Below are positions 1 to 64,000 of a DNA stretch of 64,000 bases, piece by piece. The translations under genes were made by a program, and so were the position numbers. The notes under the pieces were generated by a model, which worked only from the letters and a program-made list of their open reading frames with translations, ran no database searches and was not told where the DNA came from. This DNA comes from Sideroxydans sp. Its GTDB lineage: Bacteria; Pseudomonadota; Gammaproteobacteria; Burkholderiales; Gallionellaceae. The DNA lies in assembly GCA_028710605.1 (NCBI GenBank), contig JAQTTU010000005.1:62001-126000 (forward strand), written 5' to 3'. Each line of letters starts with the position of its first letter. The first letter of the stretch is position 1.

Positions 1-111
1 ATCGAAGAACATGGGGGTTGCATCTCGGCGCGCAGCGTCGAAGGACAAGGCACGACCTTCTTCATCCGCCTGCCGCTGGCCGCGAAACAAACAGGAAAAC
101 CAAATGACTGA
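1..111 (+). CDS. Sensor histidine kinase, C-terminal end (partial)
   Basis: The window opens inside a reading frame that ends at the TGA at 109-111. The 36 visible residues contain [12 protein letters not shown], which is the G2-box end of a histidine kinase HATPase_c domain (GxGTxFxxxLP), followed by a short polar tail. The stop overlaps the start of the response regulator gene by 8 bases, so the two are translationally coupled and very probably form a cognate two-component pair. The sensor domain lies outside the window, so the stimulus cannot be judged. Confidence 0.8.
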
Positions 112-1462
112 AGCGGGATCAATTCTCATCGTTGATGACGAGGCCGTCGCCTTGCGCAATCTGGAGCGGGTGATGAGCAAAGCCGGTTACCGGGTGACTG
201 CCGTGCAAAGCAGCGAGGAAGCGCTGACGCTGCTGGAGAAGCAGGAATTCAATTTGCTGCTCACCGACCTGCGCATGGAAAAAGTCGATGGCATGCGCTT
301 GCTCAAGACCTGCCGCGAACTGCATCCCGACAGCGAAGTCATCATGATTACCGGCTTTGCCAGCGCGCAGACTGCGGTGGATGCGATGAAGCAAGGCGCG
401 TTCTATTACATCACCAAACCGTTCCGGCTGGACGAGGTGCGCAAAGTGGTGGCGGAGGCGATGGAAAAGATTCGCCTGCGCAACGAAAATCGCAGCCTGA
501 AACAGCAGATCGAGGCTTTGCAGGATCAGGTGAAAATCGTCACGCAGGATGATGGCATGCTGAGCCTGCTGAGTCTGGCGCGGCAGATCGCGCCCACCGA
601 TTGCAACGTGCTGGTGGTTGGCGAAAGCGGCACGGGCAAGGAATTGTTCGCGCGTTACCTGCACCAGCACAGCACGCGCAACAGCGGGCCGTATGTGGCG
701 GTGAACTGCGGCGCGTTCAGCAAGGACTTGCTGGCGAACGAATTGTTCGGGCACGAAAAAGATGCTTTCACCGGCGCGCATTCGCAGAAGAAAGGCCTGA
801 TCGAAACTGCTTCCGGCGGCAGTCTGTTTCTGGATGAAGTGACCGAGATGTCGCCCGAGATGCAAGTCAAACTGTTGCGCGTTATTCAGGAAAAAGAAGT
901 GCTGCGTTTGGGCGCAACGCAGCCGGTTAAAGTTGATATTCGCGTCATCGCGGCGACCAATCACGATCTTGCGGAAGCCGTGCGCAGCGGCGTGCTGCGC
1001 CAGGATTTATATTTCCGCCTCAACGTGGTGACGCTGGCCATTCCTCCGCTGGCGCAACGCAAAGGCGACATCCCGCTGCTGGCGCAATATTTCTTGCAGA
1101 AATACGCGGTGCAGATGAAGAAGACGCTCAACAACATCGCGCCCGACGTGCTGGAAATCTTGCAGCGCTACGACTATCCCGGCAATGTGCGCGAGCTGGA
1201 AAACATCATCGCGCGCGGCTGCGCCGTGAGCTCCGGCGACCGCATCGAGTTGGCGCATCTGTCCGAAGACATGCGCCAGCAAGGCGGCATCACCCTGCCG
1301 GGCAAAGGTGAAACAATGCCGACGCTGGAGCAGCAGGAAAAAACCTATATCCGCTGGGTGCTCAACGAGTTGGGCGGCAACCAGACCGCCGCCGCCAATG
1401 CGCTCGGCATCAACCGCAGCTCGCTGTGGCGCAAGCTCAAGGGCTATCAGGATGCCCAATAA
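104..1462 (+). CDS. NtrC-family sigma-54-dependent response regulator
   Basis: This 452-residue protein has three domains in order. A receiver domain (about 1-120) carries the acidic pair D11/D12, phospho-acceptor D55 and K105. An AAA+ domain has Walker A GESGTGKE at 173-180 and Walker B GGSLFLDE near 237-245. A Fis-type helix-turn-helix occupies about 410-450. The family activates RNA polymerase carrying sigma-54 by ATP-driven remodelling. I start at ATG 104, preceded by a GGAAA-type ribosome site, rather than the upstream in-frame ATG at 11, because [13 protein letters not shown] is the natural receiver N-terminus. The loop that contacts sigma-54 reads DAFTGA (220-225) instead of the usual GAFTGA. 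The partner kinase is immediately upstream; target genes are unknown. Confidence 0.93.
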
Positions 1463-1504
1463 TATTGCGCGGTGAAGACGAAAAATACAGTCGCGCCGCT
1501 CGGG

Positions 1505-1516
1505 TAAAATGCGGGC
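1505..1516 (+). promoter_or_regulatory. Candidate -10 element, rhodanese gene
   Basis: TAAAAT at 1505-1510 is followed directly by GCGGGC and lies 33 bases before the rhodanese start. It fits a -10 plus GC-rich discriminator pattern that recurs in front of several genes here (dapA, bcp, rplU, rpsT, murJ, tauE). No convincing -35 hexamer is visible. Confidence 0.4.
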
Positions 1517-1542
1517 GGAATTGAAACGAAAATTGGAGCCCA

Positions 1543-2016
1543 ATGATGCAACGCTACGACGATCTGATAAACGAAGCGCTCACCCGCGTGAAAGAAATCA
1601 TGCCGTGGGATTTGAGCCGTGCGCTGGCGGCGGGCAGCAAGCCCATGTTGCTGGATATACGCGAAGCGGCGGAGTTCGATCTGTTGCGCATCCCCGGCTC
1701 GATCAACGTGCCGCGCGGCGTGCTGGAGCAGTCGTGCGAATGGGATTACGACGAGACCGTGCCGGAGTTGGCTTCAAGCCGCGAGCAGGAAATCGTGGTC
1801 ATCTGTCGTTCCGGTAAACGTTCGGTGCTGGCGGCGGATGTGTTGCTGAAGATGGGCTTCAGTAATGTGGTTTCGTTGAGAACCGGCGTGCGCGGCTGGA
1901 GCGATTACGAGCAGCCGATGACCAATGCCAAGGGCGAGGAGCTGGATGCGGACGACGGCGATGTGGTGCTTGCGCCGCGATTGAGGCCGGAACAGAGAAA
2001 ACCGAAATTGGTGTAA
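1543..2016 (+). CDS. Rhodanese-like sulfurtransferase domain protein
   Basis: A single-domain rhodanese of 157 residues. The active-site loop CRSGKR starts at C88, the cysteine that carries persulfide in this family, and is preceded by the typical LLDIREAAEFDLLRIPGS segment. No signal peptide is visible, so it is probably cytoplasmic. Two adjacent ATGs (1543 and 1546) could start it; GGAG at 1534-1537 serves either. About 35 residues precede the domain, and the acidic, basic-ended tail after the domain is not conserved-looking. It stands alone between the two-component genes and a terminator, so the sulfur donor and acceptor cannot be named. Confidence 0.88.
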   Translation: MMQRYDDLINEALTRVKEIMPWDLSRALAAGSKPMLLDIREAAEFDLLRIPGSINVPRGVLEQSCEWDYDETVPELASSREQEIVVICRSGKRSVLAADVLLKMGFSNVVSLRTGVRGWSDYEQPMTNAKGEELDADDGDVVLAPRLRPEQRKPKLV

Positions 2017-2018
2017 TC

Positions 2019-2073
2019 CTGTAGGAGCGGCTTTAGCCGCGAATGGCATTCGCCAGCAAGCTGGCTCCCACAG
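2019..2073 (+). repeat. Intergenic hairpin repeat (GTAGGAGC family)
   Basis: Starts with CTGTAGGAGCGGCTTTAGCC and ends with GCTGGCTCCCACAG. The ends are complementary with mismatches and internal stems form around GGCTTTAGCC and CCAGCAAGCTGG. It belongs to the same GTAGGAGC...GCTCCTAC type as the perfect palindrome at 39814-39869 and resembles REP-type extragenic elements. Confidence 0.6.
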
Positions 2074-2077
2074 TAAA

Positions 2078-2107
2078 TAAAAAAGCGGCCAATTGGCCGC
2101 TTTTTTA
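2078..2107. terminator. Bidirectional intrinsic terminator
   Basis: GCGGCC-AATT-GGCCGC (2085-2100) is flanked by an A-run on the left and a T-run on the right. It can therefore terminate both the rhodanese gene from the left and the BAX-inhibitor family gene from the right. Confidence 0.85.
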
Positions 2108-2123
2108 TTGGAGCGTGCAGCGC

Positions 2124-2810
2124 TTAATCGCGTTCGCCCGCGAATGCCATCAACAGTTGCAGCAGGTTGATGAACAGGTTGTAGATGTCCAGATACAGCG
2201 ACAGCGTGGCCATCACGTAGTTGGTTTCGCCGCCGGTGACGATGCGGCTCACGTCGAACAGGATGTAGGCGGAGAAGATCATCACGGCGATGGCCGAGAT
2301 GGTCAGCGACAGCGCGGGAATCTGGAAGAACATGTTCGCCAGCGAAGCGACCACCAGCAGGATCAGGCCGATGAACAGGAACTTGCCCATGAAGCTGAAA
2401 TCCTTCTTGGTTACGGTGGCGATGGTGGCCAGCGAGAAGAAGATGATGCTGGTTCCGCCAGCGGCGATGCCGACCAGTTGCGCGCCGTTCTTCAGGTGCA
2501 GGGCGACTTGCAGGATGGGGCCGAGCATTACGCCCGCGACGAAGGTGAAGCCGAGCAGGGCGACCACGCCCCACACGCTGTTGCGCAGCGCGGTGACGGC
2601 GAACAGCATGCCCATCATCACGGCGAACATGATCAGGGAGGACATGATGGGGCTGGCCGCCATGAACGAGAAGTTGATAGTCATGCCGATGAATGCGCCG
2701 ATGACCGTGGGGATCATGGTCAGCGCCAGCATCATGTAAGTGTTGCGCAGAACTTTGTTTTGCTCGACGGCAAGCGTGCCGATCTGCGTGGTTTGAGTTT
2801 GAAAAGCCAT
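2124..2810 (-). CDS. BAX-inhibitor-1 (YccA/YbhL) family membrane protein
   Basis: 228 residues with about seven hydrophobic segments, starting with a short polar N-terminus (MAFQTQTTQIGTLAVEQNK). The pattern, including ALYLDIYNLFINLLQLL near the end, matches bacterial BI-1/YccA-type inner-membrane proteins, some of which act as pH-gated calcium leak channels or modulate FtsH. Those functions are family knowledge and not shown here. The start at 2810 has a strong GGAGGAAGCA ribosome site; an upstream in-frame ATG adds 25 unlikely residues. The gene ends at the shared terminator at 2078-2107 and is monocistronic. Confidence 0.9.
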   Translation of the reverse strand: MAFQTQTTQIGTLAVEQNKVLRNTYMMLALTMIPTVIGAFIGMTINFSFMAASPIMSSLIMFAVMMGMLFAVTALRNSVWGVVALLGFTFVAGVMLGPILQVALHLKNGAQLVGIAAGGTSIIFFSLATIATVTKKDFSFMGKFLFIGLILLVVASLANMFFQIPALSLTISAIAVMIFSAYILFDVSRIVTGGETNYVMATLSLYLDIYNLFINLLQLLMAFAGERD

Positions 2811-2935
2811 TGCTTCCTCCAAAAAAAGATAGTGCGGCATGCGCACGACGGGCGTGAGACTACAGAAGCATGATAAAAGTTGCAACCGCGATGAAATGAG
2901 TGGCTTCGGGCTTTTGGTGCGGGGGTGATTTCGGG

Positions 2936-2947
2936 TATCATGCGCGG
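2936..2947 (+). promoter_or_regulatory. Candidate -10 and discriminator, tRNA-Ser
   Basis: TATCAT at 2936-2941 followed by GCGCGG lies about 70 bases before the tRNA. It has the TAnnATGCGC form found at other promoters in the window, and a GC-rich discriminator is usual for stable RNA genes. The -35 region is weak (TTTTGG near 2912). Confidence 0.45.
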
Positions 2948-3014
2948 CATTGTTCTTGCGCCAGCCGTTTTTTTTCGGTCGCAGGGCAGCATCCTTTGGA
3001 TGCGGGAGTTGTTT

Positions 3015-3104
3015 GGAGGTGTGGCCGAGCGGTTGAAGGCACTAGTCTTGAAAACTAGCGAGGATGAGAGTCCTCCGTGAGTTCGAATCTCACCGCCTCC
3101 GCCA
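3015..3104 (+). tRNA. tRNA-Ser (anticodon TGA)
   Basis: A 90-base cloverleaf with CCA encoded. Acceptor arm GGAGGTG pairs with CGCCTCC (3094-3100). The anticodon stem CTAGT/ACTAG encloses loop CTTGAAA with anticodon TGA. A long variable arm (GCGAGGATGAGAGTCCTCCGT), as expected for serine, and a T-arm with GTTCGAATC follow. It reads UCA and related serine codons. Confidence 0.96.
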
Positions 3105-3124
3105 AATTAAATTAAGGAGTGATT

Positions 3125-3691
3125 ATGTTGCGTCGTCTTGTCGCTGTTTCCCTTTGTGTTATCAGTTCGGCGGCTGTCGCCGATACGCTGGATATCAATC
3201 TGAGCAATAGCGCTGCCCAGTTCAAATACAGCATGGTCAGCGGCATTGCGGGCAAGTCCGAACTGTTCGGTTCGTTCATGTACAACGACGCGAACAGTTT
3301 GCTGGGCGAAGCCGGGCTGCTGGTGATGAACGAGGAAGGTTCTCTTCCCGGGCTGTCGCTGGGTGTCGGTGCCAAGGCCGTGGTTTCTTCGCTGAACAAG
3401 ATTGCGCCCAGCCGCAAGATGGTTTCCGGTGTGGCGCTGGGCGCGCAAGTGCGCTATGAAATTCCGGCGGATCGCCGCTTCGCGTTTGTCGGCGAATATC
3501 ACTATGCACCCAAGATCATCAGCTTCGGCGATTCCGAGCGTTATTACCAGGGCGCGGTGCGCGCCGAATACGCGGTCTCCGCGTTGACTCAAGCCTACAT
3601 CGGCTACCGCACCACCAAGTTCTACCTCGCCAACCAGTCACCTTGCGTGCTGGACAACGGCCCGCATATCGGTGTGAAGCTGTCGTTCTAA
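3125..3691 (+). CDS. YfaZ-like outer-membrane beta-barrel protein
   Basis: 188 residues with a cleavable signal peptide (MLRRLVAVSLCVISSAAVA, cleavage near residue 19) followed by a mature part of alternating amphipathic strands that ends in LSF, the aromatic C-terminus typical of outer-membrane barrels. Composition and length fit the YfaZ family, whose function is unknown. ATG 3125 is chosen over the GTG at 3119 because AAGGAGT lies four bases before it. It begins 20 bases after the tRNA and may be read from the same promoter. A small coiled-coil periplasmic protein follows in the same direction. Confidence 0.75.
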   Translation: MLRRLVAVSLCVISSAAVADTLDINLSNSAAQFKYSMVSGIAGKSELFGSFMYNDANSLLGEAGLLVMNEEGSLPGLSLGVGAKAVVSSLNKIAPSRKMVSGVALGAQVRYEIPADRRFAFVGEYHYAPKIISFGDSERYYQGAVRAEYAVSALTQAYIGYRTTKFYLANQSPCVLDNGPHIGVKLSF

Positions 3692-3716
3692 ATCCACGTT
3701 CCGCCAGGGAGATGCC

Positions 3717-4016
3717 ATGTTGAGAATGTTGCTGGTAATCGGTTTGTTGGCCTCGATGTCGTCGCCTGTATTGGCCAAGGATGTCTCGGCGCAGCAAGCG
3801 GGTGTCGAATACGCACGCGAAGCCATGCTCAAGGTGGAAGCGGAGCATCAGGACAATCTGAAAAAAGTCGCCGAGTCGGAAAAGGTTTTGGCGGAAGCGC
3901 AGAAGAAACTGGCCGAAGACAAGAAAACGGCGGATGCCTCCAAGGCCAAGCTGGATCAGGCCAAAGCCAAATTTGAAAAGGCTCAGGCTTTATTGGATCA
4001 AGCCTGGAAGCAATAA
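3717..4016 (+). CDS. Small periplasmic coiled-coil protein
   Basis: 99 residues. The first 20 form a signal peptide (MLRMLLVIGLLASMSSPVLA), and the mature part is almost entirely charged heptad-like helix rich in Lys, Glu and Ala, predicted coiled coil. No Cys lipobox is present, so a soluble periplasmic form is expected. GGGAGA precedes the start. The gene lies 25 bases after the YfaZ-like gene and shares its terminator, suggesting one transcript. I do not recognise the family. Confidence 0.75.
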   Translation: MLRMLLVIGLLASMSSPVLAKDVSAQQAGVEYAREAMLKVEAEHQDNLKKVAESEKVLAEAQKKLAEDKKTADASKAKLDQAKAKFEKAQALLDQAWKQ

Positions 4017-4040
4017 TCTTGAAGTAAAAATAAAACAAAA

Positions 4041-4070
4041 CGCCCCGGCTGGTCCGGGGCGCTTTGTTTT
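4041..4070 (+). terminator. Intrinsic terminator
   Basis: CGCCCCGG-CTGGT-CCGGGGCG (4041-4061), an 8-bp GC stem followed by CTTTGTTTT, 24 bases after the coiled-coil gene. AAAACAAAA on the left side makes weak bidirectional action possible. Confidence 0.85.
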
Positions 4071-4149
4071 GGTTTTGCGGCATCGCGTGAAGCACCCGCA
4101 AGGAGTAGGCCGTGGATGTAAAGCCGACAAGTCGGCAACATCCACGCAC

Positions 4150-4199
4150 ATGCCCGTCAATAGGCGATCCGCATCATGCACTTGATGGAGATGGCCGTG
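4150..4199 (+). repeat. Dispersed repeat family R1, copy A
   Basis: The unit runs from ATGCCCGTCAATAGGCGATC to GATGGAGATGGCCGTG. Its core folds as an imperfect hairpin: GGCGATCCGCATCA pairs with TGATGGAGATGGCC at 11 of 14 positions around TGCACT. Other copies are at 24733, 27110, 35556, 38934, 50047 and 59958, with a half copy at 46451. All lie between genes. Confidence 0.8.
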
Positions 4200-4233
4200 T
4201 TTTCTTGCTTGCGGCCAAGTTGTGTTTTGAAAA

Positions 4234-6021
4234 TCAGTACCCCAGTGCCCGCGCCCCTTGGTAGAACACAAAACTGACCGCCCACGCCAGCGCCAGCGAC
4301 CAGCCGAGGACGAACAGGGTGTAGCGCAGGTCTTTCGCTTCGTTGTGCAGGGTGGCGATGGCGGACAGGCAGGGGGTGTAGATCAGGGTGAACAGCATGA
4401 AGCTGTAGGCTTGCACCCAGTCCAGTTGTTGTCCCAGCGCGTGCCCCAACGCGTCCCCGCTCAAGCCGTAAATTACGGCCAGCGAGCCGATGACGATCTC
4501 TTTAGCGATGAAGCCGAAGAGCAGGGCGATCATGAGTTGATCGTTGATGCCGATGGGCTCGAACAGCGGATGAAACACGTCTCCGAGCATGCCGGCCAGT
4601 GTGTCCGCACTGCCGGGGGCGGCGGAGGGCGGCAGATGGGTGAGCAGCCACACCAGCACCACACCGGCTACGATGAATTGCGTGGCGCGGCTCAGGAAGT
4701 GGCGCACTTCCAGCCAGCCGCGCAGCAGCATTTGCCGGGCGGTGGGGAAACGGTAGGGCGGCAGTTCCAGCACGAACGGTTCGTTGTTCTGGAATTTGCT
4801 CTTGAACAGCAGCGCGGTGAGGATGGCGGCGGCGAAGCTGAACAGGTACAGGCTGAACAGCACCACCGGCGCGGCCTTGGGTGAGAACAGTGCGGCGGTG
4901 ATGAACACGAACACCTGCAAGCGTGCCGAGCACAGCGAGAACGGGATCACCAGCATGGTGAGCAGGCGCAGGCTGCGCGAGCGCATGACGCGTGTGCCCA
5001 TCAGTGCGGGCACGTTGCAGCCGAAGCCCATCAGCAGCATGACGAAGCCGCGCCCGTCCAGCCCCATCCTGGCCATCAGCGCGTCCATCAAAAACGCGGC
5101 GCGCGACAGGTAGCCGCTGTCCTCCACCATGGCCATGAACAGGAAGAACAGGATGATGATGGGTACGAAGGCGGCGACGGTGGCTACGCCGTTGTAGATG
5201 CCGTCCAGCAGCAGGCCGTGCAGCCACACGGGCAGTCCTGCGCAGGCCGGATCAAGCGCGGTCACACGCAACCAGCCGAGCGCAGCACCGACCCAGCCTT
5301 GCAGCGGCTGGCCGAGCAGGAAGATGCCCTGGAACAGCAGATACATGATGCCGAAAAAAATCGGCAGTCCCAGCCACGGGTGCAGCATGAAACGGTCGAG
5401 TTTGTCGGTGAGATTTTCCGGCAACTGCGCCGGAACTTGCACGGCATGTTTCAGCACGCGCGCCATTTCGGATTCGATATGCTCGTCCTGTTCCAGTTGG
5501 CTGCGCAGTTGTTCCGCCATGCCGGGCGTGGGATAGCGCAAGGCTTTGGTAATGGCTTGCAGCGCCTCCTGATAACCCGTGCCGTATTTGCCGCTGAGCT
5601 GGAAGATCGGCATGCCCAGCATCTCCGACATTTTTTTGCTGTCGATGCTGATGCCGTATTTTCTGGCTTCATCGGACATGTTGAGCAGCACCACGATGTT
5701 CATGTTGAGCTGCCTGAGTTGCAGCAGCAGACTCATCTGGCGCTCGATCTGCGTGGCGTTGAGGATGACCAGCGCCAGATCGGGAATGTTGTCGTGCAGG
5801 AAATGGCGCACCACTTGTTCGTCGTCGGAGAAACCGTGCAGGTCGTAGATGCCCGGCAGGTCGATGATCTCCACCATGTCCGAACCCAACAAAATTTTGC
5901 CGCTGAGCAAATCCACCGTGATGCCCGGCCAGTTGCCGACGCGCGCCGCGCCGCCGGTCATGCGGTTGAACAGCGTGGATTTGCCGGTGTTGGGCATGCC
6001 CAATAATGCGATGCGTTTCAT
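4234..6021 (-). CDS. feoB: Ferrous iron transporter FeoB
   Basis: 595 residues. The N-terminal G domain has GMPNTGKST (G1), DLPG (G3) and a normal switch region; a helical spacer follows (about 170-210). The membrane part contains the two Gate regions with GFGCNVPALMGTR and FIAKEIVIGSLAVIYG, including the cysteine of the first Gate. FeoB moves Fe(II) into the cytoplasm using its GTPase domain. It is shorter than the roughly 770-residue enterobacterial form because it stops soon after the last membrane helices. I use ATG 6021, which overlaps the feoA stop as ATGA; a GTG nine bases upstream is the alternative. No feoC is visible. Confidence 0.95.
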   Translation of the reverse strand: MKRIALLGMPNTGKSTLFNRMTGGAARVGNWPGITVDLLSGKILLGSDMVEIIDLPGIYDLHGFSDDEQVVRHFLHDNIPDLALVILNATQIERQMSLLLQLRQLNMNIVVLLNMSDEARKYGISIDSKKMSEMLGMPIFQLSGKYGTGYQEALQAITKALRYPTPGMAEQLRSQLEQDEHIESEMARVLKHAVQVPAQLPENLTDKLDRFMLHPWLGLPIFFGIMYLLFQGIFLLGQPLQGWVGAALGWLRVTALDPACAGLPVWLHGLLLDGIYNGVATVAAFVPIIILFFLFMAMVEDSGYLSRAAFLMDALMARMGLDGRGFVMLLMGFGCNVPALMGTRVMRSRSLRLLTMLVIPFSLCSARLQVFVFITAALFSPKAAPVVLFSLYLFSFAAAILTALLFKSKFQNNEPFVLELPPYRFPTARQMLLRGWLEVRHFLSRATQFIVAGVVLVWLLTHLPPSAAPGSADTLAGMLGDVFHPLFEPIGINDQLMIALLFGFIAKEIVIGSLAVIYGLSGDALGHALGQQLDWVQAYSFMLFTLIYTPCLSAIATLHNEAKDLRYTLFVLGWSLALAWAVSFVFYQGARALGY

Positions 6022-6278
6022 GGCTGGCACACCGTGATTTTCGCCGCTTCATTGCGCCGCAACAGAATGTCGGTGGTGCCTATGCGCACCTGCAACGGGC
6101 CGGAAAAACTGGCGCGGCGTATCAGTTCAATCTGCTTGCCGCTGCGAAAGCCCAACGCCAGCAAACGCTGGTGCAGCGCCTCTTCGGCATGGATGGAGAC
6201 GATGGTTGCGGTGTCGCCGGGATGAAGGTGGGACAAGGTGAGTGAAGGCATATTCGTGTCGATTTCAATTGGCTGCAT
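6018..6278 (-). CDS. feoA: Ferrous iron transport accessory protein FeoA
   Basis: 86 residues forming one FeoA/SH3-like domain: LHPGDTATIVSI, then RLLALGFRSGKQIELIRR and a final IGTTDILLRRNEAAKI strand set. FeoA is a small cytoplasmic partner needed for FeoB-dependent ferrous iron uptake. Its stop overlaps the feoB start by four bases. The start is uncertain: ATG 6278 gives the full ORF, while ATG 6251 (MPSLTLSHLHPGD) would match shorter family members; neither has a clear ribosome site. Confidence 0.9.
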   Translation of the reverse strand: MQPIEIDTNMPSLTLSHLHPGDTATIVSIHAEEALHQRLLALGFRSGKQIELIRRASFSGPLQVRIGTTDILLRRNEAAKITVCQP

Positions 6279-6326
6279 TATTTCACAGCGGCGCGGCTCT
6301 TGTCGCGTAAGGCAAGATGATTGAGG

Positions 6327-6338
6327 TAGAATGCGCCT
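6327..6338 (+). promoter_or_regulatory. Candidate -10 and discriminator, dapA
   Basis: TAGAAT at 6327-6332 followed by GCGCCT, 33 bases before the dapA start. It matches the recurring TAnnATGCGC pattern. TTGTCG at 6300-6305 is spaced too far (21 bases) to be an ideal -35. Confidence 0.45.
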
Positions 6339-6364
6339 CTTATTTTTGCGCAGTGAGCATGAAC

Positions 6365-7240
6365 ATGATTAAGGGAAGTATCGTAGCGATTGTTACGCCT
6401 ATGCATGAGGACGGCAGCCTGGATTTGGCGGCCTTCCGCGCGTTGATCGATTTTCATATTAGCGAAGGTACGGATGCCATCGTGGTGGTCGGCACCACCG
6501 GCGAATCCCCTACCGTGAATGTGGAAGAGCACGAGTTGCTGATTTCCGAAGCGGTAAAACATGCCGCCAAGCGCATTCCCGTCATCGCGGGAACAGGCGC
6601 GAATTCCACCAAAGAAGCGATCGAGCTGTCGACTTTCTCCAGGAAGGCCGGGGCAGATGCATCGCTCACTGTGGTGCCTTATTACAACAAGCCGACGCAG
6701 GAAGGCCTGTACCAGCATTTCAAAGCCATCGCCGAAGCGGTGGATATGCCGCATATTTTGTACAACGTGCCGGGTCGCACCGGTACGGATTTGAGCAACG
6801 ACACCGTGCTGCGTCTGGCGCAGATCAGGAACATCGTCGGCATCAAGGACGCGACTGGCGGCATCGAGCGCGGCAGCGATTTGTTGCAGCGCGCGCCCAA
6901 GGATTTTGCCGTTTACAGTGGCGACGATGCGAGCACGCTGGCGCTGATGCTGCTGGGTGCAGTGGGCACGATTTCGGTGACGGCCAATGTGGCTCCGAAG
7001 TTGATGCATGAAATGTGCGCTGCCGCGTTGAACGGTGACGTGGCCAAGGCGCGCGAGATCAATTTCCGTTTGCTCGGTTTGCACCGGAATTTGTTTGTGG
7101 AAGCCAATCCGATTCCGGTGAAGTGGGCGGTGTCGCGTATGGGCAAGATGAAAAATAATCTGCGCCTGCCGCTCACTCCGCTCTCCGCAGGATTTCAACC
7201 TGCAGTGGAAGCGGCGATGCGTCAGGCGGGTGTCATTTAA
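6365..7240 (+). CDS. dapA: 4-hydroxy-tetrahydrodipicolinate synthase
   Basis: 291 residues. The enzyme condenses pyruvate with aspartate semialdehyde, the first step of the lysine and diaminopimelate branch. With ATG 6365 the numbering matches the characterised enzymes: Y133 in [10 protein letters not shown] and Schiff-base lysine K161 in GIKDATG; the GTTGES loop is also intact. GTGAG at 6353-6357 is seven bases upstream; ATG 6359 is an alternative. The next gene, bamC, follows within 12 bases, the dapA-bamC order known from other proteobacteria. Confidence 0.97.
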
Positions 7241-7251
7241 TGGGAACGACA

Positions 7252-7839
7252 ATGAATACAAAGAACATCATGCTGGTGCTTGCCGCCATTTCGCTACTGG
7301 CCGGATGCGGGAGTTTCTTCGAGCGCAAGCAAGTGGATTACAAGGCCGGGGCGAAGGAAGTGCCGCCGCTGGAAGTGCCGCCGGACATGATGGTGCTGGC
7401 GACCGAACCGCGCTACACGATACCGGCAGCCGACGGCACGCAAGTGGCGAAATATTCCGATTTTTCGCGCGAAAAAGTGAGCGGGCTACCTGCGTCCGCT
7501 CCGGTCGTAGCACCGGCAATGGCCGATGCGGCTGCGGCGGCCAAGCTGCTGGAAGTGGGCGGCGTTCGCTTCATTCTGCTGAACGAATCGTTTGATCGCA
7601 GCTGGCGCAAAGTGGGGCTGGCGATGGATCGCGCGCGCATCGCCGTCGGCGACATGGACAGAAGCAAAGGCATCTATTTTCTGAAAGCCGCCGACAAGGA
7701 AAAGAAGTCGGAAGATGTGCAAGTGCTGGTGCATGAAGCCAACGGCACGACCGATGTGACGGTGAAGGAAGGCGGCAGCCTGAGCGGCAAAGAGACGGCA
7801 CGCGTGCTCGATGCTTTGTTTCAAAATCTGGAAAAATAG
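7252..7839 (+). CDS. bamC: Outer-membrane assembly lipoprotein BamC (NlpB)
   Basis: 195 residues with a lipoprotein signal: MNTKNIMLVLAAISLLAGC, lipobox LAGC with Cys 19. The N-terminal region after the lipidated Cys (VDYKAGAKEVPPLEVPPDM) is the extended unstructured segment seen in BamC, which packs against BamD in the BAM complex. A helix-grip-like C-terminal domain follows (FDRSWRKVGLAMDR...). I choose ATG 7252 with GGGAAC upstream; ATG 7240 overlaps the dapA stop and would lengthen the signal. It is about half the length of enterobacterial BamC and appears to keep only one C-terminal domain. Confidence 0.85.
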   Translation: MNTKNIMLVLAAISLLAGCGSFFERKQVDYKAGAKEVPPLEVPPDMMVLATEPRYTIPAADGTQVAKYSDFSREKVSGLPASAPVVAPAMADAAAAAKLLEVGGVRFILLNESFDRSWRKVGLAMDRARIAVGDMDRSKGIYFLKAADKEKKSEDVQVLVHEANGTTDVTVKEGGSLSGKETARVLDALFQNLEK

Positions 7840-7848
7840 TCCTCAGTG

Positions 7849-8613
7849 ATGCGTTTTGCCCTGCTCGGCAGCGGCAGTGAAGGCAACGCGTTGGTGGTTC
7901 AAGCTGGCGCGACTACGCTGCTGATGGATTGCGGGTTTTCGCTGAGCGAGACGTTGTTGCGCCTGGAACGATTGCAACTGCAAGCCGATCAGCTCGACGG
8001 CATTCTGGTTACTCACGAACACGGCGATCACATTGCCGGCGTAGCAAAACTCTCGCGCAAATTCGACATTCCCGTCTGGATGACCCACGGCACGTTGCGT
8101 TCGCAGAAAACCGCGTTCGACAAACTGGCGGTTAGCGAGATTAATCCGCACGATATTTTTTCTATCGGCGACATCGAAGTGCAACCTTATCTCGTTCCGC
8201 ACGATGCGGCAGAGCCAGTGCAATATGTGTTCGGCAACGGCGCAAGAAAACTGGGCGTGCTGACCGATGCGGGACATGTCACGCCGCACATCGAAGCGGT
8301 GCTGTCCGGTTGTCATGCGCTGGTTCTGGAATGCAACCACGACGCGGAAATGTTGCAAAACGGGCGTTATCCGTACAGTCTCAAGCAGCGTGTGTCCGGG
8401 CGTTTCGGGCATCTGAGCAACCGGCAGGCGGCAGCAATATTATCGCGTCTGGATAACCGCCAATTGCAGCACATCGTGGCGGCGCATTTGAGCCGCAAGA
8501 ACAATCTGGAAGAACTGGCCGTGGAAGCCTTGAGTGCGGTGCTGGGCGATGCTGCGGAGCGGATTGCGGTGGCGACACAAGCGCAGGGATTGGTCTGGCG
8601 CGAAATTGCGTAG
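7849..8613 (+). CDS. Metallo-beta-lactamase fold hydrolase (YycJ/WalJ-like)
   Basis: 254 residues with the MBL metal signature THEHGDHIAG, a downstream histidine in YLVPHDAAEP and an aspartate in GVLTDAGH. The overall pattern (MRFALLGSGSEGNALVV at the start, LECNHD and GHLSNRQAA late) resembles YycJ/WalJ-type proteins, some of which are DNA 5'-exonucleases. Substrate is not determined by sequence. The start is ATG 7849; a GTG three bases upstream is possible. It follows bamC by nine bases and probably shares the dapA transcript. Confidence 0.88.
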   Translation: MRFALLGSGSEGNALVVQAGATTLLMDCGFSLSETLLRLERLQLQADQLDGILVTHEHGDHIAGVAKLSRKFDIPVWMTHGTLRSQKTAFDKLAVSEINPHDIFSIGDIEVQPYLVPHDAAEPVQYVFGNGARKLGVLTDAGHVTPHIEAVLSGCHALVLECNHDAEMLQNGRYPYSLKQRVSGRFGHLSNRQAAAILSRLDNRQLQHIVAAHLSRKNNLEELAVEALSAVLGDAAERIAVATQAQGLVWREIA

Positions 8614-8634
8614 CGGCAAGGAGAATTGCAGACA

Positions 8635-8666
8635 ATAAAAAAGCCGACTTGCGTCGGCTTTTTTAT
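8635..8666. terminator. Bidirectional intrinsic terminator
   Basis: AAGCCGAC-TTGC-GTCGGCTT (8641-8660) with an A-run before and T-run after. It lies between the convergent MBL hydrolase gene and the small lipoprotein gene and can serve both. Confidence 0.88.
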
Positions 8667-8680
8667 TGAGCTGGTAAAGC

Positions 8681-8872
8681 TTACTTTGCGGCAGCAGGTG
8701 CAGCAGCTGCAGGAGCGGAAGCAGCTTCAACAGCGGAAGCAGCAGCAGGTGCAGAGGCAGCAACTTCAACAGCAGGAGCAGCAACCGGTGCGGCAGTAGT
8801 TTCAGCAGCTTTTTGGCCGCAAGCGGTCAGGGACAGAGCAAACAGGGCAGCAATCAGGGCAGTGAGTTTCAT
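8681..8872 (-). CDS. Small Ala/Pro-rich lipoprotein
   Basis: 63 residues. MKLTALIAALFALSLTAC is a lipoprotein signal with lipobox LTAC, followed by GQKAAETT and a low-complexity Ala/Pro/Val/Glu tail. Such proteins are common in this group and act as small envelope lipoproteins; no specific role can be assigned. The DNA is repetitive (GCAGCAG-type), so length may vary between strains. It ends at the shared terminator at 8635-8666. Confidence 0.7.
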   Translation of the reverse strand: MKLTALIAALFALSLTACGQKAAETTAAPVAAPAVEVAASAPAAASAVEAASAPAAAAPAAAK

Positions 8873-9001
8873 TTCGTTTCTTCCTATCGTTCAATAGAAC
8901 TACAACATTAAGTGAGGGTCAGTAAAGCAATACCTATGCAGCAACCCTCCCACTGCAAAAGGCGCGGCATTCTAGCAAGTCCTACAGGAAAAGCTAGTGG
9001 G

Positions 9002-9493
9002 TTACAACCCTAATTTTGTGGCGGTTGCGCCGGAGTGTGAGGATTGCCACATTTCCTGAAAACGCGCATTGAGCAGGCGCGCGCCCTCCGGGTCGTTTTT
9101 GGCGAGCAGGCCGCGCGTGTCGTCAAAGTGATAGCGGCGCACGTAATTTGCGTTGTCGGCTACGGCGAACGGATCGGTCACATTTTTCATGTGCGACGGG
9201 GTTTGGAAAATTGCCATGCTGTGGCTGAATTCGCGCAACAGCATCATCATGCGAGGGCAAAAGCGAACCAAGTGTTGCGTGTTGTGCGCCAGCAATTGCA
9301 GGCGGTTGTTCGGGCTGCCCAGAAGAAAACGGCGCAATACAACATAGCGCGCTTCGGAATTGAATCCCATATCGGAAAAATCATTTTCGAAGATATTCAG
9401 CGAGCGTTTTGCCGATGCACACACGTCGTCCAGCGCCGCGATGTAATCGGTCGCGCCGTCAAACAAGGTATGTTGCAGTGCGTCATCGTTCAT
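9002..9493 (-). CDS. Conserved protein of unknown function, downstream of cupin
   Basis: 163 residues, soluble, no signal peptide. The first half (FDGATDYIAALDDVCASAKR, then RRFLLGSPNNRLQLLAHNTQHL) recalls a phospholipase D-like alpha/beta unit, but no HKD motif is present, so I do not assign activity. The start ATG 9493 lies three bases after the stop of the upstream cupin gene, so the two are almost certainly co-transcribed. Confidence 0.75.
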   Translation of the reverse strand: MNDDALQHTLFDGATDYIAALDDVCASAKRSLNIFENDFSDMGFNSEARYVVLRRFLLGSPNNRLQLLAHNTQHLVRFCPRMMMLLREFSHSMAIFQTPSHMKNVTDPFAVADNANYVRRYHFDDTRGLLAKNDPEGARLLNARFQEMWQSSHSGATATKLGL

Positions 9494-9495
9494 AG

Positions 9496-10635
9496 TCAGC
9501 GTTGTTTTGCGGCTGTAGCGGGCGCGAGATAGCCGTCCAGATACCACTCGTAAAGCAGCGCCAAGACGGCTTGTGTCGGCTTGTCGGTGGCAGGCAGCGC
9601 GCGCGTGTCAGCCAGTTCGCGCAGCGTGCGGTAAGCCGCCTTGCTCAGCGGGTGGTCTTCACCGTTGATGAATACAGTACTGCCGAAGCATTGCATTTGT
9701 GTTTTCTTGTCCAGCACCACGCCGGATTTTCGCAGTGCTTGTGCAAATTTCGCTTCGCTCATTGGTCTGGCAGGAGTATCGAAGAAGATATGCGGCTTGG
9801 GGTCGCTCAAATAGCAGCCGAGGAAGTTGGCAACATCCTCATCGTCCCAGCGCACCTGGCGGATGGCTTGCGCGACTTGCTGCAACATGTCCGGCCCGAT
9901 CTCGGAAGGATGTTTTTGCAGTTTCAAATCCGGGTCGGCATACATTCCGTTCACGCAAATGCGGTCTTGCAGATAAACCAAGAACTGCTCCGCCAGCTCC
10001 TGATAGGCCGGCGTGCGGAAACCGATGGAATAGGTCATGCAGTTGTCGTCTTCGGCGATGCCGTTGTGGGCGCAGTGTGGCGGCAGATACAGCATATCGC
10101 CCGCTTCCAGCACCCATTCCTGTTCCACGCGAAAATCTTTCAGTACGCGCAACGGTGCGCCCTCGATCAGCGTTTGATCTTTTTGCGTGGAAATCTGCCA
10201 GCGCCTATGCCCGGTGCCTTGCAACAGAAATACGTCGTAAGCGTCAAAGTGCGGCCCAACCCCGCCGCCCTTGGGCGCGTAGCTCACCATCAGGTCGTCG
10301 AGACGTGCATGCGGGATAAAGTTGAACAGCTTGACTATGTCGGTTCCGGTTTGCAGGAAATGGTTGACACCCTGCACCAGCACCGACCACTTGGCTTTGC
10401 CGAAGTGCTGAAAGTCATTCGCGGTAAAAGGCGAATGCTGCAAGGTGAATTTGCCGCGCTGCTGCGTGACGATGCGCGCCTGCACATTCTCGTCGCAAGC
10501 CAGTTCGATCAACTGTTGGGGATTGAGCAAGCCCTTGAAGCCGGGCACCGCTTGGCGGATCAGCAAGGGTTTTTTTTGCCAATAACCGCGCAGGAATTGT
10601 TGCGGAGTCAGTCCGCCGAGTAAGGTATTTTTCAT
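9496..10635 (-). CDS. JmjC-type cupin, ribosomal protein hydroxylase-like (RoxA/YcfD)
   Basis: 379 residues. The Fe(II)/2-oxoglutarate site is visible as HFD in GVGPHFDAYDVFLLQG and a distal histidine in LYLPPHCAHNG, followed by a winged-helix-like C-terminal domain. The family includes E. coli YcfD/RoxA, which hydroxylates an arginine of ribosomal protein L16. Length and the N-terminal LLGGLTPQQFLRGYWQKKP segment fit RoxA well; substrate remains inferred. The ORF extends upstream, but ATG 10635 gives the usual N-terminus. It is divergent from bcp. Confidence 0.88.
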   Translation of the reverse strand: MKNTLLGGLTPQQFLRGYWQKKPLLIRQAVPGFKGLLNPQQLIELACDENVQARIVTQQRGKFTLQHSPFTANDFQHFGKAKWSVLVQGVNHFLQTGTDIVKLFNFIPHARLDDLMVSYAPKGGGVGPHFDAYDVFLLQGTGHRRWQISTQKDQTLIEGAPLRVLKDFRVEQEWVLEAGDMLYLPPHCAHNGIAEDDNCMTYSIGFRTPAYQELAEQFLVYLQDRICVNGMYADPDLKLQKHPSEIGPDMLQQVAQAIRQVRWDDEDVANFLGCYLSDPKPHIFFDTPARPMSEAKFAQALRKSGVVLDKKTQMQCFGSTVFINGEDHPLSKAAYRTLRELADTRALPATDKPTQAVLALLYEWYLDGYLAPATAAKQR

Positions 10636-10681
10636 GCGCGGATTATATCCCTGTCGTCGGCAATGGAAAGACCTTGCACAG

Positions 10682-10726
10682 AAAATTCCGTCATTCGCTG
10701 GGCGGAATTTTGGATAGAATGCGCCC
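10682..10726 (+). promoter_or_regulatory. bcp promoter with inverted repeat
   Basis: A -10 element TAGAAT (10715-10720) followed by GCGCCC lies 20 bases before the bcp start. Directly upstream is a perfect 9-bp inverted repeat, AAAATTCCG (10682-10690) and CGGAATTTT (10703-10711), covering the place where a -35 element would be. It may be an operator for a dimeric regulator. Confidence 0.5.
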
Positions 10727-10739
10727 TTGGGAGGAAGCC

Positions 10740-11225
10740 ATGCCAACACAAGCGGTAGCGTTGCATATTGGAATGGATGCGCCGCATTTTGAATTGCCGG
10801 ATGCGGACATGGAAGTGTTTAAGCTGGTTGCGCAGCAGGGAAAGCGCATTGTCGTGCTGTATTTTTATCCGAAAGACGGCACTCCGGGCTGCACCATGGA
10901 AGCGAACGAATTCTCCGATCTGGAAGAAGAATTCGCCAAACTGGATACGCGGGTGGTCGGTATCAGCCGCGACGACTGTATCAGCCACGCCTCATTTCGC
11001 GACCAATACGGGCTTTCGGTGTTGTTGTTGGCCGATCCCGAAGGGCGCGTTTGCAAGAAATACGGCGTGCTGTATGAGAAAGAAGTTGACGGGCACAGGA
11101 AACTCGCCATTCAGCGCTCCACTTTCGTCATCGACAAGCAGGGAAAGTTGCGCCATGTTTTGTACGGTGTCCACGCTCACGGACACCCGCAGGAAATTCT
11201 TAAATTGATAAAGGAAATGAAATGA
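10740..11225 (+). CDS. bcp: Thioredoxin-dependent peroxiredoxin (Bcp/PrxQ-like)
   Basis: 161 residues of the AhpC/TSA fold. Peroxidatic Cys 51 sits in TPGCTMEANEFSD; the YFYPKDGTPGC motif is standard. PrxQ/Bcp proteins of the E. coli type have a resolving Cys five residues later; here that position is Asn 56. Other cysteines (in RDDCISH and GRVCKKYG) are elsewhere, so this is either a 1-Cys form or uses another resolving residue. ATG 10740 is chosen for its GAGGAAG site. The stop overlaps the slyD-like start as ATGA. Confidence 0.92.
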   Translation: MPTQAVALHIGMDAPHFELPDADMEVFKLVAQQGKRIVVLYFYPKDGTPGCTMEANEFSDLEEEFAKLDTRVVGISRDDCISHASFRDQYGLSVLLLADPEGRVCKKYGVLYEKEVDGHRKLAIQRSTFVIDKQGKLRHVLYGVHAHGHPQEILKLIKEMK

Positions 11226-11707
11226 AGATCGAAAAAAACGCCGTAGTCTCGCTGGTATATGAACTGACCGATGCCAGCGGCGCGCTGCTGGAAAAAAATA
11301 GCGAACCCATCAGCTACCTGCACGGCGGCTACGACGGTATTTTCCCGCTGGTCGAAGAAGCGCTGCACGGCAAAGCCGTCGGCGACAAATTCTCCGTCAG
11401 CATGGAGCCGGACGATGCCTTCGGCGAATACGAACACGATCTGGTGCGCGCCGAACCGCGCAACATGTTCCCGGCGGATGTGGCGGTCGGCATGCAATTC
11501 GAAGGCGGCGCGGAAGGCGATGACGACGAAGATTTCATGCTCTACACCGTCACCGAAGTCACCGACGACGAAGTTACCGTCGATGGCAACCATCCGCTGG
11601 CCGGCAAAACGCTGGTGTTCTCCGGCACTGTCACCGGCGTGCGCGCTGCTACCGGCGAAGAGCTGACGCACGGGCATGTGCACGGCGACGGCGGGCATCA
11701 CCACTAA
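11222..11707 (+). CDS. slyD: FKBP-type peptidyl-prolyl isomerase, SlyD-like
   Basis: 161 residues. The FKBP strands (VSLVYELTDASGALLEKN, YLHGGYDGIFPLVEEALHG) enclose an insert-in-flap domain (DDAFGEYEHDLVRAEPRNMFP), the two-domain plan of SlyD, which combines prolyl isomerisation with chaperoning. The tail is His-rich (HGHVHGDGGHHH), like metal-binding SlyD tails linked to nickel handling. The tail is short compared with E. coli SlyD. It is translationally coupled to bcp. Confidence 0.92.
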   Translation: MKIEKNAVVSLVYELTDASGALLEKNSEPISYLHGGYDGIFPLVEEALHGKAVGDKFSVSMEPDDAFGEYEHDLVRAEPRNMFPADVAVGMQFEGGAEGDDDEDFMLYTVTEVTDDEVTVDGNHPLAGKTLVFSGTVTGVRAATGEELTHGHVHGDGGHHH

Positions 11708-11736
11708 GCCCGCTCTTGGGCGGACTGGAACATTCC

Positions 11737-12405
11737 ATGAAAAAATGGTTGCGTGAAAACCGGGGGTTCATCGTTTTCATTCTGTTATTCGCCGTCTTTC
11801 GCACGGCGGTAGCCGACTGGAATCCAATTCCCTCCGGCTCCATGCGTCCCAGCCTGCTCGAAGGTGACGTGGTGTATGTAAATCGGTTGGCATACGATCT
11901 AAAGTTGCCGTTGACCGATGTCGTACTTGCCCATCTTGGCGATCCGCGTCGTGGCGACATCGTCACCTTCACTTCCCCTGCCGATGGGAAAAGACTTATC
12001 AAACGTTTGGTTGCTGTGCCAGGCGATGTGGTTGAAATGCGCGACAAGAAACTGCTCATCAATGGCGAAGCGGCAGAATACAAATTGCTGGATGCCGCAA
12101 CTGAAGCGATGGGCGGCGGTTCGACGCTACCGGTTTTGCACCTTACCGAGAGATTGGGTGAAGAGCGGCGCACCATTCAATGGTTGCCGGATTTGATGAG
12201 GGCCTCGAATTTTGGCCCTGTAGCCATTCCTGCCGATCAATATTTGATGCTGGGCGATAATCGCGACAACAGCGCCGACTCGCGTTACATCGGCTTTATC
12301 CCGCGCCAGGTATTGATAGGGAAGGCCGAGCGAATTCTGGTTTCCGCCGCGATTCTGGATGATTGGCTTCCGCGCCCAGAACGCTTCGGCAAATCGCTTT
12401 ACTGA
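11737..12405 (+). CDS. lepB: Signal peptidase I
   Basis: 222 residues. An N-terminal membrane segment (FIVFILLFAVFRTAVA) is followed by the catalytic serine box PIPSGSM with Ser 35, the lysine box with Lys 89 in LIKRLVAVPGD, and LGDNRDNSADSRYIGFIPR. It cleaves signal peptides at the outer face of the inner membrane. It has one N-terminal membrane segment and is shorter than E. coli LepB, which has two. ATG 11737 follows a weak GGAA site. Its 3' end overlaps the convergent hypothetical gene by seven bases. Confidence 0.95.
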   Translation: MKKWLRENRGFIVFILLFAVFRTAVADWNPIPSGSMRPSLLEGDVVYVNRLAYDLKLPLTDVVLAHLGDPRRGDIVTFTSPADGKRLIKRLVAVPGDVVEMRDKKLLINGEAAEYKLLDAATEAMGGGSTLPVLHLTERLGEERRTIQWLPDLMRASNFGPVAIPADQYLMLGDNRDNSADSRYIGFIPRQVLIGKAERILVSAAILDDWLPRPERFGKSLY

Positions 12406-12815
12406 TTCTGTTGCGCGGCGAGTATGTGGCACAAATGCTCGTCGTTCGGATTCAGCGTGCAATACGCCACCGCATCGAACAATCCCTGAATTTCCGCCAA
12501 TGTGAAGTTGGCCAGCAAACGGTTGGCAATGTCTGTCTGTAACGGCAACATGCGCGACTGCCCATCCGGCAAATTGAAGCGAAACCCGGCAAGGCGTTTC
12601 AGGTCGCCTTCATCCTTGCTGAGGTCTTCCTGCTCGTCTTCCAGCGTGTCGTAATACGCTTCCAGTTCGTCCGCCAGTTCGTCCGCCAAGTCCTCGGGTA
12701 TCGCCACTATCAGCCCCATGTTGTCGTTGGTAGCGGTGCAAGGCACGCCGCGCTGTTCGGCGTATGCCACGAATTTGTCGCGCAGCGTATCTTCGAAAAA
12801 TATGTATTCAATCAT
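12399..12815 (-). CDS. Conserved acidic protein of unknown function
   Basis: 138 residues, acidic, soluble. It begins MIEYIFFEDTLRDKFVAYA and has a central acidic helix pair (DELADELEAYYDTLEDEQEDL). No catalytic motif or signal is visible. It lies downstream of proB, separated by 27 bases, in the same direction, and may be the last gene of the obg-proB transcript. I do not recognise a named family. Confidence 0.78.
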   Translation of the reverse strand: MIEYIFFEDTLRDKFVAYAEQRGVPCTATNDNMGLIVAIPEDLADELADELEAYYDTLEDEQEDLSKDEGDLKRLAGFRFNLPDGQSRMLPLQTDIANRLLANFTLAEIQGLFDAVAYCTLNPNDEHLCHILAAQQNQ

Positions 12816-12842
12816 GGCGGTTTTATCGGAAGGTTGAAGGTG

Positions 12843-15081
<2,239 letters not shown>

Positions 15082-15101
15082 ATTTTAACCGCTTGCGCGA
15101 T

Positions 15102-15359
15102 TTAAGCTGCGACGATGCTGACTGTCTTGCGCTTCAAAGCGCCCTTGACCGCAAACACCACCTTGCCGGTGATCTTGGCGAACAGGGTGTGATCCTTGCC
15201 CATGCCGACGTTGTCGCCTGCGTGAACTTGGGTGCCGCGCTGACGCACGATGATGCTGCCCGCGCTGATGAGTTCGCCGCCGTAGCTCTTGACACCCAGT
15301 CGTTTCGAGTGTGAGTCGCGACCGTTACTGGTACTGCCTCCGCCTTTTTTCGATGCCAT
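15102..15359 (-). CDS. rpmA: 50S ribosomal protein L27
   Basis: 85 residues beginning [20 protein letters not shown], the typical L27 N-terminus that reaches the peptidyl transferase centre, then [22 protein letters not shown] and [16 protein letters not shown]. There is no N-terminal cleavage extension of the Firmicutes type. It follows rplU by 18 bases with GAAGGAGC as ribosome site. Confidence 0.98.
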
Positions 15360-15377
15360 GTTCTAGCTCCTTCGGAA

Positions 15378-15689
15378 TTAAGCCGAGATGCCGTCGATGC
15401 GGATCTCAGTAAAGTTTTGACGATGTCCCTGATGCTTCTGGTAGTGCTTGCGACGACGCATCTTGAAGATGGTCACTTTGTCGTGGCGACCGTTGGCGAT
15501 GATAGTCGCCTTGACGGTAGCGCCGCTCAGCAGAGGCTTGCCAACGGAGACGGTGTCGCCATTGCCAACCATCAGCACTTTGTCCAATACAATCGCGCCG
15601 CCGACGTCGCCGTCAATGGATTCGATCTTGAGTGTTTCACCTTCGACAACGCGATATTGCTTGCCACCGGTTTTGATTACTGCGTACAT
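15378..15689 (-). CDS. rplU: 50S ribosomal protein L21
   Basis: 103 residues from [20 protein letters not shown] to the basic [21 protein letters not shown] end, a complete L21. An upstream in-frame ATG at 15746 would add 19 residues not found in L21, so ATG 15689 with its CGAGGTCG site is used. It heads the rplU-rpmA operon. Confidence 0.98.
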
Positions 15690-15772
15690 AACGACCTCGC
15701 TGGATGCGGTTTTTAGTTGCGGCATAACCTGAAGGTTAGCCTTCACTGAAATCAGGATTTTCAGAGCCGCGC

Positions 15773-15800
15773 ATTATACATAAACACTTCGATTCGACAA
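15773..15800 (-). promoter_or_regulatory. Sigma-70 promoter of rplU
   Basis: On the minus strand TTGTCG (15800-15795), a 16-base spacer and TATAAT (15778-15773) preceded by TG (extended -10) and followed by GCGCGG. It lies about 85 bases before rplU. The GC-rich discriminator is characteristic of stringently controlled promoters. Confidence 0.85.
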
Positions 15801-15807
15801 ACCCTTT

Positions 15808-17064
15808 TTAGCGGCGCATCGAGTCGAAGAACTCGGCGTTGTTCTTGGTCGCCTTGACCTTGTCCAACAGAAACTCCATTGCTTCCAATTCATCCATCGG
15901 ATACAGCAGCTTGCGCAACAACCAGATGCGTTGCAGCAGATCCTGCTTGATGAGCAACTCTTCCTTGCGCGTACCGGAACGGTTGACGTTGATTGCCGGG
16001 TAGATGCGCTTTTCGGCCATGCGGCGATCCAGATGGATTTCCATATTGCCCGTGCCTTTGAATTCTTCGTAGATCACATCGTCCATGCGGCTGCCGGTAT
16101 CCACCAGCGCGGTGGCGATGATGGTGAGCGAGCCGCCCTCCTCGATGTTGCGCGCCGCGCCGAAGAAGCGTTTGGGGCGTTGCAGGGCATTGGCATCCAC
16201 ACCGCCGGTCAGTACCTTGCCGGAAGAAGGGATCACGGTGTTGTATGCGCGCGCCAGACGGGTGATGGAATCGAGCAGGATGACCACATCCTTTTTGTGT
16301 TCGACCAGACGCTTGGCCTTTTCCAGCACCATCTCGGCGACTTGCACGTGACGTGTGGCCGGTTCGTCGAAAGTGGAGGCAACCACTTCGCCGCGCACGG
16401 TGCGGCTCATCTCGGTCACTTCCTCGGGACGCTCGTCGATCAGCAACACGATCAGGATCGCATCGGGATTGTTGGCCGAAATGGAGTGGGCGATGTGTTG
16501 CAGCATGACTGTCTTGCCGGACTTGGGCGAGGCGACCAGCAAGCCGCGCTGGCCTTTGCCGATGGGCGCGACGATGTCGATGATGCGTCCGGTGATGTTT
16601 TCCTCGGCACGGATGTCCCGCTCCAGCGTCATGTGCACAGTCGGGAACAGCGGTGTCAGATTCTCGAACAGAATTTTGTTCTTGGCATTCTCCGGCGGTT
16701 CGCCGTTGACTTTATCGACCTTCACCAGCGCCACATAGCGCTCGCCTTCCTTAGGCGTGCGAATCTCGCCCTCGATCGAATCGCCGGTATGCAGGTTGAA
16801 GCGGCGCACCTGGCTGGGGCTGACGTAGATGTCATCCGGTCCGGCCAGATAGGAAGTGTCCGGCGAGCGCAGGAAGCCGAAGCCGTCCGGTAATACTTCC
16901 AGCGTGCCTTCGCCGAAAATGCTCTCGCCTTTTTTCGCCTGATTCTTCAGCAGCGCGAAGATCAAGTCCTGCTTGCGCATGCGGTTGGCATTGTCGATTT
17001 GGTTGGTGGTGGCCATTTCCACCAGCTCGGTGATGTGTTTGGTCTTGAGGTCAGATAAGTGCAT
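15808..17064 (-). CDS. rho: Transcription termination factor Rho
   Basis: 418 residues, full length. The N-terminal helical and cold-shock-like RNA-binding region (about 1-125; [22 protein letters not shown]) precedes the RecA-type ATPase with Walker [10 protein letters not shown], Walker [17 protein letters not shown], and the Q/R-loop regions. Rho is a hexameric RNA helicase that ends transcription. It is preceded by a 182-base leader before trxA, consistent with the common trxA-rho order. Confidence 0.98.
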
Positions 17065-17246
17065 TTTGGATGGGGCGCGGTTGCGCTAGGTTATTGAGAG
17101 TTGCCGGGGAAGTGGGACAGATTAATATTGGGAGGTTGTTGCGAAAAATCCCGCGCCGAACTGCCGTGAATGTCTTTAACTTGCTTGTTTTGATTGTGAG
17201 AGTTTCAGGACGAAACAGCGCAGGTACGGGCGGGAGATTAAAGGGT

Positions 17247-17573
17247 TCAAATATGGCTGTCAATGAACGCGGTGAGTTGCGACTTGGATAATGCGCCGAC
17301 TTTGGTCGCTTCGATGTTACCGTTCTTGAACAACATCAGCGTCGGGATGCCGCGCACGCCGTACTTTTGCGGGGTCTGCTGGTTTTCATCGACATTCAGC
17401 TTGGCGACGCTCAGGCGGCCCGCGTATTCCTTGGATACTTCATCCAGAATCGGCGCAATCATGCGGCAGGGGCCGCACCATTCGGCCCAGTAATCAACCA
17501 GTACGGGCAGCGGCGATTGCAATACCTCGGCGGTGAAAGTGGCATCGGTGACATAACGGATATGTTCGCTCAT
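17247..17573 (-). CDS. trxA: Thioredoxin
   Basis: 108 residues with WCGPC at 32-36, buried Asp 27 and the cis-proline in [12 protein letters not shown]: a standard thioredoxin 1. It donates electrons to reductases such as the APS reductase (cysH) and peroxiredoxin (bcp) in this window. Gene order trxA-rho is widespread in proteobacteria. Confidence 0.97.
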
Positions 17574-17748
17574 GTTGGGTTCTCGCTATTTGGTTGGATT
17601 AAATATTTGGTATTAGAGTTTGTTGCGGTCTGATGCCGCTTGGAAGTACAACAGGAATGGGCGGCATCCTAACCAAAAAAATCCGGGTTGGGAAGGTGTT
17701 TTGCCGTATGCGCGCTAACCCATTGATCCTGCAAACCGCATAATCTGG

Positions 17749-18297
17749 TCAAATCCGGCGTACCAAACCGGTTTCGACTTCGTTGCGCTTTGCTGTTCCG
17801 GCCAGTCTTTCAACCAGCGTCAACGCGAAATCCATGGCAGTGCCGGGTCCGCGCGAGGTGATGAGTTTGCCGTCCTCGACCACGTTCTGCATTTGGCGCA
17901 AAACTTTGGGAAAGGCATCCAGCGAGCCGGGAAAGCTGGTGGCGCGCTTGCCGTCGAGCAAGCCCGCCTTTGCCAGTACCGCAGGCGCGGCGCAGATGGC
18001 GCAGACGTAACGGCCTTGCGCTGCCATGTCTTGCACCAGCTTGATGATGCGCGCATCGGCCTTGAGGTTGTTGCTGCCGGGCTGTCCGCCGGGCAACACC
18101 ACCATATCGAAATCGCGCGTAAGCGCTTCATCCAGCGACAGGTCTGGAATCAGCCGTGTGCCGCGACTGCCGCGTACCGGCTGCCCGTCAAGACTGGCGC
18201 ACACGGCTTCAATGCCGGCTCGCCGCAAAATATCCATGACAGTAACGGCTTCGAGCTCTTCGCTGCCTTGGGCGAGCGTGACGAGAACCGACTTCAT
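17749..18297 (-). CDS. DJ-1/PfpI family protein (YajL-like)
   Basis: 182 residues. The nucleophile elbow ICAAPAVLAKAG holds the conserved Cys, and the N-terminal EELEAVTVMDILRRAGIEA holds the Glu that hydrogen-bonds to it. The length and LPGGQPGSNNL motif fit the YajL/DJ-1 branch, linked to protection from oxidative or carbonyl damage; the exact activity in this family is debated. ATG 18297 is used because AGGAAAT precedes it. It abuts the PAP2 gene with one base between. Confidence 0.88.
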   Translation of the reverse strand: MKSVLVTLAQGSEELEAVTVMDILRRAGIEAVCASLDGQPVRGSRGTRLIPDLSLDEALTRDFDMVVLPGGQPGSNNLKADARIIKLVQDMAAQGRYVCAICAAPAVLAKAGLLDGKRATSFPGSLDAFPKVLRQMQNVVEDGKLITSRGPGTAMDFALTLVERLAGTAKRNEVETGLVRRI

Positions 18298-18298
18298 T

Positions 18299-19081
18299 TC
18301 AAAATTTCCTAACCAGACGGACACCGAGGAGTCCGGGGGATAAGTCGGGCTGCAAGGACAGCTTGTTGGAGCGCAATGATTTGTTATGTGCCACCACACT
18401 GTTGCCGACCAGCGTGCCTATGACCGCACCCAGCAACACATCCGACGCGAAGTGCGCATCATGGTAGGTGCGGGCTACACCCACCAGTCCCGCGACGGAA
18501 TAGGCCGTATAACCTACCCATGCTTCATCGTAGTGACTTGAGATGACCGAAGCCAGCGCGAAAGCTTCGGTGGTGTGGCCGGAAGGGAAGGAAGCATTGG
18601 GATCGCTGAGCGGCCGGAAATGGGCGATCCCCACGTTGTCGCGCGGACGGCTGCGACCGACAGTCAGCTTGATGGTGGTCGAAACTAGGCCGCTGGCAAT
18701 GATGCTGGCCGCCAGACCGTCTTGTGCCACTTCCACGGCATTTTGGTTATCGCCAGCTATACCCGCCAAATAAAACCCGCCCAGTACGACGGGCGCGTAC
18801 TGCGAGCCGAAACGTTCGACTTGGATGAAGGGATCGCTGCCGGTGTGTCGGCGCATCTCGTCGCGCCAAGGGCGGTCTATCACCACGGCGGTGCCCAACA
18901 CGGCAAGCGATGTCCAGCCGACCTTGCGCCAATCCGCCTCATCCCAGCGGGCGGGGGCAGTGACGACATGCTTCATGTCGTCGATAACGAGTTCGGGATA
19001 GGAAAGTTCGTCGGCGCTGGCGGTGTGCGTCAGACACAACGCCAGCAAGGGCAGGCAGAAAAAACGCAGAGAGGTTTTCAA
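18299..19081 (-). CDS. PAP2-family phosphatase, exported
   Basis: 260 residues with a signal peptide ([22 protein letters not shown]). All three phosphatase motifs are present: [20 protein letters not shown], and [13 protein letters not shown]. The family removes phosphate from lipid phosphates such as undecaprenyl pyrophosphate or phosphatidate. I place the start at TTG 19081, which overlaps the yajQ stop (TTGA); no ATG lies near the signal peptide and the longer ORF runs back into yajQ. Few membrane helices are evident, so it may be periplasmic or outer-membrane associated. Confidence 0.82.
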
Positions 19082-19566
19082 TCGCGGAAGTTCTGGTATT
19101 GCAGCGGAAAGTCGGTGATCGTCTTCTTGACGAAGGCGATTGCGGCTTGCAGGTCGTCGCGGTTCTTGCCGGTCACGCGCACGGTGTCGCCCTGGATACT
19201 GGCTTGCACCTTCATCTTGCTGTCCTTGATGTGTTTGACGATCTTCTTCGCCAGTTCGATTTCCACGCCGACCTTGACGGTGCAGGCGCGCTTGACCTTG
19301 TTGCCGCTGACTTTTTCGATCTTGTCGCTGACTTCCAGACACTTGATATCGACACCGCGCTTGGTCAGTTTGCCGTTAAGGATTTCCTGTACCTGATTCA
19401 TCTGGAATTCGTTGTCGGCATGAACCGTGAGCACCAGCTCCGCCTGCTCCACGCGCGCATCCGAGCCCTTGAAATCGAAGCGCGTGCTGACTTCCTTGTT
19501 GGTCTGCTCGACCGCGTTCTTGACTTCGGTTTTTTCTACTTCGGAAACGATGTCGAAAGAGGGCAT
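19078..19566 (-). CDS. yajQ: YajQ-family nucleotide-binding protein
   Basis: 162 residues from [20 protein letters not shown] to the end; two ferredoxin-like repeats typical of YajQ. Members bind cyclic di-GMP in Xanthomonas and have been linked to RNA or nucleotide binding elsewhere. The ATG at 19566 has GGAGAACACC upstream. The stop overlaps the PAP2 TTG start, so the genes are coupled. Confidence 0.93.
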
Positions 19567-19598
19567 GGTGTTCTCCAAAAAACTAAAAAACTTGTTTG

Positions 19599-19658
19599 CC
19601 CGCAGATTTCGCAGATTCACGCAGATTTTAATCTTGCGTAATCCGTGTAATCTGCGGG
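19599..19658. repeat. CAGATT-type intergenic hairpin
   Basis: CCGCAGATTTCGCAGATT on the left is mirrored by GTGTAATCTGCGG on the right, forming a long imperfect hairpin between ppnP and yajQ. The same CGCAGATTA units occur at 33903-34045 and 57374-57494. Confidence 0.7.
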
Positions 19659-19672
19659 GAGAGGTTTTTCTA

Positions 19673-19993
19673 TCAGCCGAAGCTGCAAACGTAATGCACG
19701 GCATCCGCGCCGGTATGAATATCAAAGCTGCCGTTGGCGGCCACGCTGAAGCTGCTGCCTTCGTTGTAAGTCTTGAAGCCGGACTCTCCGGCGATCTTCA
19801 CCTGGCAGGTGCCGCCGCTGATCTCCATCAACTCCGGCGCGCCGACGTTGAACGTGAGCTGGCTGTTGGGCAGCACCACGCCCACGGTTTTGCGCGAGCC
19901 GTCGGGGAAGAACACCGAGTGCGACACGCACTTGCCGTCGAAGAATACATTGGCTTTTTTGCCGACGCTGACGTTTTCAATTTTGTCTGACAT
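19673..19993 (-). CDS. ppnP: Pyrimidine/purine nucleoside phosphorylase (PpnP)
   Basis: 106 residues, a single cupin barrel of the DUF1255/YaiE family, beginning [20 protein letters not shown] with the characteristic [14 protein letters not shown] strand. E. coli PpnP cleaves a range of nucleosides by phosphorolysis. GAGGAAAATC precedes the start. It lies 13 bases after the macro-domain gene, so both may form one transcript concerned with nucleoside or ADP-ribose metabolism. Confidence 0.9.
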
Positions 19994-20006
19994 GCTGATT
20001 TTCCTC

Positions 20007-20495
20007 TTACTTGGGTTCGTTGGCTTTTACGCCTTTTTGATAATTGCTATACACATACACCGGAATGCCGAGATCGCCGAGATGATTTTCGAGCAACGGT
20101 TTTACCTCCGTCCAGTTCAGTCCGCCCACACCGCAAGCCAGACGCGGCAAAGCCAGACTGGCGACTTTCTCTTTTTGCACGAAATTGCGCAGCGCGTGCA
20201 GGCTGTGGTTGATGTGATGCAGCGTGGCGTGTCCGGGCTTGCTGCCGTGGGTGTAAGCGCCGTCCTGAGTGAACAGGTTGACCAAGTAACGGCCATCGGC
20301 GCTCATCCATGTCCACAGCTCGCCGGACTTGGGATGCTGCGTCTGGCAATAGTGGCGGAAGTCCTTGTACATGGCAGGCATGCGCTCGCGCAGTTGCAGC
20401 GCGAGACCCTGATGGAAATCATCGTTGGGCGCGACACCTTGGGCTATGGCTTTCGCGCCGCTTAACAGAATGTCACCGCTCAGTTCGTGAAGCAT
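20007..20495 (-). CDS. Macro domain protein
   Basis: 162 residues forming one macro domain: LSGDILLSGAKAIAQGVAPNDDFHQGLA at the start and LALPRLACGVGGLNWTEV as the phosphate-binding loop. Macro domains bind or hydrolyse ADP-ribose and related ligands. The loop and length suggest the branch with ADP-ribose-phosphatase or deacylase activity, but catalytic specificity is not certain. It sits between argG and ppnP; no DarT-like toxin gene is adjacent, so a toxin-antitoxin role is not supported. Confidence 0.85.
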   Translation of the reverse strand: MLHELSGDILLSGAKAIAQGVAPNDDFHQGLALQLRERMPAMYKDFRHYCQTQHPKSGELWTWMSADGRYLVNLFTQDGAYTHGSKPGHATLHHINHSLHALRNFVQKEKVASLALPRLACGVGGLNWTEVKPLLENHLGDLGIPVYVYSNYQKGVKANEPK

Positions 20496-20519
20496 GCCGC
20501 CTCCCTTAACTTGCCAGAC

Positions 20520-21746
20520 TTACTTCCGGTTTTTCAGATTCGCCGCGATACGCATACGCAAGGCATTCAGTTTAATGAAACCGCCTGCGTCTTTCTGGTC
20601 ATATGCGCCTTTGTCGTCTTCAAAGGTGGCGATGGACGGGTCGAACAGCGAATCGGTCTTGGAATCGCGGCCGACGACGATCACGTTGCCCTTGTACAGT
20701 TTGACGCGCACCCAGCCGTTGACGCAGCTTTGCGTGTGGTCGATCAGTGTTTGCAGCGCCTTGCGCTCAGGGCTCCACCAGTAGCCGTTGTAGATCATGC
20801 TGGCATAGCGCGGCATCAGGTCGTCCTTCAGGTGCGCCACTTCACGATCCAGTGTGATGGACTCGATGGCGCGGTGAGCCTTGAGCATGATGGTGCCGCC
20901 GGGGGTTTCGTAACAGCCGCGCGACTTCATGCCGACGTAGCGGTTTTCCACCAGGTCGAGGCGACCGATGCCGTGTTTGCCGCCGAGTTCGTTCAGCTTG
21001 GTCAGCACTTGCGCGGGCGACAGCTTGTTGCCGTTCAGCGCCACGATGTCGCCGTTGACGAATTCGAGGTCGAGATATTCGGCGGCATCCGGCGCATTTT
21101 CCGGCGACACCGTCCAGCGCCACATGCTTTCTTCGGCTTCGGCGGACGGGTCTTCCAAGTGGCGGCCTTCGTAGGAAATGTGCAGCAGGTTGGCATCCAT
21201 CGAGTAAGGCGAGCCGCCTTGCTTGTGTTTCATGTCAACCGGAATGCCGTTCTTCTCGGCATACGCCATCAGCTTCTCGCGCGACAGCAAATCCCATTCG
21301 CGCCACGGTGCGATGATTTTGATGCCGGGCTTGAGTGCATACGCGCCCAATTCAAAACGCACCTGGTCGTTGCCCTTGCCGGTCGCGCCGTGCGAGATGG
21401 CATCCGCGCCGGTGAGGTTGGTGATGTCGATTAAACGCTTGGCGATCAGCGGGCGCGCGATGGACGTTCCGAGCAGGTATTCGCCTTCATATACCGTGTT
21501 GGCGCGGAACATCGGGAACACGAAATCGCGCACGAATTCTTCGCGCAGATCGTCGATGAAAATATTTTCAGGCTTGATGCCGAATTTCAGCGCCTTCTGG
21601 CGTGCGGGTTCCAGCTCTTCCCCCTGGCCGAGGTCGGCGGTGAACGTCACCACCTCGCACTGGTAAGTGTCTTGCAACCACTTGAGGATAACCGAGGTAT
21701 CGAGTCCGCCGGAGTAGGCGAGGACGGCTTTTTTGATGTCAGACAT
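20520..21746 (-). CDS. argG: Argininosuccinate synthase
   Basis: 408 residues, complete. [15 protein letters not shown] is the PP-loop nucleotide site; [13 protein letters not shown] and the [14 protein letters not shown] region are typical. It joins citrulline and aspartate using ATP. It follows the small membrane protein and argF in the same direction, so argD-argF-x-argG read as one arginine locus, although gaps differ. Confidence 0.98.
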
Positions 21747-21761
21747 AATTTTTCAACCGTG

Positions 21762-22103
21762 TTAATCAATAAATAATTCAAAAGATACGACAAATCCCAC
21801 TATGACCATCAACGAGATGGCGACGAGGAAAATGACATCGGCTATGCGCTCGAATTTTTCCGCCTGTTTGCGATGGCGTAGCGCGAAGTAAGACAGCATG
21901 GCGCTGCTTAAAAAAAGCAGGCTGTCAACGGATAGCATTTCATTGACATGCCTGCTGATGTTCGGCTTCGGGATCAGATGGGCCAGACTGATAACCGTCA
22001 TGCAGACACCGATCATGGTGGCCGATGACGGCAGTATGTGGTCGGCCAAACGAGCGTTTTTGCTACCGTTGGCAGTGCTGTTATCCGCCGCTTCGTCGCT
22101 CAT
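21762..22103 (-). CDS. Small three-helix membrane protein in the arg cluster
   Basis: 113 residues: a polar N-terminus of about 30, then three hydrophobic segments (ATMIGVCMTVISLAHLI, SLLFLSSAMLSYFAL and DVIFLVAISLMVIVGFVVSF). Its start overlaps the argF stop as ATGA and it ends 15 bases before argG, so it is translated within the arginine operon. I know no function for it; transport or anchoring is a guess only. Confidence 0.75.
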   Translation of the reverse strand: MSDEAADNSTANGSKNARLADHILPSSATMIGVCMTVISLAHLIPKPNISRHVNEMLSVDSLLFLSSAMLSYFALRHRKQAEKFERIADVIFLVAISLMVIVGFVVSFELFID

Positions 22104-23029
22104 GCCGATATTTTGCCCAGCAGCAGATATTCCATCAGCGCTTTCTGCACGTGCAGTCTATTTTCCGCCTCATCCCACACCACCGACTGTTCGCCGTCGA
22201 TGACATCTGCCGAGACTTCCTCGCCGCGATGGGCGGGCAGGCAGTGCATGAACAGCGAATCCTTGGCGGCGACCCCCAGCATGTCTGCATCCACTTGCCA
22301 GTGGGCAAAGTCCTTCATGCGCTCTTCATTTTCGGCTTCGAAACCCATCGAAGTCCACACGTCGGTGGTCAGCAAATCCGCGCCGCGCGCGGCTTCCATC
22401 GGGTCGGTGAATTCTTCGTAGTGCGCGTGTCCGTAAAGACCGGCGCGTTCCGGCTCGACTTCGTAGCCGGGCGGGGTGGAGACGTGCACGTTGAAGTCCA
22501 ATATCTCCGCCGCTTGCAGCCAGGTGTTGCACATGTTGTTGGAATCGCCGATCCAAGCCACGGTCTTGCCGCTGATGCTGCCGCGATGTTCGACGTAGGT
22601 GTAGATGTCCGCCAGCACCTGGCAGGGATGGTATTCGTTGGTCAGGCCGTTGATGACCGGCACGCGCGAATGGGCGGCGAAGCGCTCGATGATGTCCTGC
22701 TCGAAAGTGCGGATCATCACGATGTCGCTCATGCGCGAAATGACTTGTCCGGCATCTTCCACCGGCTCGCCGCGACCCAGTTGCGAATCGCGCGTGTTCA
22801 GGTAAATGGCCGAGCCGCCGAGCTGCTGCATGCCTGCTTCGAACGACAGGCGCGTGCGCGTGCTGGCCTTCTCGAAAATCATCACCAGCGTGCGGTCCTG
22901 CAACGGCCAATATTGCTGATAGGCCTTGAACTTTTGTTTGATGATGCGCGTGCGCTCGAACAGGTATTCAAGCTCGTCGCGGGTGAGGTCTTTGAATTGC
23001 AGGAAATGCTTGACGGGTTTGCTGCCCAT
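22100..23029 (-). CDS. argF: Ornithine carbamoyltransferase
   Basis: 309 residues. Carbamoyl-phosphate motif STRTRLSFEAG, HPCQVLAD and the ornithine loop HCLPAHRGEE are all intact. It makes citrulline from ornithine and carbamoyl phosphate. It begins three bases after argD and overlaps the downstream membrane protein gene, a tight operon. Confidence 0.98.
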   Translation of the reverse strand: MGSKPVKHFLQFKDLTRDELEYLFERTRIIKQKFKAYQQYWPLQDRTLVMIFEKASTRTRLSFEAGMQQLGGSAIYLNTRDSQLGRGEPVEDAGQVISRMSDIVMIRTFEQDIIERFAAHSRVPVINGLTNEYHPCQVLADIYTYVEHRGSISGKTVAWIGDSNNMCNTWLQAAEILDFNVHVSTPPGYEVEPERAGLYGHAHYEEFTDPMEAARGADLLTTDVWTSMGFEAENEERMKDFAHWQVDADMLGVAAKDSLFMHCLPAHRGEEVSADVIDGEQSVVWDEAENRLHVQKALMEYLLLGKISA

Positions 23030-23032
23030 GGC

Positions 23033-24208
23033 TCACTCCTTCGCCAGAAATTCCGTGACCAGCGGGCACAGGATGTCCAGCAACTGTTGTGCTTCAGCTT
23101 CGGTGAATACCAGCGACGGCAGCAAGCGCACCACGTTGTCGGCGGTGACGTTGATGAGCAGACCTTGTTCCAGTGCCTGCGCCACCAGCACGCCGCACGG
23201 TTTGTCCAGTTCGATGCCCAGCATCAGGCCTTGTCCGCGCACGGTGACCACGCCCTTCAGTCCGCCGATGCGGGTTTGCAATTGTTGCTTGATCCACGCG
23301 CCCAGTTTGTCGGCATGCTCCAGCAACTGGTCTTGTTCCATGATGTTCAGCGTGGTCAGCGCGGCCGTCGAAGCCAGCGGATTGCCGCCGAAGGTCGAAC
23401 CGTGGTTGCCCGGCTTGAATGTGCCGGTCGCCTTGCCCGCCGCCAGACACGCGCCAACCGGCACACCCGAGCCCAACCCTTTGGCCAGCGTCATCACATC
23501 CGGCATGATGCTGGTGTGCTGGAACGCGAACCACTTGCCGGTTCTGCCCAGGCCGCACTGCACCTCGTCCAGCATCAGCAGCCACTCGTGCTCGTCGCAA
23601 ATCTTGCGCAAGCCTTGCAGATAGCTGATGTCCGGCGTGCGGATGCCGCCTTCGCCCTGGATCGGCTCGACCAGCACGGCCACGATGTTGGGGGTGTGCG
23701 CCGCGACCTGACGGATTGCGTCGAGGTCGTCGTAAGGCACGCGCACGAAACCTTTCACCAGCGGCTCAAAGCCTGCCTGCACCTTGCGGTTGCCGGTGGC
23801 GGAAAGCGTAGCCAGCGTGCGTCCGTGGAAAGCCTTCTCCATCACGATAATGGTCGGCGTTTCGACTCCGCGCTGATTGCCGTACAGCCGCGCCAGCTTG
23901 ATCGCCGCCTCGTTCGCCTCGCAGCCCGAGTTGCACAGGAACACTTCATCCATGCCGGAAATTTCGCACAGCTTGTCGGCGATCAGTTCCTGTTCGCGTA
24001 CTTGATACAGATTGGAGGTGTGAATCATCCTGCCGATTTGCGCGGAGAGCGCGGCAGTAAAGCGCGGATGCGCGTGACCCAGCGTATTGACGGCGATGCC
24101 GGACAGCGCGTCCAGATAGCGCTTGCCGTTGACATCCCATAGCCAAGCGCCTTCGCCGTGAGTGAAGGTAACGTTTTGTCTAGCGTAAGTGTTCATCAAA
24201 TGTGACAT
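23033..24208 (-). CDS. argD: Acetylornithine aminotransferase
   Basis: 391 residues, PLP class III aminotransferase. The PLP lysine is in VMTLAKGLGSGVPVGA, with LMLDEVQCGLGRTGKWFA upstream. It converts N-acetylglutamate semialdehyde to acetylornithine and may also serve in lysine synthesis. ATG 24208 (MSHLMNTYARQ) is used because GGAAA lies seven bases upstream; ATG 24196 lacks a site. Confidence 0.96.
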   Translation of the reverse strand: MSHLMNTYARQNVTFTHGEGAWLWDVNGKRYLDALSGIAVNTLGHAHPRFTAALSAQIGRMIHTSNLYQVREQELIADKLCEISGMDEVFLCNSGCEANEAAIKLARLYGNQRGVETPTIIVMEKAFHGRTLATLSATGNRKVQAGFEPLVKGFVRVPYDDLDAIRQVAAHTPNIVAVLVEPIQGEGGIRTPDISYLQGLRKICDEHEWLLMLDEVQCGLGRTGKWFAFQHTSIMPDVMTLAKGLGSGVPVGACLAAGKATGTFKPGNHGSTFGGNPLASTAALTTLNIMEQDQLLEHADKLGAWIKQQLQTRIGGLKGVVTVRGQGLMLGIELDKPCGVLVAQALEQGLLINVTADNVVRLLPSLVFTEAEAQQLLDILCPLVTEFLAKE

Positions 24209-24251
24209 GGCAAGTTTCCGGTCTTGTTGCATCGCTAATGTTGAAACTATA

Positions 24252-24283
24252 AAACAAAAAAGGCCGACTGAACTGTCGGCCCT
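24252..24283 (-). terminator. Terminator after rpsT
   Basis: On the minus strand GGCCGAC-AGTTCA-GTCGGCC is followed by TTTTTTGTTTT. It ends rpsT transcription before argD. Confidence 0.87.
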
Positions 24284-24312
24284 GTTGTCGCAGACTTAAC
24301 GTCTGCAATAAA

Positions 24313-24576
24313 TCAGGCCATCGCCTTGATAGCGGCGGACAATCGGCTCTTATGGCGAGCTGCCTTGTTCTTGTGGATGATCTTCTTGTCGGCGATGGAA
24401 TCCACCACGCTGGTGGAAGCGCTGAACACGGCTTGTGCAGCGGCCTTGTCTCCGGCTTCGATCGCCTTGGCGACCTTCTTGATCGCAGTACGCAACTCCG
24501 AACGCAAGCTTGCGTTGTGAGCATTTTGTTTTACTGCCTGACGAGCACGCTTGCGTGCTTGTGCGCTATTTGCCAT
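24313..24576 (-). CDS. rpsT: 30S ribosomal protein S20
   Basis: 87 residues, [20 protein letters not shown] to AAIKAMA, a full-length S20. It binds 16S rRNA during small subunit assembly. The gene has its own promoter and terminator and is divergent from murJ, an arrangement seen in many betaproteobacteria. AAGGAGTAGT precedes the start. Confidence 0.98.
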
Positions 24577-24615
24577 GACTACTCCTTGAGAATTCGGCTT
24601 TCCAGAAAGGCGCGC

Positions 24616-24644
24616 ATTCTAGTGGCTGATCCAAGGTTTGGCAA
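24616..24644 (-). promoter_or_regulatory. Sigma-70 promoter of rpsT
   Basis: On the minus strand TTGCCA (24644-24639), a 17-base spacer, then TAGAAT (24621-24616) followed by GCGCGCC. The leader to rpsT is about 35 bases. The discriminator is GC-rich, as expected for ribosomal protein promoters. Confidence 0.8.
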
Positions 24645-24732
24645 ACAGTTTTTTCGGAAGCGCTTTGGTTTGTCGACTAAGCCGGGGTTGCACCGAGTTT
24701 TTGGGGATTTTTACACCCCCCCCTGCACGGGA

Positions 24733-24782
24733 ATGCCCGTCGATAGGCGATCCGCATCATACGCTTGATGGAGATGGCCGTG
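24733..24782 (+). repeat. Dispersed repeat family R1, copy B
   Basis: ATGCCCGTCGATAGGCGATC through GATGGAGATGGCCGTG, then TTTGCTGGCTTGCG, which matches the outer arm of copy G at 59958. It lies between rpsT and murJ. Confidence 0.8.
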
Positions 24783-24921
24783 TTTGCTGGCTTGCGAACG
24801 AGCTTGGTCAATAATGAACTGGCCGGTTTTATCCGTGTTTCATCTGTGTCCATCCGTGGCTAATAAAGGTTTTTGGGATGGTATGATGCGCGCCGTTTTC
24901 TGCGGACAAGCCACAACCGGT

Positions 24922-26466
24922 ATGAACCTTCTCAAAGCCCTCGCCACCGTGAGCAGTCTGACGCTGGTTTCGCGCATCCTCGCGTTTGTGCGCGATATTC
25001 TGATCGCGCGCATTTTCGGTGCGGGCATTGCCAACGATGCCTACATCATCGCCACCCGCCTGCCCAATCTGTTGCGGCGCATGTTTGCCGAGGGCGCGTT
25101 CTCGCAAGCGTTTGTGCCCATCTTCGGCGAATACCACAAGCGCAAAGGGCACGACGAAACCAAGCTGATGGTGGATCACGTGGTCACCTTGCTGGCGATT
25201 GTCCTGTTCATCGTCACGCTGATCGGCATCGTCGCCGCGCCGCTGATTATTTACCTCACCGCGCCCGGATTTATCAAAGACACGGAAAAATTCAACCTCA
25301 CCGTGCAGATGCTGCGCATCACCTCGCCTTACATTTTCTTCATTTCGCTGGTGGCGGTGGCGGCGGGCATTCTTAATACTTACAACAAATTCTGGGTGCC
25401 CGCGTTCGCTCCGGTGCTGCTGAACGTTTGTCTGATCGGCGGCGCGCTGTGGCTTACCCCGTATTTCGAGCAGCCCATCATCGCCATGGCGTGGGCGTGG
25501 TTTGTCGCGGGCTTCGTGCAACTCGCCTTCCAAATCCCTTTCCTGAAAAAAATCGGCATGTTGCCGTCCATCCGTTTCAACCTGAAAGACGAAGGCATGT
25601 GGCGCGTGGTCAGGCAGATGGGGCCGGCCATGTTCGGCGTATCCATCGCGCAGATCAGCCTCATCATCAACACCGTGTTCGCTTCGTTCCTGATGGTGGG
25701 CAGCGTGTCCTGGCTGTATTACGCCGACCGCCTGATGGAATTTCCCGCCGGCCTGCTGGGCGCGGCACTCGCTACCATTCTGTTGCCCTCGCTGTCCAAG
25801 CATCACGCCACCAACAGCACCGAGGAATATTCCAAATTGCTGGACTGGGGCTTGCGCCTGGTGTGCATGCTCACGCTGCCCGCCGCGCTGGCGCTGGGAC
25901 TGATTTCCGTGCCGCTGCTGGCGACCTTCTTCCAGCATGGCGCGTTCATGGCGCTCGATGTGCTGAAAACCAGCTACGCCCTGATCGGCTACAGCATCGG
26001 CCTCATCGGCATCATCGCGGTGAAAGTGCTGGCTCCCGGTTTCTACGCGCGGCAGGACATCCGCACACCGGTCAAAATCGGCATCGCCACCCTGGTCGCC
26101 ACGCAATTGATGAACCTGCTGTTCATCTTCGTGCTGGATTTCGGCCACGCCGGACTGGCGCTGTCCATCGGCCTCGGCGCATGTTTCAACTCCGCCATCC
26201 TGTTTTATTTGTTGAAGAAGCGCGGCATCTATCGGCCCGAGCCGGGCTGGGGCAAATTCTTCCTCAAACTGTGCGCCGCGCTGCTGGCGCTGGGTCTCAC
26301 GCTGTGGTTCGGCATGGGCACAGAACAACTCTGGCTCATGACCCACGGCTGGCCGCGCATCATCCACCTGACATGGCTGGTGGCGGCGGGCGTGGTGGTG
26401 TACTTCGCGGTGCTGTTCGCGCTGGGATTCCGGCTGAAAGATTTTTCCAAGCGCGGTGTGAATTGA
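24922..26466 (+). CDS. murJ: Lipid II flippase MurJ
   Basis: 514 residues, about 14 membrane helices, MOP superfamily. MNLLKALATVSSLTLVSRIL and FVRDILIARIFGAGIANDAY are the conserved MurJ N-terminus, and RRMFAEGAFSQAFVPIF follows. It moves the peptidoglycan precursor lipid II across the inner membrane. The upstream in-frame ATG at 24784 would translate the repeat and promoter region, so ATG 24922 is used. TATGATGCGCGCC at 24882-24894 looks like its -10 element. It is divergent from rpsT. Confidence 0.97.
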   Translation: MNLLKALATVSSLTLVSRILAFVRDILIARIFGAGIANDAYIIATRLPNLLRRMFAEGAFSQAFVPIFGEYHKRKGHDETKLMVDHVVTLLAIVLFIVTLIGIVAAPLIIYLTAPGFIKDTEKFNLTVQMLRITSPYIFFISLVAVAAGILNTYNKFWVPAFAPVLLNVCLIGGALWLTPYFEQPIIAMAWAWFVAGFVQLAFQIPFLKKIGMLPSIRFNLKDEGMWRVVRQMGPAMFGVSIAQISLIINTVFASFLMVGSVSWLYYADRLMEFPAGLLGAALATILLPSLSKHHATNSTEEYSKLLDWGLRLVCMLTLPAALALGLISVPLLATFFQHGAFMALDVLKTSYALIGYSIGLIGIIAVKVLAPGFYARQDIRTPVKIGIATLVATQLMNLLFIFVLDFGHAGLALSIGLGACFNSAILFYLLKKRGIYRPEPGWGKFFLKLCAALLALGLTLWFGMGTEQLWLMTHGWPRIIHLTWLVAAGVVVYFAVLFALGFRLKDFSKRGVN

Positions 26467-26492
26467 TTTTATTGTCGTAAGAAATTTAACAA

Positions 26493-26608
26493 CGTCATTC
26501 CCGCGAAGGCGGGAATCCAGCGATTTTACTTAACATGCCTTTGTTGTTTCGTCCTTGCTGCGCAAGGTCATTTAATTTGACTGGATTCCCGCTTTCGCGG
26601 GAATGACG
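26493..26608. repeat. Inverted repeat pair, CATTCCCGCG type
   Basis: CGTCATTCCCGCGAAGGCGG starts the left arm (26493-26520) and CTGGATTCCCGCTTTCGCGG starts the right arm (26581-26608). The arms are complementary and each carries its own small hairpin, a BIME-like pair between murJ and the thioredoxin-like gene. A related pair is at 51906-52029. Confidence 0.8.
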
Positions 26609-26659
26609 ATGTTTTTAGAGATTTGATTTTGAATTAACTTGATAGGTGAGGCCGCAGCA

Positions 26660-27022
26660 ATGAGTGATTATTCGTACAACGTGGAAGAAGATAGTTTTGA
26701 TGAACTGGTCGTGGCGCGCTCGCACCAGATGCCGGTATTGGTGGACATCAGCGCCGAATGGTGCGCGCCGTGCCGCGTGCTCGCGCCGCTGCTGCACAAA
26801 ATGGTGTTCGCCTACGACGGCAAATTTTATCTGGGCGTAGTGGATGCCGATGAAAACATGAAGATCGCCGGAAGGCACAAAGTGCGCGGCTTCCCCACCG
26901 TCATCGCCTACAGCCACGGCGTGGAAGTGGACCGCTTCATCAGCTCGCAAACCGAAGGCTTCCTGCGCAACTTCATAGACAACGTCATCGCCAAACATGC
27001 GGCGGGTGCGGCGGCGAAATAA
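26660..27022 (+). CDS. Thioredoxin-like protein
   Basis: 120 residues with thioredoxin fold and active site WCAPC (34-38) in place of WCGPC; cis-proline in VRGFPTVIAYSHG. No signal peptide, so it should act in the cytoplasm as a thiol-disulfide protein, perhaps a thioredoxin-like chaperone or co-factor of a reductase. GTGAGG lies nine bases before ATG 26660. It stands alone between repeat elements. Confidence 0.85.
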   Translation: MSDYSYNVEEDSFDELVVARSHQMPVLVDISAEWCAPCRVLAPLLHKMVFAYDGKFYLGVVDADENMKIAGRHKVRGFPTVIAYSHGVEVDRFISSQTEGFLRNFIDNVIAKHAAGAAAK

Positions 27023-27109
27023 TGTAGCGAGGAAACATTTCTCGTGCCCACGCTGAAACAATTCTCGCAAACCGCGTGGGCGCGGAAAACCTGCCCACCT
27101 TACGTGGAG

Positions 27110-27158
27110 ATGCCCGTCAATCGGCGATCCGCATCATGCACTTGATGGAGATGGCCGT
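27110..27158 (+). repeat. Dispersed repeat family R1, copy C
   Basis: ATGCCCGTCAATCGGCGATC through GATGGAGATGGCCGTC, differing from copy A at two positions in the shared core. It lies in the convergent gap between the thioredoxin-like and nitroreductase genes. Confidence 0.8.
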
Positions 27159-27195
27159 CCCTACTGGCTTCCCATCAAATGCTATTTTGAAAATC

Positions 27196-27933
27196 CTATT
27201 TATCATTCAGCAGCCCCTGCATTGCCGCCACCGGGCGCACGGCGGGGTAGTACACGCTCTGGAACGGCGCGAGGCTGGTTGACCAGGGCGTGCCGTCGCT
27301 ACGCCCGATGTTCTGCCAGTGCTGCATGAGGGTGGCATCGTAAGCGGCGATGGCTGCGCTATAACTTGATGCGTCGTAGCGTTCGTCGTGGCGGAAGGTG
27401 CTGATGTTCAAGCGCGGTTTCACCGGTGCGTCGATGGCGATGTGGCCTATGCACAGTCCGACCACGGCGAAGGTGAGCGGCGGCAGGGCGAGCAGGTCAA
27501 CGATTCCCTGCGGATCGCGGCGTATGCCGCCGATGGGGACGATGCCCAGACCCAGCGATTCGGCGGCGGCAATCATCGTGCCCAACACGATGCCCGCATC
27601 CACTGCACCCACGCCGAAACCTTCCATGCTCTCGTGAATGAGCTGCGTCTTGCCTGTGTTGCGCAGGGCGAGGTCGGTCTTGTTGAAGTCGATAATGATG
27701 GCGATGAACACCGGCGCTTGCGCGATGTAATTCATTCCCCCGGTGAGTTCGGCGATACGGGCGCGGCGCTCGGCATCGCGCACCACCACCAGCGAAATCT
27801 CCTGCGCGTTCATCGAAGTCGGCGCTTGATGCGCGGCGGCGATGATCTGGGCTAGCATCTCGTCGCTGACCGCTTCGTCTTTGAAACTGCGGATGCTGCG
27901 GTGGTGGAGTTGGGTTTGCAGGGTTGGGTTCAT
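27196..27933 (-). CDS. Nitroreductase-family NAD(P)H oxidoreductase (NfsA-like)
   Basis: 245 residues. The FMN-binding start HHRSIRSFKDEAVSDEML, AAHQAPTSMNAQEISLVVV and GLGIVPIGGIRRDP identify the NfsA/Frp-type flavin reductase group. These enzymes reduce nitroaromatics, quinones or flavins; the natural substrate is unknown. ATG 27933 has GGAG six bases upstream; ATG 27945 is an alternative adding METH. It lies downstream of the CysB-type regulator gene, same strand, separated by a large inverted repeat. Confidence 0.88.
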   Translation of the reverse strand: MNPTLQTQLHHRSIRSFKDEAVSDEMLAQIIAAAHQAPTSMNAQEISLVVVRDAERRARIAELTGGMNYIAQAPVFIAIIIDFNKTDLALRNTGKTQLIHESMEGFGVGAVDAGIVLGTMIAAAESLGLGIVPIGGIRRDPQGIVDLLALPPLTFAVVGLCIGHIAIDAPVKPRLNISTFRHDERYDASSYSAAIAAYDATLMQHWQNIGRSDGTPWSTSLAPFQSVYYPAVRPVAAMQGLLNDK

Positions 27934-27969
27934 GTGGGTCTCCATCAAATATTCCAGAAAACTTTTTTC

Positions 27970-28046
27970 GTAGGTTGGGCAAAGCGCAGCGTGCCCAACA
28001 TGATTGATAGCGGCTTGTTGGGCACGCTGCGCTTTGCCCAACCTAC
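27970..28046. repeat. Long inverted repeat, GTAGGTTGGGC type
   Basis: Two 31-base arms, GTAGGTTGGGCAAAGCGCAG and on to CCCAACA (27970-28000), and their reverse complement ending in GCCCAACCTAC (28016-28046), around a 15-base loop. It could form a very stable hairpin between the regulator and nitroreductase genes and may act as a terminator-like barrier. Confidence 0.8.
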
Positions 28047-28049
28047 AAT

Positions 28050-28976
28050 CTACGCCGTCAAATGCAGCGCCTTCGCCACCACATCTCTTGTTAGCTGCGG
28101 CGCGAACAGTTCGATGAAATGATAGCCGAAGCCGCGCAGGTATTGGTTCTGGCGGATGGCGATGCGCGTGGTGCTGGGTTCGATCAGGTGCCCGGCATCT
28201 ATCATGCGCAAGTGTTTGTCGCGCTCCGGGATGAAGGCCATCTGCGCCACGATGCCGACCCCCAAGCCCAGCTCCACATACGTTTTGATTACGTCCGCGT
28301 CGATGGCGGTGAGCGCGATGTTGGGTTCGATTCCGGCTTCGCTGAACGCCTGGTTGATTTTGTTGCGTCCGGTGAAGGCGAAGTCGTAAGTGATGATGGG
28401 ATATTGCGCCAGCTTTTTCAGCGTCAGGCGTTTCTCCAGCAGCAGCGGATGTTTGGGCGGCACGACCACGCAGTGATGCCATTCGTAGCAGGGCAAGGTG
28501 ACCAGCTCGTCATACAGCGCCAGACTTTCCGTGGCGATGCCGATATCGACTTCGCCGCTCAATACCATTTCGGCAATCTGCGTCGGGCTGCCCTGGTGCA
28601 ACCCCAGCTTCACGCCGGGGTAACTCTTGGTGAACTCCTTGACCACCTGCGGCAGCGCGTAACGCGCTTGCGTGTGCGTGGTGGCGATGGTCAGCGTGCC
28701 GCTGTCCTGCGTGCGGAATTCTTGTCCCACCTGTTTCAGATTCTCCGTTTCGCGCAGCACGCGCTGCGCGATGTCCAGCACCGCCTTGCCCGGCTCGGTG
28801 ATCGCCACCACGCGCTTGCCGTTGCGTACGAAGATGTCTATGCCCAGCTCTTCTTCCAGCAATTTGATCTGCTTGCTCACTCCCGGTTGCGAGGTATAGA
28901 GCGCATTGGCCGCGTCGGAAATGTTTAATCCGCATCGCACGATTTCGTTCAAATAACGCAGCTGCTGCAAATTCAT
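28050..28976 (-). CDS. cysB: LysR-family regulator, CysB/Cbl type
   Basis: 308 residues. The N-terminal helix-turn-helix (MNLQQLRYLNEIVRCGLNIS, ALYTSQPGVSKQIKLLEEELG) and ligand domain (TTHTQARYALPQVVKEF, HQGSPTQIAEMVLSGEVDIGIATE) are those of CysB/Cbl, activators of sulfate assimilation that sense N-acetylserine or APS. It is divergent from the tauE-cysIHDN genes, which supports that role. CysB and Cbl cannot be told apart with certainty from sequence alone. Confidence 0.93.
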   Translation of the reverse strand: MNLQQLRYLNEIVRCGLNISDAANALYTSQPGVSKQIKLLEEELGIDIFVRNGKRVVAITEPGKAVLDIAQRVLRETENLKQVGQEFRTQDSGTLTIATTHTQARYALPQVVKEFTKSYPGVKLGLHQGSPTQIAEMVLSGEVDIGIATESLALYDELVTLPCYEWHHCVVVPPKHPLLLEKRLTLKKLAQYPIITYDFAFTGRNKINQAFSEAGIEPNIALTAIDADVIKTYVELGLGVGIVAQMAFIPERDKHLRMIDAGHLIEPSTTRIAIRQNQYLRGFGYHFIELFAPQLTRDVVAKALHLTA

Positions 28977-29087
28977 GGCGAATTCCTTATATGGCATTAG
29001 GTTATAAGATACTAACATAAAAGTATTTAGTTATATAAAGCGCCACCCCTAGAATGCGCTCCATCGAAGAAACAACAGGTGGCGCAA
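28977..29087. promoter_or_regulatory. Divergent control region, cysB-type regulator and sulfur genes
   Basis: An AT-rich 111-base gap. For the rightward genes TAGAATGCGC (-10 at 29051-29056) follows TTAGTT (29028-29033) by 17 bases. Just upstream is the symmetric ATACT-AACATAAA-AGTAT (about 29010-29027) within TTATAAG...TTATATAAAG. This is where a LysR-type activator would be expected to bind; no site has been shown. Confidence 0.6.
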
Positions 29088-29870
29088 ATGGATTGGTTAT
29101 TCACAGTTTCCGGCTTTCTGGTCGGATTGATCGTCGGGGTGACAGGCGTAGGTGGCGGGTCGTTGATGACTCCGTTGCTGGTGCTGTTCTTCGGCGTGTC
29201 GCCTGCCACGGCGGTCGGCACCGATCTGCTGTATGCCTCCATCACCAAATCATTGGGCGGCTGGGTACACAGCCGCAACGGCACGGTGGAATGGAAGATC
29301 GTCGGGCTGTTGGCGCTGGGCAGTTTGCCCGCCGCGCTGCTCACCATCGGCTTGTTGAAATATCTCGCGCTGGATGAAAAGACCTTGCGCGGCGTGGTGA
29401 CCAGCGTGCTGAGCGTGGCTTTGCTGCTGACCGCGACGGCACTGCTGTTCAAGGATTGGATCATGCAACTGGCGCGGCGCAACGATGGCACGGTATATGA
29501 GTTGCATCATCGCTACTTGCCCGCCGCGACGATTGCCACCGGTTTTGTGGTGGGCGCGCTGGTCACGGTTTCGTCGATTGGTGCGGGCGTGCTGGGTACG
29601 GTGGCGCTGCTGTTTTTGTATCCGCGCCTGTCGGCGGTGAAAGTGGTGGGCACGGACATCGCCCACGCCGTGCCGCTCACCGCCATTGCGGGCATGGGGC
29701 ATATCGCGTTGGGTACGGTGGATTGGGTCTTGCTGGGCAGTCTGTTGCTGGGTTCGTTGCCGGGCATTTTCATCGGCAGCCACTTGAGCGCGAAAGTGCC
29801 GGAGAAAGTGTTGCGCCCGATCTTGGCGGTGATGTTGCTGATTATCGGCACTCGGTTGGTTTTGAATTGA
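29088..29870 (+). CDS. TauE/SafE-family sulfite or sulfonate exporter
   Basis: 260 residues with about eight membrane helices. GLIVGVTGVGGGSLMTPLLV and the second half GALVTVSSIGAGVLGTV show the internal duplication of this family. Such proteins export sulfite, sulfoacetate or related anions, or import sulfate. Being the first gene after the CysB-type regulator and before the reductases, it probably handles sulfate or sulfite here. ATG 29088 has AGGTGG six bases upstream. Confidence 0.88.
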   Translation: MDWLFTVSGFLVGLIVGVTGVGGGSLMTPLLVLFFGVSPATAVGTDLLYASITKSLGGWVHSRNGTVEWKIVGLLALGSLPAALLTIGLLKYLALDEKTLRGVVTSVLSVALLLTATALLFKDWIMQLARRNDGTVYELHHRYLPAATIATGFVVGALVTVSSIGAGVLGTVALLFLYPRLSAVKVVGTDIAHAVPLTAIAGMGHIALGTVDWVLLGSLLLGSLPGIFIGSHLSAKVPEKVLRPILAVMLLIIGTRLVLN

Positions 29871-29900
29871 AACTTGATATTCGTTAGTGCCGTTCTTGCT

Positions 29901-30000
29901 CCTTCCCCCTTGCAGGGGGAAGGTCGGGATGGGGGTAGAAGTGGTGGGCATATTGAAGTTTCCACCCCCACCCTAGCCCTCCCCCTGCAAGGGGGAGGGG
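29901..30000. repeat. Paired GC hairpins, CTTCCCCCTTGCAGGGGG type
   Basis: Left unit CCTTCCCCCTTGCAGGGGGA (29901-) and right unit CCCTCCCCCTGCAAGGGGGA (29977-) are each palindromic and together form a mirrored pair. It lies between tauE and cysI, so a shared transcript would carry these hairpins. Confidence 0.75.
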
Positions 30001-30033
30001 ATGTGATGGCTTTAAATTACAAAGGAAATCGAA

Positions 30034-32064
30034 ATGAGTTTACACAACCGCAACCTGTCCGACCTGGAAGAAATCACCCGCTTCGAGCAGGCGATTGAAG
30101 GCTTCAACGCGGGCGAGATTGATCCCGAGCGCTTCACCGCGATCCGCCTGCAACAGGGCGCTTACGGCCAGCGCCAGCCGGGCTTTCACATGCTGCGCAT
30201 CAAAGTGCCCGGTGGCCGTTTGAATGCCGCGCAACTGGAAGCGATCGCCGATGTGGTCGAGGATTTTTCGCAGCACAAGATCGCGCACCTGACCACGCGC
30301 CAGGACGTGCAGGTGCACTACATTCCCCTCGAATTTATGCCGTCCGCGATGCGCCGTCTGGCCATCACCGGGCTGACTTCGCGCGAGGCGTGCGGCAACG
30401 CCGTGCGCAACATGACGGCGTGCCCGCTGGCGGGCGTGTGCCCGAAAGAGCATGTGGATGTGGGCGCACATGTGGATGGCGCGACCGTACATTTTCTGCG
30501 CAACCCGCTCAACCAGCAGTTGCCGCGCAAATTCAAGATTTCGTTTTCCGGTTGCGAGGCGGATTGCGCGCAGTCGTTGCTGCACGATTGCGGCGTGATC
30601 GCCACGGTCAAGGACGGCCAGCCGGGTTTCAAAATCAGGGCGGGCGGCGGTCTGGGGCACAAGCCGCGCGAGTCCATCGTGGTCGATGAATTCGTGCCCG
30701 AACGCGAATTGCTGTTTGCGATGGAAGCGCTGTTGACGTTGCACAACAAATATTCCGACCGCACCTTGCGCGCGAAGTCGCGCATCAAGTTTCTGGTCGA
30801 GCGTTTTGGCGTGGAAGGCTTCATCGGGAAATACCGCGAGGAGTTCGAACGCACGCGGCAGGCACTGGCGAATCAGTCGTATCCGCAAGGTGAGTGGCGC
30901 ACGCCGACGGGAACGGAATCGCCCGGACAAGGTGCACCGCGCAAAGTGTTCGCGCAGAAGCAAGCGGGATTGTTTGTGCTTCCCATCGCCTTGCCTGTCG
31001 GTGATGTTAAAGCGGAGCAATTGCGCGGTCTTGCAAAGTCTTTGCAGGAGCTGGGGTTGAATGAAGTGCATACCACGCAAGACCAGAATCTCGCGGTGCT
31101 CAATGTGCCGCAGGACAAGGTCGCGGCATTGCGCAATGGCCTCGCGGCATTCGGATTGAAAGAGCCGGTGGCGGGCGACAACGTGGTGGCTTGCCCCGGT
31201 TCATCTACCTGCCGTCTGGGACTGACATCAAGCACGGTGCTGGCTCCGTTGCTGTCGGGCGGCAAGGCCGACCTGAACATTCGCGTATCCGGTTGCCACA
31301 ACGGTTGCGCGCAGCCCGAGACCGGCGACATCGGTATCTACGGCGAAGCCAAACGTCTGCACGGCAAGCTGGTGCCGCATTACCAAATGTATTTCGCCGG
31401 CAAGGGGACCGCAGGCGGCGCGCTGGCTGTGAAAGGGCCGACACTGCCCGCAGCGCGCATCAAGGAAGCCATTGCCCGTGTGCAGCAGGCGCACCTGTCC
31501 AGCGGCGAAGCGAGCTTCTTCGTCTGGGCGCGCAAGCAGCAGCCGGAGTATTTCAAGGCGCTGCTGGCCGATCTGGCGCAAGTGAAGGCGGACGAGTTGC
31601 ACAGCGTGATGCACGACTTTGGCGACAAGACCGACTTCCGCGTGCTGAATCTGGGCGGCGGCGAATGCGCGGGGGCATCGCAGGTGTTGATCGGCGCGAA
31701 CTTCTTCGAGGCGGCGCACGAGCGCGAATACCGCAACGCGCTGGTGTTCCAGCGCAAGTATGCCGAGGCGGCGCAGTGCAACGAATCCATTTTGCGTTTG
31801 CTGGGTTCGGGCGTGGCGCAGTTGCTGGGCGGTGCGCGCAACGAAAGTTTGGCGCAACTGACTGTGCAGCTCAACTTGCTGGCACCGGATGAAATCGCGG
31901 CGGAATTCGCGCATGCCGCACAGGAACTGGTCAGCAGCGCGGAGCACGACAACGAGGTGCTGGCCGCCGCTAGCGCAAAAGTGGATGCATGGACACTCAA
32001 GGTGGCGGCGTTCGCCACCGAAAAAGACGGACAACTTGACCTTAAGGAGGCTTTGCCAAAATGA
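30034..32064 (+). CDS. cysI: Assimilatory sulfite reductase hemoprotein (CysI-type) with C-terminal extension
   Basis: 676 residues. Two nitrite/sulfite reductase ferredoxin-like half domains are each followed by a Cys-rich 4Fe-4S/siroheme region. The C-terminal half has ACPGSSTC and SGCHNGCAQ, the usual C-x5-C ... C-x3-C ligands. The N-terminal half also has ACPLAGVC and SGCEADCAQ with the same spacing, which is unusual. About 140 residues after the reductase (from FFVWARKQQPEYF) form an extra helical domain with LGGGECAG. It would reduce sulfite to sulfide. No flavoprotein partner (cysJ) is nearby, so a ferredoxin-type donor is possible. The stop overlaps cysH. Confidence 0.92.
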   Translation: MSLHNRNLSDLEEITRFEQAIEGFNAGEIDPERFTAIRLQQGAYGQRQPGFHMLRIKVPGGRLNAAQLEAIADVVEDFSQHKIAHLTTRQDVQVHYIPLEFMPSAMRRLAITGLTSREACGNAVRNMTACPLAGVCPKEHVDVGAHVDGATVHFLRNPLNQQLPRKFKISFSGCEADCAQSLLHDCGVIATVKDGQPGFKIRAGGGLGHKPRESIVVDEFVPERELLFAMEALLTLHNKYSDRTLRAKSRIKFLVERFGVEGFIGKYREEFERTRQALANQSYPQGEWRTPTGTESPGQGAPRKVFAQKQAGLFVLPIALPVGDVKAEQLRGLAKSLQELGLNEVHTTQDQNLAVLNVPQDKVAALRNGLAAFGLKEPVAGDNVVACPGSSTCRLGLTSSTVLAPLLSGGKADLNIRVSGCHNGCAQPETGDIGIYGEAKRLHGKLVPHYQMYFAGKGTAGGALAVKGPTLPAARIKEAIARVQQAHLSSGEASFFVWARKQQPEYFKALLADLAQVKADELHSVMHDFGDKTDFRVLNLGGGECAGASQVLIGANFFEAAHEREYRNALVFQRKYAEAAQCNESILRLLGSGVAQLLGGARNESLAQLTVQLNLLAPDEIAAEFAHAAQELVSSAEHDNEVLAAASAKVDAWTLKVAAFATEKDGQLDLKEALPK

Positions 32065-32828
32065 AAACAAACATTCATAACGAGCTGGACAAAAAGATCG
32101 CCGATACCGTCGCCATTCTGCGTCAGGCCGCGAGCGAATTCGCCCCGGTGGTGTTCGCCAACAGTCTGGGCGCGGAAGACATGGTGCTCACCGATCTCAT
32201 CGCCAAATATCAGCCGGACATCCAGATGTTCAGCCTGGATACCGGACGTTTGCCGAAAGAGACTTACGACCTGATTCAGGAAGTGAGCCAGCAGTACAAC
32301 ATTCCGTTGCACGTGTATTTCCCCGATAGCACGCGGGTGCAACAACTGGTGACGGAACACGGGATCAACGGCTTCTACGACAGCGTGGAAAACCGCAAAG
32401 CCTGCTGCTTCGCGCGCAAGGTGGAACCGTTGCGCCGCGCCCTGAAAGGCAAGGGCGCGTGGGTCACCGGCATGCGGCGCGATCAGGCCGTGACGCGCGG
32501 CGCGCTGGACGTGTCGGCGTTCGACAACGACAACGGCTTGCAGAAATTCAACCCGCTGCTGGAATGGTCGAACAAGGACGTGTGGGCGTACATCCGCCAA
32601 TACGATGTGCCGTACAACAAACTGCACGACCAGTTCTATCCCAGCCTGGGTTGCGCGCCTTGCACCCGCTCCATCTCGCCCGGCGAAGACATCCGCGCCG
32701 GACGCTGGTGGTGGGAATCGCCGGAGAGCAAAGAGTGCGGCCTGCACGCGAGCAACACCTCGCTGAAAGCCAGCCGCGAACGCATCATCGAGATCGCGGC
32801 GAATGTGAAGCAGGAAGTGACGGCATAG
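32061..32828 (+). CDS. cysH: Phosphoadenylyl/adenylyl-sulfate reductase (APS-reductase type)
   Basis: 255 residues. The PP-loop region SLGAEDMVLTDLIAKY is followed by the Fe-S cysteines in RKACCFARK and GCAPCTR, the CC...CxxC set that marks the iron-sulfur APS reductase branch. The catalytic Cys is in ECGLH. It reduces APS to sulfite with thioredoxin. Consistent with this, no APS kinase (cysC) is seen in the operon. It is coupled to cysI by an ATGA overlap. Confidence 0.95.
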   Translation: MKTNIHNELDKKIADTVAILRQAASEFAPVVFANSLGAEDMVLTDLIAKYQPDIQMFSLDTGRLPKETYDLIQEVSQQYNIPLHVYFPDSTRVQQLVTEHGINGFYDSVENRKACCFARKVEPLRRALKGKGAWVTGMRRDQAVTRGALDVSAFDNDNGLQKFNPLLEWSNKDVWAYIRQYDVPYNKLHDQFYPSLGCAPCTRSISPGEDIRAGRWWWESPESKECGLHASNTSLKASRERIIEIAANVKQEVTA

Positions 32829-32855
32829 CTGTTTTGGAAATGCAAAAACCAATTA

Positions 32856-32934
32856 GCCACAGAGGACACAGAGATCACAGAGAAAGGCAAATACAGCGCA
32901 GGTTTTTCTCTGTGTGCTCTGTGGCCTCTGTGGC
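32856..32934. repeat. CCACAGAGG-type intergenic inverted repeat
   Basis: AGCCACAGAGGACACAGAGA on the left and GCTCTGTGGCCTCTGTGGC on the right form a long imperfect hairpin between cysH and cysD. Related units occur at 58593-58716. Confidence 0.72.
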
Positions 32935-32964
32935 AAAGGGTTGAAATAATCGGAGCAATAAAAA

Positions 32965-33891
32965 ATGAAACTGGTCGAAAACAATTTGAGCAAACACACC
33001 TTCACCCATCTGGACGCGCTGGAGAGCGAGTCCATTCACATCATGCGCGAGGTGGCGGCGGAGTGTAAAAATCCGGCGCTGCTGTTTTCCGGCGGCAAGG
33101 ATTCCATCGTCATGTTGCGTCTGGCGGAGAAGGCGTTTCGCCCGGCGAAGTTTCCGTTCCCGCTGGTGCACATCGACACCGAGCACAACTTCCCCGAGGT
33201 GATCGCCACGCGCGACAAACTGGCGAAAGACCTGGGCGAGCGGCTCATCGTGCGTTCGCTGGAAGATTCCATCGCGCGCGGCACGATTGTCATCAAGGAC
33301 GAGAGCAAGCCGCGCAACCCGTTCCAGTCGGTGACCTTGCTGGAGACGATTGCCGAATTCGGTTTCGATGCCTGTATGGGCGGCGCGCGGCGCGACGAGG
33401 AAAAAGCGCGCGCCAAGGAACGCATCTTTTCCTTCCGCGACGAGTTCGGCCAATGGGACCCGAAGAACCAGCGCCCCGAGTTGTGGGATACCTATAACAC
33501 CCGCGTGCACGCTGGCGAAAACATCCGCGTGTTTCCCATCAGCAACTGGACGGAAACGGACATCTGGGAATACATAGGCCGCGAGAAGCTGCACATTCCG
33601 AGCATCTACTTCGCCCACGAACGCGAAGTGATACGGCGCGGCGGCAACGTGATCCCGGTGTCGCATCTGGTGCAGCCCAAGCCGGGCGAAAAAGTGGAAA
33701 TCGCCACCGTGCGTTTCCGCACCGTGGGCGACATGACTTGTACCGCGCCGGTGGAATCGGCGGCGCGCACGGTGGACGAGATCATCGCCGAGACCGCTAC
33801 CACGCGCATCACCGAACGCGGCGCGACGCGCATGGATGACCAGACTTCGGATGCGTCGATGGAGTTGAGGAAGAAGGAAGGGTATTTCTAA
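32965..33891 (+). CDS. cysD: Sulfate adenylyltransferase subunit 2
   Basis: 308 residues, PP-loop ATPase with LLFSGGKDSIVMLRLAEKAF and the GARRDEEKARAKERIFSFRD loop. With CysN it makes APS from sulfate and ATP, the entry step of assimilation. A CGGAGC site precedes ATG 32965. It is followed by cysN after a 188-base repeat-filled gap. Confidence 0.97.
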   Translation: MKLVENNLSKHTFTHLDALESESIHIMREVAAECKNPALLFSGGKDSIVMLRLAEKAFRPAKFPFPLVHIDTEHNFPEVIATRDKLAKDLGERLIVRSLEDSIARGTIVIKDESKPRNPFQSVTLLETIAEFGFDACMGGARRDEEKARAKERIFSFRDEFGQWDPKNQRPELWDTYNTRVHAGENIRVFPISNWTETDIWEYIGREKLHIPSIYFAHEREVIRRGGNVIPVSHLVQPKPGEKVEIATVRFRTVGDMTCTAPVESAARTVDEIIAETATTRITERGATRMDDQTSDASMELRKKEGYF

Positions 33892-33902
33892 AAACCTTTT
33901 TT

Positions 33903-34045
33903 CCCGCAGATTACGCAGATTACGCAGATTACGCAGATTAAGCAGATTAAAACCAAACCATGTCCTTACACCGGAATGGGGAATGGGACTTGATGGTAAA
34001 TGGGTTTGCTTGGTTCTAATCTGTTTAATCTGCGTAATCTGCGGG
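33903..34045. repeat. CGCAGATTA tandem units with inverted partner
   Basis: CCCGCAGATTACGCAGATTA begins a run of five 9-base CAGATTACG-like units (33903-33950), and the reverse complement ends with TGCGTAATCTGCGGG at 34045. It lies between cysD and cysN, and any cysDN transcript would contain the long hairpin. Confidence 0.78.
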
Positions 34046-34079
34046 CAAACGTTTTTGACTTTTAGAGGCTGAATAAATA

Positions 34080-35333
34080 ATGAACACCACCACACAACTA
34101 CTCCGTTTCATCACCGCCGGTTCGGTCGATGACGGGAAAAGCACTTTGATCGGCCGCCTGCTGCACGATTCGAAATCCATTTTCGAGGATCAGTTTTCGG
34201 CCATTTCCAAAACCAGCGAGAAGCGCGGCATGGCGGCGGTGGATCTGTCTTTGCTCACCGACGGCCTGCAAGCCGAGCGCGAGCAGGGCATCACCATCGA
34301 CGTGGCCTACCGCTACTTCGCCACGCCCAAGCGCAAGTTCATCATCGGCGACACGCCGGGGCACGAGCAGTACACGCGCAACATGGTGACGGCGGCATCC
34401 ACCGCCAACCTCGTGGTGATTTTGATCGACGCGCGCAAAGGCGTGCTCACGCAAACGCGCCGCCACACTTACCTCGCCAGTCTGGTCGGCGTGCCGCACA
34501 TCGTGCTGGCCGTGAACAAAATGGATATGGTGGATTATGCGCAAGCGCGTTTCGACGAGATCGTGGCCGAATACAAAGCCTTCGCCGCGCAACTGAATCT
34601 GCACGACGTGACCTTCATTCCGCTGTCCGCGCTGAACGGCGATATGGTGGTGGATAGAGGCGACAATCTGGATTGGTATCAAGGCCCGGCCTTGCTGGAG
34701 TTGCTGGAAAACATCGAGATCGAGCACGACGTGAACACCAGCGATTTTCGTTTCCCGGTGCAATGGGTATGCCGCCCGCAGAGCGAGAAATACCACGACT
34801 TTCGAGGATTCGCCGGACGCATCGAAGCGGGCGAAGTGTCGGTGGGCGACGAGGTCACCGTGCTGCCATCAGGGCGCACCACCACGGTGAAACAGATCGT
34901 CACATACGACGGCAATCTGCAAACCGCATTTGCGCCGCAGTCGGTGACCCTCACCTTGGCGGACGAGATCGACATTTCACGCGGCGATATGCTGGTGCGC
35001 AGCAGTGCGCATCCGCCGCAGGTGGAAAAAGAGTTCGAGGCCACCCTGTGCTGGCTGTCCGAAGCGCCGCTGGACAAGAACCGCAAGTATCTGGTCAAGC
35101 ACACCACGCGCACTGCCAAGGCGCTGTTCCAGCGCCTCGACTACCGCGTCGATGTGAACACGCTGCAACAGCACGCGGCGGACAAGTTGCAGATGAACGA
35201 AATCGCCCGCGTGTCCATCAAGACCCAGCAGGCGCTGGTGTTCGACCGCTACGACATCGACCGCGCCACGGGCAGCTTCATCGTGATCGACGAGGCGACC
35301 AACAACACGGTGGCGGCGGGGATGATCGCGTGA
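34080..35333 (+). CDS. cysN: Sulfate adenylyltransferase subunit 1 (GTPase)
   Basis: 417 residues, EF-Tu-like GTPase. [25 protein letters not shown] and NKMD are the G1, G3 and G4 motifs; two beta-barrel domains follow. GTP hydrolysis drives sulfate activation by CysD. It is shorter than E. coli CysN (475) and carries no CysC kinase fusion, in line with the APS-type reductase in this operon. Confidence 0.96.
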
Positions 35334-35340
35334 AGTGGAG

Positions 35341-35366
35341 CCCCTCTCCCGCAGGCGGGAGAGGGG
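35341..35366 (+). terminator. GC hairpin after cysN, possible terminator
   Basis: CCCCTCTCCCGC-AG-GCGGGAGAGGGG directly follows cysN (its stop is at 35331-35333). There is no T-run, so intrinsic termination is uncertain; it may instead be one of the dispersed GC hairpins (a similar CTCTCCCGC is near 39080). Confidence 0.5.
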
Positions 35367-35555
35367 TTGGGGTGAGGGTTTAGGTGCTGGGAGGAACGAT
35401 GTTTTGTACTCACAGTCCCTTATCCCCAGCCCTTCTGATGTAACTACTAGCCATTCGACTAGGCTGTCAAAAAACGCCAGCCAAGTCGCTGGTTATCCCG
35501 CCTGCGGGAGAAGGGAGTAATGCGCATGCAAGCCAATATTTACGCCACTCTTCAC

Positions 35556-35590
35556 GCATCGCATGATGCAGATTGCCTATTGACGGGCAT
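35556..35590 (-). repeat. Dispersed repeat family R1, copy D (partial)
   Basis: Reads GCATGATGCAGATTGCCTAT followed by TGACGGGCAT, the reverse complement of the left two thirds of the unit. The rest of the 449-base gap 35334-35782 holds the cysN hairpin, a GCCTGCGGGAGAAGG remnant near 35499, and the GTAGGTCGGG hairpin at 35611; I see no gene in it. Confidence 0.7.
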
Positions 35591-35610
35591 CTCCATGAGG
35601 TGCCGCTTTC

Positions 35611-35657
35611 CGTAGGTCGGGTTTCAACCCGACAAGTCGGGCTAAAGCCCGACCTAC
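35611..35657. repeat. GTAGGTCGGG hairpin
   Basis: CGTAGGTCGGGTTTCAACCC then GACAAGTCGGGCTAAAGCCC and GACCTACA: two nested hairpins with complementary ends. It is of the same general GTAGG...CCTAC type as the elements at 2019, 27970, 39814 and 47406. Confidence 0.7.
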
Positions 35658-35782
35658 AAAAGCCGCGCGCGCTCAACTTGCTGTGCAATTGCGAAAATGA
35701 CGCGCCTTCGTGTTGTTCATATCGTCTGGCAGTAAGCCTGTGGTATCTTTCAACTCATCGTCCTTGATGCACTGTTGAAGCC

Positions 35783-36718
35783 ATGAGTCTGCTCTCTTTG
35801 ATCGCCGCGCTGTTTCTGGAACAGCTGCACCCGCTGTCCTCGCGCAAATATCTGTTCAACTGGCTTGCCAGCTATGTGGATTTTTTCCAGCGCAACTTCG
35901 ATGCGGGCGAACAAAAGCACGGGCGCATCGCGTGGATTCTGGCGATGGCCGCGCCGCTGCTGCTGGTCGCAACCCTGAACTGTTTGCTGCTGGATGTGCA
36001 TCCGCTGTTCGCCTGGGCGTTCAGCGTGCTGGTGCTGTATCTCACCATGGGTTTCCGCCAGTTCAGCCATTACTACACCGACATCCACAAAGCGCTGCGC
36101 GATAACCAGCTGGACAAAGCGCGCGGCTTGCTCGGCGACTGGCTGGGCAAATCCTGCAACGAGTTGAGCCACGAAGAAGTGGCGCGCGTCACCATCGAGC
36201 AAGCGCTGCTGTGTTCGCACCGCAACGTGTTCGGCGTGGTGTTCTGGTTCGTGGTGTTCATGATGCTGGGACTGGGGCCGATAGGCGCGATCTTGTATCG
36301 TCTCGCCGCGTTCATGAATCTGCGCTGGGGCATGCAGGACGAAGCCGAGCTCGGCAATTTCGGCCTTTTCGCGCGCCAGGCCTATCACCTGATGGAATGG
36401 TTGCCGCTGCGCCTCACCGCCAGCACCTTCGCCATCGTCGGCAACTTTGAAGACACCGTGTATTGCTGGCGCAACCAGGCATCAAGCTGGCCCGACCCGG
36501 AAGCGGGCATCCTGCTCGCCAGCGGCGCGGGCGCACTCGGCGTGAAGCTGGGGCAAACCATCGTGCAAGACAGCGAACCCGTGTTCCGCCCCGAGATCGG
36601 CATGGACGACGAAGCCGATGCCGACTACATGCAAAGCGCCATCGGCCTGGTATGGCGCGCCATGGTGTTCCAGTTGCTGGCGCTGTTGCTGCTGACGGTG
36701 GCGAATTTGCTGGGCTAA
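35783..36718 (+). CDS. CobD/CbiB-family membrane protein
   Basis: 311 residues, four to five membrane helices. The N-terminus SLLSLIAALFLEQLHPLSSR and the later MRWGMQDEAELGNFGLFARQ-like region (NLRWG) resemble CobD/CbiB (adenosylcobinamide-phosphate synthase) and its AmpE-like relatives. No other cobalamin genes are in the window, so a cobalamin role is uncertain; members annotated CobD-like often lack that context. It is convergent with pbpC and overlaps its stop by four bases. Confidence 0.78.
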   Translation: MSLLSLIAALFLEQLHPLSSRKYLFNWLASYVDFFQRNFDAGEQKHGRIAWILAMAAPLLLVATLNCLLLDVHPLFAWAFSVLVLYLTMGFRQFSHYYTDIHKALRDNQLDKARGLLGDWLGKSCNELSHEEVARVTIEQALLCSHRNVFGVVFWFVVFMMLGLGPIGAILYRLAAFMNLRWGMQDEAELGNFGLFARQAYHLMEWLPLRLTASTFAIVGNFEDTVYCWRNQASSWPDPEAGILLASGAGALGVKLGQTIVQDSEPVFRPEIGMDDEADADYMQSAIGLVWRAMVFQLLALLLLTVANLLG

Positions 36719-38883
36719 GGCGACATCGCCCCGCGTACCTCAAACCTCACCGTATCCAGCTCGTTGCCGCCGACATCGGTCAGCACCAATTTGTGCCGCC
36801 CTCCGCTTGGATTCCAGCCGACATCCGCGCCGTTGCCCACCGCTGTACCATCGAGTATCCACGCCACCTCTTCTGATCCTCTGGAGTTGAACTGCACGCG
36901 CTGGTGATTGGGCGGAATGTCGGGATCCATGGCGATCACCGTGCCGTCAGTCGGGTAAAGAATTTTTGCTTGCGCGTGTTCTGCGCCGCTGTTTGTGTTG
37001 GCGAGTTTGATCTCGCCGGTTTCCGTGCCGCCGACAAACCATTCGCTTCGGGCCGATTCGATGGCGGGCGAAAAGCGCACGGCTTGCGCGACGAGTTCGC
37101 GCGGAGGTTTGGGCGGTGCGCTGCCGTTGTTCGCATGCAGATAATCCATCAGGTCGCGCCACACGGGCGCAGCACCGCTCACGCCGGAGACATCGCGCAT
37201 AGGCGCGCCGTCGAAATTGCCCACCCACACGCCCACCGTGTAGCGGCTGGAAAAACCGATGCACCAGTTGTCGCGCATGTCTTTGCTCGTCCCGGTTTTC
37301 GCCGCCGTCCACACTTTGGTGGCGAGCGGATTTTCCAGGCCGAAGGTCATCGCGCGCGCGCCTTTGTCGGCGAGGATGTTGGCGATGATGAATGCGGCCT
37401 GTCTGGAAAGAACACGCTTGCCTGTTTGCGCATGGTCGGCGGTTTGGAATCCAAGCGGATGCCACATCCCCTGATTGGCCAGCGCGCGGTAAGCGTTGCT
37501 CAGTTCAAGCAAACTCACATCAACGCCTCCAAGGGCAAGACTGAAACCATAGTGGTCGCCGTCCTGCGTCACGCTTTGCAAACCGTAAGCGCGCAAGGTG
37601 CGGGCGAAACGATCCACCCCGATCAGCCCCAGCGTGCGCACGGCAGGCACATTCAGTGACGAAGCCAGCGCGGTGCGCACGCTCACCGCACCTTTGAAAT
37701 CGCGGTCGTAGTTTTGCGGAATATACAGACCCATCGCCGTGTTCAATTGCAGCGGCGAATCATCCATCACCGAAGCTGCGGTCAATATCCGATCTTCAAT
37801 TGCCATGCCGTACAAAAACGGTTTCAGCGTCGAACCCGCCTGGCGCAAAGCCACCGCGCCATCGACATTCGCCGCAGCGGAAATGTCGCCGCTGCTGCCG
37901 ATATACGCCAGCACATCGCCCGTCGAATTGTCGATCACCACCACTGCGCCGTCTTTGACGTTCTGCGTATCGAGCGCCAGCAAATGCTGGTGCAAAGATT
38001 GAATGGCGAAGCGTTGCAGATTTGCATCCAGCGTGCTGGTAATGCGCGATCCCGCTTGCCGCAATAACTTCTGCGCGAGGTGCGGCGCGATGCTGTCCTG
38101 CGGAATATGAAAGCCGGGCGAGTTCAGTGCAACGCGCGCCAGATCGCGCAATGCCGCGCAACTCGGGTCGTTCTCCTGCGAAGCTTTGAGCAGGGCGCAG
38201 GCGCGGCTGGCGACTTGCTCCGGCTTGGTCATCGGACCTTTTAACAGCGCCACCAGCAGCAATGATTGCGCGCGGTTCAAAGCCTGCGGATGGCTGCCGA
38301 ACAAAGCGAAGGAAGCCGCATTGATGCCGACGATCTCGCCGCGAAATGCCGCAAGATTGAAATACGCTTCGAGAATTTCCCGCTTGCCCCACGTCTTCTC
38401 GATCTCGCGCGCGGCGATGATCTGCCGCCATTTTTGCGCCAGCGTGCGTTTCGATTTTGCCGGAGCCAACGCGGGATCGAGAAATCCAGCCAGTTGCATG
38501 GTCAGCGTCGATGCGCCGCGCGGACGCTTGCCATCGAACAGATGCAACACGCCGGAACTGGCGGAAGCGAGCAACGCCAGCCAATCCACACCGCCGTGAC
38601 TATAGAAACGTTTGTCCTCCGAAACCAGCAACAACTCCTGCGCGGCGGGCGAAATTTCTTGCAGGCTAACCCACGGCAAACGGCGCACCGTATTGTCGAT
38701 GCGCTTGACCGCGATCACCTCGCCGTTGCGGTCGAGCAGCCAAGCCTCGGAAGGGCGGTAAGCGAATTTTGTTGCAGCGAAGGAGGGGATGGATGGCGCG
38801 CTCGAAAAAAATGCGCTGATGCCTAACCACGCGCTGGTTATCGCGGCGAGCAACAGGAACAGGCGGATTCTCTTTGGGAGCAT
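36715..38883 (-). CDS. pbpC: Penicillin-binding protein 1C
   Basis: 722 residues: one N-terminal membrane helix, a transglycosylase domain (about 60-230; VSEDKRFYSHGGVDWLAL, GASTLTMQLAGFL), a transpeptidase domain (SxxK box in GSTLKPFLYG, KTGTS) and a C-terminal PbpC-specific domain. In several genera pbpC lies beside alpha-2-macroglobulin, thought to protect the envelope and repair the wall. Here the macroglobulin gene is upstream but separated by brnTA. ATG 38883 is used; upstream in-frame codons translate a repeat element. Confidence 0.95.
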   Translation of the reverse strand: MLPKRIRLFLLLAAITSAWLGISAFFSSAPSIPSFAATKFAYRPSEAWLLDRNGEVIAVKRIDNTVRRLPWVSLQEISPAAQELLLVSEDKRFYSHGGVDWLALLASASSGVLHLFDGKRPRGASTLTMQLAGFLDPALAPAKSKRTLAQKWRQIIAAREIEKTWGKREILEAYFNLAAFRGEIVGINAASFALFGSHPQALNRAQSLLLVALLKGPMTKPEQVASRACALLKASQENDPSCAALRDLARVALNSPGFHIPQDSIAPHLAQKLLRQAGSRITSTLDANLQRFAIQSLHQHLLALDTQNVKDGAVVVIDNSTGDVLAYIGSSGDISAAANVDGAVALRQAGSTLKPFLYGMAIEDRILTAASVMDDSPLQLNTAMGLYIPQNYDRDFKGAVSVRTALASSLNVPAVRTLGLIGVDRFARTLRAYGLQSVTQDGDHYGFSLALGGVDVSLLELSNAYRALANQGMWHPLGFQTADHAQTGKRVLSRQAAFIIANILADKGARAMTFGLENPLATKVWTAAKTGTSKDMRDNWCIGFSSRYTVGVWVGNFDGAPMRDVSGVSGAAPVWRDLMDYLHANNGSAPPKPPRELVAQAVRFSPAIESARSEWFVGGTETGEIKLANTNSGAEHAQAKILYPTDGTVIAMDPDIPPNHQRVQFNSRGSEEVAWILDGTAVGNGADVGWNPSGGRHKLVLTDVGGNELDTVRFEVRGAMSP

Positions 38884-38933
38884 GTGAAAAATCTCAATTA
38901 TGGTGCTGTAGCCTTGCCTGCAAGCCCCTATCC

Positions 38934-38982
38934 ACGGCCATCTCCATGATGTGCATAACGCAGATCGCCTATTGACGGGCAT
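38934..38982 (-). repeat. Dispersed repeat family R1, copy E
   Basis: ACGGCCATCTCCATGATGTG through GATCGCCTATTGACGGGCAT, the reverse complement of the unit. It lies upstream of pbpC and creates a spurious N-terminal extension of that ORF (MPVNRRSA...). Confidence 0.8.
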
Positions 38983-39094
38983 TCCCGTGAAGTTGGGGTT
39001 TTAAAAAACAAAACTGGCAGATGCTGGGTGCGGGTTGTCGGGTGGAAATTATTTGCTGCGTTGCCCGCAGTCCCTCACCCCAACCCTCTCCCGC

Positions 39095-39145
39095 TTACGG
39101 CATCACCACCACGTTGTCATTCGGCAACTCGCCGAACATCTGCGG
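39095..39145 (-). pseudogene. Remnant 3' end of a second alpha-2-macroglobulin gene
   Basis: On the minus strand this stretch encodes PQMFGELPNDNVVVMP followed by a stop. The intact macroglobulin gene 0.8 kb away ends PEMFGELPNDGVVVMP with a stop. Only about 17 codons are left; nothing upstream of them aligns by eye. The brnTA module lies exactly between the remnant and the intact gene, which suggests a partial duplication or the scar of an insertion next to the 3' end. Confidence 0.8.
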
Positions 39146-39198
39146 AATTAACTCTGCCTCTGAGCAGATACTGTTGACCCTTGGGTTCGGATTTAAGC

Positions 39199-39498
39199 TC
39201 ACACTCTGGATGAATGGCGCGCGACATACTTGCGTAGCACTTCGTCCATGCGCGACTGCCAGCCTTCTCCGGTCGATTTGAAATACGCCAAGACTTCCTG
39301 GCTGTAGCGCACTGATACGAGTTGTTTCGCGTTTTCGGATTTTGGGCGTCCGCGCAGTGCCCGCATGGGAACCATTGATTTCAACTGCTTTGGTGTGAGC
39401 GGTTGCGCGTCGGGATCAGCCTTGGCTGCGGCGGTGATCGCTTTGTCTTCTTGCAAAGTAGGCATCATGATGGCTGGGCGTTTAGATATTTTTGACAT
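39199..39498 (-). CDS. brnA: BrnA-like antitoxin
   Basis: 99 residues. The C-terminal half VSVRYSQEVLAYFKSTGEGWQ with MDEVLRKYV is the BrnA (DUF4415) ribbon-helix-helix-type antitoxin signature; the N-terminal half is basic and disordered. It would bind BrnT and repress the operon. Its start overlaps the brnT stop region by 17 bases, so toxin is translated first, the usual brnTA order. Confidence 0.88.
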   Translation of the reverse strand: MSKISKRPAIMMPTLQEDKAITAAAKADPDAQPLTPKQLKSMVPMRALRGRPKSENAKQLVSVRYSQEVLAYFKSTGEGWQSRMDEVLRKYVARHSSRV

Positions 39499-39751
39499 AG
39501 TGTGTCACCTCACGACGAGTGGCTGGACGCAGGCTGATAATTCTTTGCATCTCGCCACGTTCAACAAATGCCACGTAATAGAGGATGCCGGTCTTCGGTG
39601 CGAGTGCAATCATGCGCAACTCGCCATATTCGAAGCGGTCATCGACCCAAACCAGCGCGGCATCCCAATCGAGATCGGCAGCCAATGCAAGAGAGACACC
39701 ATGCTTTGTCCGGTTGGTTGCGTCCTTGGCCGGATCGAACTCGATTGTCAT
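39482..39751 (-). CDS. brnT: BrnT-like ribonuclease toxin
   Basis: 89 residues with FDPAKDATNRTKHGVSLALA at the start and ERGEMQRIISLRPATRREV at the end, the BrnT family pattern of a RelE-like mRNase. It likely inhibits translation under stress and is neutralised by BrnA. The module lies between the two 3' ends of macroglobulin sequence, evidence of insertion into this locus. Confidence 0.88.
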   Translation of the reverse strand: MTIEFDPAKDATNRTKHGVSLALAADLDWDAALVWVDDRFEYGELRMIALAPKTGILYYVAFVERGEMQRIISLRPATRREVTHYVKNI

Positions 39752-39813
39752 GTTTTAATGTAGCTACAGTAAATGCGTTTGTCAATCATGATGCGTTCAT
39801 CAGCCGTATTTCA

Positions 39814-39869
39814 CTGTAGGAGCGAGCTTGCTCGCGAAAGCGCTTTCGCGAGCAAGCTCGCTCCTACAG
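39814..39869. repeat. Perfect 56-bp palindrome
   Basis: CTGTAGGAGCGAGCTTGCTC and on to AAAGC (39814-39841) is the exact reverse complement of 39842-39869, with no loop. It lies between brnT and the 3' end of the macroglobulin gene. It could form a cruciform or act as a bidirectional hairpin. Confidence 0.85.
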
Positions 39870-39925
39870 GAGCTCTCGGCCTAATGAACTATCTGTGTTT
39901 AACGTGCAGTCCAAAGTGGTCAGCC

Positions 39926-42900
39926 TCACGGCATCACCACCACCCCATCATTCGGCAATTCGCCGAACATCTCCGGCGCGTACATCGCTTCGACGCGTGT
40001 GGTGGGCAGGTTGAACGAGCCGTCGTTGTTCAGGCGCACACTGTATTCCACCGTGAATTTGCCCTTGGGCACGAAGCGGTAGTAGGCGTGGAAGCTGTCG
40101 AACGTTCTTTCTTCAAACGCGGGCCACACCCAGCCTTGTTTCTTTTCGCCCTGCGTGAGCAGTTTGGAATCGCCTCCCAACCCGGTGCCTAGTATCGATG
40201 CGCCGGACGGGATGGGATCGTTGACCACCACCCAGATCATGTCGGATTGCGCTTCGACATCCAAATGCACGCGCGCCACGTCGCCTTTGTGCCATTCGCC
40301 TTTTACCTTCTGGCTGACCGGCGTGACTTGGCGCGTGACGCGATAGCCGGTGGACAGCGCTTCTTTCAGCGGCAACGCGGCGAGGCTTTGCACGATGCTC
40401 CACGGTTTACCGTTGCCGTTGTGCGCGAGGTCAAGCGGCGCAGTGCCGACAGGCCAGTTCAACAGTTGTTGCGCGCTCTTATTTTCGCCAGACCATTCGG
40501 CGACGAAACGCTCTTTGCCCAACACGGCAGTCGTTGTTCCTGTCACCGGTGTCGCCTCGAACTTGGCCGAGAATTTCTTCATCGCCAGCACGCCCCACGC
40601 ATTCGACACCGTGGTACTCCAGTGTCCGCGCAGTTGGCGGCCCAATGCACCGCGCACCAGACGCGGCACGTCGGGTTGCCATTGCGGCTCGTCCAACAGT
40701 TCCACCAGTGCGCGGTTGGCATTCACATCGCCGTCTATCATCAGCCACCACAGCGTGTCGTCGCGCTCGGTGGAGAAGCCCATGGTCGTGCCCTGGAAGT
40801 TGAGGCGGCTGCGGATGATCTGCTGCGCTTGTTCGATTTGTTGCGCGGACTGCGTGGAAATTTCCGGCTTGTATTGCAGAATGGTCAGCCAGTCCAGCAC
40901 CGCCGAAGTCGGCCACAGATTGGGCTCGATGGTGATGCTGTCCAGCCATTTGCTTTGCACTTCGCCGCTGTGCGCCAGCGCCGCGATGGCCGCCAGTTTG
41001 CGGATGTTCAAATCGCTGGTGGGCAAGGCGGAATAGCGCACGACGCGGCCTTCGACAAAGCCGGTCAGGCCGTTGCGCATTCTGTTCAGCAGATGATCCG
41101 GTATGTCGTATCCGGCTTCGTCGGCAACGGCGACCAGATACGAAGTCAGCGTGTCGTCGCCGTACAGCATGCCCGGCCAATATTTGACCAGCCCGTCGTG
41201 ATCCAGATAGGTCGGCAATTTTTTCATCAGGCTGTCCCAGCGCGCCTTGTCCTGAAGAGCTATGGCTTGCGAGGCTTGCTGTTCAAGGCAGGTGTAGGGG
41301 TAGCGCGACATGAATTCCTGCACGCCGCCCATGCCGTCGCCCAGTTGTTTGCGCAAGGTGACCTTGATGCCGCCGCGTCCGGGAATCGCGCCGTCCGGCA
41401 GTTTCACGGCAATGGATTGCGGCGCATCGAGTTGCATGATGGTGGCTTGCAAGGTGCGCACGGGAACGGCGGCGATGATTTTCTGCGTGACCTTGAGATG
41501 GTCGCCGCCTTCGCTGGCATCTTTGGCGCGCAGGTTCACCTCCCATTTCATCTGCTCGCTGTCGATCGGCACGCTCACATCCCAGCCGATGCTGCGCGAT
41601 TCTCCGGCGGGCAGATTGACGCTGACGGGCGCGAGCTCGTTGCCGTTTTGCTTCGCGCTCAACACCGCGTCGATGGCGTGATCGCTGGCGTTGCGCACGG
41701 TGAACGTCGCATGGAATTTATCCTGCTCGCGCACTACCGGTGGCAAGCCGGAGAACAGCATCAGGTCTTGCGAAGACTGGATGGAAGCCGAGCCGGTGCC
41801 GAACAGATCCATATCGCCGTCGGCCACCGCCACGATGCGGAACGAGGTGAGCGAATCGTTCAGCGGAATGTCCGCTTCGGCGTGGCCGTGTTCATCCAGC
41901 TTGACGCGCGCTTGCCAGAACAGCAGCGTGTCGAACAGCTCGCGCGCCGATTTGCCGCCGCCACCATCGCCGCCCGCCGCCAGCGCCTTGCGCCCGAAAT
42001 GGCGTTTTCCGATCACTTGCATCTGCGCGGTGGAAGTCGAGACTTCGATGCCGCGTCGCGTCATCATCGCCTCCAGCAATTTCCACGAATCGTTCGGCTT
42101 GAGTTCCAACAGGCCTTCATCCACGGCCACCAGCGCGACTTCTGTTCCGCGCGGCGGAGACGTGCCGTCCAGCCGCGAGACATCGACAGCCACCCTGGCT
42201 TTTTCGCGCACGCGATACACCGGCCTGTCGGTGGCAACCTTGACCTTGAGTTCATGCGCCGCCCAGCCCACCTTGATTTCGGCCAGTCCCATCTTGAACG
42301 CGGGTTTGCCCAGGTCGATCAGCGCGGTCGGTTGCACCTCGCCGCTACGGCCGCGTATCGCCAGTGCGGACACAAATACGTTGGGCGCGTAGCTGCCTTT
42401 CATTGGCACTTCGATGGTCGGGTTGGCACGCGTTAAATGCGTCACGAAACTGTCGAGAATGCCTTCGCGTTCCACCGTCACCAGCACGTCCGCTTCCTTG
42501 AACGGCATGCGCAGTTGCAGGCGCGCCTTGTCGCCCGGCTCGTAAAGTTTCTTCTCCGGCAGCAAATCGGCGCGGTCGTTGTCTGAGGCATCGAACCACC
42601 AGTCGTCGTTGCCAGCCACCCAGATTTCGCGGTTGGCCACGCTGGAGTTGCCCGACGCATCTACCGTTTCGGCTTGAATGATGAGGTTGCCCTTGGCGGG
42701 CGCTTTTACGTCGCAGATCAGCAAGCCTTTGTTGTCGGTTACACCGTGGCACAGTTCGCCCGCCGCTTTGATCTCGTTGTGATTATCGAACGCATAGAAG
42801 CCACCGAACAGGCGTTTGCGATGCGAGAAATATTCGCGTTGCATAGCTTTGACGGCAATCATTTGCCCCGCTTGCGGCTTGCCGTTGAGATCGAGCACCA

Positions 42901-45673
42901 GCGCCTGAAATTTAAGATGGTCGGCAGTCGCCATCCAGCCATCAGGTTTGATGCCGACGATCAGTTGCGACGGCCACAGCGCGATGTGCGTGGCGGCGGT
43001 CAGTGTTTCGCCGTTCGGATCCTGATATTCCAGTTCTGCCTGAATGTCCTGCGGCACTGCGGCTTTTTTCAATTTGTTGAAGACGGCTTGTCCCGCGCCC
43101 GCCGCATCCAGACGCAATTCCTGTGTGCTCAGTGCGGTGCTGCCGTCGGCGTTAGCGGGGGCGGGCGAGCTGCCTTCCTCGTCCGGGTCGGTCATTTCAT
43201 AGCCGCCGTAAGACCAAGGATTGCGCGAGTCTTTCTGCACGCCCAATTTGACAGCGCCGTTGGCGAATGTGAAATCCTCATAGTCGGCGAAGCTGACGAA
43301 TTTCGGCGCGATCTGTCCGTGCAGTTTTACCGGCAGGAATGATGCGCCGCCGCCTGCCAGATAATTGACCTGAATATTCAGCGCCGCCTGCTCGGCATTT
43401 ACCAAGGCCTTGTTGGCGGATTGCAAAATCGCGCGCATGGTCGGCACGCGGAAACTTTCCACCTGAAAACTGCCCGCCATTTCCGGCAGCATCACCGCAT
43501 AGCTGCCCTGCTTGGCATCCTGCGGCACGGTCCAGTCCAGCGTGGCGATACCTTGATCGTCCCAGCTTACCGGCAACGGGAATTTGTCTTCGCTGCCCTG
43601 ATGCTGGAGGGTGATCGTCGCGGGCAAGCCTTGCGGTTTGTCGAAACCGTTGCCGGTCTTGCGCCGCACGATCAGTTTGATATGCACCGTTTCTCCGGCG
43701 CGCAGCAAAGTGCGATCCATGATGGCGTGGGCGACTTCGTGCCCGCTCCAGCGCGTCTCGAAAGCGTTGAAGCGCCACAGTGCGATGCCTTCATTCCAGT
43801 TACTCAGCACAAAAGAAAAATCATTGCCCAAACGCGCCGTCACAAAATACTCATGGTCATATTCGTTCATGCAGCCGGGCAGGCTGTTGAGTTCGGGCAA
43901 TTCCTGTTTGATCTGCAACAGGCCTTGCGCGTCGGTTTTTCCTTGTGCATAAATCTTGCCCTTGCAATCGCGCACTGCCACATCGGCTTTCACGACCGGT
44001 TTGCCTTGATCGAGGCTGGTGACCCACACCAGCGAAGATTCGCGGCCTTGTTTGAAATGCACGGACAGGTTGGTGACCAGCGCGGCGGCATGCACGTAAT
44101 ACGGTTTCTCGGTTCCGTGCAACGCCGCACCCAGACGCGGGCTGGCCAGTTCCACCACATAAAATCCCGGCGCTGGCAGCGGGATGCCGACCACCTCGAA
44201 CGCCTTGTCGCCCAAGGGTTTAGGGATGGTGAAAGGTTTGAGTTTGTCGTCTTTGTCAAAGATGGAAATCTTTCCCGGACCGTGTTCATCGCCGTAGCCG
44301 GAATCGACGGTTTGCAGCCGCTGCAACCAAGCGATCACACTCAATTCGGAATCGTCGCGCAGGGTCTTGCCGGAGATCGCGGCATGCGCCAGATTGGCCG
44401 CAAGGCCGGGTTCGACATTGCGCAAAGTCACCGGCAGCAGCGGCGGTGTGGCGGGTGCAGCGTTCGATTCCAGAATGCCGAAGCTGGCGGCGAACTTGGC
44501 CAGCGGCGGGTTTTCGTCGGTGCGCACTTCCAGCGGATAGCTGGATGCATTGCTCAACGTTCTGCCCGCGTCGTCGGTAAGCGTTTTCTGCAAAACGATT
44601 TTGAATTTGGCTTTTTCCGGTAATGGTGCGGGGAAGGATAGCGATTCCACAAAGCCCGACTTCTTGTCGTTATCCGAAATGATTGGCGCAATGAATTTGC
44701 CATTCTGGCTGAGCAGAACGATGCGCTGCGCATTCGCCACGGAGACGGGCGCGGAAAAATACAAACTCAGCGGGAAGGCGGGAATGCAATCCGAGGCGGC
44801 ATTGACGCGCTCGCAACTGAATCTGGCCTCGAATACCGGACGGGTATGGAAGGACAGGGTTTGAGCCTGGCTGGTGGGAATGCCCGAAACCGAGGTGATG
44901 CCTTGCCCCCAGACCAGGCTGACTTGCGCATCGTTGGGCAGAGCGCGGCGGCATTGCAGCACGACGATGGGCGAGTTGAGGCTGTCGCGCAGCTTGAGAA
45001 ACTTTTCGCGGTCAGAGCCGCGCTCGTCTATGCCGAAAACAAAACTGCTTCCCTCGTTGTTTCCGCGCTTGAAGGTGAGCAGGTAATAGCTCGTCAGAAA
45101 ATTTTCGCGCTGATCCAGAATGGTTTTGCGCAACTGGCCAGTGATGACCTGCACGGGAATTTGCTCGGCGATTCCTTCTGCCTGGCAATAGGCATTTTTC
45201 TGAATGGTGGCGAGGGTTGCGGGCGCATCCAGACCGAGCACAAATATCTGGTTTTCATCAGTGCCGTAATAGCCTTCACCCGGCTCGCTTTGCAGAATGG
45301 CCGGGCCGCCGGTGTTGAAGGTGTATGCACTGCTGGCGGTGACGGGATTGCCGCCCAGTGTTTTCAGTTTCTTTTTGACGCTGAAGGTGCAGGCAACTCC
45401 GGCGGGCAAGTCGGTATCGAAATCGTAAATCCAGTTGCGCTGATCCGCCCAGCGCCCTTTGCCAGTCGCGGGACAATTGATGTCGAATGGAGCAACCTCG
45501 CGCAGGTCGCCGAACGCCACGATCTGCTCGGAGAAACGCACCGCCACCTGGCGGACTTTCTTCACCTCGCCCGACGGCGAAAAGAAATCGACTTCGGCGG
45601 CATGGGCGAAAGCAGCCAGCGAAGACAGCATGAGAACAACTGCTAACCGGACATGGCGAAAGGCGATGAGCAT
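39926..45673 (-). CDS. Bacterial alpha-2-macroglobulin
   Basis: 1915 residues, signal peptide MLIAFRHVRLAVVLMLSSLA ending near AHA, with no lipobox, so a soluble periplasmic form rather than the lipoprotein form of E. coli YfhM. Repeated MG domains fill the first two thirds. The thioester motif CLEQ (C1462 to Q1465) is intact in YPYTCLEQQASQAI, with a helical thioester domain after it. Such proteins trap proteases by a bait region and covalent thioester and are paired with PbpC. The bait sequence cannot be located with confidence. Confidence 0.94.
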   Translation of the reverse strand: MLIAFRHVRLAVVLMLSSLAAFAHAAEVDFFSPSGEVKKVRQVAVRFSEQIVAFGDLREVAPFDINCPATGKGRWADQRNWIYDFDTDLPAGVACTFSVKKKLKTLGGNPVTASSAYTFNTGGPAILQSEPGEGYYGTDENQIFVLGLDAPATLATIQKNAYCQAEGIAEQIPVQVITGQLRKTILDQRENFLTSYYLLTFKRGNNEGSSFVFGIDERGSDREKFLKLRDSLNSPIVVLQCRRALPNDAQVSLVWGQGITSVSGIPTSQAQTLSFHTRPVFEARFSCERVNAASDCIPAFPLSLYFSAPVSVANAQRIVLLSQNGKFIAPIISDNDKKSGFVESLSFPAPLPEKAKFKIVLQKTLTDDAGRTLSNASSYPLEVRTDENPPLAKFAASFGILESNAAPATPPLLPVTLRNVEPGLAANLAHAAISGKTLRDDSELSVIAWLQRLQTVDSGYGDEHGPGKISIFDKDDKLKPFTIPKPLGDKAFEVVGIPLPAPGFYVVELASPRLGAALHGTEKPYYVHAAALVTNLSVHFKQGRESSLVWVTSLDQGKPVVKADVAVRDCKGKIYAQGKTDAQGLLQIKQELPELNSLPGCMNEYDHEYFVTARLGNDFSFVLSNWNEGIALWRFNAFETRWSGHEVAHAIMDRTLLRAGETVHIKLIVRRKTGNGFDKPQGLPATITLQHQGSEDKFPLPVSWDDQGIATLDWTVPQDAKQGSYAVMLPEMAGSFQVESFRVPTMRAILQSANKALVNAEQAALNIQVNYLAGGGASFLPVKLHGQIAPKFVSFADYEDFTFANGAVKLGVQKDSRNPWSYGGYEMTDPDEEGSSPAPANADGSTALSTQELRLDAAGAGQAVFNKLKKAAVPQDIQAELEYQDPNGETLTAATHIALWPSQLIVGIKPDGWMATADHLKFQALVLDLNGKPQAGQMIAVKAMQREYFSHRKRLFGGFYAFDNHNEIKAAGELCHGVTDNKGLLICDVKAPAKGNLIIQAETVDASGNSSVANREIWVAGNDDWWFDASDNDRADLLPEKKLYEPGDKARLQLRMPFKEADVLVTVEREGILDSFVTHLTRANPTIEVPMKGSYAPNVFVSALAIRGRSGEVQPTALIDLGKPAFKMGLAEIKVGWAAHELKVKVATDRPVYRVREKARVAVDVSRLDGTSPPRGTEVALVAVDEGLLELKPNDSWKLLEAMMTRRGIEVSTSTAQMQVIGKRHFGRKALAAGGDGGGGKSARELFDTLLFWQARVKLDEHGHAEADIPLNDSLTSFRIVAVADGDMDLFGTGSASIQSSQDLMLFSGLPPVVREQDKFHATFTVRNASDHAIDAVLSAKQNGNELAPVSVNLPAGESRSIGWDVSVPIDSEQMKWEVNLRAKDASEGGDHLKVTQKIIAAVPVRTLQATIMQLDAPQSIAVKLPDGAIPGRGGIKVTLRKQLGDGMGGVQEFMSRYPYTCLEQQASQAIALQDKARWDSLMKKLPTYLDHDGLVKYWPGMLYGDDTLTSYLVAVADEAGYDIPDHLLNRMRNGLTGFVEGRVVRYSALPTSDLNIRKLAAIAALAHSGEVQSKWLDSITIEPNLWPTSAVLDWLTILQYKPEISTQSAQQIEQAQQIIRSRLNFQGTTMGFSTERDDTLWWLMIDGDVNANRALVELLDEPQWQPDVPRLVRGALGRQLRGHWSTTVSNAWGVLAMKKFSAKFEATPVTGTTTAVLGKERFVAEWSGENKSAQQLLNWPVGTAPLDLAHNGNGKPWSIVQSLAALPLKEALSTGYRVTRQVTPVSQKVKGEWHKGDVARVHLDVEAQSDMIWVVVNDPIPSGASILGTGLGGDSKLLTQGEKKQGWVWPAFEERTFDSFHAYYRFVPKGKFTVEYSVRLNNDGSFNLPTTRVEAMYAPEMFGELPNDGVVVMP

Positions 45674-45810
45674 GGGATACTCCCTGAGGCAGGTTAAAGT
45701 TAGAAACGTGCTTTACAATTCGGGCGAAATCGGCAGCGTTTGCTGGCCGCTGATTCTACCGTCCGCAAGCCGCCGCTTGGCGGGAATTCATCGTAAAAGG
45801 AATAATTTAA

Positions 45811-46440
45811 ATGATAGTCAGGCTGATGATGTGTGCCGTGTTGCTGACGAGCGGCGCGGCAGTTGCAGGCGAACCGCAATGCACGTATTCCACCTACAAA
45901 TGGAATGTGCGCGACAGGAAGTCGGTGGGGCACATCAAGGTGGTCAAACCGATGAGCGAGCTGACGGCGGCGGAAAAAGACAGCGCGACCGGATGCACGG
46001 TGTGCGAGGAAGATCAGGTCACGTTGACTTTCGACGGTTTGCGCCCGATCAAGGTTTGCAGACAAATTGCACCGCGCGTGAAAAAAATTATCGAGGCGCT
46101 CCAGCGCAAACATGCGCCGCTGCAAGATTTGGTCGCGTACCGCGTTGGCATGACGCGCGGCGATGTGGATCAAGCGGGCAACCGCACCGGCTTCAGCAAC
46201 CACTCGTTCGGCGTGGCGCTGGATGTCAACACCGACCAGAACGGTCTCTACGAAAACTGCGTCACCGTCAATCCGTCCTGCCGCTTAATCAAAGGCGGCA
46301 AATGGGATCCCAAGCAGGAATTCAGCTTGAGCAAAGACTCCGTGATCGTGCTGGAATTCAAGCAAAACGGTTTTCGTTGGGGCGGAGAAATCGCCGGTCA
46401 GCAAAAAGATTTCATGCATTTTTCGCCGACCGGATATTAG
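45811..46440 (+). CDS. Exported M15-like D-Ala-D-Ala carboxypeptidase-type peptidase
   Basis: 209 residues with signal peptide MIVRLMMCAVLLTSGAAVAG. HSFGVALDVN with the earlier GNRTGFSNHSF and the late KDFMHFSP supplies the HxxxxxxD...H zinc ligands of peptidase M15 (VanY-like). Six cysteines (for example TGCTVCEED) suggest disulfides. It is divergent from the macroglobulin gene and probably trims peptidoglycan peptides. GGAATAATTTAA precedes the start. Substrate is inferred from family only. Confidence 0.82.
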   Translation: MIVRLMMCAVLLTSGAAVAGEPQCTYSTYKWNVRDRKSVGHIKVVKPMSELTAAEKDSATGCTVCEEDQVTLTFDGLRPIKVCRQIAPRVKKIIEALQRKHAPLQDLVAYRVGMTRGDVDQAGNRTGFSNHSFGVALDVNTDQNGLYENCVTVNPSCRLIKGGKWDPKQEFSLSKDSVIVLEFKQNGFRWGGEIAGQQKDFMHFSPTGY

Positions 46441-46450
46441 AAGCACCTTG

Positions 46451-46477
46451 CCCGCAAGCCAGTAAATACGGGCATCT
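46451..46477 (-). repeat. Dispersed repeat family R1, half copy H
   Basis: CCCGCAAGCCAGTAAATACG then GGCATCT matches the outer right arm of copy G (59958-60031) in reverse complement with one change, but lacks the rest of the unit. It shows the family includes the CCCGCAAGCC arm. Confidence 0.65.
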
Positions 46478-46500
46478 TCAGGCATTGCCTTGGTGATAAC

Positions 46501-47373
46501 CTAGTCGTAATCAATTTCCTGCTCGTTGCCCGCGTAATAATCCTGCACCTCGGCGACCAGCGTTTTGATCTTGGAGTTGGACAATATTTTCCTGACGATG
46601 GTGTCGCGGAATTCGTCCATGCGTTCGCGCAGCAGCGGGTGGAATTCCGGCGGGACTTTATTTAGCAATGCGTCCCAGCCCGCTTCGATGTCCGGCCGCG
46701 TTTCGCGCATGCCCCGGATCAGGGTTTCGATATCCGCTTGTTTGACCCGCGCGACGATGGGGCCGTCGCCGGCGATGGCGAAAATGAGCGCGATGGCGAT
46801 CACCGCATTGGCATCGAGTTCGGAATCCTTGACCGGGCCGGCGAAATGTTTTGTGCGCAGCCATCGGGCGCATTCGATGATGCGCTGGTTGTTGCGGCGA
46901 TCCCGCATCTCATTTTTATAGACTTCGTCGCCGTGCCATGTCGCGTCGGGATCGGCGCGGCATATTTCCCCGAACAGCAATTTGACGTTGCGCTGCTGGA
47001 TGAACGGGTCGCTGTCGAAATCGGAAATGAACGGCGTGTAGGGCAGCGCGGACAATTCCTTGATCTTGCGGAATCCCGCCTGGAATACGCGCTCCGCGCC
47101 CTCGCTCAACAGGAAAGACAGTCTGGATTCATCACCCGGGGAAATATCGGCCAGGCTGATGCCCAGCGAGATGCAGCCTGTCGTCAGGTGAAACGCTTCG
47201 AGCATGCCTTCGGCGGTGCGGTCATTGGTGAAGCGCTTGGCGACCAGCACGGTGATGCCGCCGAGTTCCTGCAAAAGCATGTCGGCATCCTGCTGGTGGT
47301 CGGCGCGCTGCGCAAGCGCTGTTAGCGCTTGTAGCAATTGCGGCGGGCGTGATGTGAAGCTGGTGATTTGCAT
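46501..47373 (-). CDS. Uncharacterised soluble protein, J-domain cluster
   Basis: 290 residues, no signal or membrane segment, helical. Motifs are not recognisable; the middle (RNNQRIIECARWLRTKHFAGPVKDSELDANAV) may form a helical bundle. It begins 102 bases after the upstream gene of the cluster and shares its direction with two acidic proteins and a DnaJ-like protein. I cannot assign a function. Confidence 0.75.
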   Translation of the reverse strand: MQITSFTSRPPQLLQALTALAQRADHQQDADMLLQELGGITVLVAKRFTNDRTAEGMLEAFHLTTGCISLGISLADISPGDESRLSFLLSEGAERVFQAGFRKIKELSALPYTPFISDFDSDPFIQQRNVKLLFGEICRADPDATWHGDEVYKNEMRDRRNNQRIIECARWLRTKHFAGPVKDSELDANAVIAIALIFAIAGDGPIVARVKQADIETLIRGMRETRPDIEAGWDALLNKVPPEFHPLLRERMDEFRDTIVRKILSNSKIKTLVAEVQDYYAGNEQEIDYD

Positions 47374-47405
47374 GAATGATCCTAAAAGCCGCAGTCAGGG
47401 TGTTT

Positions 47406-47462
47406 GTAGGCGCGATTCATTCGCACGTTCATCGAGTTATGTGCGAATGAATTCGCACCTAC
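47406..47462. repeat. GTAGGCGCG inverted repeat
   Basis: GTAGGCGCGATTCATTCGCA on the left and GTGCGAATGAATTCGCACCT on the right are complementary with one mismatch and one bulge around a 14-base loop. It fills most of the gap between two genes of the J-domain cluster. Confidence 0.72.
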
Positions 47463-47475
47463 ATAAGCGGCATAA

Positions 47476-48279
47476 TCAAGAAAAAATATCCTCGCCCAGA
47501 CTCGGGCGACGGCCTGCCTTGGGTGCGCTCGCCGCTTTGCCGGGCACTTGTTTGCGCAAGCGCAGCAGCAGTTCTTTGGTGGTGCGGCCCATGGCGAATT
47601 CGTGCTCGGCATGCTCGTCGTCATCGCCCTCATCTTCATCTTCGTCGGACTTGGCGTGCAACTGGTTTTCGCCCGGAATCCAGTCGGGGAAAATTTCGAA
47701 CAATACGCGATCCCATGCCTCTTCATCGCTGCGCGCAATTTCCAGTGCGAGCGGAATCACATCGTGATCGGAAGTTGTCTGACCGCTGCGATCCGCGCCG
47801 TGATGGTGGATGGCGTTGGCGATCTCGATGATCTCCTCGGTGGCGGTCGAGAACAGCACGGCAAACGCCGTCGTGCCCCAGTCCGTGGACAACGCCGCGT
47901 GGATCAACTCCCGGCGGCGCTCGGCATCGTCGGTGGCGAATATCATTCCATGGATGTGTGCGAACAAGGATTCGGCCAGCACTTCCGGCTCATCCTCGAT
48001 CATCTCTTCGTCCCACACGGCGGCGAAATAAGCCAGGCTTTCAGCCCACACTTTGGGCGGAACCAGCAGCGTGGCCAGCGACAGCTTGCCGCCGTCGAAC
48101 GCCGACAAGTGCAGCGACGCGACATGCGGCTCCAAATTTTCCAGCACTTCAACCACCGCCAGATCGCCGAACTTTTCGGCGGTCTCGTTGATGGCTTCTT
48201 CCGCGTGCGCGGTCGAGCCGGACAGCACCAGTTCGGTGACTTGCTGGCGTATCGCCGGAAGATTGGATTTATCAGACAT
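47476..48279 (-). CDS. Uncharacterised protein with acidic linker
   Basis: 267 residues. A helical N-terminal region (IRQQVTELVLSGSTAHAEEA) is followed by a long conserved-looking central part and a strongly acidic stretch KSDEDEDEGDDDEHAEHE near residue 220, then a short basic tail. ATG 48279 overlaps the upstream gene stop by eight bases. Its neighbour also carries an acidic run. No known domain is visible; the J-domain gene upstream suggests a chaperone-linked role, which is inference. Confidence 0.75.
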   Translation of the reverse strand: MSDKSNLPAIRQQVTELVLSGSTAHAEEAINETAEKFGDLAVVEVLENLEPHVASLHLSAFDGGKLSLATLLVPPKVWAESLAYFAAVWDEEMIEDEPEVLAESLFAHIHGMIFATDDAERRRELIHAALSTDWGTTAFAVLFSTATEEIIEIANAIHHHGADRSGQTTSDHDVIPLALEIARSDEEAWDRVLFEIFPDWIPGENQLHAKSDEDEDEGDDDEHAEHEFAMGRTTKELLLRLRKQVPGKAASAPKAGRRPSLGEDIFS

Positions 48280-48787
48280 TCTCGTCTCCGCCCGAATCGA
48301 ACAAGTGCTCGATATTCCGTCCGTGCATATCCTGATCTTCGTCCTCATCCTCGTCGTCGCCTTCGTCTTTTTGCAGGGCTTCGAGCGAGTGGTCTTCGTC
48401 CGTCCAACGCTTGCGGTTCAGGTACAGAAACGCGGTGATGATCGCCTTGCGCGCCAACGCGGGATTGTCATCCGCCACCGCCGCCAATGCCGCGCCGGCT
48501 TGCGCATCATCGCAGCCGACCATCTTTAAAACCTGCGCGGCATCGCCTTCATCATAGTGCGCGCTCTGCGCCATCAACCCGGCGGCATCATCAAAACGCA
48601 AATGGCCGGACAGCGCGAAGCTCAGCATATTCACATCGTCCAGCCCGAAACCGTTGGCGTATTCGACGAGCAAGGAATTGACGACGCGGTCATAGTTTTT
48701 TCTGTCGGGCGGATCGCCCAGCGTGTCTTCGATTTGGATGCCCAGTTCACGCGACTGGTAAGCGAATTCGGGATGGATATTTTTCAT
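48272..48787 (-). CDS. Uncharacterised protein with acidic C-terminus
   Basis: 171 residues, helical (FGLDDVNMLSFALSGHLRFD, AAVADDNPALARKAIITAFL), ending in an Asp/Glu-rich run DEGDDEDEDEDQD. It begins 36 bases after the J-domain gene and overlaps the next gene by eight bases, so the three are one operon. No catalytic motif is visible. Confidence 0.75.
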   Translation of the reverse strand: MKNIHPEFAYQSRELGIQIEDTLGDPPDRKNYDRVVNSLLVEYANGFGLDDVNMLSFALSGHLRFDDAAGLMAQSAHYDEGDAAQVLKMVGCDDAQAGAALAAVADDNPALARKAIITAFLYLNRKRWTDEDHSLEALQKDEGDDEDEDEDQDMHGRNIEHLFDSGGDENV

Positions 48788-48823
48788 TGTGTCTGTTCTT
48801 TAAATTGAAGTGTGATTGGTGTG

Positions 48824-49108
48824 CTACAGCGCGATCCCGCAACGCTTGAACAGCGAACTCCACAACGCCTGCGCTTCTTCTTCGGGGTCGATGATGATGC
48901 GGTTGTTGCGGCTCTGGTTATAAGCGGCTCTTTTTTGCGGGTCGGAAAGAAGTTCATACGCCGTCTTGATGGCATTGAATCTGACCTCGGCGCTGGAGTG
49001 CGCATTCCTGTCCGGGTGATGGCGCATGGCCAGCACGCGGTAAGCCTTCTTGATTTCTTCGGTCGAAGCGGTGGGCGAAACGCCCAGAATGTTGTACGGA
49101 TTTTCCAC
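48824..49108 (-). CDS. J-domain (DnaJ-like) protein
   Basis: 94 residues. A complete N-terminal J domain of about 65 residues ([20 protein letters not shown], with the invariant HPD in RHHPDRN) is followed by a short unrelated tail ([18 protein letters not shown]). It should stimulate an Hsp70 ATPase, but lacks the Gly/Phe and zinc-finger parts of DnaJ. It heads the operon with the two acidic proteins, its probable clients or partners. Confidence 0.88.
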
Positions 49109-49436
49109 TGAATGCCTCCTGCAAGGGCGCGATTCTACCTTCTTGCGGTGGGGAGGTACATTTTGAATTTGCTGCCGGGGATGATGGGGCTGTTGGGTGA
49201 TGCGTTTGTCGTTGATTGTTCTGGCTCGGCCTCAAGCGACTTTGAGGTTGAAAACTAGATACCGGAAAGCTGACCTTTGCTTGGGACGGCAGAGTGCCAA
49301 TTGCAGCCTTTCAAACTGCGTGTAACTATGCGATGCTGGTGTTGTAGATCGGCCAGCAAGAGACATTCGCTGATGCGATCCAACAAAGCTCAACTCTCAT
49401 TTTCGCCTCTTTGGGCAAGTTAACTGGACATAATTA
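49109..49436. other. 328-base gap without an evident gene
   Basis: No ORF longer than about 40 codons with a credible start and no clear hairpin is visible. Base composition is more AT-rich than in neighbouring genes, like the orphan gene that follows. It may hold a remnant or the promoter of that gene. Confidence 0.4.
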
Positions 49437-49868
49437 ATGTGCATGATGATCTACCTCTCGGCTGCCAAACCGCTTAGCAAGATCGAATGGAACGAGGCAG
49501 AACCTAGGTTTTACATTTCCACCCTCGCACCGAACGAGGAGCGTGTCAGTTGCCAGTTCAAGACCCAAAACGTGGTTTATGCTGGGTCATATGAGGGGTG
49601 CGGCTGCGGTTTCCAATATGGCGAATATCCTGCCGAAAACTATGAGCCAGATGAATTGAAGAATCGTCGGCGTTCACTCGATGATTTCGCAAAGTACCTT
49701 CGTAATGAGTTGCCTAAAGTGGGTGCCATAGAACTTTTCGCATGCTGGGATGGAGATCAAGAGGCAGCGCCAGAACATCGCCGAAGCTTAACGCCCGCGT
49801 CACTTGAGGCTAATGACTTTTTCTTTTTTCAGAAAGAATGCTCGACCCTAACCGAGGATTCTAGATAA
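49437..49868 (+). CDS. Orphan hypothetical protein
   Basis: 143 residues starting MCMMIYLSAAKPLSKIEWNE, with GCGCGFQYGEYPAENYEPDE in the middle and five Cys in total in the first 65 residues. No signal or membrane segment. Codon choice is more AT-rich than in the flanking genes, suggesting recent acquisition. The only AG-rich ribosome site is weak. I do not recognise it. Confidence 0.6.
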   Translation: MCMMIYLSAAKPLSKIEWNEAEPRFYISTLAPNEERVSCQFKTQNVVYAGSYEGCGCGFQYGEYPAENYEPDELKNRRRSLDDFAKYLRNELPKVGAIELFACWDGDQEAAPEHRRSLTPASLEANDFFFFQKECSTLTEDSR

Positions 49869-50153
49869 TGCGTATGTCAGAATCTATTAGGAAACCTAAA
49901 TGGCTGCTTTGGGTTAACAAGCGACAGACATGCTGACGGAATTATTCTCGAAGCTACGACTGCTTCGGGTCGAAAGACGACTTGTGATTTGTGAAATTGA
50001 TTGCCTGTCAGCAGTCAGTCGCAATCGACTGTCTCGAACGGTGTATGGCGTAGATTGCCTATTGACGGGCGTTTCCGTGATGTTCTGTTTGAAAGTCAGC
50101 TTGCTTTAGATTTGGACTGAGGCGTGATGCACGGTGTTGGAGGGCGGATTCGT
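49869..50153. other. 285-base gap with R1 repeat remnant
   Basis: The gap between the orphan gene and the PIN toxin gene. At 50047-50071 the sequence GCGTAGATTGCCTATTGACG GGCG is a truncated minus-strand copy (F) of repeat family R1. The rest shows no gene or stable hairpin. Confidence 0.55.
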
Positions 50154-50570
50154 TCATTTATTGATTCGTTCTAATGCTTGCGCCGCAGTGATAATTTTGA
50201 TGCCCTTAAATGTGCCTAACCCAAGCAGATGCTTGTCGCCCGAGACGATCAGCCCGGCATCTGCGGCAAGTGCGCAGGCCAGTACATGGTCGTCGTCCGG
50301 GTCGGCAATAATGGTGGGTGGTATCGGGAGTGGTGCAACAAGCGTGGCGAGTTCTGCGTAGCCCAGCACCAACCCTTCTATCCCCAAGCCGCTGGCTGTT
50401 ATGAACTTGGCGAATTTTGGGCGTTTGAGGATGCGGGTGAGTTCGGCGAGCAATGTTCGGCTGGTGTAGATTTCAATTGCACCTGCTTGGGCAGCATCCA
50501 TCAATCTCGCGGGCATGCCGTTCCACAACAGGCCGGAGGCGACGATGTTGGTATCCAGCACCAGTCGCAT
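50154..50570 (-). CDS. PIN-domain toxin (putative VapC-like)
   Basis: 138 residues. The PIN acidic residues are visible: D6 in LVLDTNIVASGLLW, E43/E44 area in LLAELTRILKR, and DPDDDHVLACAL. It belongs to the 'putative toxin PIN family' of small RNases that cleave RNA when free of antitoxin. It follows the antitoxin gene by 11 bases in the same direction, the usual vapBC order. Confidence 0.87.
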   Translation of the reverse strand: MRLVLDTNIVASGLLWNGMPARLMDAAQAGAIEIYTSRTLLAELTRILKRPKFAKFITASGLGIEGLVLGYAELATLVAPLPIPPTIIADPDDDHVLACALAADAGLIVSGDKHLLGLGTFKGIKIITAAQALERINK

Positions 50571-50581
50571 GGCGGCGTGAT

Positions 50582-50830
50582 TCAGTTGCTGTGTTGCGCG
50601 CGCCGCTCGGCGCGGTCGGCGGAAATTTCGGCTTCAATTTCTTCCATCGTCAGCGGCGGCATGTTTGCCGCTGCGATGCGTTTGCGTGCCTCGGAAAGTC
50701 CTTCAAGCCGGCGGTTGCGCACTGCTTCGCGCAGCAGTGATTGCAAACTGTCCGGGCTGGTTAAACCCATGCGCACAGCATCTTTCGCCAGTTGGTCGGG
50801 CAGGTTCAGCTTCAGTTCCAATGTGGTCAT
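50582..50830 (-). CDS. Antitoxin of PIN toxin-antitoxin pair
   Basis: 82 residues. MTTLELKLNLPDQLAKDAVR is a ribbon-helix-helix-like DNA-binding start; the tail is charged and probably wraps the toxin (TMEEIEAEISADRAERRAQ). ATG 50830 has a strong GGAGGAATTG site; the longer ORF is rejected. It is upstream of the toxin gene, so repression and neutralisation are expected of it. Confidence 0.82.
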   Translation of the reverse strand: MTTLELKLNLPDQLAKDAVRMGLTSPDSLQSLLREAVRNRRLEGLSEARKRIAAANMPPLTMEEIEAEISADRAERRAQHSN

Positions 50831-50933
50831 CGCAATTCCTCCTGCGTGTTGGTGTGCTGCCATTATAGGGACAAGGCAAAACGACATTCAACAAATCCCG
50901 CGACATGCCTTTCGTCAATGTCGATCACGCCGG

Positions 50934-51887
50934 TTAATGCCCGGTAATCTGCTGGAACAACTTCAACCTGCGTTCGTCGATTTTCCCCTCCGCCGTCGCT
51001 TTGCGTATCGCGCAATCAGGTTCGTGCGAGTGGGTGCAGTTGGCGAAGCGGCAGTCACCCAGGTAGGGCAGGAATTCGGGGAAGCTGCGTTCGATGGCGG
51101 CGAAGTCGAGGTGGTGCAGGCCGAACAGTTGCACGCCGGGGCAGTCGATGAGGTGGGACACCCCGACACGGTGTGGCGAAGCCTCCTGGTGCGGGAGGGG
51201 TGTCGGGCGGCTGCTCCCGCAATCGGTCGCTTCGCGGGAATCTGTCGCAGCCGCTTTGGGGTTGAGGTGGTACAGGCGGGCGTGGGTGGTGGTGTGTTTG
51301 CCGGAGTCGAGCACGGTGGAAATTTCGCGCGTGGCGGCATGGGCTTCGGGGATGAGCGCGTTGAGCAGGGTGGATTTGCCCATGCCGGATTGGCCGACCA
51401 GTACGCTGGTGTGGCCTTGCACATAGGGCAGCAGCGGCGTGACGTCTCGCTTGGCAGAGAGTTCCAGCACGCGGTAGCCAATTTTATTGTAGGGCGCGAG
51501 TTGGGCGCGGGCCGCTTCAATCTGCGGCAAGTCGCATTTGTTCAACACGATGAGCGTTTCCAGATTTTGATCGTGCGCGGCGAGCAGGCAGCGCGCCAGC
51601 AGTTCGTCGTTGAACGAAGGTTCGGTGGCGACCACGACGATGATTTGCGTGACGTTGGCGGCGATGAGTTTTTGTTTGAACGCGTCGGAGCGGTAGAGCA
51701 GGGTGGTGCGCGGGGCGATGCGGTCGATGACGGCCTGACCGTCGCCGCTACGGGTGATTTCGACGTTATCACCGCAGGCGACTTCGCTTTTTTTGCCGCG
51801 CGGTACGCATTCCAGAATTTCGCCGTCGGGCAGCTCGGCCAGATAGTGGCGACCGAAGGCGGCGATGATTTGGCCGGTGAGTTTCAA
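50934..51887 (-). CDS. rsgA: Ribosome small-subunit GTPase RsgA with in-frame insertion
   Basis: 317 residues. OB fold at the N-terminus, circularly permuted G domain (NKCD, then GQSGMGKST, then DCPG), and zinc-binding C-terminus CRFANCTHSHEPDC. RsgA acts late in 30S maturation. Between RLYHLNPKAA and SHLIDCPG about 33 extra residues are inserted, where other RsgA proteins have a short loop. The insert DNA (51162-51254) is made of two palindromes. All catalytic motifs stay in frame, so the protein is probably functional. Confidence 0.93.
   Translation of the reverse strand: MKLTGQIIAAFGRHYLAELPDGEILECVPRGKKSEVACGDNVEITRSGDGQAVIDRIAPRTTLLYRSDAFKQKLIAANVTQIIVVVATEPSFNDELLARCLLAAHDQNLETLIVLNKCDLPQIEAARAQLAPYNKIGYRVLELSAKRDVTPLLPYVQGHTSVLVGQSGMGKSTLLNALIPEAHAATREISTVLDSGKHTTTHARLYHLNPKAAATDSREATDCGSSRPTPLPHQEASPHRVGVSHLIDCPGVQLFGLHHLDFAAIERSFPEFLPYLGDCRFANCTHSHEPDCAIRKATAEGKIDERRLKLFQQITGH
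51162..51254. repeat. Two palindromic elements inserted within rsgA
   Basis: First hairpin: CCCGACAC (51162-51169) and GTGTCGGG (51200-51207). Second: GCGGCTG (51207-51213) with TCCCGC inside, and GCGGGA with CAGCCGC (51234-51254). Both pairs fit exactly. The element is translated without stop codons as part of RsgA, like palindromic elements inserted in Rickettsia genes. Confidence 0.8.
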
Positions 51888-51905
51888 TTCAGAAAATCCA
51901 ATAAG

Positions 51906-52029
51906 CCGTCATTCCGGCGCAGGCCGGAATCCAGCAAAACAAACAAACCGCGTAGCGGACAAAATCGGCACTGTCCCGCTTCGCGGGGATTTTCAATCAG
52001 CTGGATTCCGGCCTGCGCCGGAATGACGG
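51906..52029. repeat. Inverted repeat pair, CATTCCGGCG type
   Basis: CCGTCATTCCGGCGCAGGCC (51906-) and its reverse complement ending GCGCCGGAATGACGG at 52029; both arms are about 30 bases. It is the same BIME-like type as 26493-26608, here between phhB and rsgA. Confidence 0.8.
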
Positions 52030-52035
52030 CGGTTT

Positions 52036-52374
52036 TCAAAGCTTGAACAGCGCATCCACTTTCGCGGCGCAGATGAAGTCGTTTTCGGACAGGCCGCCGA
52101 TGGCGTGGGTGGAATATTCGACGTGGCATTTGTTGTAGCCGACGGTCATGTCGGGGTGGTGGTCTTCGCGGTGGGTCATCCACGCCACGGCGTTGACGAA
52201 GGCGATGACTTGATAATAGTTGTTGAACTCGAAAGTTTTGGCGATGTGCTTGTCGCTCAATTCCCAGTCATCGAGCTGTTTGAGCAGTTCGCGCGCTTCA
52301 ACGTTGGTCAGCGGCGGAACGCCGCCTTCGCAGGGTTTGCATTGCTTGTTGTTCAGGTCGCAGACGGTTGCCAT
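52036..52374 (-). CDS. phhB: Pterin-4a-carbinolamine dehydratase
   Basis: 112 residues. FVNAVAWMTHREDHHPDMTV holds the conserved HHPD-type active site, with EYSTHAIGGLSENDF after it. The enzyme recycles tetrahydropterin after aromatic amino acid hydroxylation, or has a structural role in some bacteria. The N-terminus has extra cysteines (CDLNNKQCKPCEGG) not seen in most members, which may bind metal. No phenylalanine hydroxylase gene is next to it. Confidence 0.93.
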   Translation of the reverse strand: MATVCDLNNKQCKPCEGGVPPLTNVEARELLKQLDDWELSDKHIAKTFEFNNYYQVIAFVNAVAWMTHREDHHPDMTVGYNKCHVEYSTHAIGGLSENDFICAAKVDALFKL

Positions 52375-52381
52375 ATTTGCC

Positions 52382-52687
52382 TCACTTGAATTGGTAATAG
52401 GTTTGGTTCAGATATGCCGCGAGGTCTTGTTCTTCCTGCGCCGAGAGTTTTGCGCCCACTATGCCGGAGCAGAATTTGATCTGCGGGATAAGTTCGCCAG
52501 CATCGTGCACTTTGCGGTTGGGGCGGGTGAAAATGGCGCTGCCGTCGCCGCCCATTTTGCGTTCGTGACAGTTGCTGCATTCGTATTTGGCGAACAATTT
52601 TTTGCCGTTGTTGGTGTTGCCTTTGGCAAAGGGCGCGGCTTGTGCGGTGGCGGCGGCCAGCATCAGCAGAAAGAAATATTTTTTCAT
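52382..52687 (-). CDS. c-type cytochrome, small periplasmic
   Basis: 101 residues with signal peptide MKKYFFLLMLAAATAQAAP. One heme site, CSNCH, is followed by a candidate distal ligand region in KMGGDGSAIFTRPNRKVH and an extra Cys in IKFCSGIVG. It would carry electrons in the periplasm. Its start overlaps the M48 protease gene by four bases. A role tied to that protease is not evident. Confidence 0.9.
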   Translation of the reverse strand: MKKYFFLLMLAAATAQAAPFAKGNTNNGKKLFAKYECSNCHERKMGGDGSAIFTRPNRKVHDAGELIPQIKFCSGIVGAKLSAQEEQDLAAYLNQTYYQFK

Positions 52688-53940
52688 TTGCGTTCTCCTA
52701 GTTGTTGCAGATGGGCGATGCGTATCGGCGCGGGCGGATGCGATTCGTAGAAGCTGGCGTACAGCGGATCGGGGGTCAGCGTCTTGGCGTTGTCCTGGAA
52801 CAGTTTGACCAGCGCGCTCACCAGTTCGTTGGCATCGGTTTGTCGCGCAGCGTATTCGTCGGCCTCGAATTCGTGTTTGCGCGAATAGGCCGAGGCGATG
52901 GGTTGCAGCAGGAAGGTGAATACCGGCAGCACCATGAAGAACAGCAGCAGCGCGATGGCGGTGGTTTGCGTGGTCACCCCCAGCCCCAGATAGAACCAGT
53001 CGGCATGCAGCAACTGCGCCAGCAGCCACAGGAAGCCGAGGCTGATGGCGAAGGTGAAGGCGATGCGCTTGAACACATGGTGGCGCTTGAAATGTCCCAG
53101 TTCGTGCGCCAGCACCGCGTCCACTTCGTTCGGCGTGAGGCGTTCCAGCAGGGTGTCGAAGAACACGATGCGCTTGGTTTTGCCGAAGCCGGTGAAGTAG
53201 GCGTTGCCGTGCGTGCTGCGTTTGCTGCCGTCCATCACGAACAGGCCGCTGGCGGCAAAGCCGCATTTTTTCAGCAGCGCTTCAATGCGTGATTTTTGCG
53301 CTTCGTCTTGTAGCGGCTCGAAGTCGTTGAACAGCGGCGCGATGTAATTGGGGTAAATGAACAGCAGCAACAGATTAAAAGTGACCCACACGCCCCACAC
53401 ATACAGCCACCACAGTTCGCCCATGCGCGCCATCAGCCACAGCACGCCCAGCAGCAGCGGCAGACCGAGCACAACGCCGAGCAGCAGGCCTTTGAGCGCG
53501 TCGAGCAGATACAGTTTGAGCGTCATTTTGTTGAAGCCGAAGCGCACCTCGATGTTGAACGTGCTGTACAGATCGAACGGCATTTCCAGCAACGCTTGCA
53601 GCATCAGCACCTCAACAATCAGCACCGTGCCCTGTAGCAGCGCGCCGTCGAACGTGGCGGACGACCAGTCGCTGAGCCACTGGATGCTGCCGCCCAGCGT
53701 GAAAGCCAGCAACAGTGCAAGCTCGAATACCACTGTTACGATGCCCAGATGCAGTTGGGCGCGGGTGTAATCTGCCGCTTTCTGGTGTGCGGCGAGTTCG
53801 ACTTTTTCGCGGAACGCGACAGGCACTTCGGCGCGATGCGCGGCCACGTGGTCGAGCTGGCGATACGCCAGCCACAGCTTGATAACCATGTTGGAAAACA
53901 GGGCGGAAACGAAGAGGGCGGAGAATTGGGATGCGGTCAT
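52684..53940 (-). CDS. M48-family (Ste24-like) membrane endopeptidase
   Basis: 418 residues, about seven membrane segments, zinc motif HELGH with H279, E280 and H283, and EADEYAARQ as the third ligand region. The long N-terminal domain (from MTASQFSALFVSALFSN) and size match Ste24/CAAX-protease-type M48 proteins rather than HtpX. It probably degrades or processes membrane proteins. ATG 53940 is used; the ORF runs on upstream. It is divergent from orn. Confidence 0.92.
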   Translation of the reverse strand: MTASQFSALFVSALFSNMVIKLWLAYRQLDHVAAHRAEVPVAFREKVELAAHQKAADYTRAQLHLGIVTVVFELALLLAFTLGGSIQWLSDWSSATFDGALLQGTVLIVEVLMLQALLEMPFDLYSTFNIEVRFGFNKMTLKLYLLDALKGLLLGVVLGLPLLLGVLWLMARMGELWWLYVWGVWVTFNLLLLFIYPNYIAPLFNDFEPLQDEAQKSRIEALLKKCGFAASGLFVMDGSKRSTHGNAYFTGFGKTKRIVFFDTLLERLTPNEVDAVLAHELGHFKRHHVFKRIAFTFAISLGFLWLLAQLLHADWFYLGLGVTTQTTAIALLLFFMVLPVFTFLLQPIASAYSRKHEFEADEYAARQTDANELVSALVKLFQDNAKTLTPDPLYASFYESHPPAPIRIAHLQQLGERK

Positions 53941-54011
53941 AGATATTGGTAGTGCGGCATTGCCGTGCGACAATGCGCCAGACTTTTTTACAGGAAGAAC
54001 TTGCAAGGATT

Positions 54012-54557
54012 ATGGCACAAAACCAAAACAACCTCGTCTGGATAGACATGGAAATGACCGGGCTTTTCCCCGACACCGACCGCATTATCGAAGTCGCGCT
54101 GGTCATCACCGATAACGAACTCAACACCGTGGCCGAAGCGCCGGTACTGGTGGTGCATCAGCCCGACAGCGTGCTCGACGCGATGGATAACTGGAATAAA
54201 TCCACGCACGGCAAATCCGGCTTGATCGACAAGATCAAAGTTTCCACGCTGGATGAGGCGACGGTGGAAGCGCAGATGCTGGAATTTCTCAAGGAATATG
54301 TGCCTATCCGCACTTCGCCCATGTGCGGCAATTCCATCTGCCAGGACAGGCGCTTTCTCGCGCGCTGGATGCCGAAAATGGAAGACTATTTCCACTACCG
54401 CAATCTGGATGTGAGCACGCTGAAGGAACTGGCGAAACGCTGGAAGCCGGAAGTGGCCAGCGGCATCAAAAAACACGGCAAGCACGAGGCGCTGGCGGAC
54501 ATCTACGAGTCCATCGCCGAGATGAAGCATTACCGCGATAACTTCCTGAAACTCTGA
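54012..54557 (+). CDS. orn: Oligoribonuclease
   Basis: 181 residues, DnaQ-type 3'-5' exonuclease. DMEMTGL (motif I), [11 protein letters not shown], and [14 protein letters not shown] (motif III area with catalytic His and Asp). It degrades 2-5 base RNAs and pGpG, the product of c-di-GMP breakdown, which fits the diguanylate cyclase gene that follows 17 bases later. AAGGA precedes ATG 54012. Confidence 0.97.
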
Positions 54558-54574
54558 TTGCGGAAATCTGCAAA

Positions 54575-56293
54575 GTGGCCGATCCCAGCGGGATAAAACG
54601 AACTGTGCGGCAGCGCTGGCATCAGTTGGGCGTGCAGGAAAAACTGCACCTGCTGATCCAGGGTTCGCTGATCGTGCTGTTCGTCATTTCGACCAACTGG
54701 GTGATAGCTCGCTTCGAGAAGCAAATCATCGCGCATGCCGAGCAGCGCGCTTTTGAAACGGCGGACGGTCTCATCAACGGCATGAATTTGCTGATGCTGA
54801 CCGGCGCGGTGTCCGATCCGGCCAACCGCACGCTGCTGCTGGAAAAAATGCGCCAGTCCGAAGGCGTGCACGAGTTGCGCATCGTGCGCGGCGATTCGGT
54901 GATCAAACAATTCGGCCCCGGTTTGCCGGAGGAGCAGGCGCAGGACGAGATGGACAGGTCCGTGCTGCGCAGCGGCAAGCCCGCTTTCCAGCGCTTTGAA
55001 TCGGACGACCATCCGCCGGTGTTGCGCGTGGTGGTGCCGTTCATCGCGCAGCAGAATTTTCGCGGCACGAATTGTCTGACCTGTCATGAGACGCAAGCGG
55101 GCAGCGTGAACGGCGCGGCCAGCGTCACCATAGATCTGAGCAAAGATAGCGCCGAGCTGGGGGCGCTGAAAAAGAGTCTGTGGTTGGGGCATCTGGCGAT
55201 CCAGATATTTTTGTCGCTGCTGATCTGGCTGTTCGTGCGCAAACTGATCGTGCGCAATATCGAGCGGCCCATTAAAAAATTGCAGTTGGCGATGCACGAG
55301 ATACATCGCAGCAACGATCTTTCCAAGCGCGCCGACGTGAACGAAAACAATGCCGATGTCGGTGAAATGGCGCGCGACTTCAACGCGCTGCTGGAGAGCC
55401 TGGAACGCGCCAACGAGCGTCTGGAGCTGTTCGCCAAGATGTTCGAGAACAGCGGCGAAGCCATTCTTATCACCGATGCCGACAGCAATATCCTTACGGT
55501 GAATCCCGCGTTCGAGCAGATCACCCAGTATTCGTCGGCAGAAGTCGTCGGCAAAAATCCGAGAATGCTCGGCTCCGGCAAACAAAACGCCGAGTTTTTT
55601 ACTGCGATGTGGCATTCCATCGAGACGACCGGACGCTGGTCGGGCGAAATCTGGAACCGGCGCAAGAACGGCGAGGTTTACCCCGAATGGTTGTCCATAG
55701 GCGTGGTGAAAAACGCCCAAGGGCAGATCATCAATTACATTTCCTCGTTCTCCGACATCACCAAGCGCAAGGTTGACGAGCAGCAAATCAAATTTCTGGC
55801 GCACTTCGATTCGCTGACCCGTTTGCCCAACCGCGTGCTGTTCGCCGACCGTCTGCGCCATGCCCTGGTCAAGGCCAACCGCAACAAGACCTTGGTCGGC
55901 TTGATGTTCCTCGATCTGGATAAATTCAAGAGCATCAACGACACGCTGGGGCATCTGGCGGGCGACCAGTTGCTGCAATCGGTGGCCGAACGCCTGCGCG
56001 CTTGCGTGCGCGAGTCGGATACTTTGTGCCGGCAGGGCGGCGATGAATTTTTGATTCTGCTGGACGAGATCAGCTCCGCGTCCGATATTGAACTGGTGGC
56101 GCGCAAAATCATGCAGGAGATGTCCAAGCCGCATCTGGTGGCCGAAGTGGAAAGAAACATCACCTTCAGCATAGGTGGCGCGCTTTATCCCGACGATGCC
56201 GTGGAGGCCGAGGCGCTGATCCAATGTGCCGACACGGCCATGTATCGGGCCAAGGATAGCGGGCGCAATAATTTCAAACTGTATAAATCTTGA
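54575..56293 (+). CDS. Heme-sensor-type PAS-GGDEF diguanylate cyclase
   Basis: 572 residues from GTG 54575. A membrane helix (about 30-46), a periplasmic domain (47-205) with c-type heme motif CLTCH (C167 to H171), a second helix (about 208-226), HAMP, PAS (about 285-400), and a GGDEF domain with active GGDEF at 488-492 and inhibitory I-site RESD at 479-482. It should make c-di-GMP in response to a periplasmic redox or gas signal; the ligand is unknown. orn is upstream. Confidence 0.92.
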   Translation: MADPSGIKRTVRQRWHQLGVQEKLHLLIQGSLIVLFVISTNWVIARFEKQIIAHAEQRAFETADGLINGMNLLMLTGAVSDPANRTLLLEKMRQSEGVHELRIVRGDSVIKQFGPGLPEEQAQDEMDRSVLRSGKPAFQRFESDDHPPVLRVVVPFIAQQNFRGTNCLTCHETQAGSVNGAASVTIDLSKDSAELGALKKSLWLGHLAIQIFLSLLIWLFVRKLIVRNIERPIKKLQLAMHEIHRSNDLSKRADVNENNADVGEMARDFNALLESLERANERLELFAKMFENSGEAILITDADSNILTVNPAFEQITQYSSAEVVGKNPRMLGSGKQNAEFFTAMWHSIETTGRWSGEIWNRRKNGEVYPEWLSIGVVKNAQGQIINYISSFSDITKRKVDEQQIKFLAHFDSLTRLPNRVLFADRLRHALVKANRNKTLVGLMFLDLDKFKSINDTLGHLAGDQLLQSVAERLRACVRESDTLCRQGGDEFLILLDEISSASDIELVARKIMQEMSKPHLVAEVERNITFSIGGALYPDDAVEAEALIQCADTAMYRAKDSGRNNFKLYKS

Positions 56294-57360
56294 AGCACCT
56301 GCTGGTAGATATTTCCGCGCACGGCTACGGCCACGTCGCGCAGACCGCGCCGGTGGTGAATGCGCTGGTGCAACGATTTCCAGATTTGCGCATCACGCTA
56401 CGATGTGCCGCCCCCATCTCTCTCCTCAAGCAACGCTTCACCTGCGAATTCAATCACGTTTCAGTCGCGCTCGATTTCGGCATGGCGATGTTCGACGCGG
56501 TGCAAGTCGATGTGCCGCGCAGCCTCGCGGCTTACCGCGAATACCATGCCGATTGGAAAACCAAAGTGGCGCGCGCTGCGCAGGAAATGGGCGAACTGCA
56601 ACCCGACTTATTGCTGGCCAACGTGCCTTATCTTTCGCTGGCGGCGGCACAGGCTGCGCAGATTTCCGCCGTGGCGATGTGTTGCCTGAACTGGGCGGAC
56701 CTCTATCGCCACTACGCGCCGCACGATGCGGAGAGTCATGCCATTCATGTGCAAATTCTGGAGGCATACCGCAGCGCGCACACCTTTCTCAAAGTGCAGC
56801 CGACCATGCCCATGCCCGGTCTGGACAATGCGTGCGAGATCGCGCCGATTGCCAAATTGGGATGCAAACGGCGCGAACAGATTTGTTTGTTATCTGGCTG
56901 GAACGATTGCGAGCGGTTGGTGCTAATTGCGATGGGCGGTATCGCGCACCGCTTGCCCATGGAGCGCTGGCCGCGCATCCCCGGCGTGCGCTGGCTGATC
57001 CCGCAGGCGTGGCAGATTCAACGCGGCGACGTGATCGCGTTCGAGTCGCTGGACATGAGCTTCAGCGATGTGCTGGCATCAAGCGATGCCGTGCTGACCA
57101 AACCCGGTTACGGCACGTTCGCCGAAGCGGCGTGCAACGGTGTTCCCGTGCTGTACGTGTCGCGCGGCGAATGGCCGGAACAGGCGTATCTGGTGGAATG
57201 GTTGCAGCAACACGGCGTGTGCCGCGAAGTGACGGGCGAACAGTTTATCGGCGGGGATTTGGCGGAAGCGTTACGGCTGCTGTGGAATATGCCCAAGCCG
57301 CCAGTGCCGGGGGCGAGTGGTGCGCAGGAAGCGGCGGCGATAATCGAAAAGTTGTTGTGA
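56290..57360 (+). CDS. MurG-like glycosyltransferase family protein
   Basis: 356 residues from a TTG that overlaps the GGDEF stop (TTGA). HGYGHVAQTAPVVNAL at the N-terminus and KPGYGTFAEAACNGVPVLY at the C-terminus are the acceptor and donor sugar-nucleotide signatures of the GT-B MurG/GT28 group. Its sugar and acceptor are unknown; c-di-GMP-linked surface sugar synthesis is possible from the neighbouring gene. Confidence 0.85.
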   Translation: MKHLLVDISAHGYGHVAQTAPVVNALVQRFPDLRITLRCAAPISLLKQRFTCEFNHVSVALDFGMAMFDAVQVDVPRSLAAYREYHADWKTKVARAAQEMGELQPDLLLANVPYLSLAAAQAAQISAVAMCCLNWADLYRHYAPHDAESHAIHVQILEAYRSAHTFLKVQPTMPMPGLDNACEIAPIAKLGCKRREQICLLSGWNDCERLVLIAMGGIAHRLPMERWPRIPGVRWLIPQAWQIQRGDVIAFESLDMSFSDVLASSDAVLTKPGYGTFAEAACNGVPVLYVSRGEWPEQAYLVEWLQQHGVCREVTGEQFIGGDLAEALRLLWNMPKPPVPGASGAQEAAAIIEKLL

Positions 57361-57373
57361 AAACCTGAAAACT

Positions 57374-57494
57374 TTTTGCCCGCAGATTACACAGATTAAG
57401 TAGATTATTAGGTGAATATTGGTGAGTAGCGTCTCACCCTTAGGGTAAAAAGACAAACCAGGGTTTGTTGTTTAATCTGCGGGCAAAAGTTTTT
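57374..57494. repeat. CAGATTAC-type inverted repeat
   Basis: TTTTTGCCCGCAGATTACAC on the left and TTTAATCTGCGGGCAAAAGT on the right are complementary. It separates the convergent glycosyltransferase and hemH genes. Same family as 19599 and 33903. Confidence 0.75.
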
Positions 57495-57499
57495 AGGTT

Positions 57500-58588
57500 T
57501 TACTGCTCCGCGCCTGACTCCAGAGCACGCAATCTGCCTTGTTCCAGCTCCGCCGCATCCGGCTCATCCAGCCAGCCGTGCAGGTTGTCCAGCACCAGAT
57601 CGGCCAGCGCGGCTATCCAGTCGGTATTGCCGTTGAGGCAGGGAATGTAGCGATACTCGCCGCCGCCCGCGTGCTGGAAAATTTCTTTTCCTTCCTGCGC
57701 GATTTCTTCCAGCGTCTCCAGACAGTCCGCCACAAAGCCGGGACACACCACATCCAGACGCGCAGTTTTTTGTGCTCCCAATTCCTGCAAGGTGGCTGCG
57801 GTGTAGGGCTTGATCCATTCGGCTTTGCCGAAGCGCGACTGGAAACTCACGACGTATTGCGTCTCGCTCAAGCCCAGTTCCTGCGCCAGCAAGCGCCCGG
57901 TCTTGAGACATTCGCAATGGTAGGGATCGCCTCTGTCCAGCGTGTATTGCGGCAGGCCGTGAAAACTCATCAGCAGTTTTTCCGGCTTGCCGTGCTGTTC
58001 CCAGTAAGCGCTGATATTGCCCGCCAGCGCTTTGATGTATCCCGCGTCGTCGTGAAAATGTTTGACGGTGCGCAGCGCGGGCGTGTTGCGCGTTTGCCGC
58101 ATTGTTTCAAAAACCGCATCGAAGACGGTGGCCGTGGTGCTGGCGGAATATTGCGGGTACAGCGGCACGACGAGAATGCGCTGGCAGTTCATCTGTTTCA
58201 GTTTGCGCAGCGCATCGGGTATGGATGGCTTGCCGTAGCGCATGGCATGTTCGACCAGCAGCGACGGATGGTCGCGCTGGTTGAGTTGCGCCTGCAACTT
58301 GCCGCATTGCTTCTCGGTATAAACGCGCAGCGGCGAACCTTGCGGCAGCCAGATCGAGGCGTATTTCGCGGCGGATTTTTTCGGGCGCGTGTTGAGGATG
58401 ATGCCGTTGAGAATCAGCCACCAGATTGCGCGCGGCATTTCCACCACGCGCGGATCGCTCAAAAATTCTTTCAGGTAAGTGCGCACGGCCTTTGGCGTGG
58501 GCGCATCCGGCGTGCCGAGATTGACCAGCAGAATGCCGGTCTTGGGCGGCGTGCCGTGAGAAAAAATAGGTTCGTGTTGAAATGGCAT
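57500..58588 (-). CDS. hemH: Ferrochelatase
   Basis: 362 residues. [13 protein letters not shown] at the start, the catalytic His in [19 protein letters not shown], and [17 protein letters not shown] with the conserved Glu. It inserts iron into protoporphyrin IX to make heme. ATG 58588 gives the usual N-terminus. It lies between two hairpin repeats; hrcA is upstream, same direction. Confidence 0.97.
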
Positions 58589-58592
58589 GTTG

Positions 58593-58716
58593 AAAAACCT
58601 CACCACAGAGACACTGAGACACTGAGAAAGTCAAAAGCGAAACCGATCTGGGAATAACAATAGGTGTTTTGCATTGTTTTTCTCTGTGCCTCTGTGTCTC
58701 TGTGGTGAAAGGTTTT
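58593..58716. repeat. CACAGAGACACTGAG-type inverted repeat
   Basis: ACCTCACCACAGAGACACTG on the left, and GCCTCTGTGTCTCTGTGGTG on the right, form a long imperfect hairpin between hrcA and hemH. A similar CAGAG unit pair is at 32856. Confidence 0.72.
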
Positions 58717-58722
58717 AGGTTT

Positions 58723-59742
58723 TCAATGCTGTGACAGCGCATTGCTCAACAGCTTGGCCGTGATGTCCACAATCGGCACCACGCTCTCGTAGCTCATGCG
58801 TTTCGGGCCGACCACGGCGAGCGTGCCGACAATATTGCCGTCGGCGGTGTAAGGCGCGCTCACCACGCTGCATTCGTCCAGTCCGGCCAGCCCCGATTCG
58901 TGCCCGACGAAAATATGCACGCCCGGCGCGTGCCGTCCCGCATCCAGCAATTGCAGCAATTCGGTCTTCTGCTCGAACACGTTGAACAGGTTGCGCAACT
59001 GGTTCATGTTGGCGGAAAGGTCGTTGATGTGCAGCAGGTTGCGCTCGCCGCTGATGACGTAGTCCTCGCTCTTGCGCGCGATGGCCTCGTCGCTGGCGGC
59101 CATCGCCGCACTCATCAGCGCGGTCATGTCATGCTGCAACTGGCGCAGTTCGTTTCGCATGCGCCGGTGGATGTCGCCGAACGCCAGGTTGGCGTAATGC
59201 TGGCTCAGGAAATTGCCCGCCTCGGTGAGCTGCGCCTGGCTGTAGTCTTTGTGCGTCACCAGCACGCGGTTTTCCACTTCGCCGTCCGGCATCACGATGA
59301 TGAGCAGCACGCGTTTTTCCGACAGGCGCAGAAATTCGATCTGGCGCACGGTGATGGCGGCGCGTTTGGGCGTGGCGACCACCCCGGCGAAGCGGGTGAG
59401 ATCGGACAGCAGGTTGGAGGCCTGGGTCAACAAGCGCGTCGGATTGTTCGGCTGCAACTGGCTTTCCAGATGTTGCACGCGCGCCTCGGACAAGGGCTGC
59501 ACCACCATCAGGGTGTCGATGAACAAGCGGTAGCCCAGCGCCGTCGGCACGCGCCCGGCGGACGTGTGCGGGCTGGCGACCAGCCCCATCGTTTCCAGAT
59601 CGGCCATCACGTTGCGGATGGTGGCAGGGCTGACTTCCAGGCCGGAGAATTGCTGCAACGCGCGCGAGCCGACCGGCTGGCCGTCGCTGATATAGCGTTC
59701 TACCAGAGTCTTGAGCAGTACTTGTGCGCGGTCGTTTAGCAT
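58723..59742 (-). CDS. hrcA: Heat-inducible transcription repressor HrcA
   Basis: 339 residues. Winged-helix N-terminus (MLNDRAQVLLKTLVERYISD, SGLEVSPATIRNVMADLE) and the HrcA C-terminal region. It represses groESL and dnaK operons through the CIRCE element in bacteria that use it. No CIRCE site is visible beside it. ATG 59742 is used; a longer ORF upstream is not conserved-looking. Confidence 0.97.
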   Translation of the reverse strand: MLNDRAQVLLKTLVERYISDGQPVGSRALQQFSGLEVSPATIRNVMADLETMGLVASPHTSAGRVPTALGYRLFIDTLMVVQPLSEARVQHLESQLQPNNPTRLLTQASNLLSDLTRFAGVVATPKRAAITVRQIEFLRLSEKRVLLIIVMPDGEVENRVLVTHKDYSQAQLTEAGNFLSQHYANLAFGDIHRRMRNELRQLQHDMTALMSAAMAASDEAIARKSEDYVISGERNLLHINDLSANMNQLRNLFNVFEQKTELLQLLDAGRHAPGVHIFVGHESGLAGLDECSVVSAPYTADGNIVGTLAVVGPKRMSYESVVPIVDITAKLLSNALSQH

Positions 59743-59810
59743 GGCGGCGAATTCTAACATCCAGAATAAAACCGCATGGTTCATTAGCCCTAAGCCGGGG
59801 CCAATTAGGG

Positions 59811-59888
59811 TTTCACGCGGAGGCGCAGAGAAAAACAAAGCTGGCTGAGAGCCTATATCCTCCGTGCCCTCCGCGTCTCCGCGTGAAA
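59811..59888. repeat. CACGCGGAGGC inverted repeat
   Basis: TTTCACGCGGAGGCGCAGAG on the left, and TCCGCGTCTCCGCGTGAAA on the right, form a long imperfect hairpin in the 422-base gap 59743-60164 upstream of hrcA and the luxR-type gene. Copy G of family R1 and the luxR promoter fill the rest of this gap. Confidence 0.72.
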
Positions 59889-59957
59889 AAATCTTGTCGT
59901 GTTTTGACTTTATTTAACTGATAAGTGAATAAAACTGGATATTTTCAATGCCATTTG

Positions 59958-60031
59958 CCCCGCAAGCCGCGTCAATAGGCGATCCGCATGGTGCGAATGG
60001 TGGAGATGCCCGTATTTGCTGGCTTGCGGGG
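59958..60031 (+). repeat. Dispersed repeat family R1, copy G (most complete)
   Basis: CCCCGCAAGCC (59958-59968) and GGCTTGCGGGG (60021-60031) are perfect 11-bp ends around a core with GTCAATAGGCGATCCGCATG and GATGCCCGTATTTGCT. This shows the outer inverted ends of the unit, seen only in part in other copies. Confidence 0.82.
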
Positions 60032-60164
60032 AAGGTGTGTTTTGTAGAATGGCTTTACTTTCGCCGCGAAGCTGTATAGGTTTAGTATGCTGGTTGCATG
60101 GAGATTTCCGCCATTAACGGAAGCCGCTTAATTGTTTTGGATTTGCTCAGAAGGTGTGTAGCCT

Positions 60165-60887
60165 ATGAAGTCCATCGAACGTTTCACCACCTTATTGGAA
60201 TGCACTTCCGAAGAAGCATGGCGTAATTCCATTTTTCAACTGGGCAACGAATACGGTTTCGACCAGACACTGATCGCCGTTGTTTCCGGTCGCCCGACAT
60301 CGCTGGGTGATGCCTTTTTGTGCAGCAACTATTCTTCCCGATGGCTGGGCATTTACGACAGCTCGCAATTGCTCAACATCGACCCGACGGTCGCCCACTG
60401 CGTGACGCGTTCGACCCCGTTGATCTGGGAGCCTGCGGTATTCGCCCGAAAACAGCAAAAGGAAATGTACGAAGAAGCATGCAGCCACGGCCTGCGCTCG
60501 GGCATTTCGCTGCCATTTCATGGTCCCGGCGGCGAAATCGGCATCCTGTGCTTTGTGAATGACACGGAACCCAGCAAGCGATTTCAGCGGGACGCGTTGC
60601 ATGCCATGCCCGCGCTTTCAATGCTGCGCGATTTCGCGTTCGAATCCTCGTTGCGCTATGCCAAGCTGGGCAACCAGGAATCGCAACCCGCGCTGACGCG
60701 GCGCGAACTGGAATGCCTGAAATGGTGCGCTTCGGGAAAAACTTCCTGGGAAATTTCGCAAATTCTCCGTTGCTCTGAATCGGCCATCAACTTTCACTTC
60801 GGCAACCTGCGCCGCAAGTTCAACGCGACCTCGCGCAGGCAGGTCGTGGTCAAGGCGATTCACTACGGCCTGCTGCGTCCGCTCTAG
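60165..60887 (+). CDS. LuxR-type acyl-homoserine-lactone receptor
   Basis: 240 residues. The autoinducer domain has the ligand residues W60, Y64, D73, P74 and W88, each three positions from TraR W57, Y61, D70, P71 and W85, so it should bind an AHL. The C-terminal GerE-type helix-turn-helix is LTRRELECLKWCASGKTSWE. It is upstream of an RsaL-like gene and a LuxI-type gene, giving the las arrangement. It likely activates the two lux boxes at 61248 and 61996. Confidence 0.93.
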   Translation: MKSIERFTTLLECTSEEAWRNSIFQLGNEYGFDQTLIAVVSGRPTSLGDAFLCSNYSSRWLGIYDSSQLLNIDPTVAHCVTRSTPLIWEPAVFARKQQKEMYEEACSHGLRSGISLPFHGPGGEIGILCFVNDTEPSKRFQRDALHAMPALSMLRDFAFESSLRYAKLGNQESQPALTRRELECLKWCASGKTSWEISQILRCSESAINFHFGNLRRKFNATSRRQVVVKAIHYGLLRPL

Positions 60888-60907
60888 CCGGGATTGGTGC
60901 GCGCTCC

Positions 60908-61138
60908 TCAGGCTATTGCACGATTCGCAATAAATTTCCCCGGTTTGGCTTGTTGCAAATCGTGGTCGGTAATTTTTCCGTTCAAATAGAGCCGCAATAA
61001 TATGGCGATGGGCGACGGCATTTCCGATCCCATCTCAAAGCGGCTTCCTCTCGATTGGGTAACGCCGAACCTCGACCAGAACAGTGCCTGGCACTCGCGC
61101 CGTGATTTTCGATATTCACGCAAAATTTCAGGGCTCAT
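60908..61138 (-). CDS. RsaL-like repressor
   Basis: 76 residues. RRECQALFWSRFGVTQSRGS followed by RFEMGSEMPSPIA matches the helix-turn-helix of Pseudomonas RsaL (RESQ...FWSRFGISQSCGSRFENG), from memory. RsaL represses lasI to keep AHL at a steady level. Its gene lies between luxR and luxI and faces the other way, as in P. aeruginosa. ATG 61138 has AAGGAGAATT; the longer ORF is rejected. Confidence 0.88.
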   Translation of the reverse strand: MSPEILREYRKSRRECQALFWSRFGVTQSRGSRFEMGSEMPSPIAILLRLYLNGKITDHDLQQAKPGKFIANRAIA

Positions 61139-61247
61139 CAAAATTCTCCTTATCGTTTTCAATTGCACTTGGTGCGTTCAGCCTCGCTCAAGCGGTATCA
61201 AGGCGACACCCGCTTGCAAAATTCTGCATCAGTAATTCCCTTTCCAC

Positions 61248-61267
61248 ACCTGTCTGTTTGGATAGTT
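61248..61267 (+). promoter_or_regulatory. lux/las-type box upstream of the synthase gene
   Basis: ACCTGTCTGTTTGGATAGTT has CT-N12-AG and fits the las-type box consensus at all fixed positions I recall. It shares ACCT-N9-GATAG with the box at 61996. Its centre lies about 42 bases before a plausible start site near 61300. Confidence 0.75.
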
Positions 61268-61276
61268 ACGCGGATT

Positions 61277-61309
61277 ACCCATTCGGCATAGCTTCTATGC
61301 GTACTGGGT
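61277..61309. promoter_or_regulatory. Double palindrome, candidate RsaL operator
   Basis: ACCCA, four bases, GCATAG-CTT-CTATGC, four bases, TGGGT: two nested perfect inverted repeats symmetric about one centre (61293). It overlaps the expected -10 and start of the synthase transcript, just downstream of the lux box, as an RsaL repressor site would. Confidence 0.65.
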
Positions 61310-61339
61310 ATTTCATTCAACTGATCGGGAGGAAGGACA

Positions 61340-61930
61340 ATGGCTCAAAAGATAAAAATTCTGGCGCGCAAGGAATTTCAAAGCAAAGAGTTGTGGAGTA
61401 TGTACCGGCTGCGCGCCCAGGTGTTCAAGGAAAGAATGGGGTGGAGCGTGCCGGTGATGAGCGGCATGGAAATCGACGGCTTCGATGCGCTCGATCCTTA
61501 CTACATGCTGATCAGCGAAGCGGGCGGCAAGGTGCGCGGTTGCTGCCGATTGTTGCCCACGGAGGGGCCGTACATGTTGCGCGATACCTTCCCGGAATTG
61601 CTGCACGGCAAACCGGCACCGGAAGGCAAAGCTGTCTGGGAACTCAGCCGCTTCGCCATCGAAACTGACGGGACGCAGCATTTCGGCTTCGCCGATCTGG
61701 CGTTGGATTCGATGCGCGAAATGGTTTCGTTCGGCGACCGCATGGGCATCGCGCGTTTTGTCATCGTGACCACTACCGCGATCGAGCGCTTGTTGCGGCG
61801 CGCCGGAATCGCCATCACGCGTTTCGGTCCGTCCATTCGCATCGGCGTGGAAAACTCGGTGGCGCTCGAAATCAATCTCGGCGAACAAACCCACCTGGCG
61901 CTGTTCGGTGAAGTTCCGCAGGCGGCTTGA
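61340..61930 (+). CDS. LuxI-type acyl-homoserine-lactone synthase
   Basis: 196 residues. The conserved residues are in place: R25, F29, W35, E44 (commonly Glu at this site), D46, D49, R70, F84, E101 and R104. These form the SAM and acyl-ACP active site; the acyl chain cannot be predicted. GGGAGGAAGGAC lies before ATG 61340. The gene has its own lux box and palindromic operator. Confidence 0.94.
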   Translation: MAQKIKILARKEFQSKELWSMYRLRAQVFKERMGWSVPVMSGMEIDGFDALDPYYMLISEAGGKVRGCCRLLPTEGPYMLRDTFPELLHGKPAPEGKAVWELSRFAIETDGTQHFGFADLALDSMREMVSFGDRMGIARFVIVTTTAIERLLRRAGIAITRFGPSIRIGVENSVALEINLGEQTHLALFGEVPQAA

Positions 61931-61995
61931 TGCGTTGAATCTCACTCGCGCATGCGCATGAATTTTCTTCGTAGCACACGAGTGATCCGAATAAA

Positions 61996-62015
61996 ACCTA
62001 GCAGGTCAGATAGCT
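61996..62015 (+). promoter_or_regulatory. lux/las-type box upstream of the Cys-rich genes
   Basis: ACCTAGCAGGTCAGATAGCT has CT-N12-AG and shares ACCT-N9-GATAG-NT with the box at 61248. A -10-like GAATAA lies near 62035. It is 66 bases after the synthase stop and 214 bases before the Cys-rich gene, so it could start a separate quorum-controlled transcript. Confidence 0.72.
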
Positions 62016-62084
62016 ACGTTCTGGCCTGTTTTGTGAATAAATTGCACTCACTTCATTGCGCTGGAGGTGGGGGTTTTGCTTCCC

Positions 62085-62193
62085 GAAACCGGTGTTTCAA
62101 CCGGGCATTGGAGGCGGTCGGAAATGCAATATTTCACGAACGGAAACGGGGCGAATTTTGTCATGAAAAATCATGACATCACGGTTTTACCGT
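62085..62193 (+). other. Leader with three small hairpins
   Basis: In the 5' region of the gene at 62229: GAAAC-CGGT-GTTTC (62085-62098), GTCATGA-AAAA-TCATGAC (62160-62177), and ACGGT-TTT-ACCGT (62181-62193). If transcription starts near 62048 these lie in a 180-base leader and may stabilise or control the mRNA. The 62160 palindrome could also be a protein site. Confidence 0.5.
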
Positions 62194-62228
62194 TCAGCTG
62201 TTTCATCTCAATTTACAGGAGAACTCCA

Positions 62229-62642
62229 ATGGCAAAAAACGATAGTTTTGTCGATCATCTGATAGACGATCCGAGCAATATTCCCGACATGATTCTGCTC
62301 AACGGGTTTGAGGGAAAGTCCGCGCTGGAAGGCTATACCCGGCTTTATCTGAACGCGGTGCTCAACGAATATTACGAGATCCCGCAAGATGCGGTTTTGC
62401 ATTCTGTCGCGGCAAATGCGTCTTCCGCCCATCCGCTGACAACCACGTATCTCTGGTTGAAAGGCGATGCCGAGCTGATTCGCAAAGGCAAATCCGTTTC
62501 CGAAAAGAAAATGAAATTTCTTGTCGGCGATATTCAAAGCGCTCAGACCGGAGCTCCGCAGGTCGGTCCGACCGGCGTGCAAAATTGCACCCAGTCACCG
62601 CCCGTATGCGGCGATACCGCCTGGAAAGGATGTCCTGCATAG
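62229..62642 (+). CDS. Precursor-like protein with C-terminal Cys-rich GPTG core
   Basis: 137 residues. Residues 1-110 form a folded-looking domain (DDPSNIPDMILLNGFEGKSA, YTRLYLNAVLNEYYEIPQDA, TTYLWLKGDAELI) I cannot name. The last 25 hold one copy of the core seen in the next gene: GPTGVQNCTQSPPVCGDTAW then KGC. The layout is that of a leader-core peptide or of a small anchoring protein. AGGAGAAC precedes ATG 62229. It has a lux box upstream. Confidence 0.8.
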   Translation: MAKNDSFVDHLIDDPSNIPDMILLNGFEGKSALEGYTRLYLNAVLNEYYEIPQDAVLHSVAANASSAHPLTTTYLWLKGDAELIRKGKSVSEKKMKFLVGDIQSAQTGAPQVGPTGVQNCTQSPPVCGDTAWKGCPA

Positions 62643-62803
62643 GACAGAATTTTGTGTCTCCGGCGGGGATGATTTCCGCTCGGTATGCGAAGAATAGTGA
62701 GGAGTATCAAGGTGGCAAGTCTTGATTTGCCAGAATAAGACGAGGAATTTATCCCGCTTTGCAATGATTAATTATTTACCCAACTTCTTTGAAGGAGAAA
62801 TTC

Positions 62804-63742
62804 ATGTTCTCACAAGTTCCCAATTGCCCCACCGTAGCGCCGATGTGTCCTCCGATTTTGTCGGCTTATACCCACTGCCCTACCGTAGCTCCGATGTGTG
62901 CGGTAACTCAATGGCAGTGTCCGCCGCTCACCGTAACGACAACGATTCAACCCACCCACTTGCTGGGCTGTCCGAATACAGCGACTTGCCCACCCACCCA
63001 CATGCTGGGCTGTCCGAATACAGCGACTTGCCCACCCACCCACATGCTGGGTTGTCCGAATACAGCCACCTGTCCGCCCACCCACATGGCGGGTTGTCCG
63101 AATACGGCCACTTGTCCGCCAGTTGATATGGCGGCTGCGCAGGCACTAGTCGGCCCGACCGGGGTACAGGGCTGCACGCAATCTCCTGCCCAATGCGGCA
63201 ATACTGCATGGCAAGGTTGCATGGTTGGCCCGACCGGCACGCAGGGGTGCACGCAACTGCAAGCCGGATGCGTCGGCCCGACCGGATGGCAGGGCTGCGC
63301 GCAACCGCCCGCACAGGCGAATGTAGCAATGGCTGGTCCGACCGGCGTACAAGGTTGCACGCAGTCTCCCGCGCAATGCGGCAATACCGCGTGGCCGGGT
63401 TGTTTGGTTGGTCCGACCGGCACACAAGGTTGTACGCAACTGCAAGCCGGTTGCGTCGGTCCGACCGGATGGATGGGCTGCGCGCAACCTCCCGCGCAAG
63501 CCGGCACAATTCACCCGACGCTGTGGACTCAGTTATGCCCGACCAACATGCCGGGTTGCCCAGGTACTGCCACCTGCGGACAGGCCGGGATGGTCGGACC
63601 CACCGGGGTGCAGGGTTGCACGCAGTCTCCCGCGCAATGCGGCAATACCGCATGGCAGGGTTGCCCTCCGACTCACATGCTGGGCTGCACTTGTCTGCCC
63701 ATGACTGTGGGGCCGGTAATTACTGTAGCGGGGCAGTGCTAA
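62804..63742 (+). CDS. Cys-rich repeat protein with GPTG units
   Basis: 312 residues from ATG 62804 (GAAGGAG six bases upstream; TTG 62789 is rejected). It has 34 Cys, 7 Trp, 7 His, one Asp and no Lys, Arg or Glu. N-terminal CPTVAPMC occurs twice; then four 14-residue units PTHMLGCPNTATCP (50-105); then two 57-residue units (116-172 and 177-233), each GPTGVQGCTQSPAQCGNTAW..GC plus GPTGTQ and GPTGW parts; and a third partial unit (264-287). No signal peptide or known fold is visible. Candidates are a RiPP substrate, a metal-binding protein or a disulfide-linked matrix protein. Confidence 0.85.
   Translation: MFSQVPNCPTVAPMCPPILSAYTHCPTVAPMCAVTQWQCPPLTVTTTIQPTHLLGCPNTATCPPTHMLGCPNTATCPPTHMLGCPNTATCPPTHMAGCPNTATCPPVDMAAAQALVGPTGVQGCTQSPAQCGNTAWQGCMVGPTGTQGCTQLQAGCVGPTGWQGCAQPPAQANVAMAGPTGVQGCTQSPAQCGNTAWPGCLVGPTGTQGCTQLQAGCVGPTGWMGCAQPPAQAGTIHPTLWTQLCPTNMPGCPGTATCGQAGMVGPTGVQGCTQSPAQCGNTAWQGCPPTHMLGCTCLPMTVGPVITVAGQC
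62951..63118 (+). repeat. Four 42-bp tandem repeats, in frame
   Basis: Each unit encodes PTHMLGCPNTATCP with small changes (HLLG, HMAG). The copies differ by only a few bases, so copy number may vary between strains. They are coding repeats and not CRISPR: there are no unique spacers. Confidence 0.88.
63149..63664 (+). repeat. 183-bp-period repeats, GPTG-Cys units
   Basis: Units at 63149-63319 and 63332-63502, and a partial one at 63593-63664. Starts are 183 bases apart (61 residues). Each full unit holds three GPTG motifs and six Cys. The first part of the unit is also found once in the gene at 62229. Confidence 0.85.
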
Positions 63743-63756
63743 GCAAGCGGTAGTTG

Positions 63757-63790
63757 ACCTGGGGCAGCTTTGTTCTGCCCCAGGTTTTTT
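63757..63790 (+). terminator. Strong intrinsic terminator after the Cys-rich gene
   Basis: ACCTGGGGCAG-CTTTGTT-CTGCCCCAGGT, a perfect 11-bp stem, is followed by TTTTT. It lies 15 bases after the stop. The next gene starts 48 bases further on, so it is read from its own promoter or by partial read-through. Confidence 0.9.
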
Positions 63791-63838
63791 GTGTTCGCTT
63801 GCTTGCCGTCAGCTGTAATACACATAAGGGAAACCCGC

Positions 63839-64000
63839 ATGTTTTTAACCGCATCAAATCTGGTTCATTACCTGCTGGCGCGCGGCTTGGTAGGCGCAGA
63901 CACTGTGGTGGACGGCGATTTTAGGGTGGCCGAAGTCGGCCGCCGCAACCGGAATTACAAAGTCATTCTGAAGAACGGCAACGGGCTGTTCGTCAAACAA
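63839..64000 (+). CDS. Phosphotransferase-like protein, N-terminal part (partial)
   Basis: 54 residues before the window ends, without stop. FLTASNLVHYLLARGLVGAD is followed by RRNRNYKVILKNGNGLFVKQ, which looks like the N-lobe of an aminoglycoside-phosphotransferase-like kinase fold, with the ATP-binding lysine in FVKQ. ATAAGGGAAA precedes ATG 63839. It may modify the Cys-rich product or carry out unrelated kinase work; the call is tentative. Confidence 0.55.
   Translation, partial: MFLTASNLVHYLLARGLVGADTVVDGDFRVAEVGRRNRNYKVILKNGNGLFVKQ

What the first reader, a model, noticed from the sequence alone, without database searches (positions are those of the whole stretch)
60165..64000. Quorum-controlled Cys-rich peptide/protein locus with no obvious described match
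A complete las-like module (receptor, RsaL-like repressor, LuxI-type synthase) is followed by two genes sharing a GPTG-Cys core, and then a kinase-like gene. A lux-type box stands in front of the Cys-rich genes. Seen directly: gene order, boxes, repeats. Inferred: the signal switches on production of a modified, metal-binding or cross-linked Cys product. I know of no described system with this composition, though I could not search.
Basis: partly seen in the sequence, partly recalled or inferred. Interest (0 to 1): 0.92.

Follow-up and report, generated by a model that had tools for sequence, protein, structure and literature searches.

The report
Quorum-linked giant lanthipeptide gene cluster
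An iron-oxidiser-like bacterium carries, next to its cell-to-cell signalling genes, an enzyme set of the kind that stitches peptides with sulfur bridges, but the likely target is an unusually large repeat protein with 34 cysteines instead of the usual short peptide.

Summary
The anatomy is real. LuxR, an opposed RsaL-like repressor and LuxI are followed by two co-directional genes sharing a GPTG-Cys core. Past the window edge, the "kinase-like gene" proves to be the first of three lanthipeptide synthetase genes: APH/LxmK-type kinase, HopA1-type lyase, LanC cyclase. So this is a class V-type (Vb-like) lanthipeptide cluster, a described kind.

The likely substrate is unusual. One gene (137 aa) has a leader plus one core. 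The other is a leaderless 312-aa repeat protein with 34 Cys, 52 Ser/Thr and no Lys/Arg; 33 of 34 Cys can be paired with a distinct Ser/Thr 2-6 residues upstream. The same five-gene order occurs in a Magnetococcales MAG, and another genome puts a different Cys-repeat protein before the same enzymes.

Quorum genes and cluster form one block of about 14 kb between hrcA and tetR-acrA, which are adjacent in 5 of 27 relatives. luxI and HopA1 occur in the same 2 of 34 genus genomes. The Magnetococcales MAG has no luxI, so quorum control looks locally recruited. Metal binding is disfavoured. No product or expression is shown.

The parts
60165..60887 (+). LuxR-type AHL receptor/regulator, 240 aa
   Evidence: PF03472 9.8e-33 and PF00196 1.8e-19; dN/dS 0.10 against G017
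60908..61168 (-). RsaL-like HTH repressor, opposed to luxI; likely start ATG near 61138 (by reading)
   Evidence: PF22495 6.6e-22
61250..61269 (+). candidate lux-type box 71 bp before luxI
   Evidence: 13 of 20 positions shared with the box at 61998; CTAGCTGTTTGGATAGTTAC in G017
61340..61930 (+). LuxI-type AHL synthase, 196 aa; the only PF00765 match at E <= 0.001 in the genome held
   Evidence: PF00765 1.5e-32
61998..62017 (+). candidate lux-type box (TAGC-N10-GCTA) 212 bp before GPTG1
   Evidence: TAGC-N10-GCTA also in G017; not beyond chance in the window alone
62229..62642 (+). GPTG1: 137-aa precursor-like protein, leader of about 105-111 aa plus one GPTG-Cys core
   Evidence: homologue 92% in G017, leader protein 35% in Magnetococcales; no Pfam/NCBIfam family at E <= 1
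62804..63742 (+). GPTG2: 312-aa leaderless Cys/Thr repeat protein, 34 Cys, no Lys/Arg; proposed multi-ring lanthipeptide substrate
   Evidence: counterpart in G017 and Magnetococcales; no Pfam/NCBIfam family at E <= 1
63839..64000 (+). start of the APH/LxmK-type kinase (complete in L002 5839-6951); HopA1 lyase (L002 6948-7958) and LanC (L002 8127-9380) follow past the window edge

Best explanation
This is a biosynthetic island of a Sideroxydans-group bacterium: an AHL quorum circuit placed in front of a class V-type lanthipeptide cluster. Proposed working: LuxI makes an AHL; LuxR with AHL binds lux-type boxes before luxI and before GPTG1; the RsaL-like protein damps luxI. The run GPTG1-GPTG2-kinase-HopA1-LanC is then transcribed. 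The kinase (LanK) phosphorylates Thr/Ser, the HopA1 protein (LanY) eliminates phosphate to give Dhb/Dha, and LanC adds Cys thiols to close (methyl)lanthionine rings, many of them T-x4-C. GPTG1 is a leader-bearing substrate with one core. GPTG2 is a leaderless protein-sized substrate of up to about 33 rings.

Shown by sequence: genes, families, catalytic motifs, conservation, block position, Cys/Thr pattern. Inferred: AHL control, substrate identity, ring formation, and any role for the GPTG1 leader in presenting GPTG2.
For: Kinase: PF01636 8.6e-13, NF038156 LxmK 2.2e-27, with HGDMKWDN and DWE. HopA1: PF17914 9.4e-37; its R172, K203, R213 and Y220 have nearly the spacing of CaoY R187/K219/R229/Y236 as printed in PMC9486802. 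LanC: PF05147 6.7e-61 with WCHG and LCHG.
Same order leader protein-repeat protein-kinase-HopA1-LanC in Magnetococcales, at 35-50% identity for the leader protein and the three enzymes; G017 has the first four and the start of LanC.
GPTG2: Ser/Thr at -5 of Cys in 21 of 34 (shuffle mean 5.7, 0 of 1000); Cys matched to a distinct Ser/Thr 2-6 upstream in 33 of 34, G017 31 of 32, Magnetococcales 47 of 47 (0 of 300 shuffles each).
luxI and HopA1 in the same 2 of 34 genus genomes; hrcA and tetR-acrA adjacent in 5 of 27 relatives, about 14.8 kb apart here.
Against: No product, expression or AHL has been seen. The kinase is far below the LxmK equivalog cut-off (96 against 315 bits), so it is a distant relative. 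The shuffle tests ignore the internal repeats of GPTG2, and Ser/Thr at +3 is as unlikely under them as -5 (16 of 34, 0 of 1000), so -5 is not unique. The G644 repeat protein does not show the -5 pattern (3, shuffle mean 5.0) but -3 (16 of 34), and pairs only 20 of 32 Cys. The single GPTG1 core pairs 3 of 3, but so do 31 of 300 shuffles. Lux boxes are not beyond chance in the window alone. No luxI in the Magnetococcales MAG. GPTG2 has no recognisable leader, and no transporter or leader peptidase was identified among the island proteins scanned. The two Sideroxydans-group genomes are close, so the luxI co-occurrence may be one event.
Confidence: 0.72

Rival explanations
1. GPTG1 alone is the lanthipeptide precursor; GPTG2 is an unmodified Cys-rich protein (metal-binding, disulfide-linked or structural) that shares the core by duplication.
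For: Only GPTG1 has a leader; GPTG2 is extremely Cys-rich.
Against: 33 of 34 and 47 of 47 Cys have a distinct Ser/Thr partner upstream; in Magnetococcales the GPTG core is in the large protein and the leader protein lacks it; G644 has a large Cys-repeat protein directly before the same enzymes.
Confidence: 0.15
2. GPTG2 is a multicore precursor that is cut into many small lanthipeptides (antibiotic or signal), not one large product. (A variant of the best explanation, not exclusive of it.)
For: Many repeat units hold complete Thr-Cys pairs; multicore precursors are mentioned for other RiPP families (search listing only).
Against: By eye no conserved cleavage site stands out between units; no Lys/Arg at all; no peptidase identified among the island proteins scanned.
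Confidence: 0.35
3. The quorum genes are accidental neighbours; the lanthipeptide cluster is not under AHL control.
For: No luxI in the Magnetococcales MAG, and in G644 two luxI-type genes on another contig than the cluster; boxes not significant in the window alone.
Against: luxI and HopA1 in the same 2 of 34 genus genomes; one block between hrcA and tetR-acrA; candidate boxes conserved in G017 before both luxI and GPTG1.
Confidence: 0.25
4. Metallothionein-like metal-binding product, as the first reader partly inferred.
For: High Cys content in a host group known for iron oxidation (the lifestyle is recalled).
Against: Three lanthionine synthetase genes directly downstream; Cys spaced mostly 5-9 residues apart with a single CxC.
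Confidence: 0.05

Closest known systems
Class V lanthipeptides (cacaoidin, lexapeptide, pristinin A3): LanK/LanY
   Same: APH-type kinase plus HopA1-type lyase encoded together (PMC9486802, parts 1 and 2 of 5 read)
   Different: No flavin cysteine decarboxylase for AviMeCys among the 8 downstream proteins scanned; not an actinobacterium; a LanC is present; one substrate is 312 aa and leaderless, whereas the precursor collection in PMC9486802 took only ORFs shorter than 110 residues
Class Vb lanthipeptides (SmoA/SmoC, LanC-dependent)
   Same: LanK + LanY + LanC set; no AviMeCys (from the review PMC12328550, section 7 read; the original Pei et al. paper is not held)
   Different: The review places class V in actinobacteria; here a protein-sized repeat substrate and AHL genes in a Pseudomonadota genome
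HopA1-LanC cluster families 11/20 and 22 (PMC8153245)
   Same: [quoted passage not shown] proposed as a lanthionine synthetase (section 16 and passages read)
   Different: Their peptides were gathered as short peptides; the logos are figures I could not see, so identity with GPTG1 cannot be excluded
LuxR-linked biosynthetic clusters of Proteobacteria (PMC5872303)
   Same: LuxR/LuxI next to a biosynthetic cluster; lanthipeptide is named among the cluster types (section 5, part 1 of 2 read)
   Different: No class V type, Sideroxydans or GPTG protein is named in the part I read
las/rsaL-type quorum module (recalled from Pseudomonas)
   Same: luxR, opposed rsaL-like gene and luxI in order
   Different: Followed by a lanthipeptide run

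Membership tests
Class V lanthipeptide cluster (LanK/LanY) | APH-type Ser/Thr kinase (PF01636, LxmK-like) | tested here: met
   PF01636 8.6e-13; NF038156 2.2e-27 but 96 bits against a 315-bit equivalog cut-off
Class V lanthipeptide cluster (LanK/LanY) | HopA1-type phospho-Ser/Thr lyase with catalytic Arg/Lys/Arg/Tyr | tested here: met
   PF17914 9.4e-37; R172, K203, R213, Y220 match CaoY spacing by reading, no alignment to CaoY was made
Class V lanthipeptide, Vb subgroup | LanC cyclase with zinc ligands | tested here: met
   PF05147 6.7e-61; WCHG and LCHG motifs; that these are the zinc ligands is recalled
Class V lanthipeptide, Va subgroup | flavin cysteine decarboxylase for AviMeCys | tested here: not met
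   none among the 8 downstream proteins scanned
Class V lanthipeptide cluster (LanK/LanY) | short precursor with N-terminal leader and C-terminal core | tested here: inconclusive
   GPTG1 has leader plus core (137 aa); GPTG2 (312 aa) has no leader
Class V lanthipeptide cluster (LanK/LanY) | (methyl)lanthionine product | not testable with these tools
   needs mass spectrometry
LuxR/LuxI AHL quorum sensing | AHL-binding LuxR and AHL synthase LuxI | tested here: met
   PF03472, PF00196 and PF00765 above cut-off
LuxR/LuxI AHL quorum sensing | lux box at the regulated promoter | tested here: inconclusive
   conserved candidate boxes; 5 of 500 shuffles as good in G017, 73 of 500 in the window
LuxR/LuxI AHL quorum sensing | AHL made and AHL-dependent expression | not testable with these tools
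   needs culture or a reporter
Metallothionein-like protein | CxC/CxxC clusters | tested here: not met
   Cys spacing mostly 5-9, one CxC
Metallothionein-like protein | metal binding | not testable with these tools
   needs purified protein

The most novel reading that the evidence does not exclude
A natural split-precursor lanthipeptide: the leader sits on a separate small protein (fully separated in Magnetococcales, still fused to one core in Sideroxydans) and guides the kinase/HopA1/LanC enzymes in trans onto a leaderless protein of 300-460 residues. Nearly every Cys of that protein becomes a thioether ring, giving a covalently ladder-stitched polylanthionine protein that is made on a quorum signal, perhaps as an extracellular or surface material.
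Probability: 0.35. Interest if true: 0.87.

Novelty: new variant of a known kind. Interest (0 to 1): 0.72.

Why it matters
Lanthipeptides are usually short peptides (general knowledge). If class V-type enzymes here process a leaderless 312-residue protein with about 33 rings, the size limit and the leader rule of these enzymes both change, and a genetically encoded thioether-stitched protein material becomes available. The precursor collection in PMC9486802 took ORFs shorter than 110 residues and the RiPPER survey in PMC8153245 gathered short peptides, so such substrates could be missed by design (my inference). The two-gene precursor set makes the leader-in-trans question directly testable in E. 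coli.

Tried and rejected
Metal-binding reading: rejected as the main one, see rivals. Insertion next to a tRNA: no tRNA in L002. Known RNA family in the long GPTG1 5' region: none at the gathering threshold over 59700-64000.

Leader structure: AlphaFold2 on three sequences gave mean pLDDT 45.6, so no fold search was made.

Wider family searches: GPTG1 in 60 other relatives, only G017; in 299 phylum genomes, own and G548, plus G710 and G582 at E 0.007-0.009, taken as chance; nothing in plasmids. GPTG2 nothing in plasmids or viral contigs; the G644 Cys-repeat protein nothing in plasmids. HopA1 alignment in genome contigs found 2 loci, both already known, with two short patterns only, so distant relatives could be missed; none in viral contigs. 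Leader alignment in 369 class genomes gave only the own genome below E 1e-3 (three others at E 0.0026-0.0095 carry stop codons).

Deinococcus sp. QL22 ORF before the kinase as a leader homologue: hhalign E 2e-4, probability 46.5, but hmmsearch E 0.055 among 1650 ORFs, with an unrelated ORF scoring higher. Kept as a lead only.

Literature (open-licence PubMed Central only; the listings were capped): GPTG with LuxI and RiPP, no paper; class V with HopA1, 7 of 8 listed; HopA1/LanC/lanthipeptide, 30 of 40 listed; class VI, 6 of 7; Sideroxydans/quorum sensing/LuxI, 12 of 1,855 listed, nothing pertinent; multicore, 12 of 13; leader in trans or leaderless, 15 of 84; lanthipeptide with AHL terms, 5 of 5 and 16 of 18; HopA1 with Proteobacteria, 3 of 3. 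None of these listings shows this locus; apart from the papers named as read, and passages of PMC9415263 and PMC10604976, I saw titles and abstract starts only.

Rows dropped before counts: two weak PF00765 matches below the cut-off (G008, G027) were not counted as luxI. In one search, 27 of the 29 genomes with hrcA were compared; the own genome and G017 (contig cut inside hrcA) were left out. Of the 27: 18 have nadK next, 5 tetR-acrA next, 4 neither (L053, L063, L064, L067; L067 has a weak TetR-like ORF, 33% identity); none has a luxR match. The output was cut in its middle, so its rows for part of L049, for L021, L048 and L032, and the head of L033 are unseen; what I say about L021, L032 and L033 rests. 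G557 and G252, with HopA1-family matches, gave no kinase, HopA1 or LanC relative at E 1e-4.
Full report
What is there. The window is G000:C7:62001-126000, and the finding sits at its right edge. I fetched the continuation (L002 = C7:120001-139000, so L002 position = window position minus 58000). In order: LuxR (60165-60887 +), RsaL-like HTH (60908-61168 -), LuxI (61340-61930 +), GPTG1 (62229-62642 +), GPTG2 (62804-63742 +). Past the edge come an APH-type kinase (L002 5839-6951), a HopA1-family protein (6948-7958) and a LanC-like protein (8127-9380). After these come a Nif11-type leader peptide (9613-9888), a PoyD-type epimerase, a B12 radical SAM methyltransferase, a phosphatidylserine decarboxylase-like protein and a 5'-nucleotidase-like protein.

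The synthetase. The kinase matches PF01636 (8.6e-13) and NF038156 LxmK (2.2e-27; 96 bits, below the 315-bit equivalog cut-off). The next protein matches PF17914 HopA1 (9.4e-37), and the third PF05147 LANC_like (6.7e-61) and the C-terminal part of the LanM model (302.9 bits, cut-off 304). The kinase has HGDMKWDN and DWE; LanC has WCHG and LCHG. In the HopA1 protein R172, K203, R213 and Y220 lie at nearly the spacing of CaoY R187, K219, R229 and Y236, the first three of which were tested by mutation in PMC9486802; this is a reading, not an alignment to CaoY. In PMC9486802 the APH kinase CaoK and the HopA1 protein CaoY dehydrate the cacaoidin precursor (parts 1 and 2 of 5 read). PMC8153245 found a phosphotransferase beside HopA1 in 96% of cases and LanC near or fused in 20% (section 16 read). 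The review PMC12328550 calls LanC-dependent members class Vb (section 7 read). The enzyme set is therefore a described kind.

The substrates. GPTG1 (137 aa) has a leader of about 105-111 aa and one core. GPTG2 (312 aa) has no recognisable leader, 34 Cys, 47 Thr, 5 Ser, no Lys/Arg and one acidic residue. Ser/Thr stands at -5 of Cys in 21 of 34 (shuffle mean 5.7; 0 of 1000 as high). In Magnetococcales it is 29 of 47 (mean 12.9; 0 of 1000). Other places are enriched too: +3 in GPTG2 (16; 0 of 1000) and -4, +3, +4 and +5 in Magnetococcales (0 or 1 of 1000), as expected when repeats are shuffled away, so -5 is not singled out by these numbers. Allowing any distinct Ser/Thr 2-6 residues upstream, 33 of 34, 31 of 32 (G017) and 47 of 47 (Magnetococcales) Cys can be paired, with 0 of 300 shuffles as good in each; the single GPTG1 core pairs 3 of 3 (31 of 300 shuffles as good). 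The shuffles break the internal repeats, so the p-values overstate independence; however, several different unit types (GPTGVQGC, NTAWQGC, PTHMLGC, TVAPMC) share T-x4-C. No Pfam or NCBIfam family matches GPTG1 or GPTG2 at E <= 1.

Relatives. G017 (L010, a 7.2-kb contig) has LuxR, LuxI, GPTG1 (92%), GPTG2 (91%), kinase (93%), HopA1 (95%) and the start of LanC; dN/dS is 0.04-0.13 in the six compared. In G644 the same three enzymes (34%, 32%, 40%) directly follow a protein of about 390-450 aa made of CKHVMWTAGCTFAG and CGNVLTTLACTLA units, to which GPTG2 has no blastp match at E 1e-4. There Ser/Thr is enriched at -3 (16 of 34) and not at -5 (3), and 20 of 32 Cys pair upstream (5 of 300 shuffles as good). 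Four plasmid relatives (Deinococcus, Rhizobium, Pseudonocardia, Aliiroseovarius; LanC fused to HopA1 in the first three) each have a small ORF before the kinase, found by annotation or, in Deinococcus, by ORF listing. The family is rare; counts include the own genome where it was searched: HopA1 in 2 of 34 genus genomes, 2 of 399 order genomes, 1 of 48 genomes of G548's class and 4 of 329 phylum genomes.

Quorum link. PF00765 above cut-off occurs in 2 of 34 genus genomes, the same two that have HopA1. hrcA was found in 29 of 34. In the 27 compared, nadK is next to hrcA in 18, tetR-acrA in 5, neither in 4, and luxR in none. In G015 the order is hrcA, 100 bp, tetR, acrA, nadK, the order of the own genome without the block. 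LuxR to the 5'-nucleotidase (about 14.2 kb) is therefore one block, inserted here or lost elsewhere. Its G+C is 0.555 (60165-64000) and 0.518 (kinase to methyltransferase) against 0.575 for the window. Candidate lux boxes stand 71 bp before luxI and 212 bp before GPTG1 and are conserved in G017. The unsupervised dyad-pair test supports them in G017 (5 of 500) but not in the window (73 of 500). A scan of the own genome with a pattern drawn from the boxes gave five sites at up to 2 mismatches, these two among them; its backward control had 44 sites, so this is no independent test. The Magnetococcales MAG has no luxI (82% complete), and G644 has two on another contig. PMC5872303 names lanthipeptide among LuxR-linked cluster types.

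Reading. The best-supported mechanism is AHL-controlled production of lanthionine-stitched GPTG proteins by a LanK/LanY/LanC set. Whether GPTG2 stays one large product or is cut, and whether the GPTG1 leader acts in trans, is open. Nothing here shows expression or chemistry.

Noticed in passing
L002 9613-13484 (past the window edge): A second RiPP set in the same block: Nif11-type leader peptide with a Gly/Ser/Val-rich tail without Cys, PoyD-type epimerase (469 bits) and rSAM_ocin_1 methyltransferase (560 bits).
   Followed up: partly
L002 13499-14836: Phosphatidylserine decarboxylase-like protein (PF12588, PF02666) at the end of the RiPP genes; role unclear.
   Followed up: no
L047 6588-7940: Large Cys-repeat protein (CKHVMWTAGCTFAG units) directly before kinase/HopA1/LanC in G644: a second, different protein-sized candidate substrate.
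   Followed up: partly
L033 6693-6935: Aliiroseovarius crassostreae plasmid: 80-aa leaderless ORF with three C..V.FTA.C units before kinase, HopA1 and LanC.
   Followed up: partly
L032 7214-7819: Deinococcus sp. QL22: ORF not listed in the plasmid gene table, before the kinase, with a Cys-rich tail and a weak leader resemblance.
   Followed up: partly
window 58590-58720 and 59810-59900: Two hairpin-like inverted repeats seen by eye, between hemH and hrcA and upstream of hrcA; four of the five motif strings tried occur once each in the window and one not at all, genome copies not counted.
   Followed up: no
L034 12765-14996: Rhizobium johnstonii plasmid: an annotated lantibiotic dehydratase about 2.4 kb after the HopA1-LanC fusion gene.
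   Followed up: no
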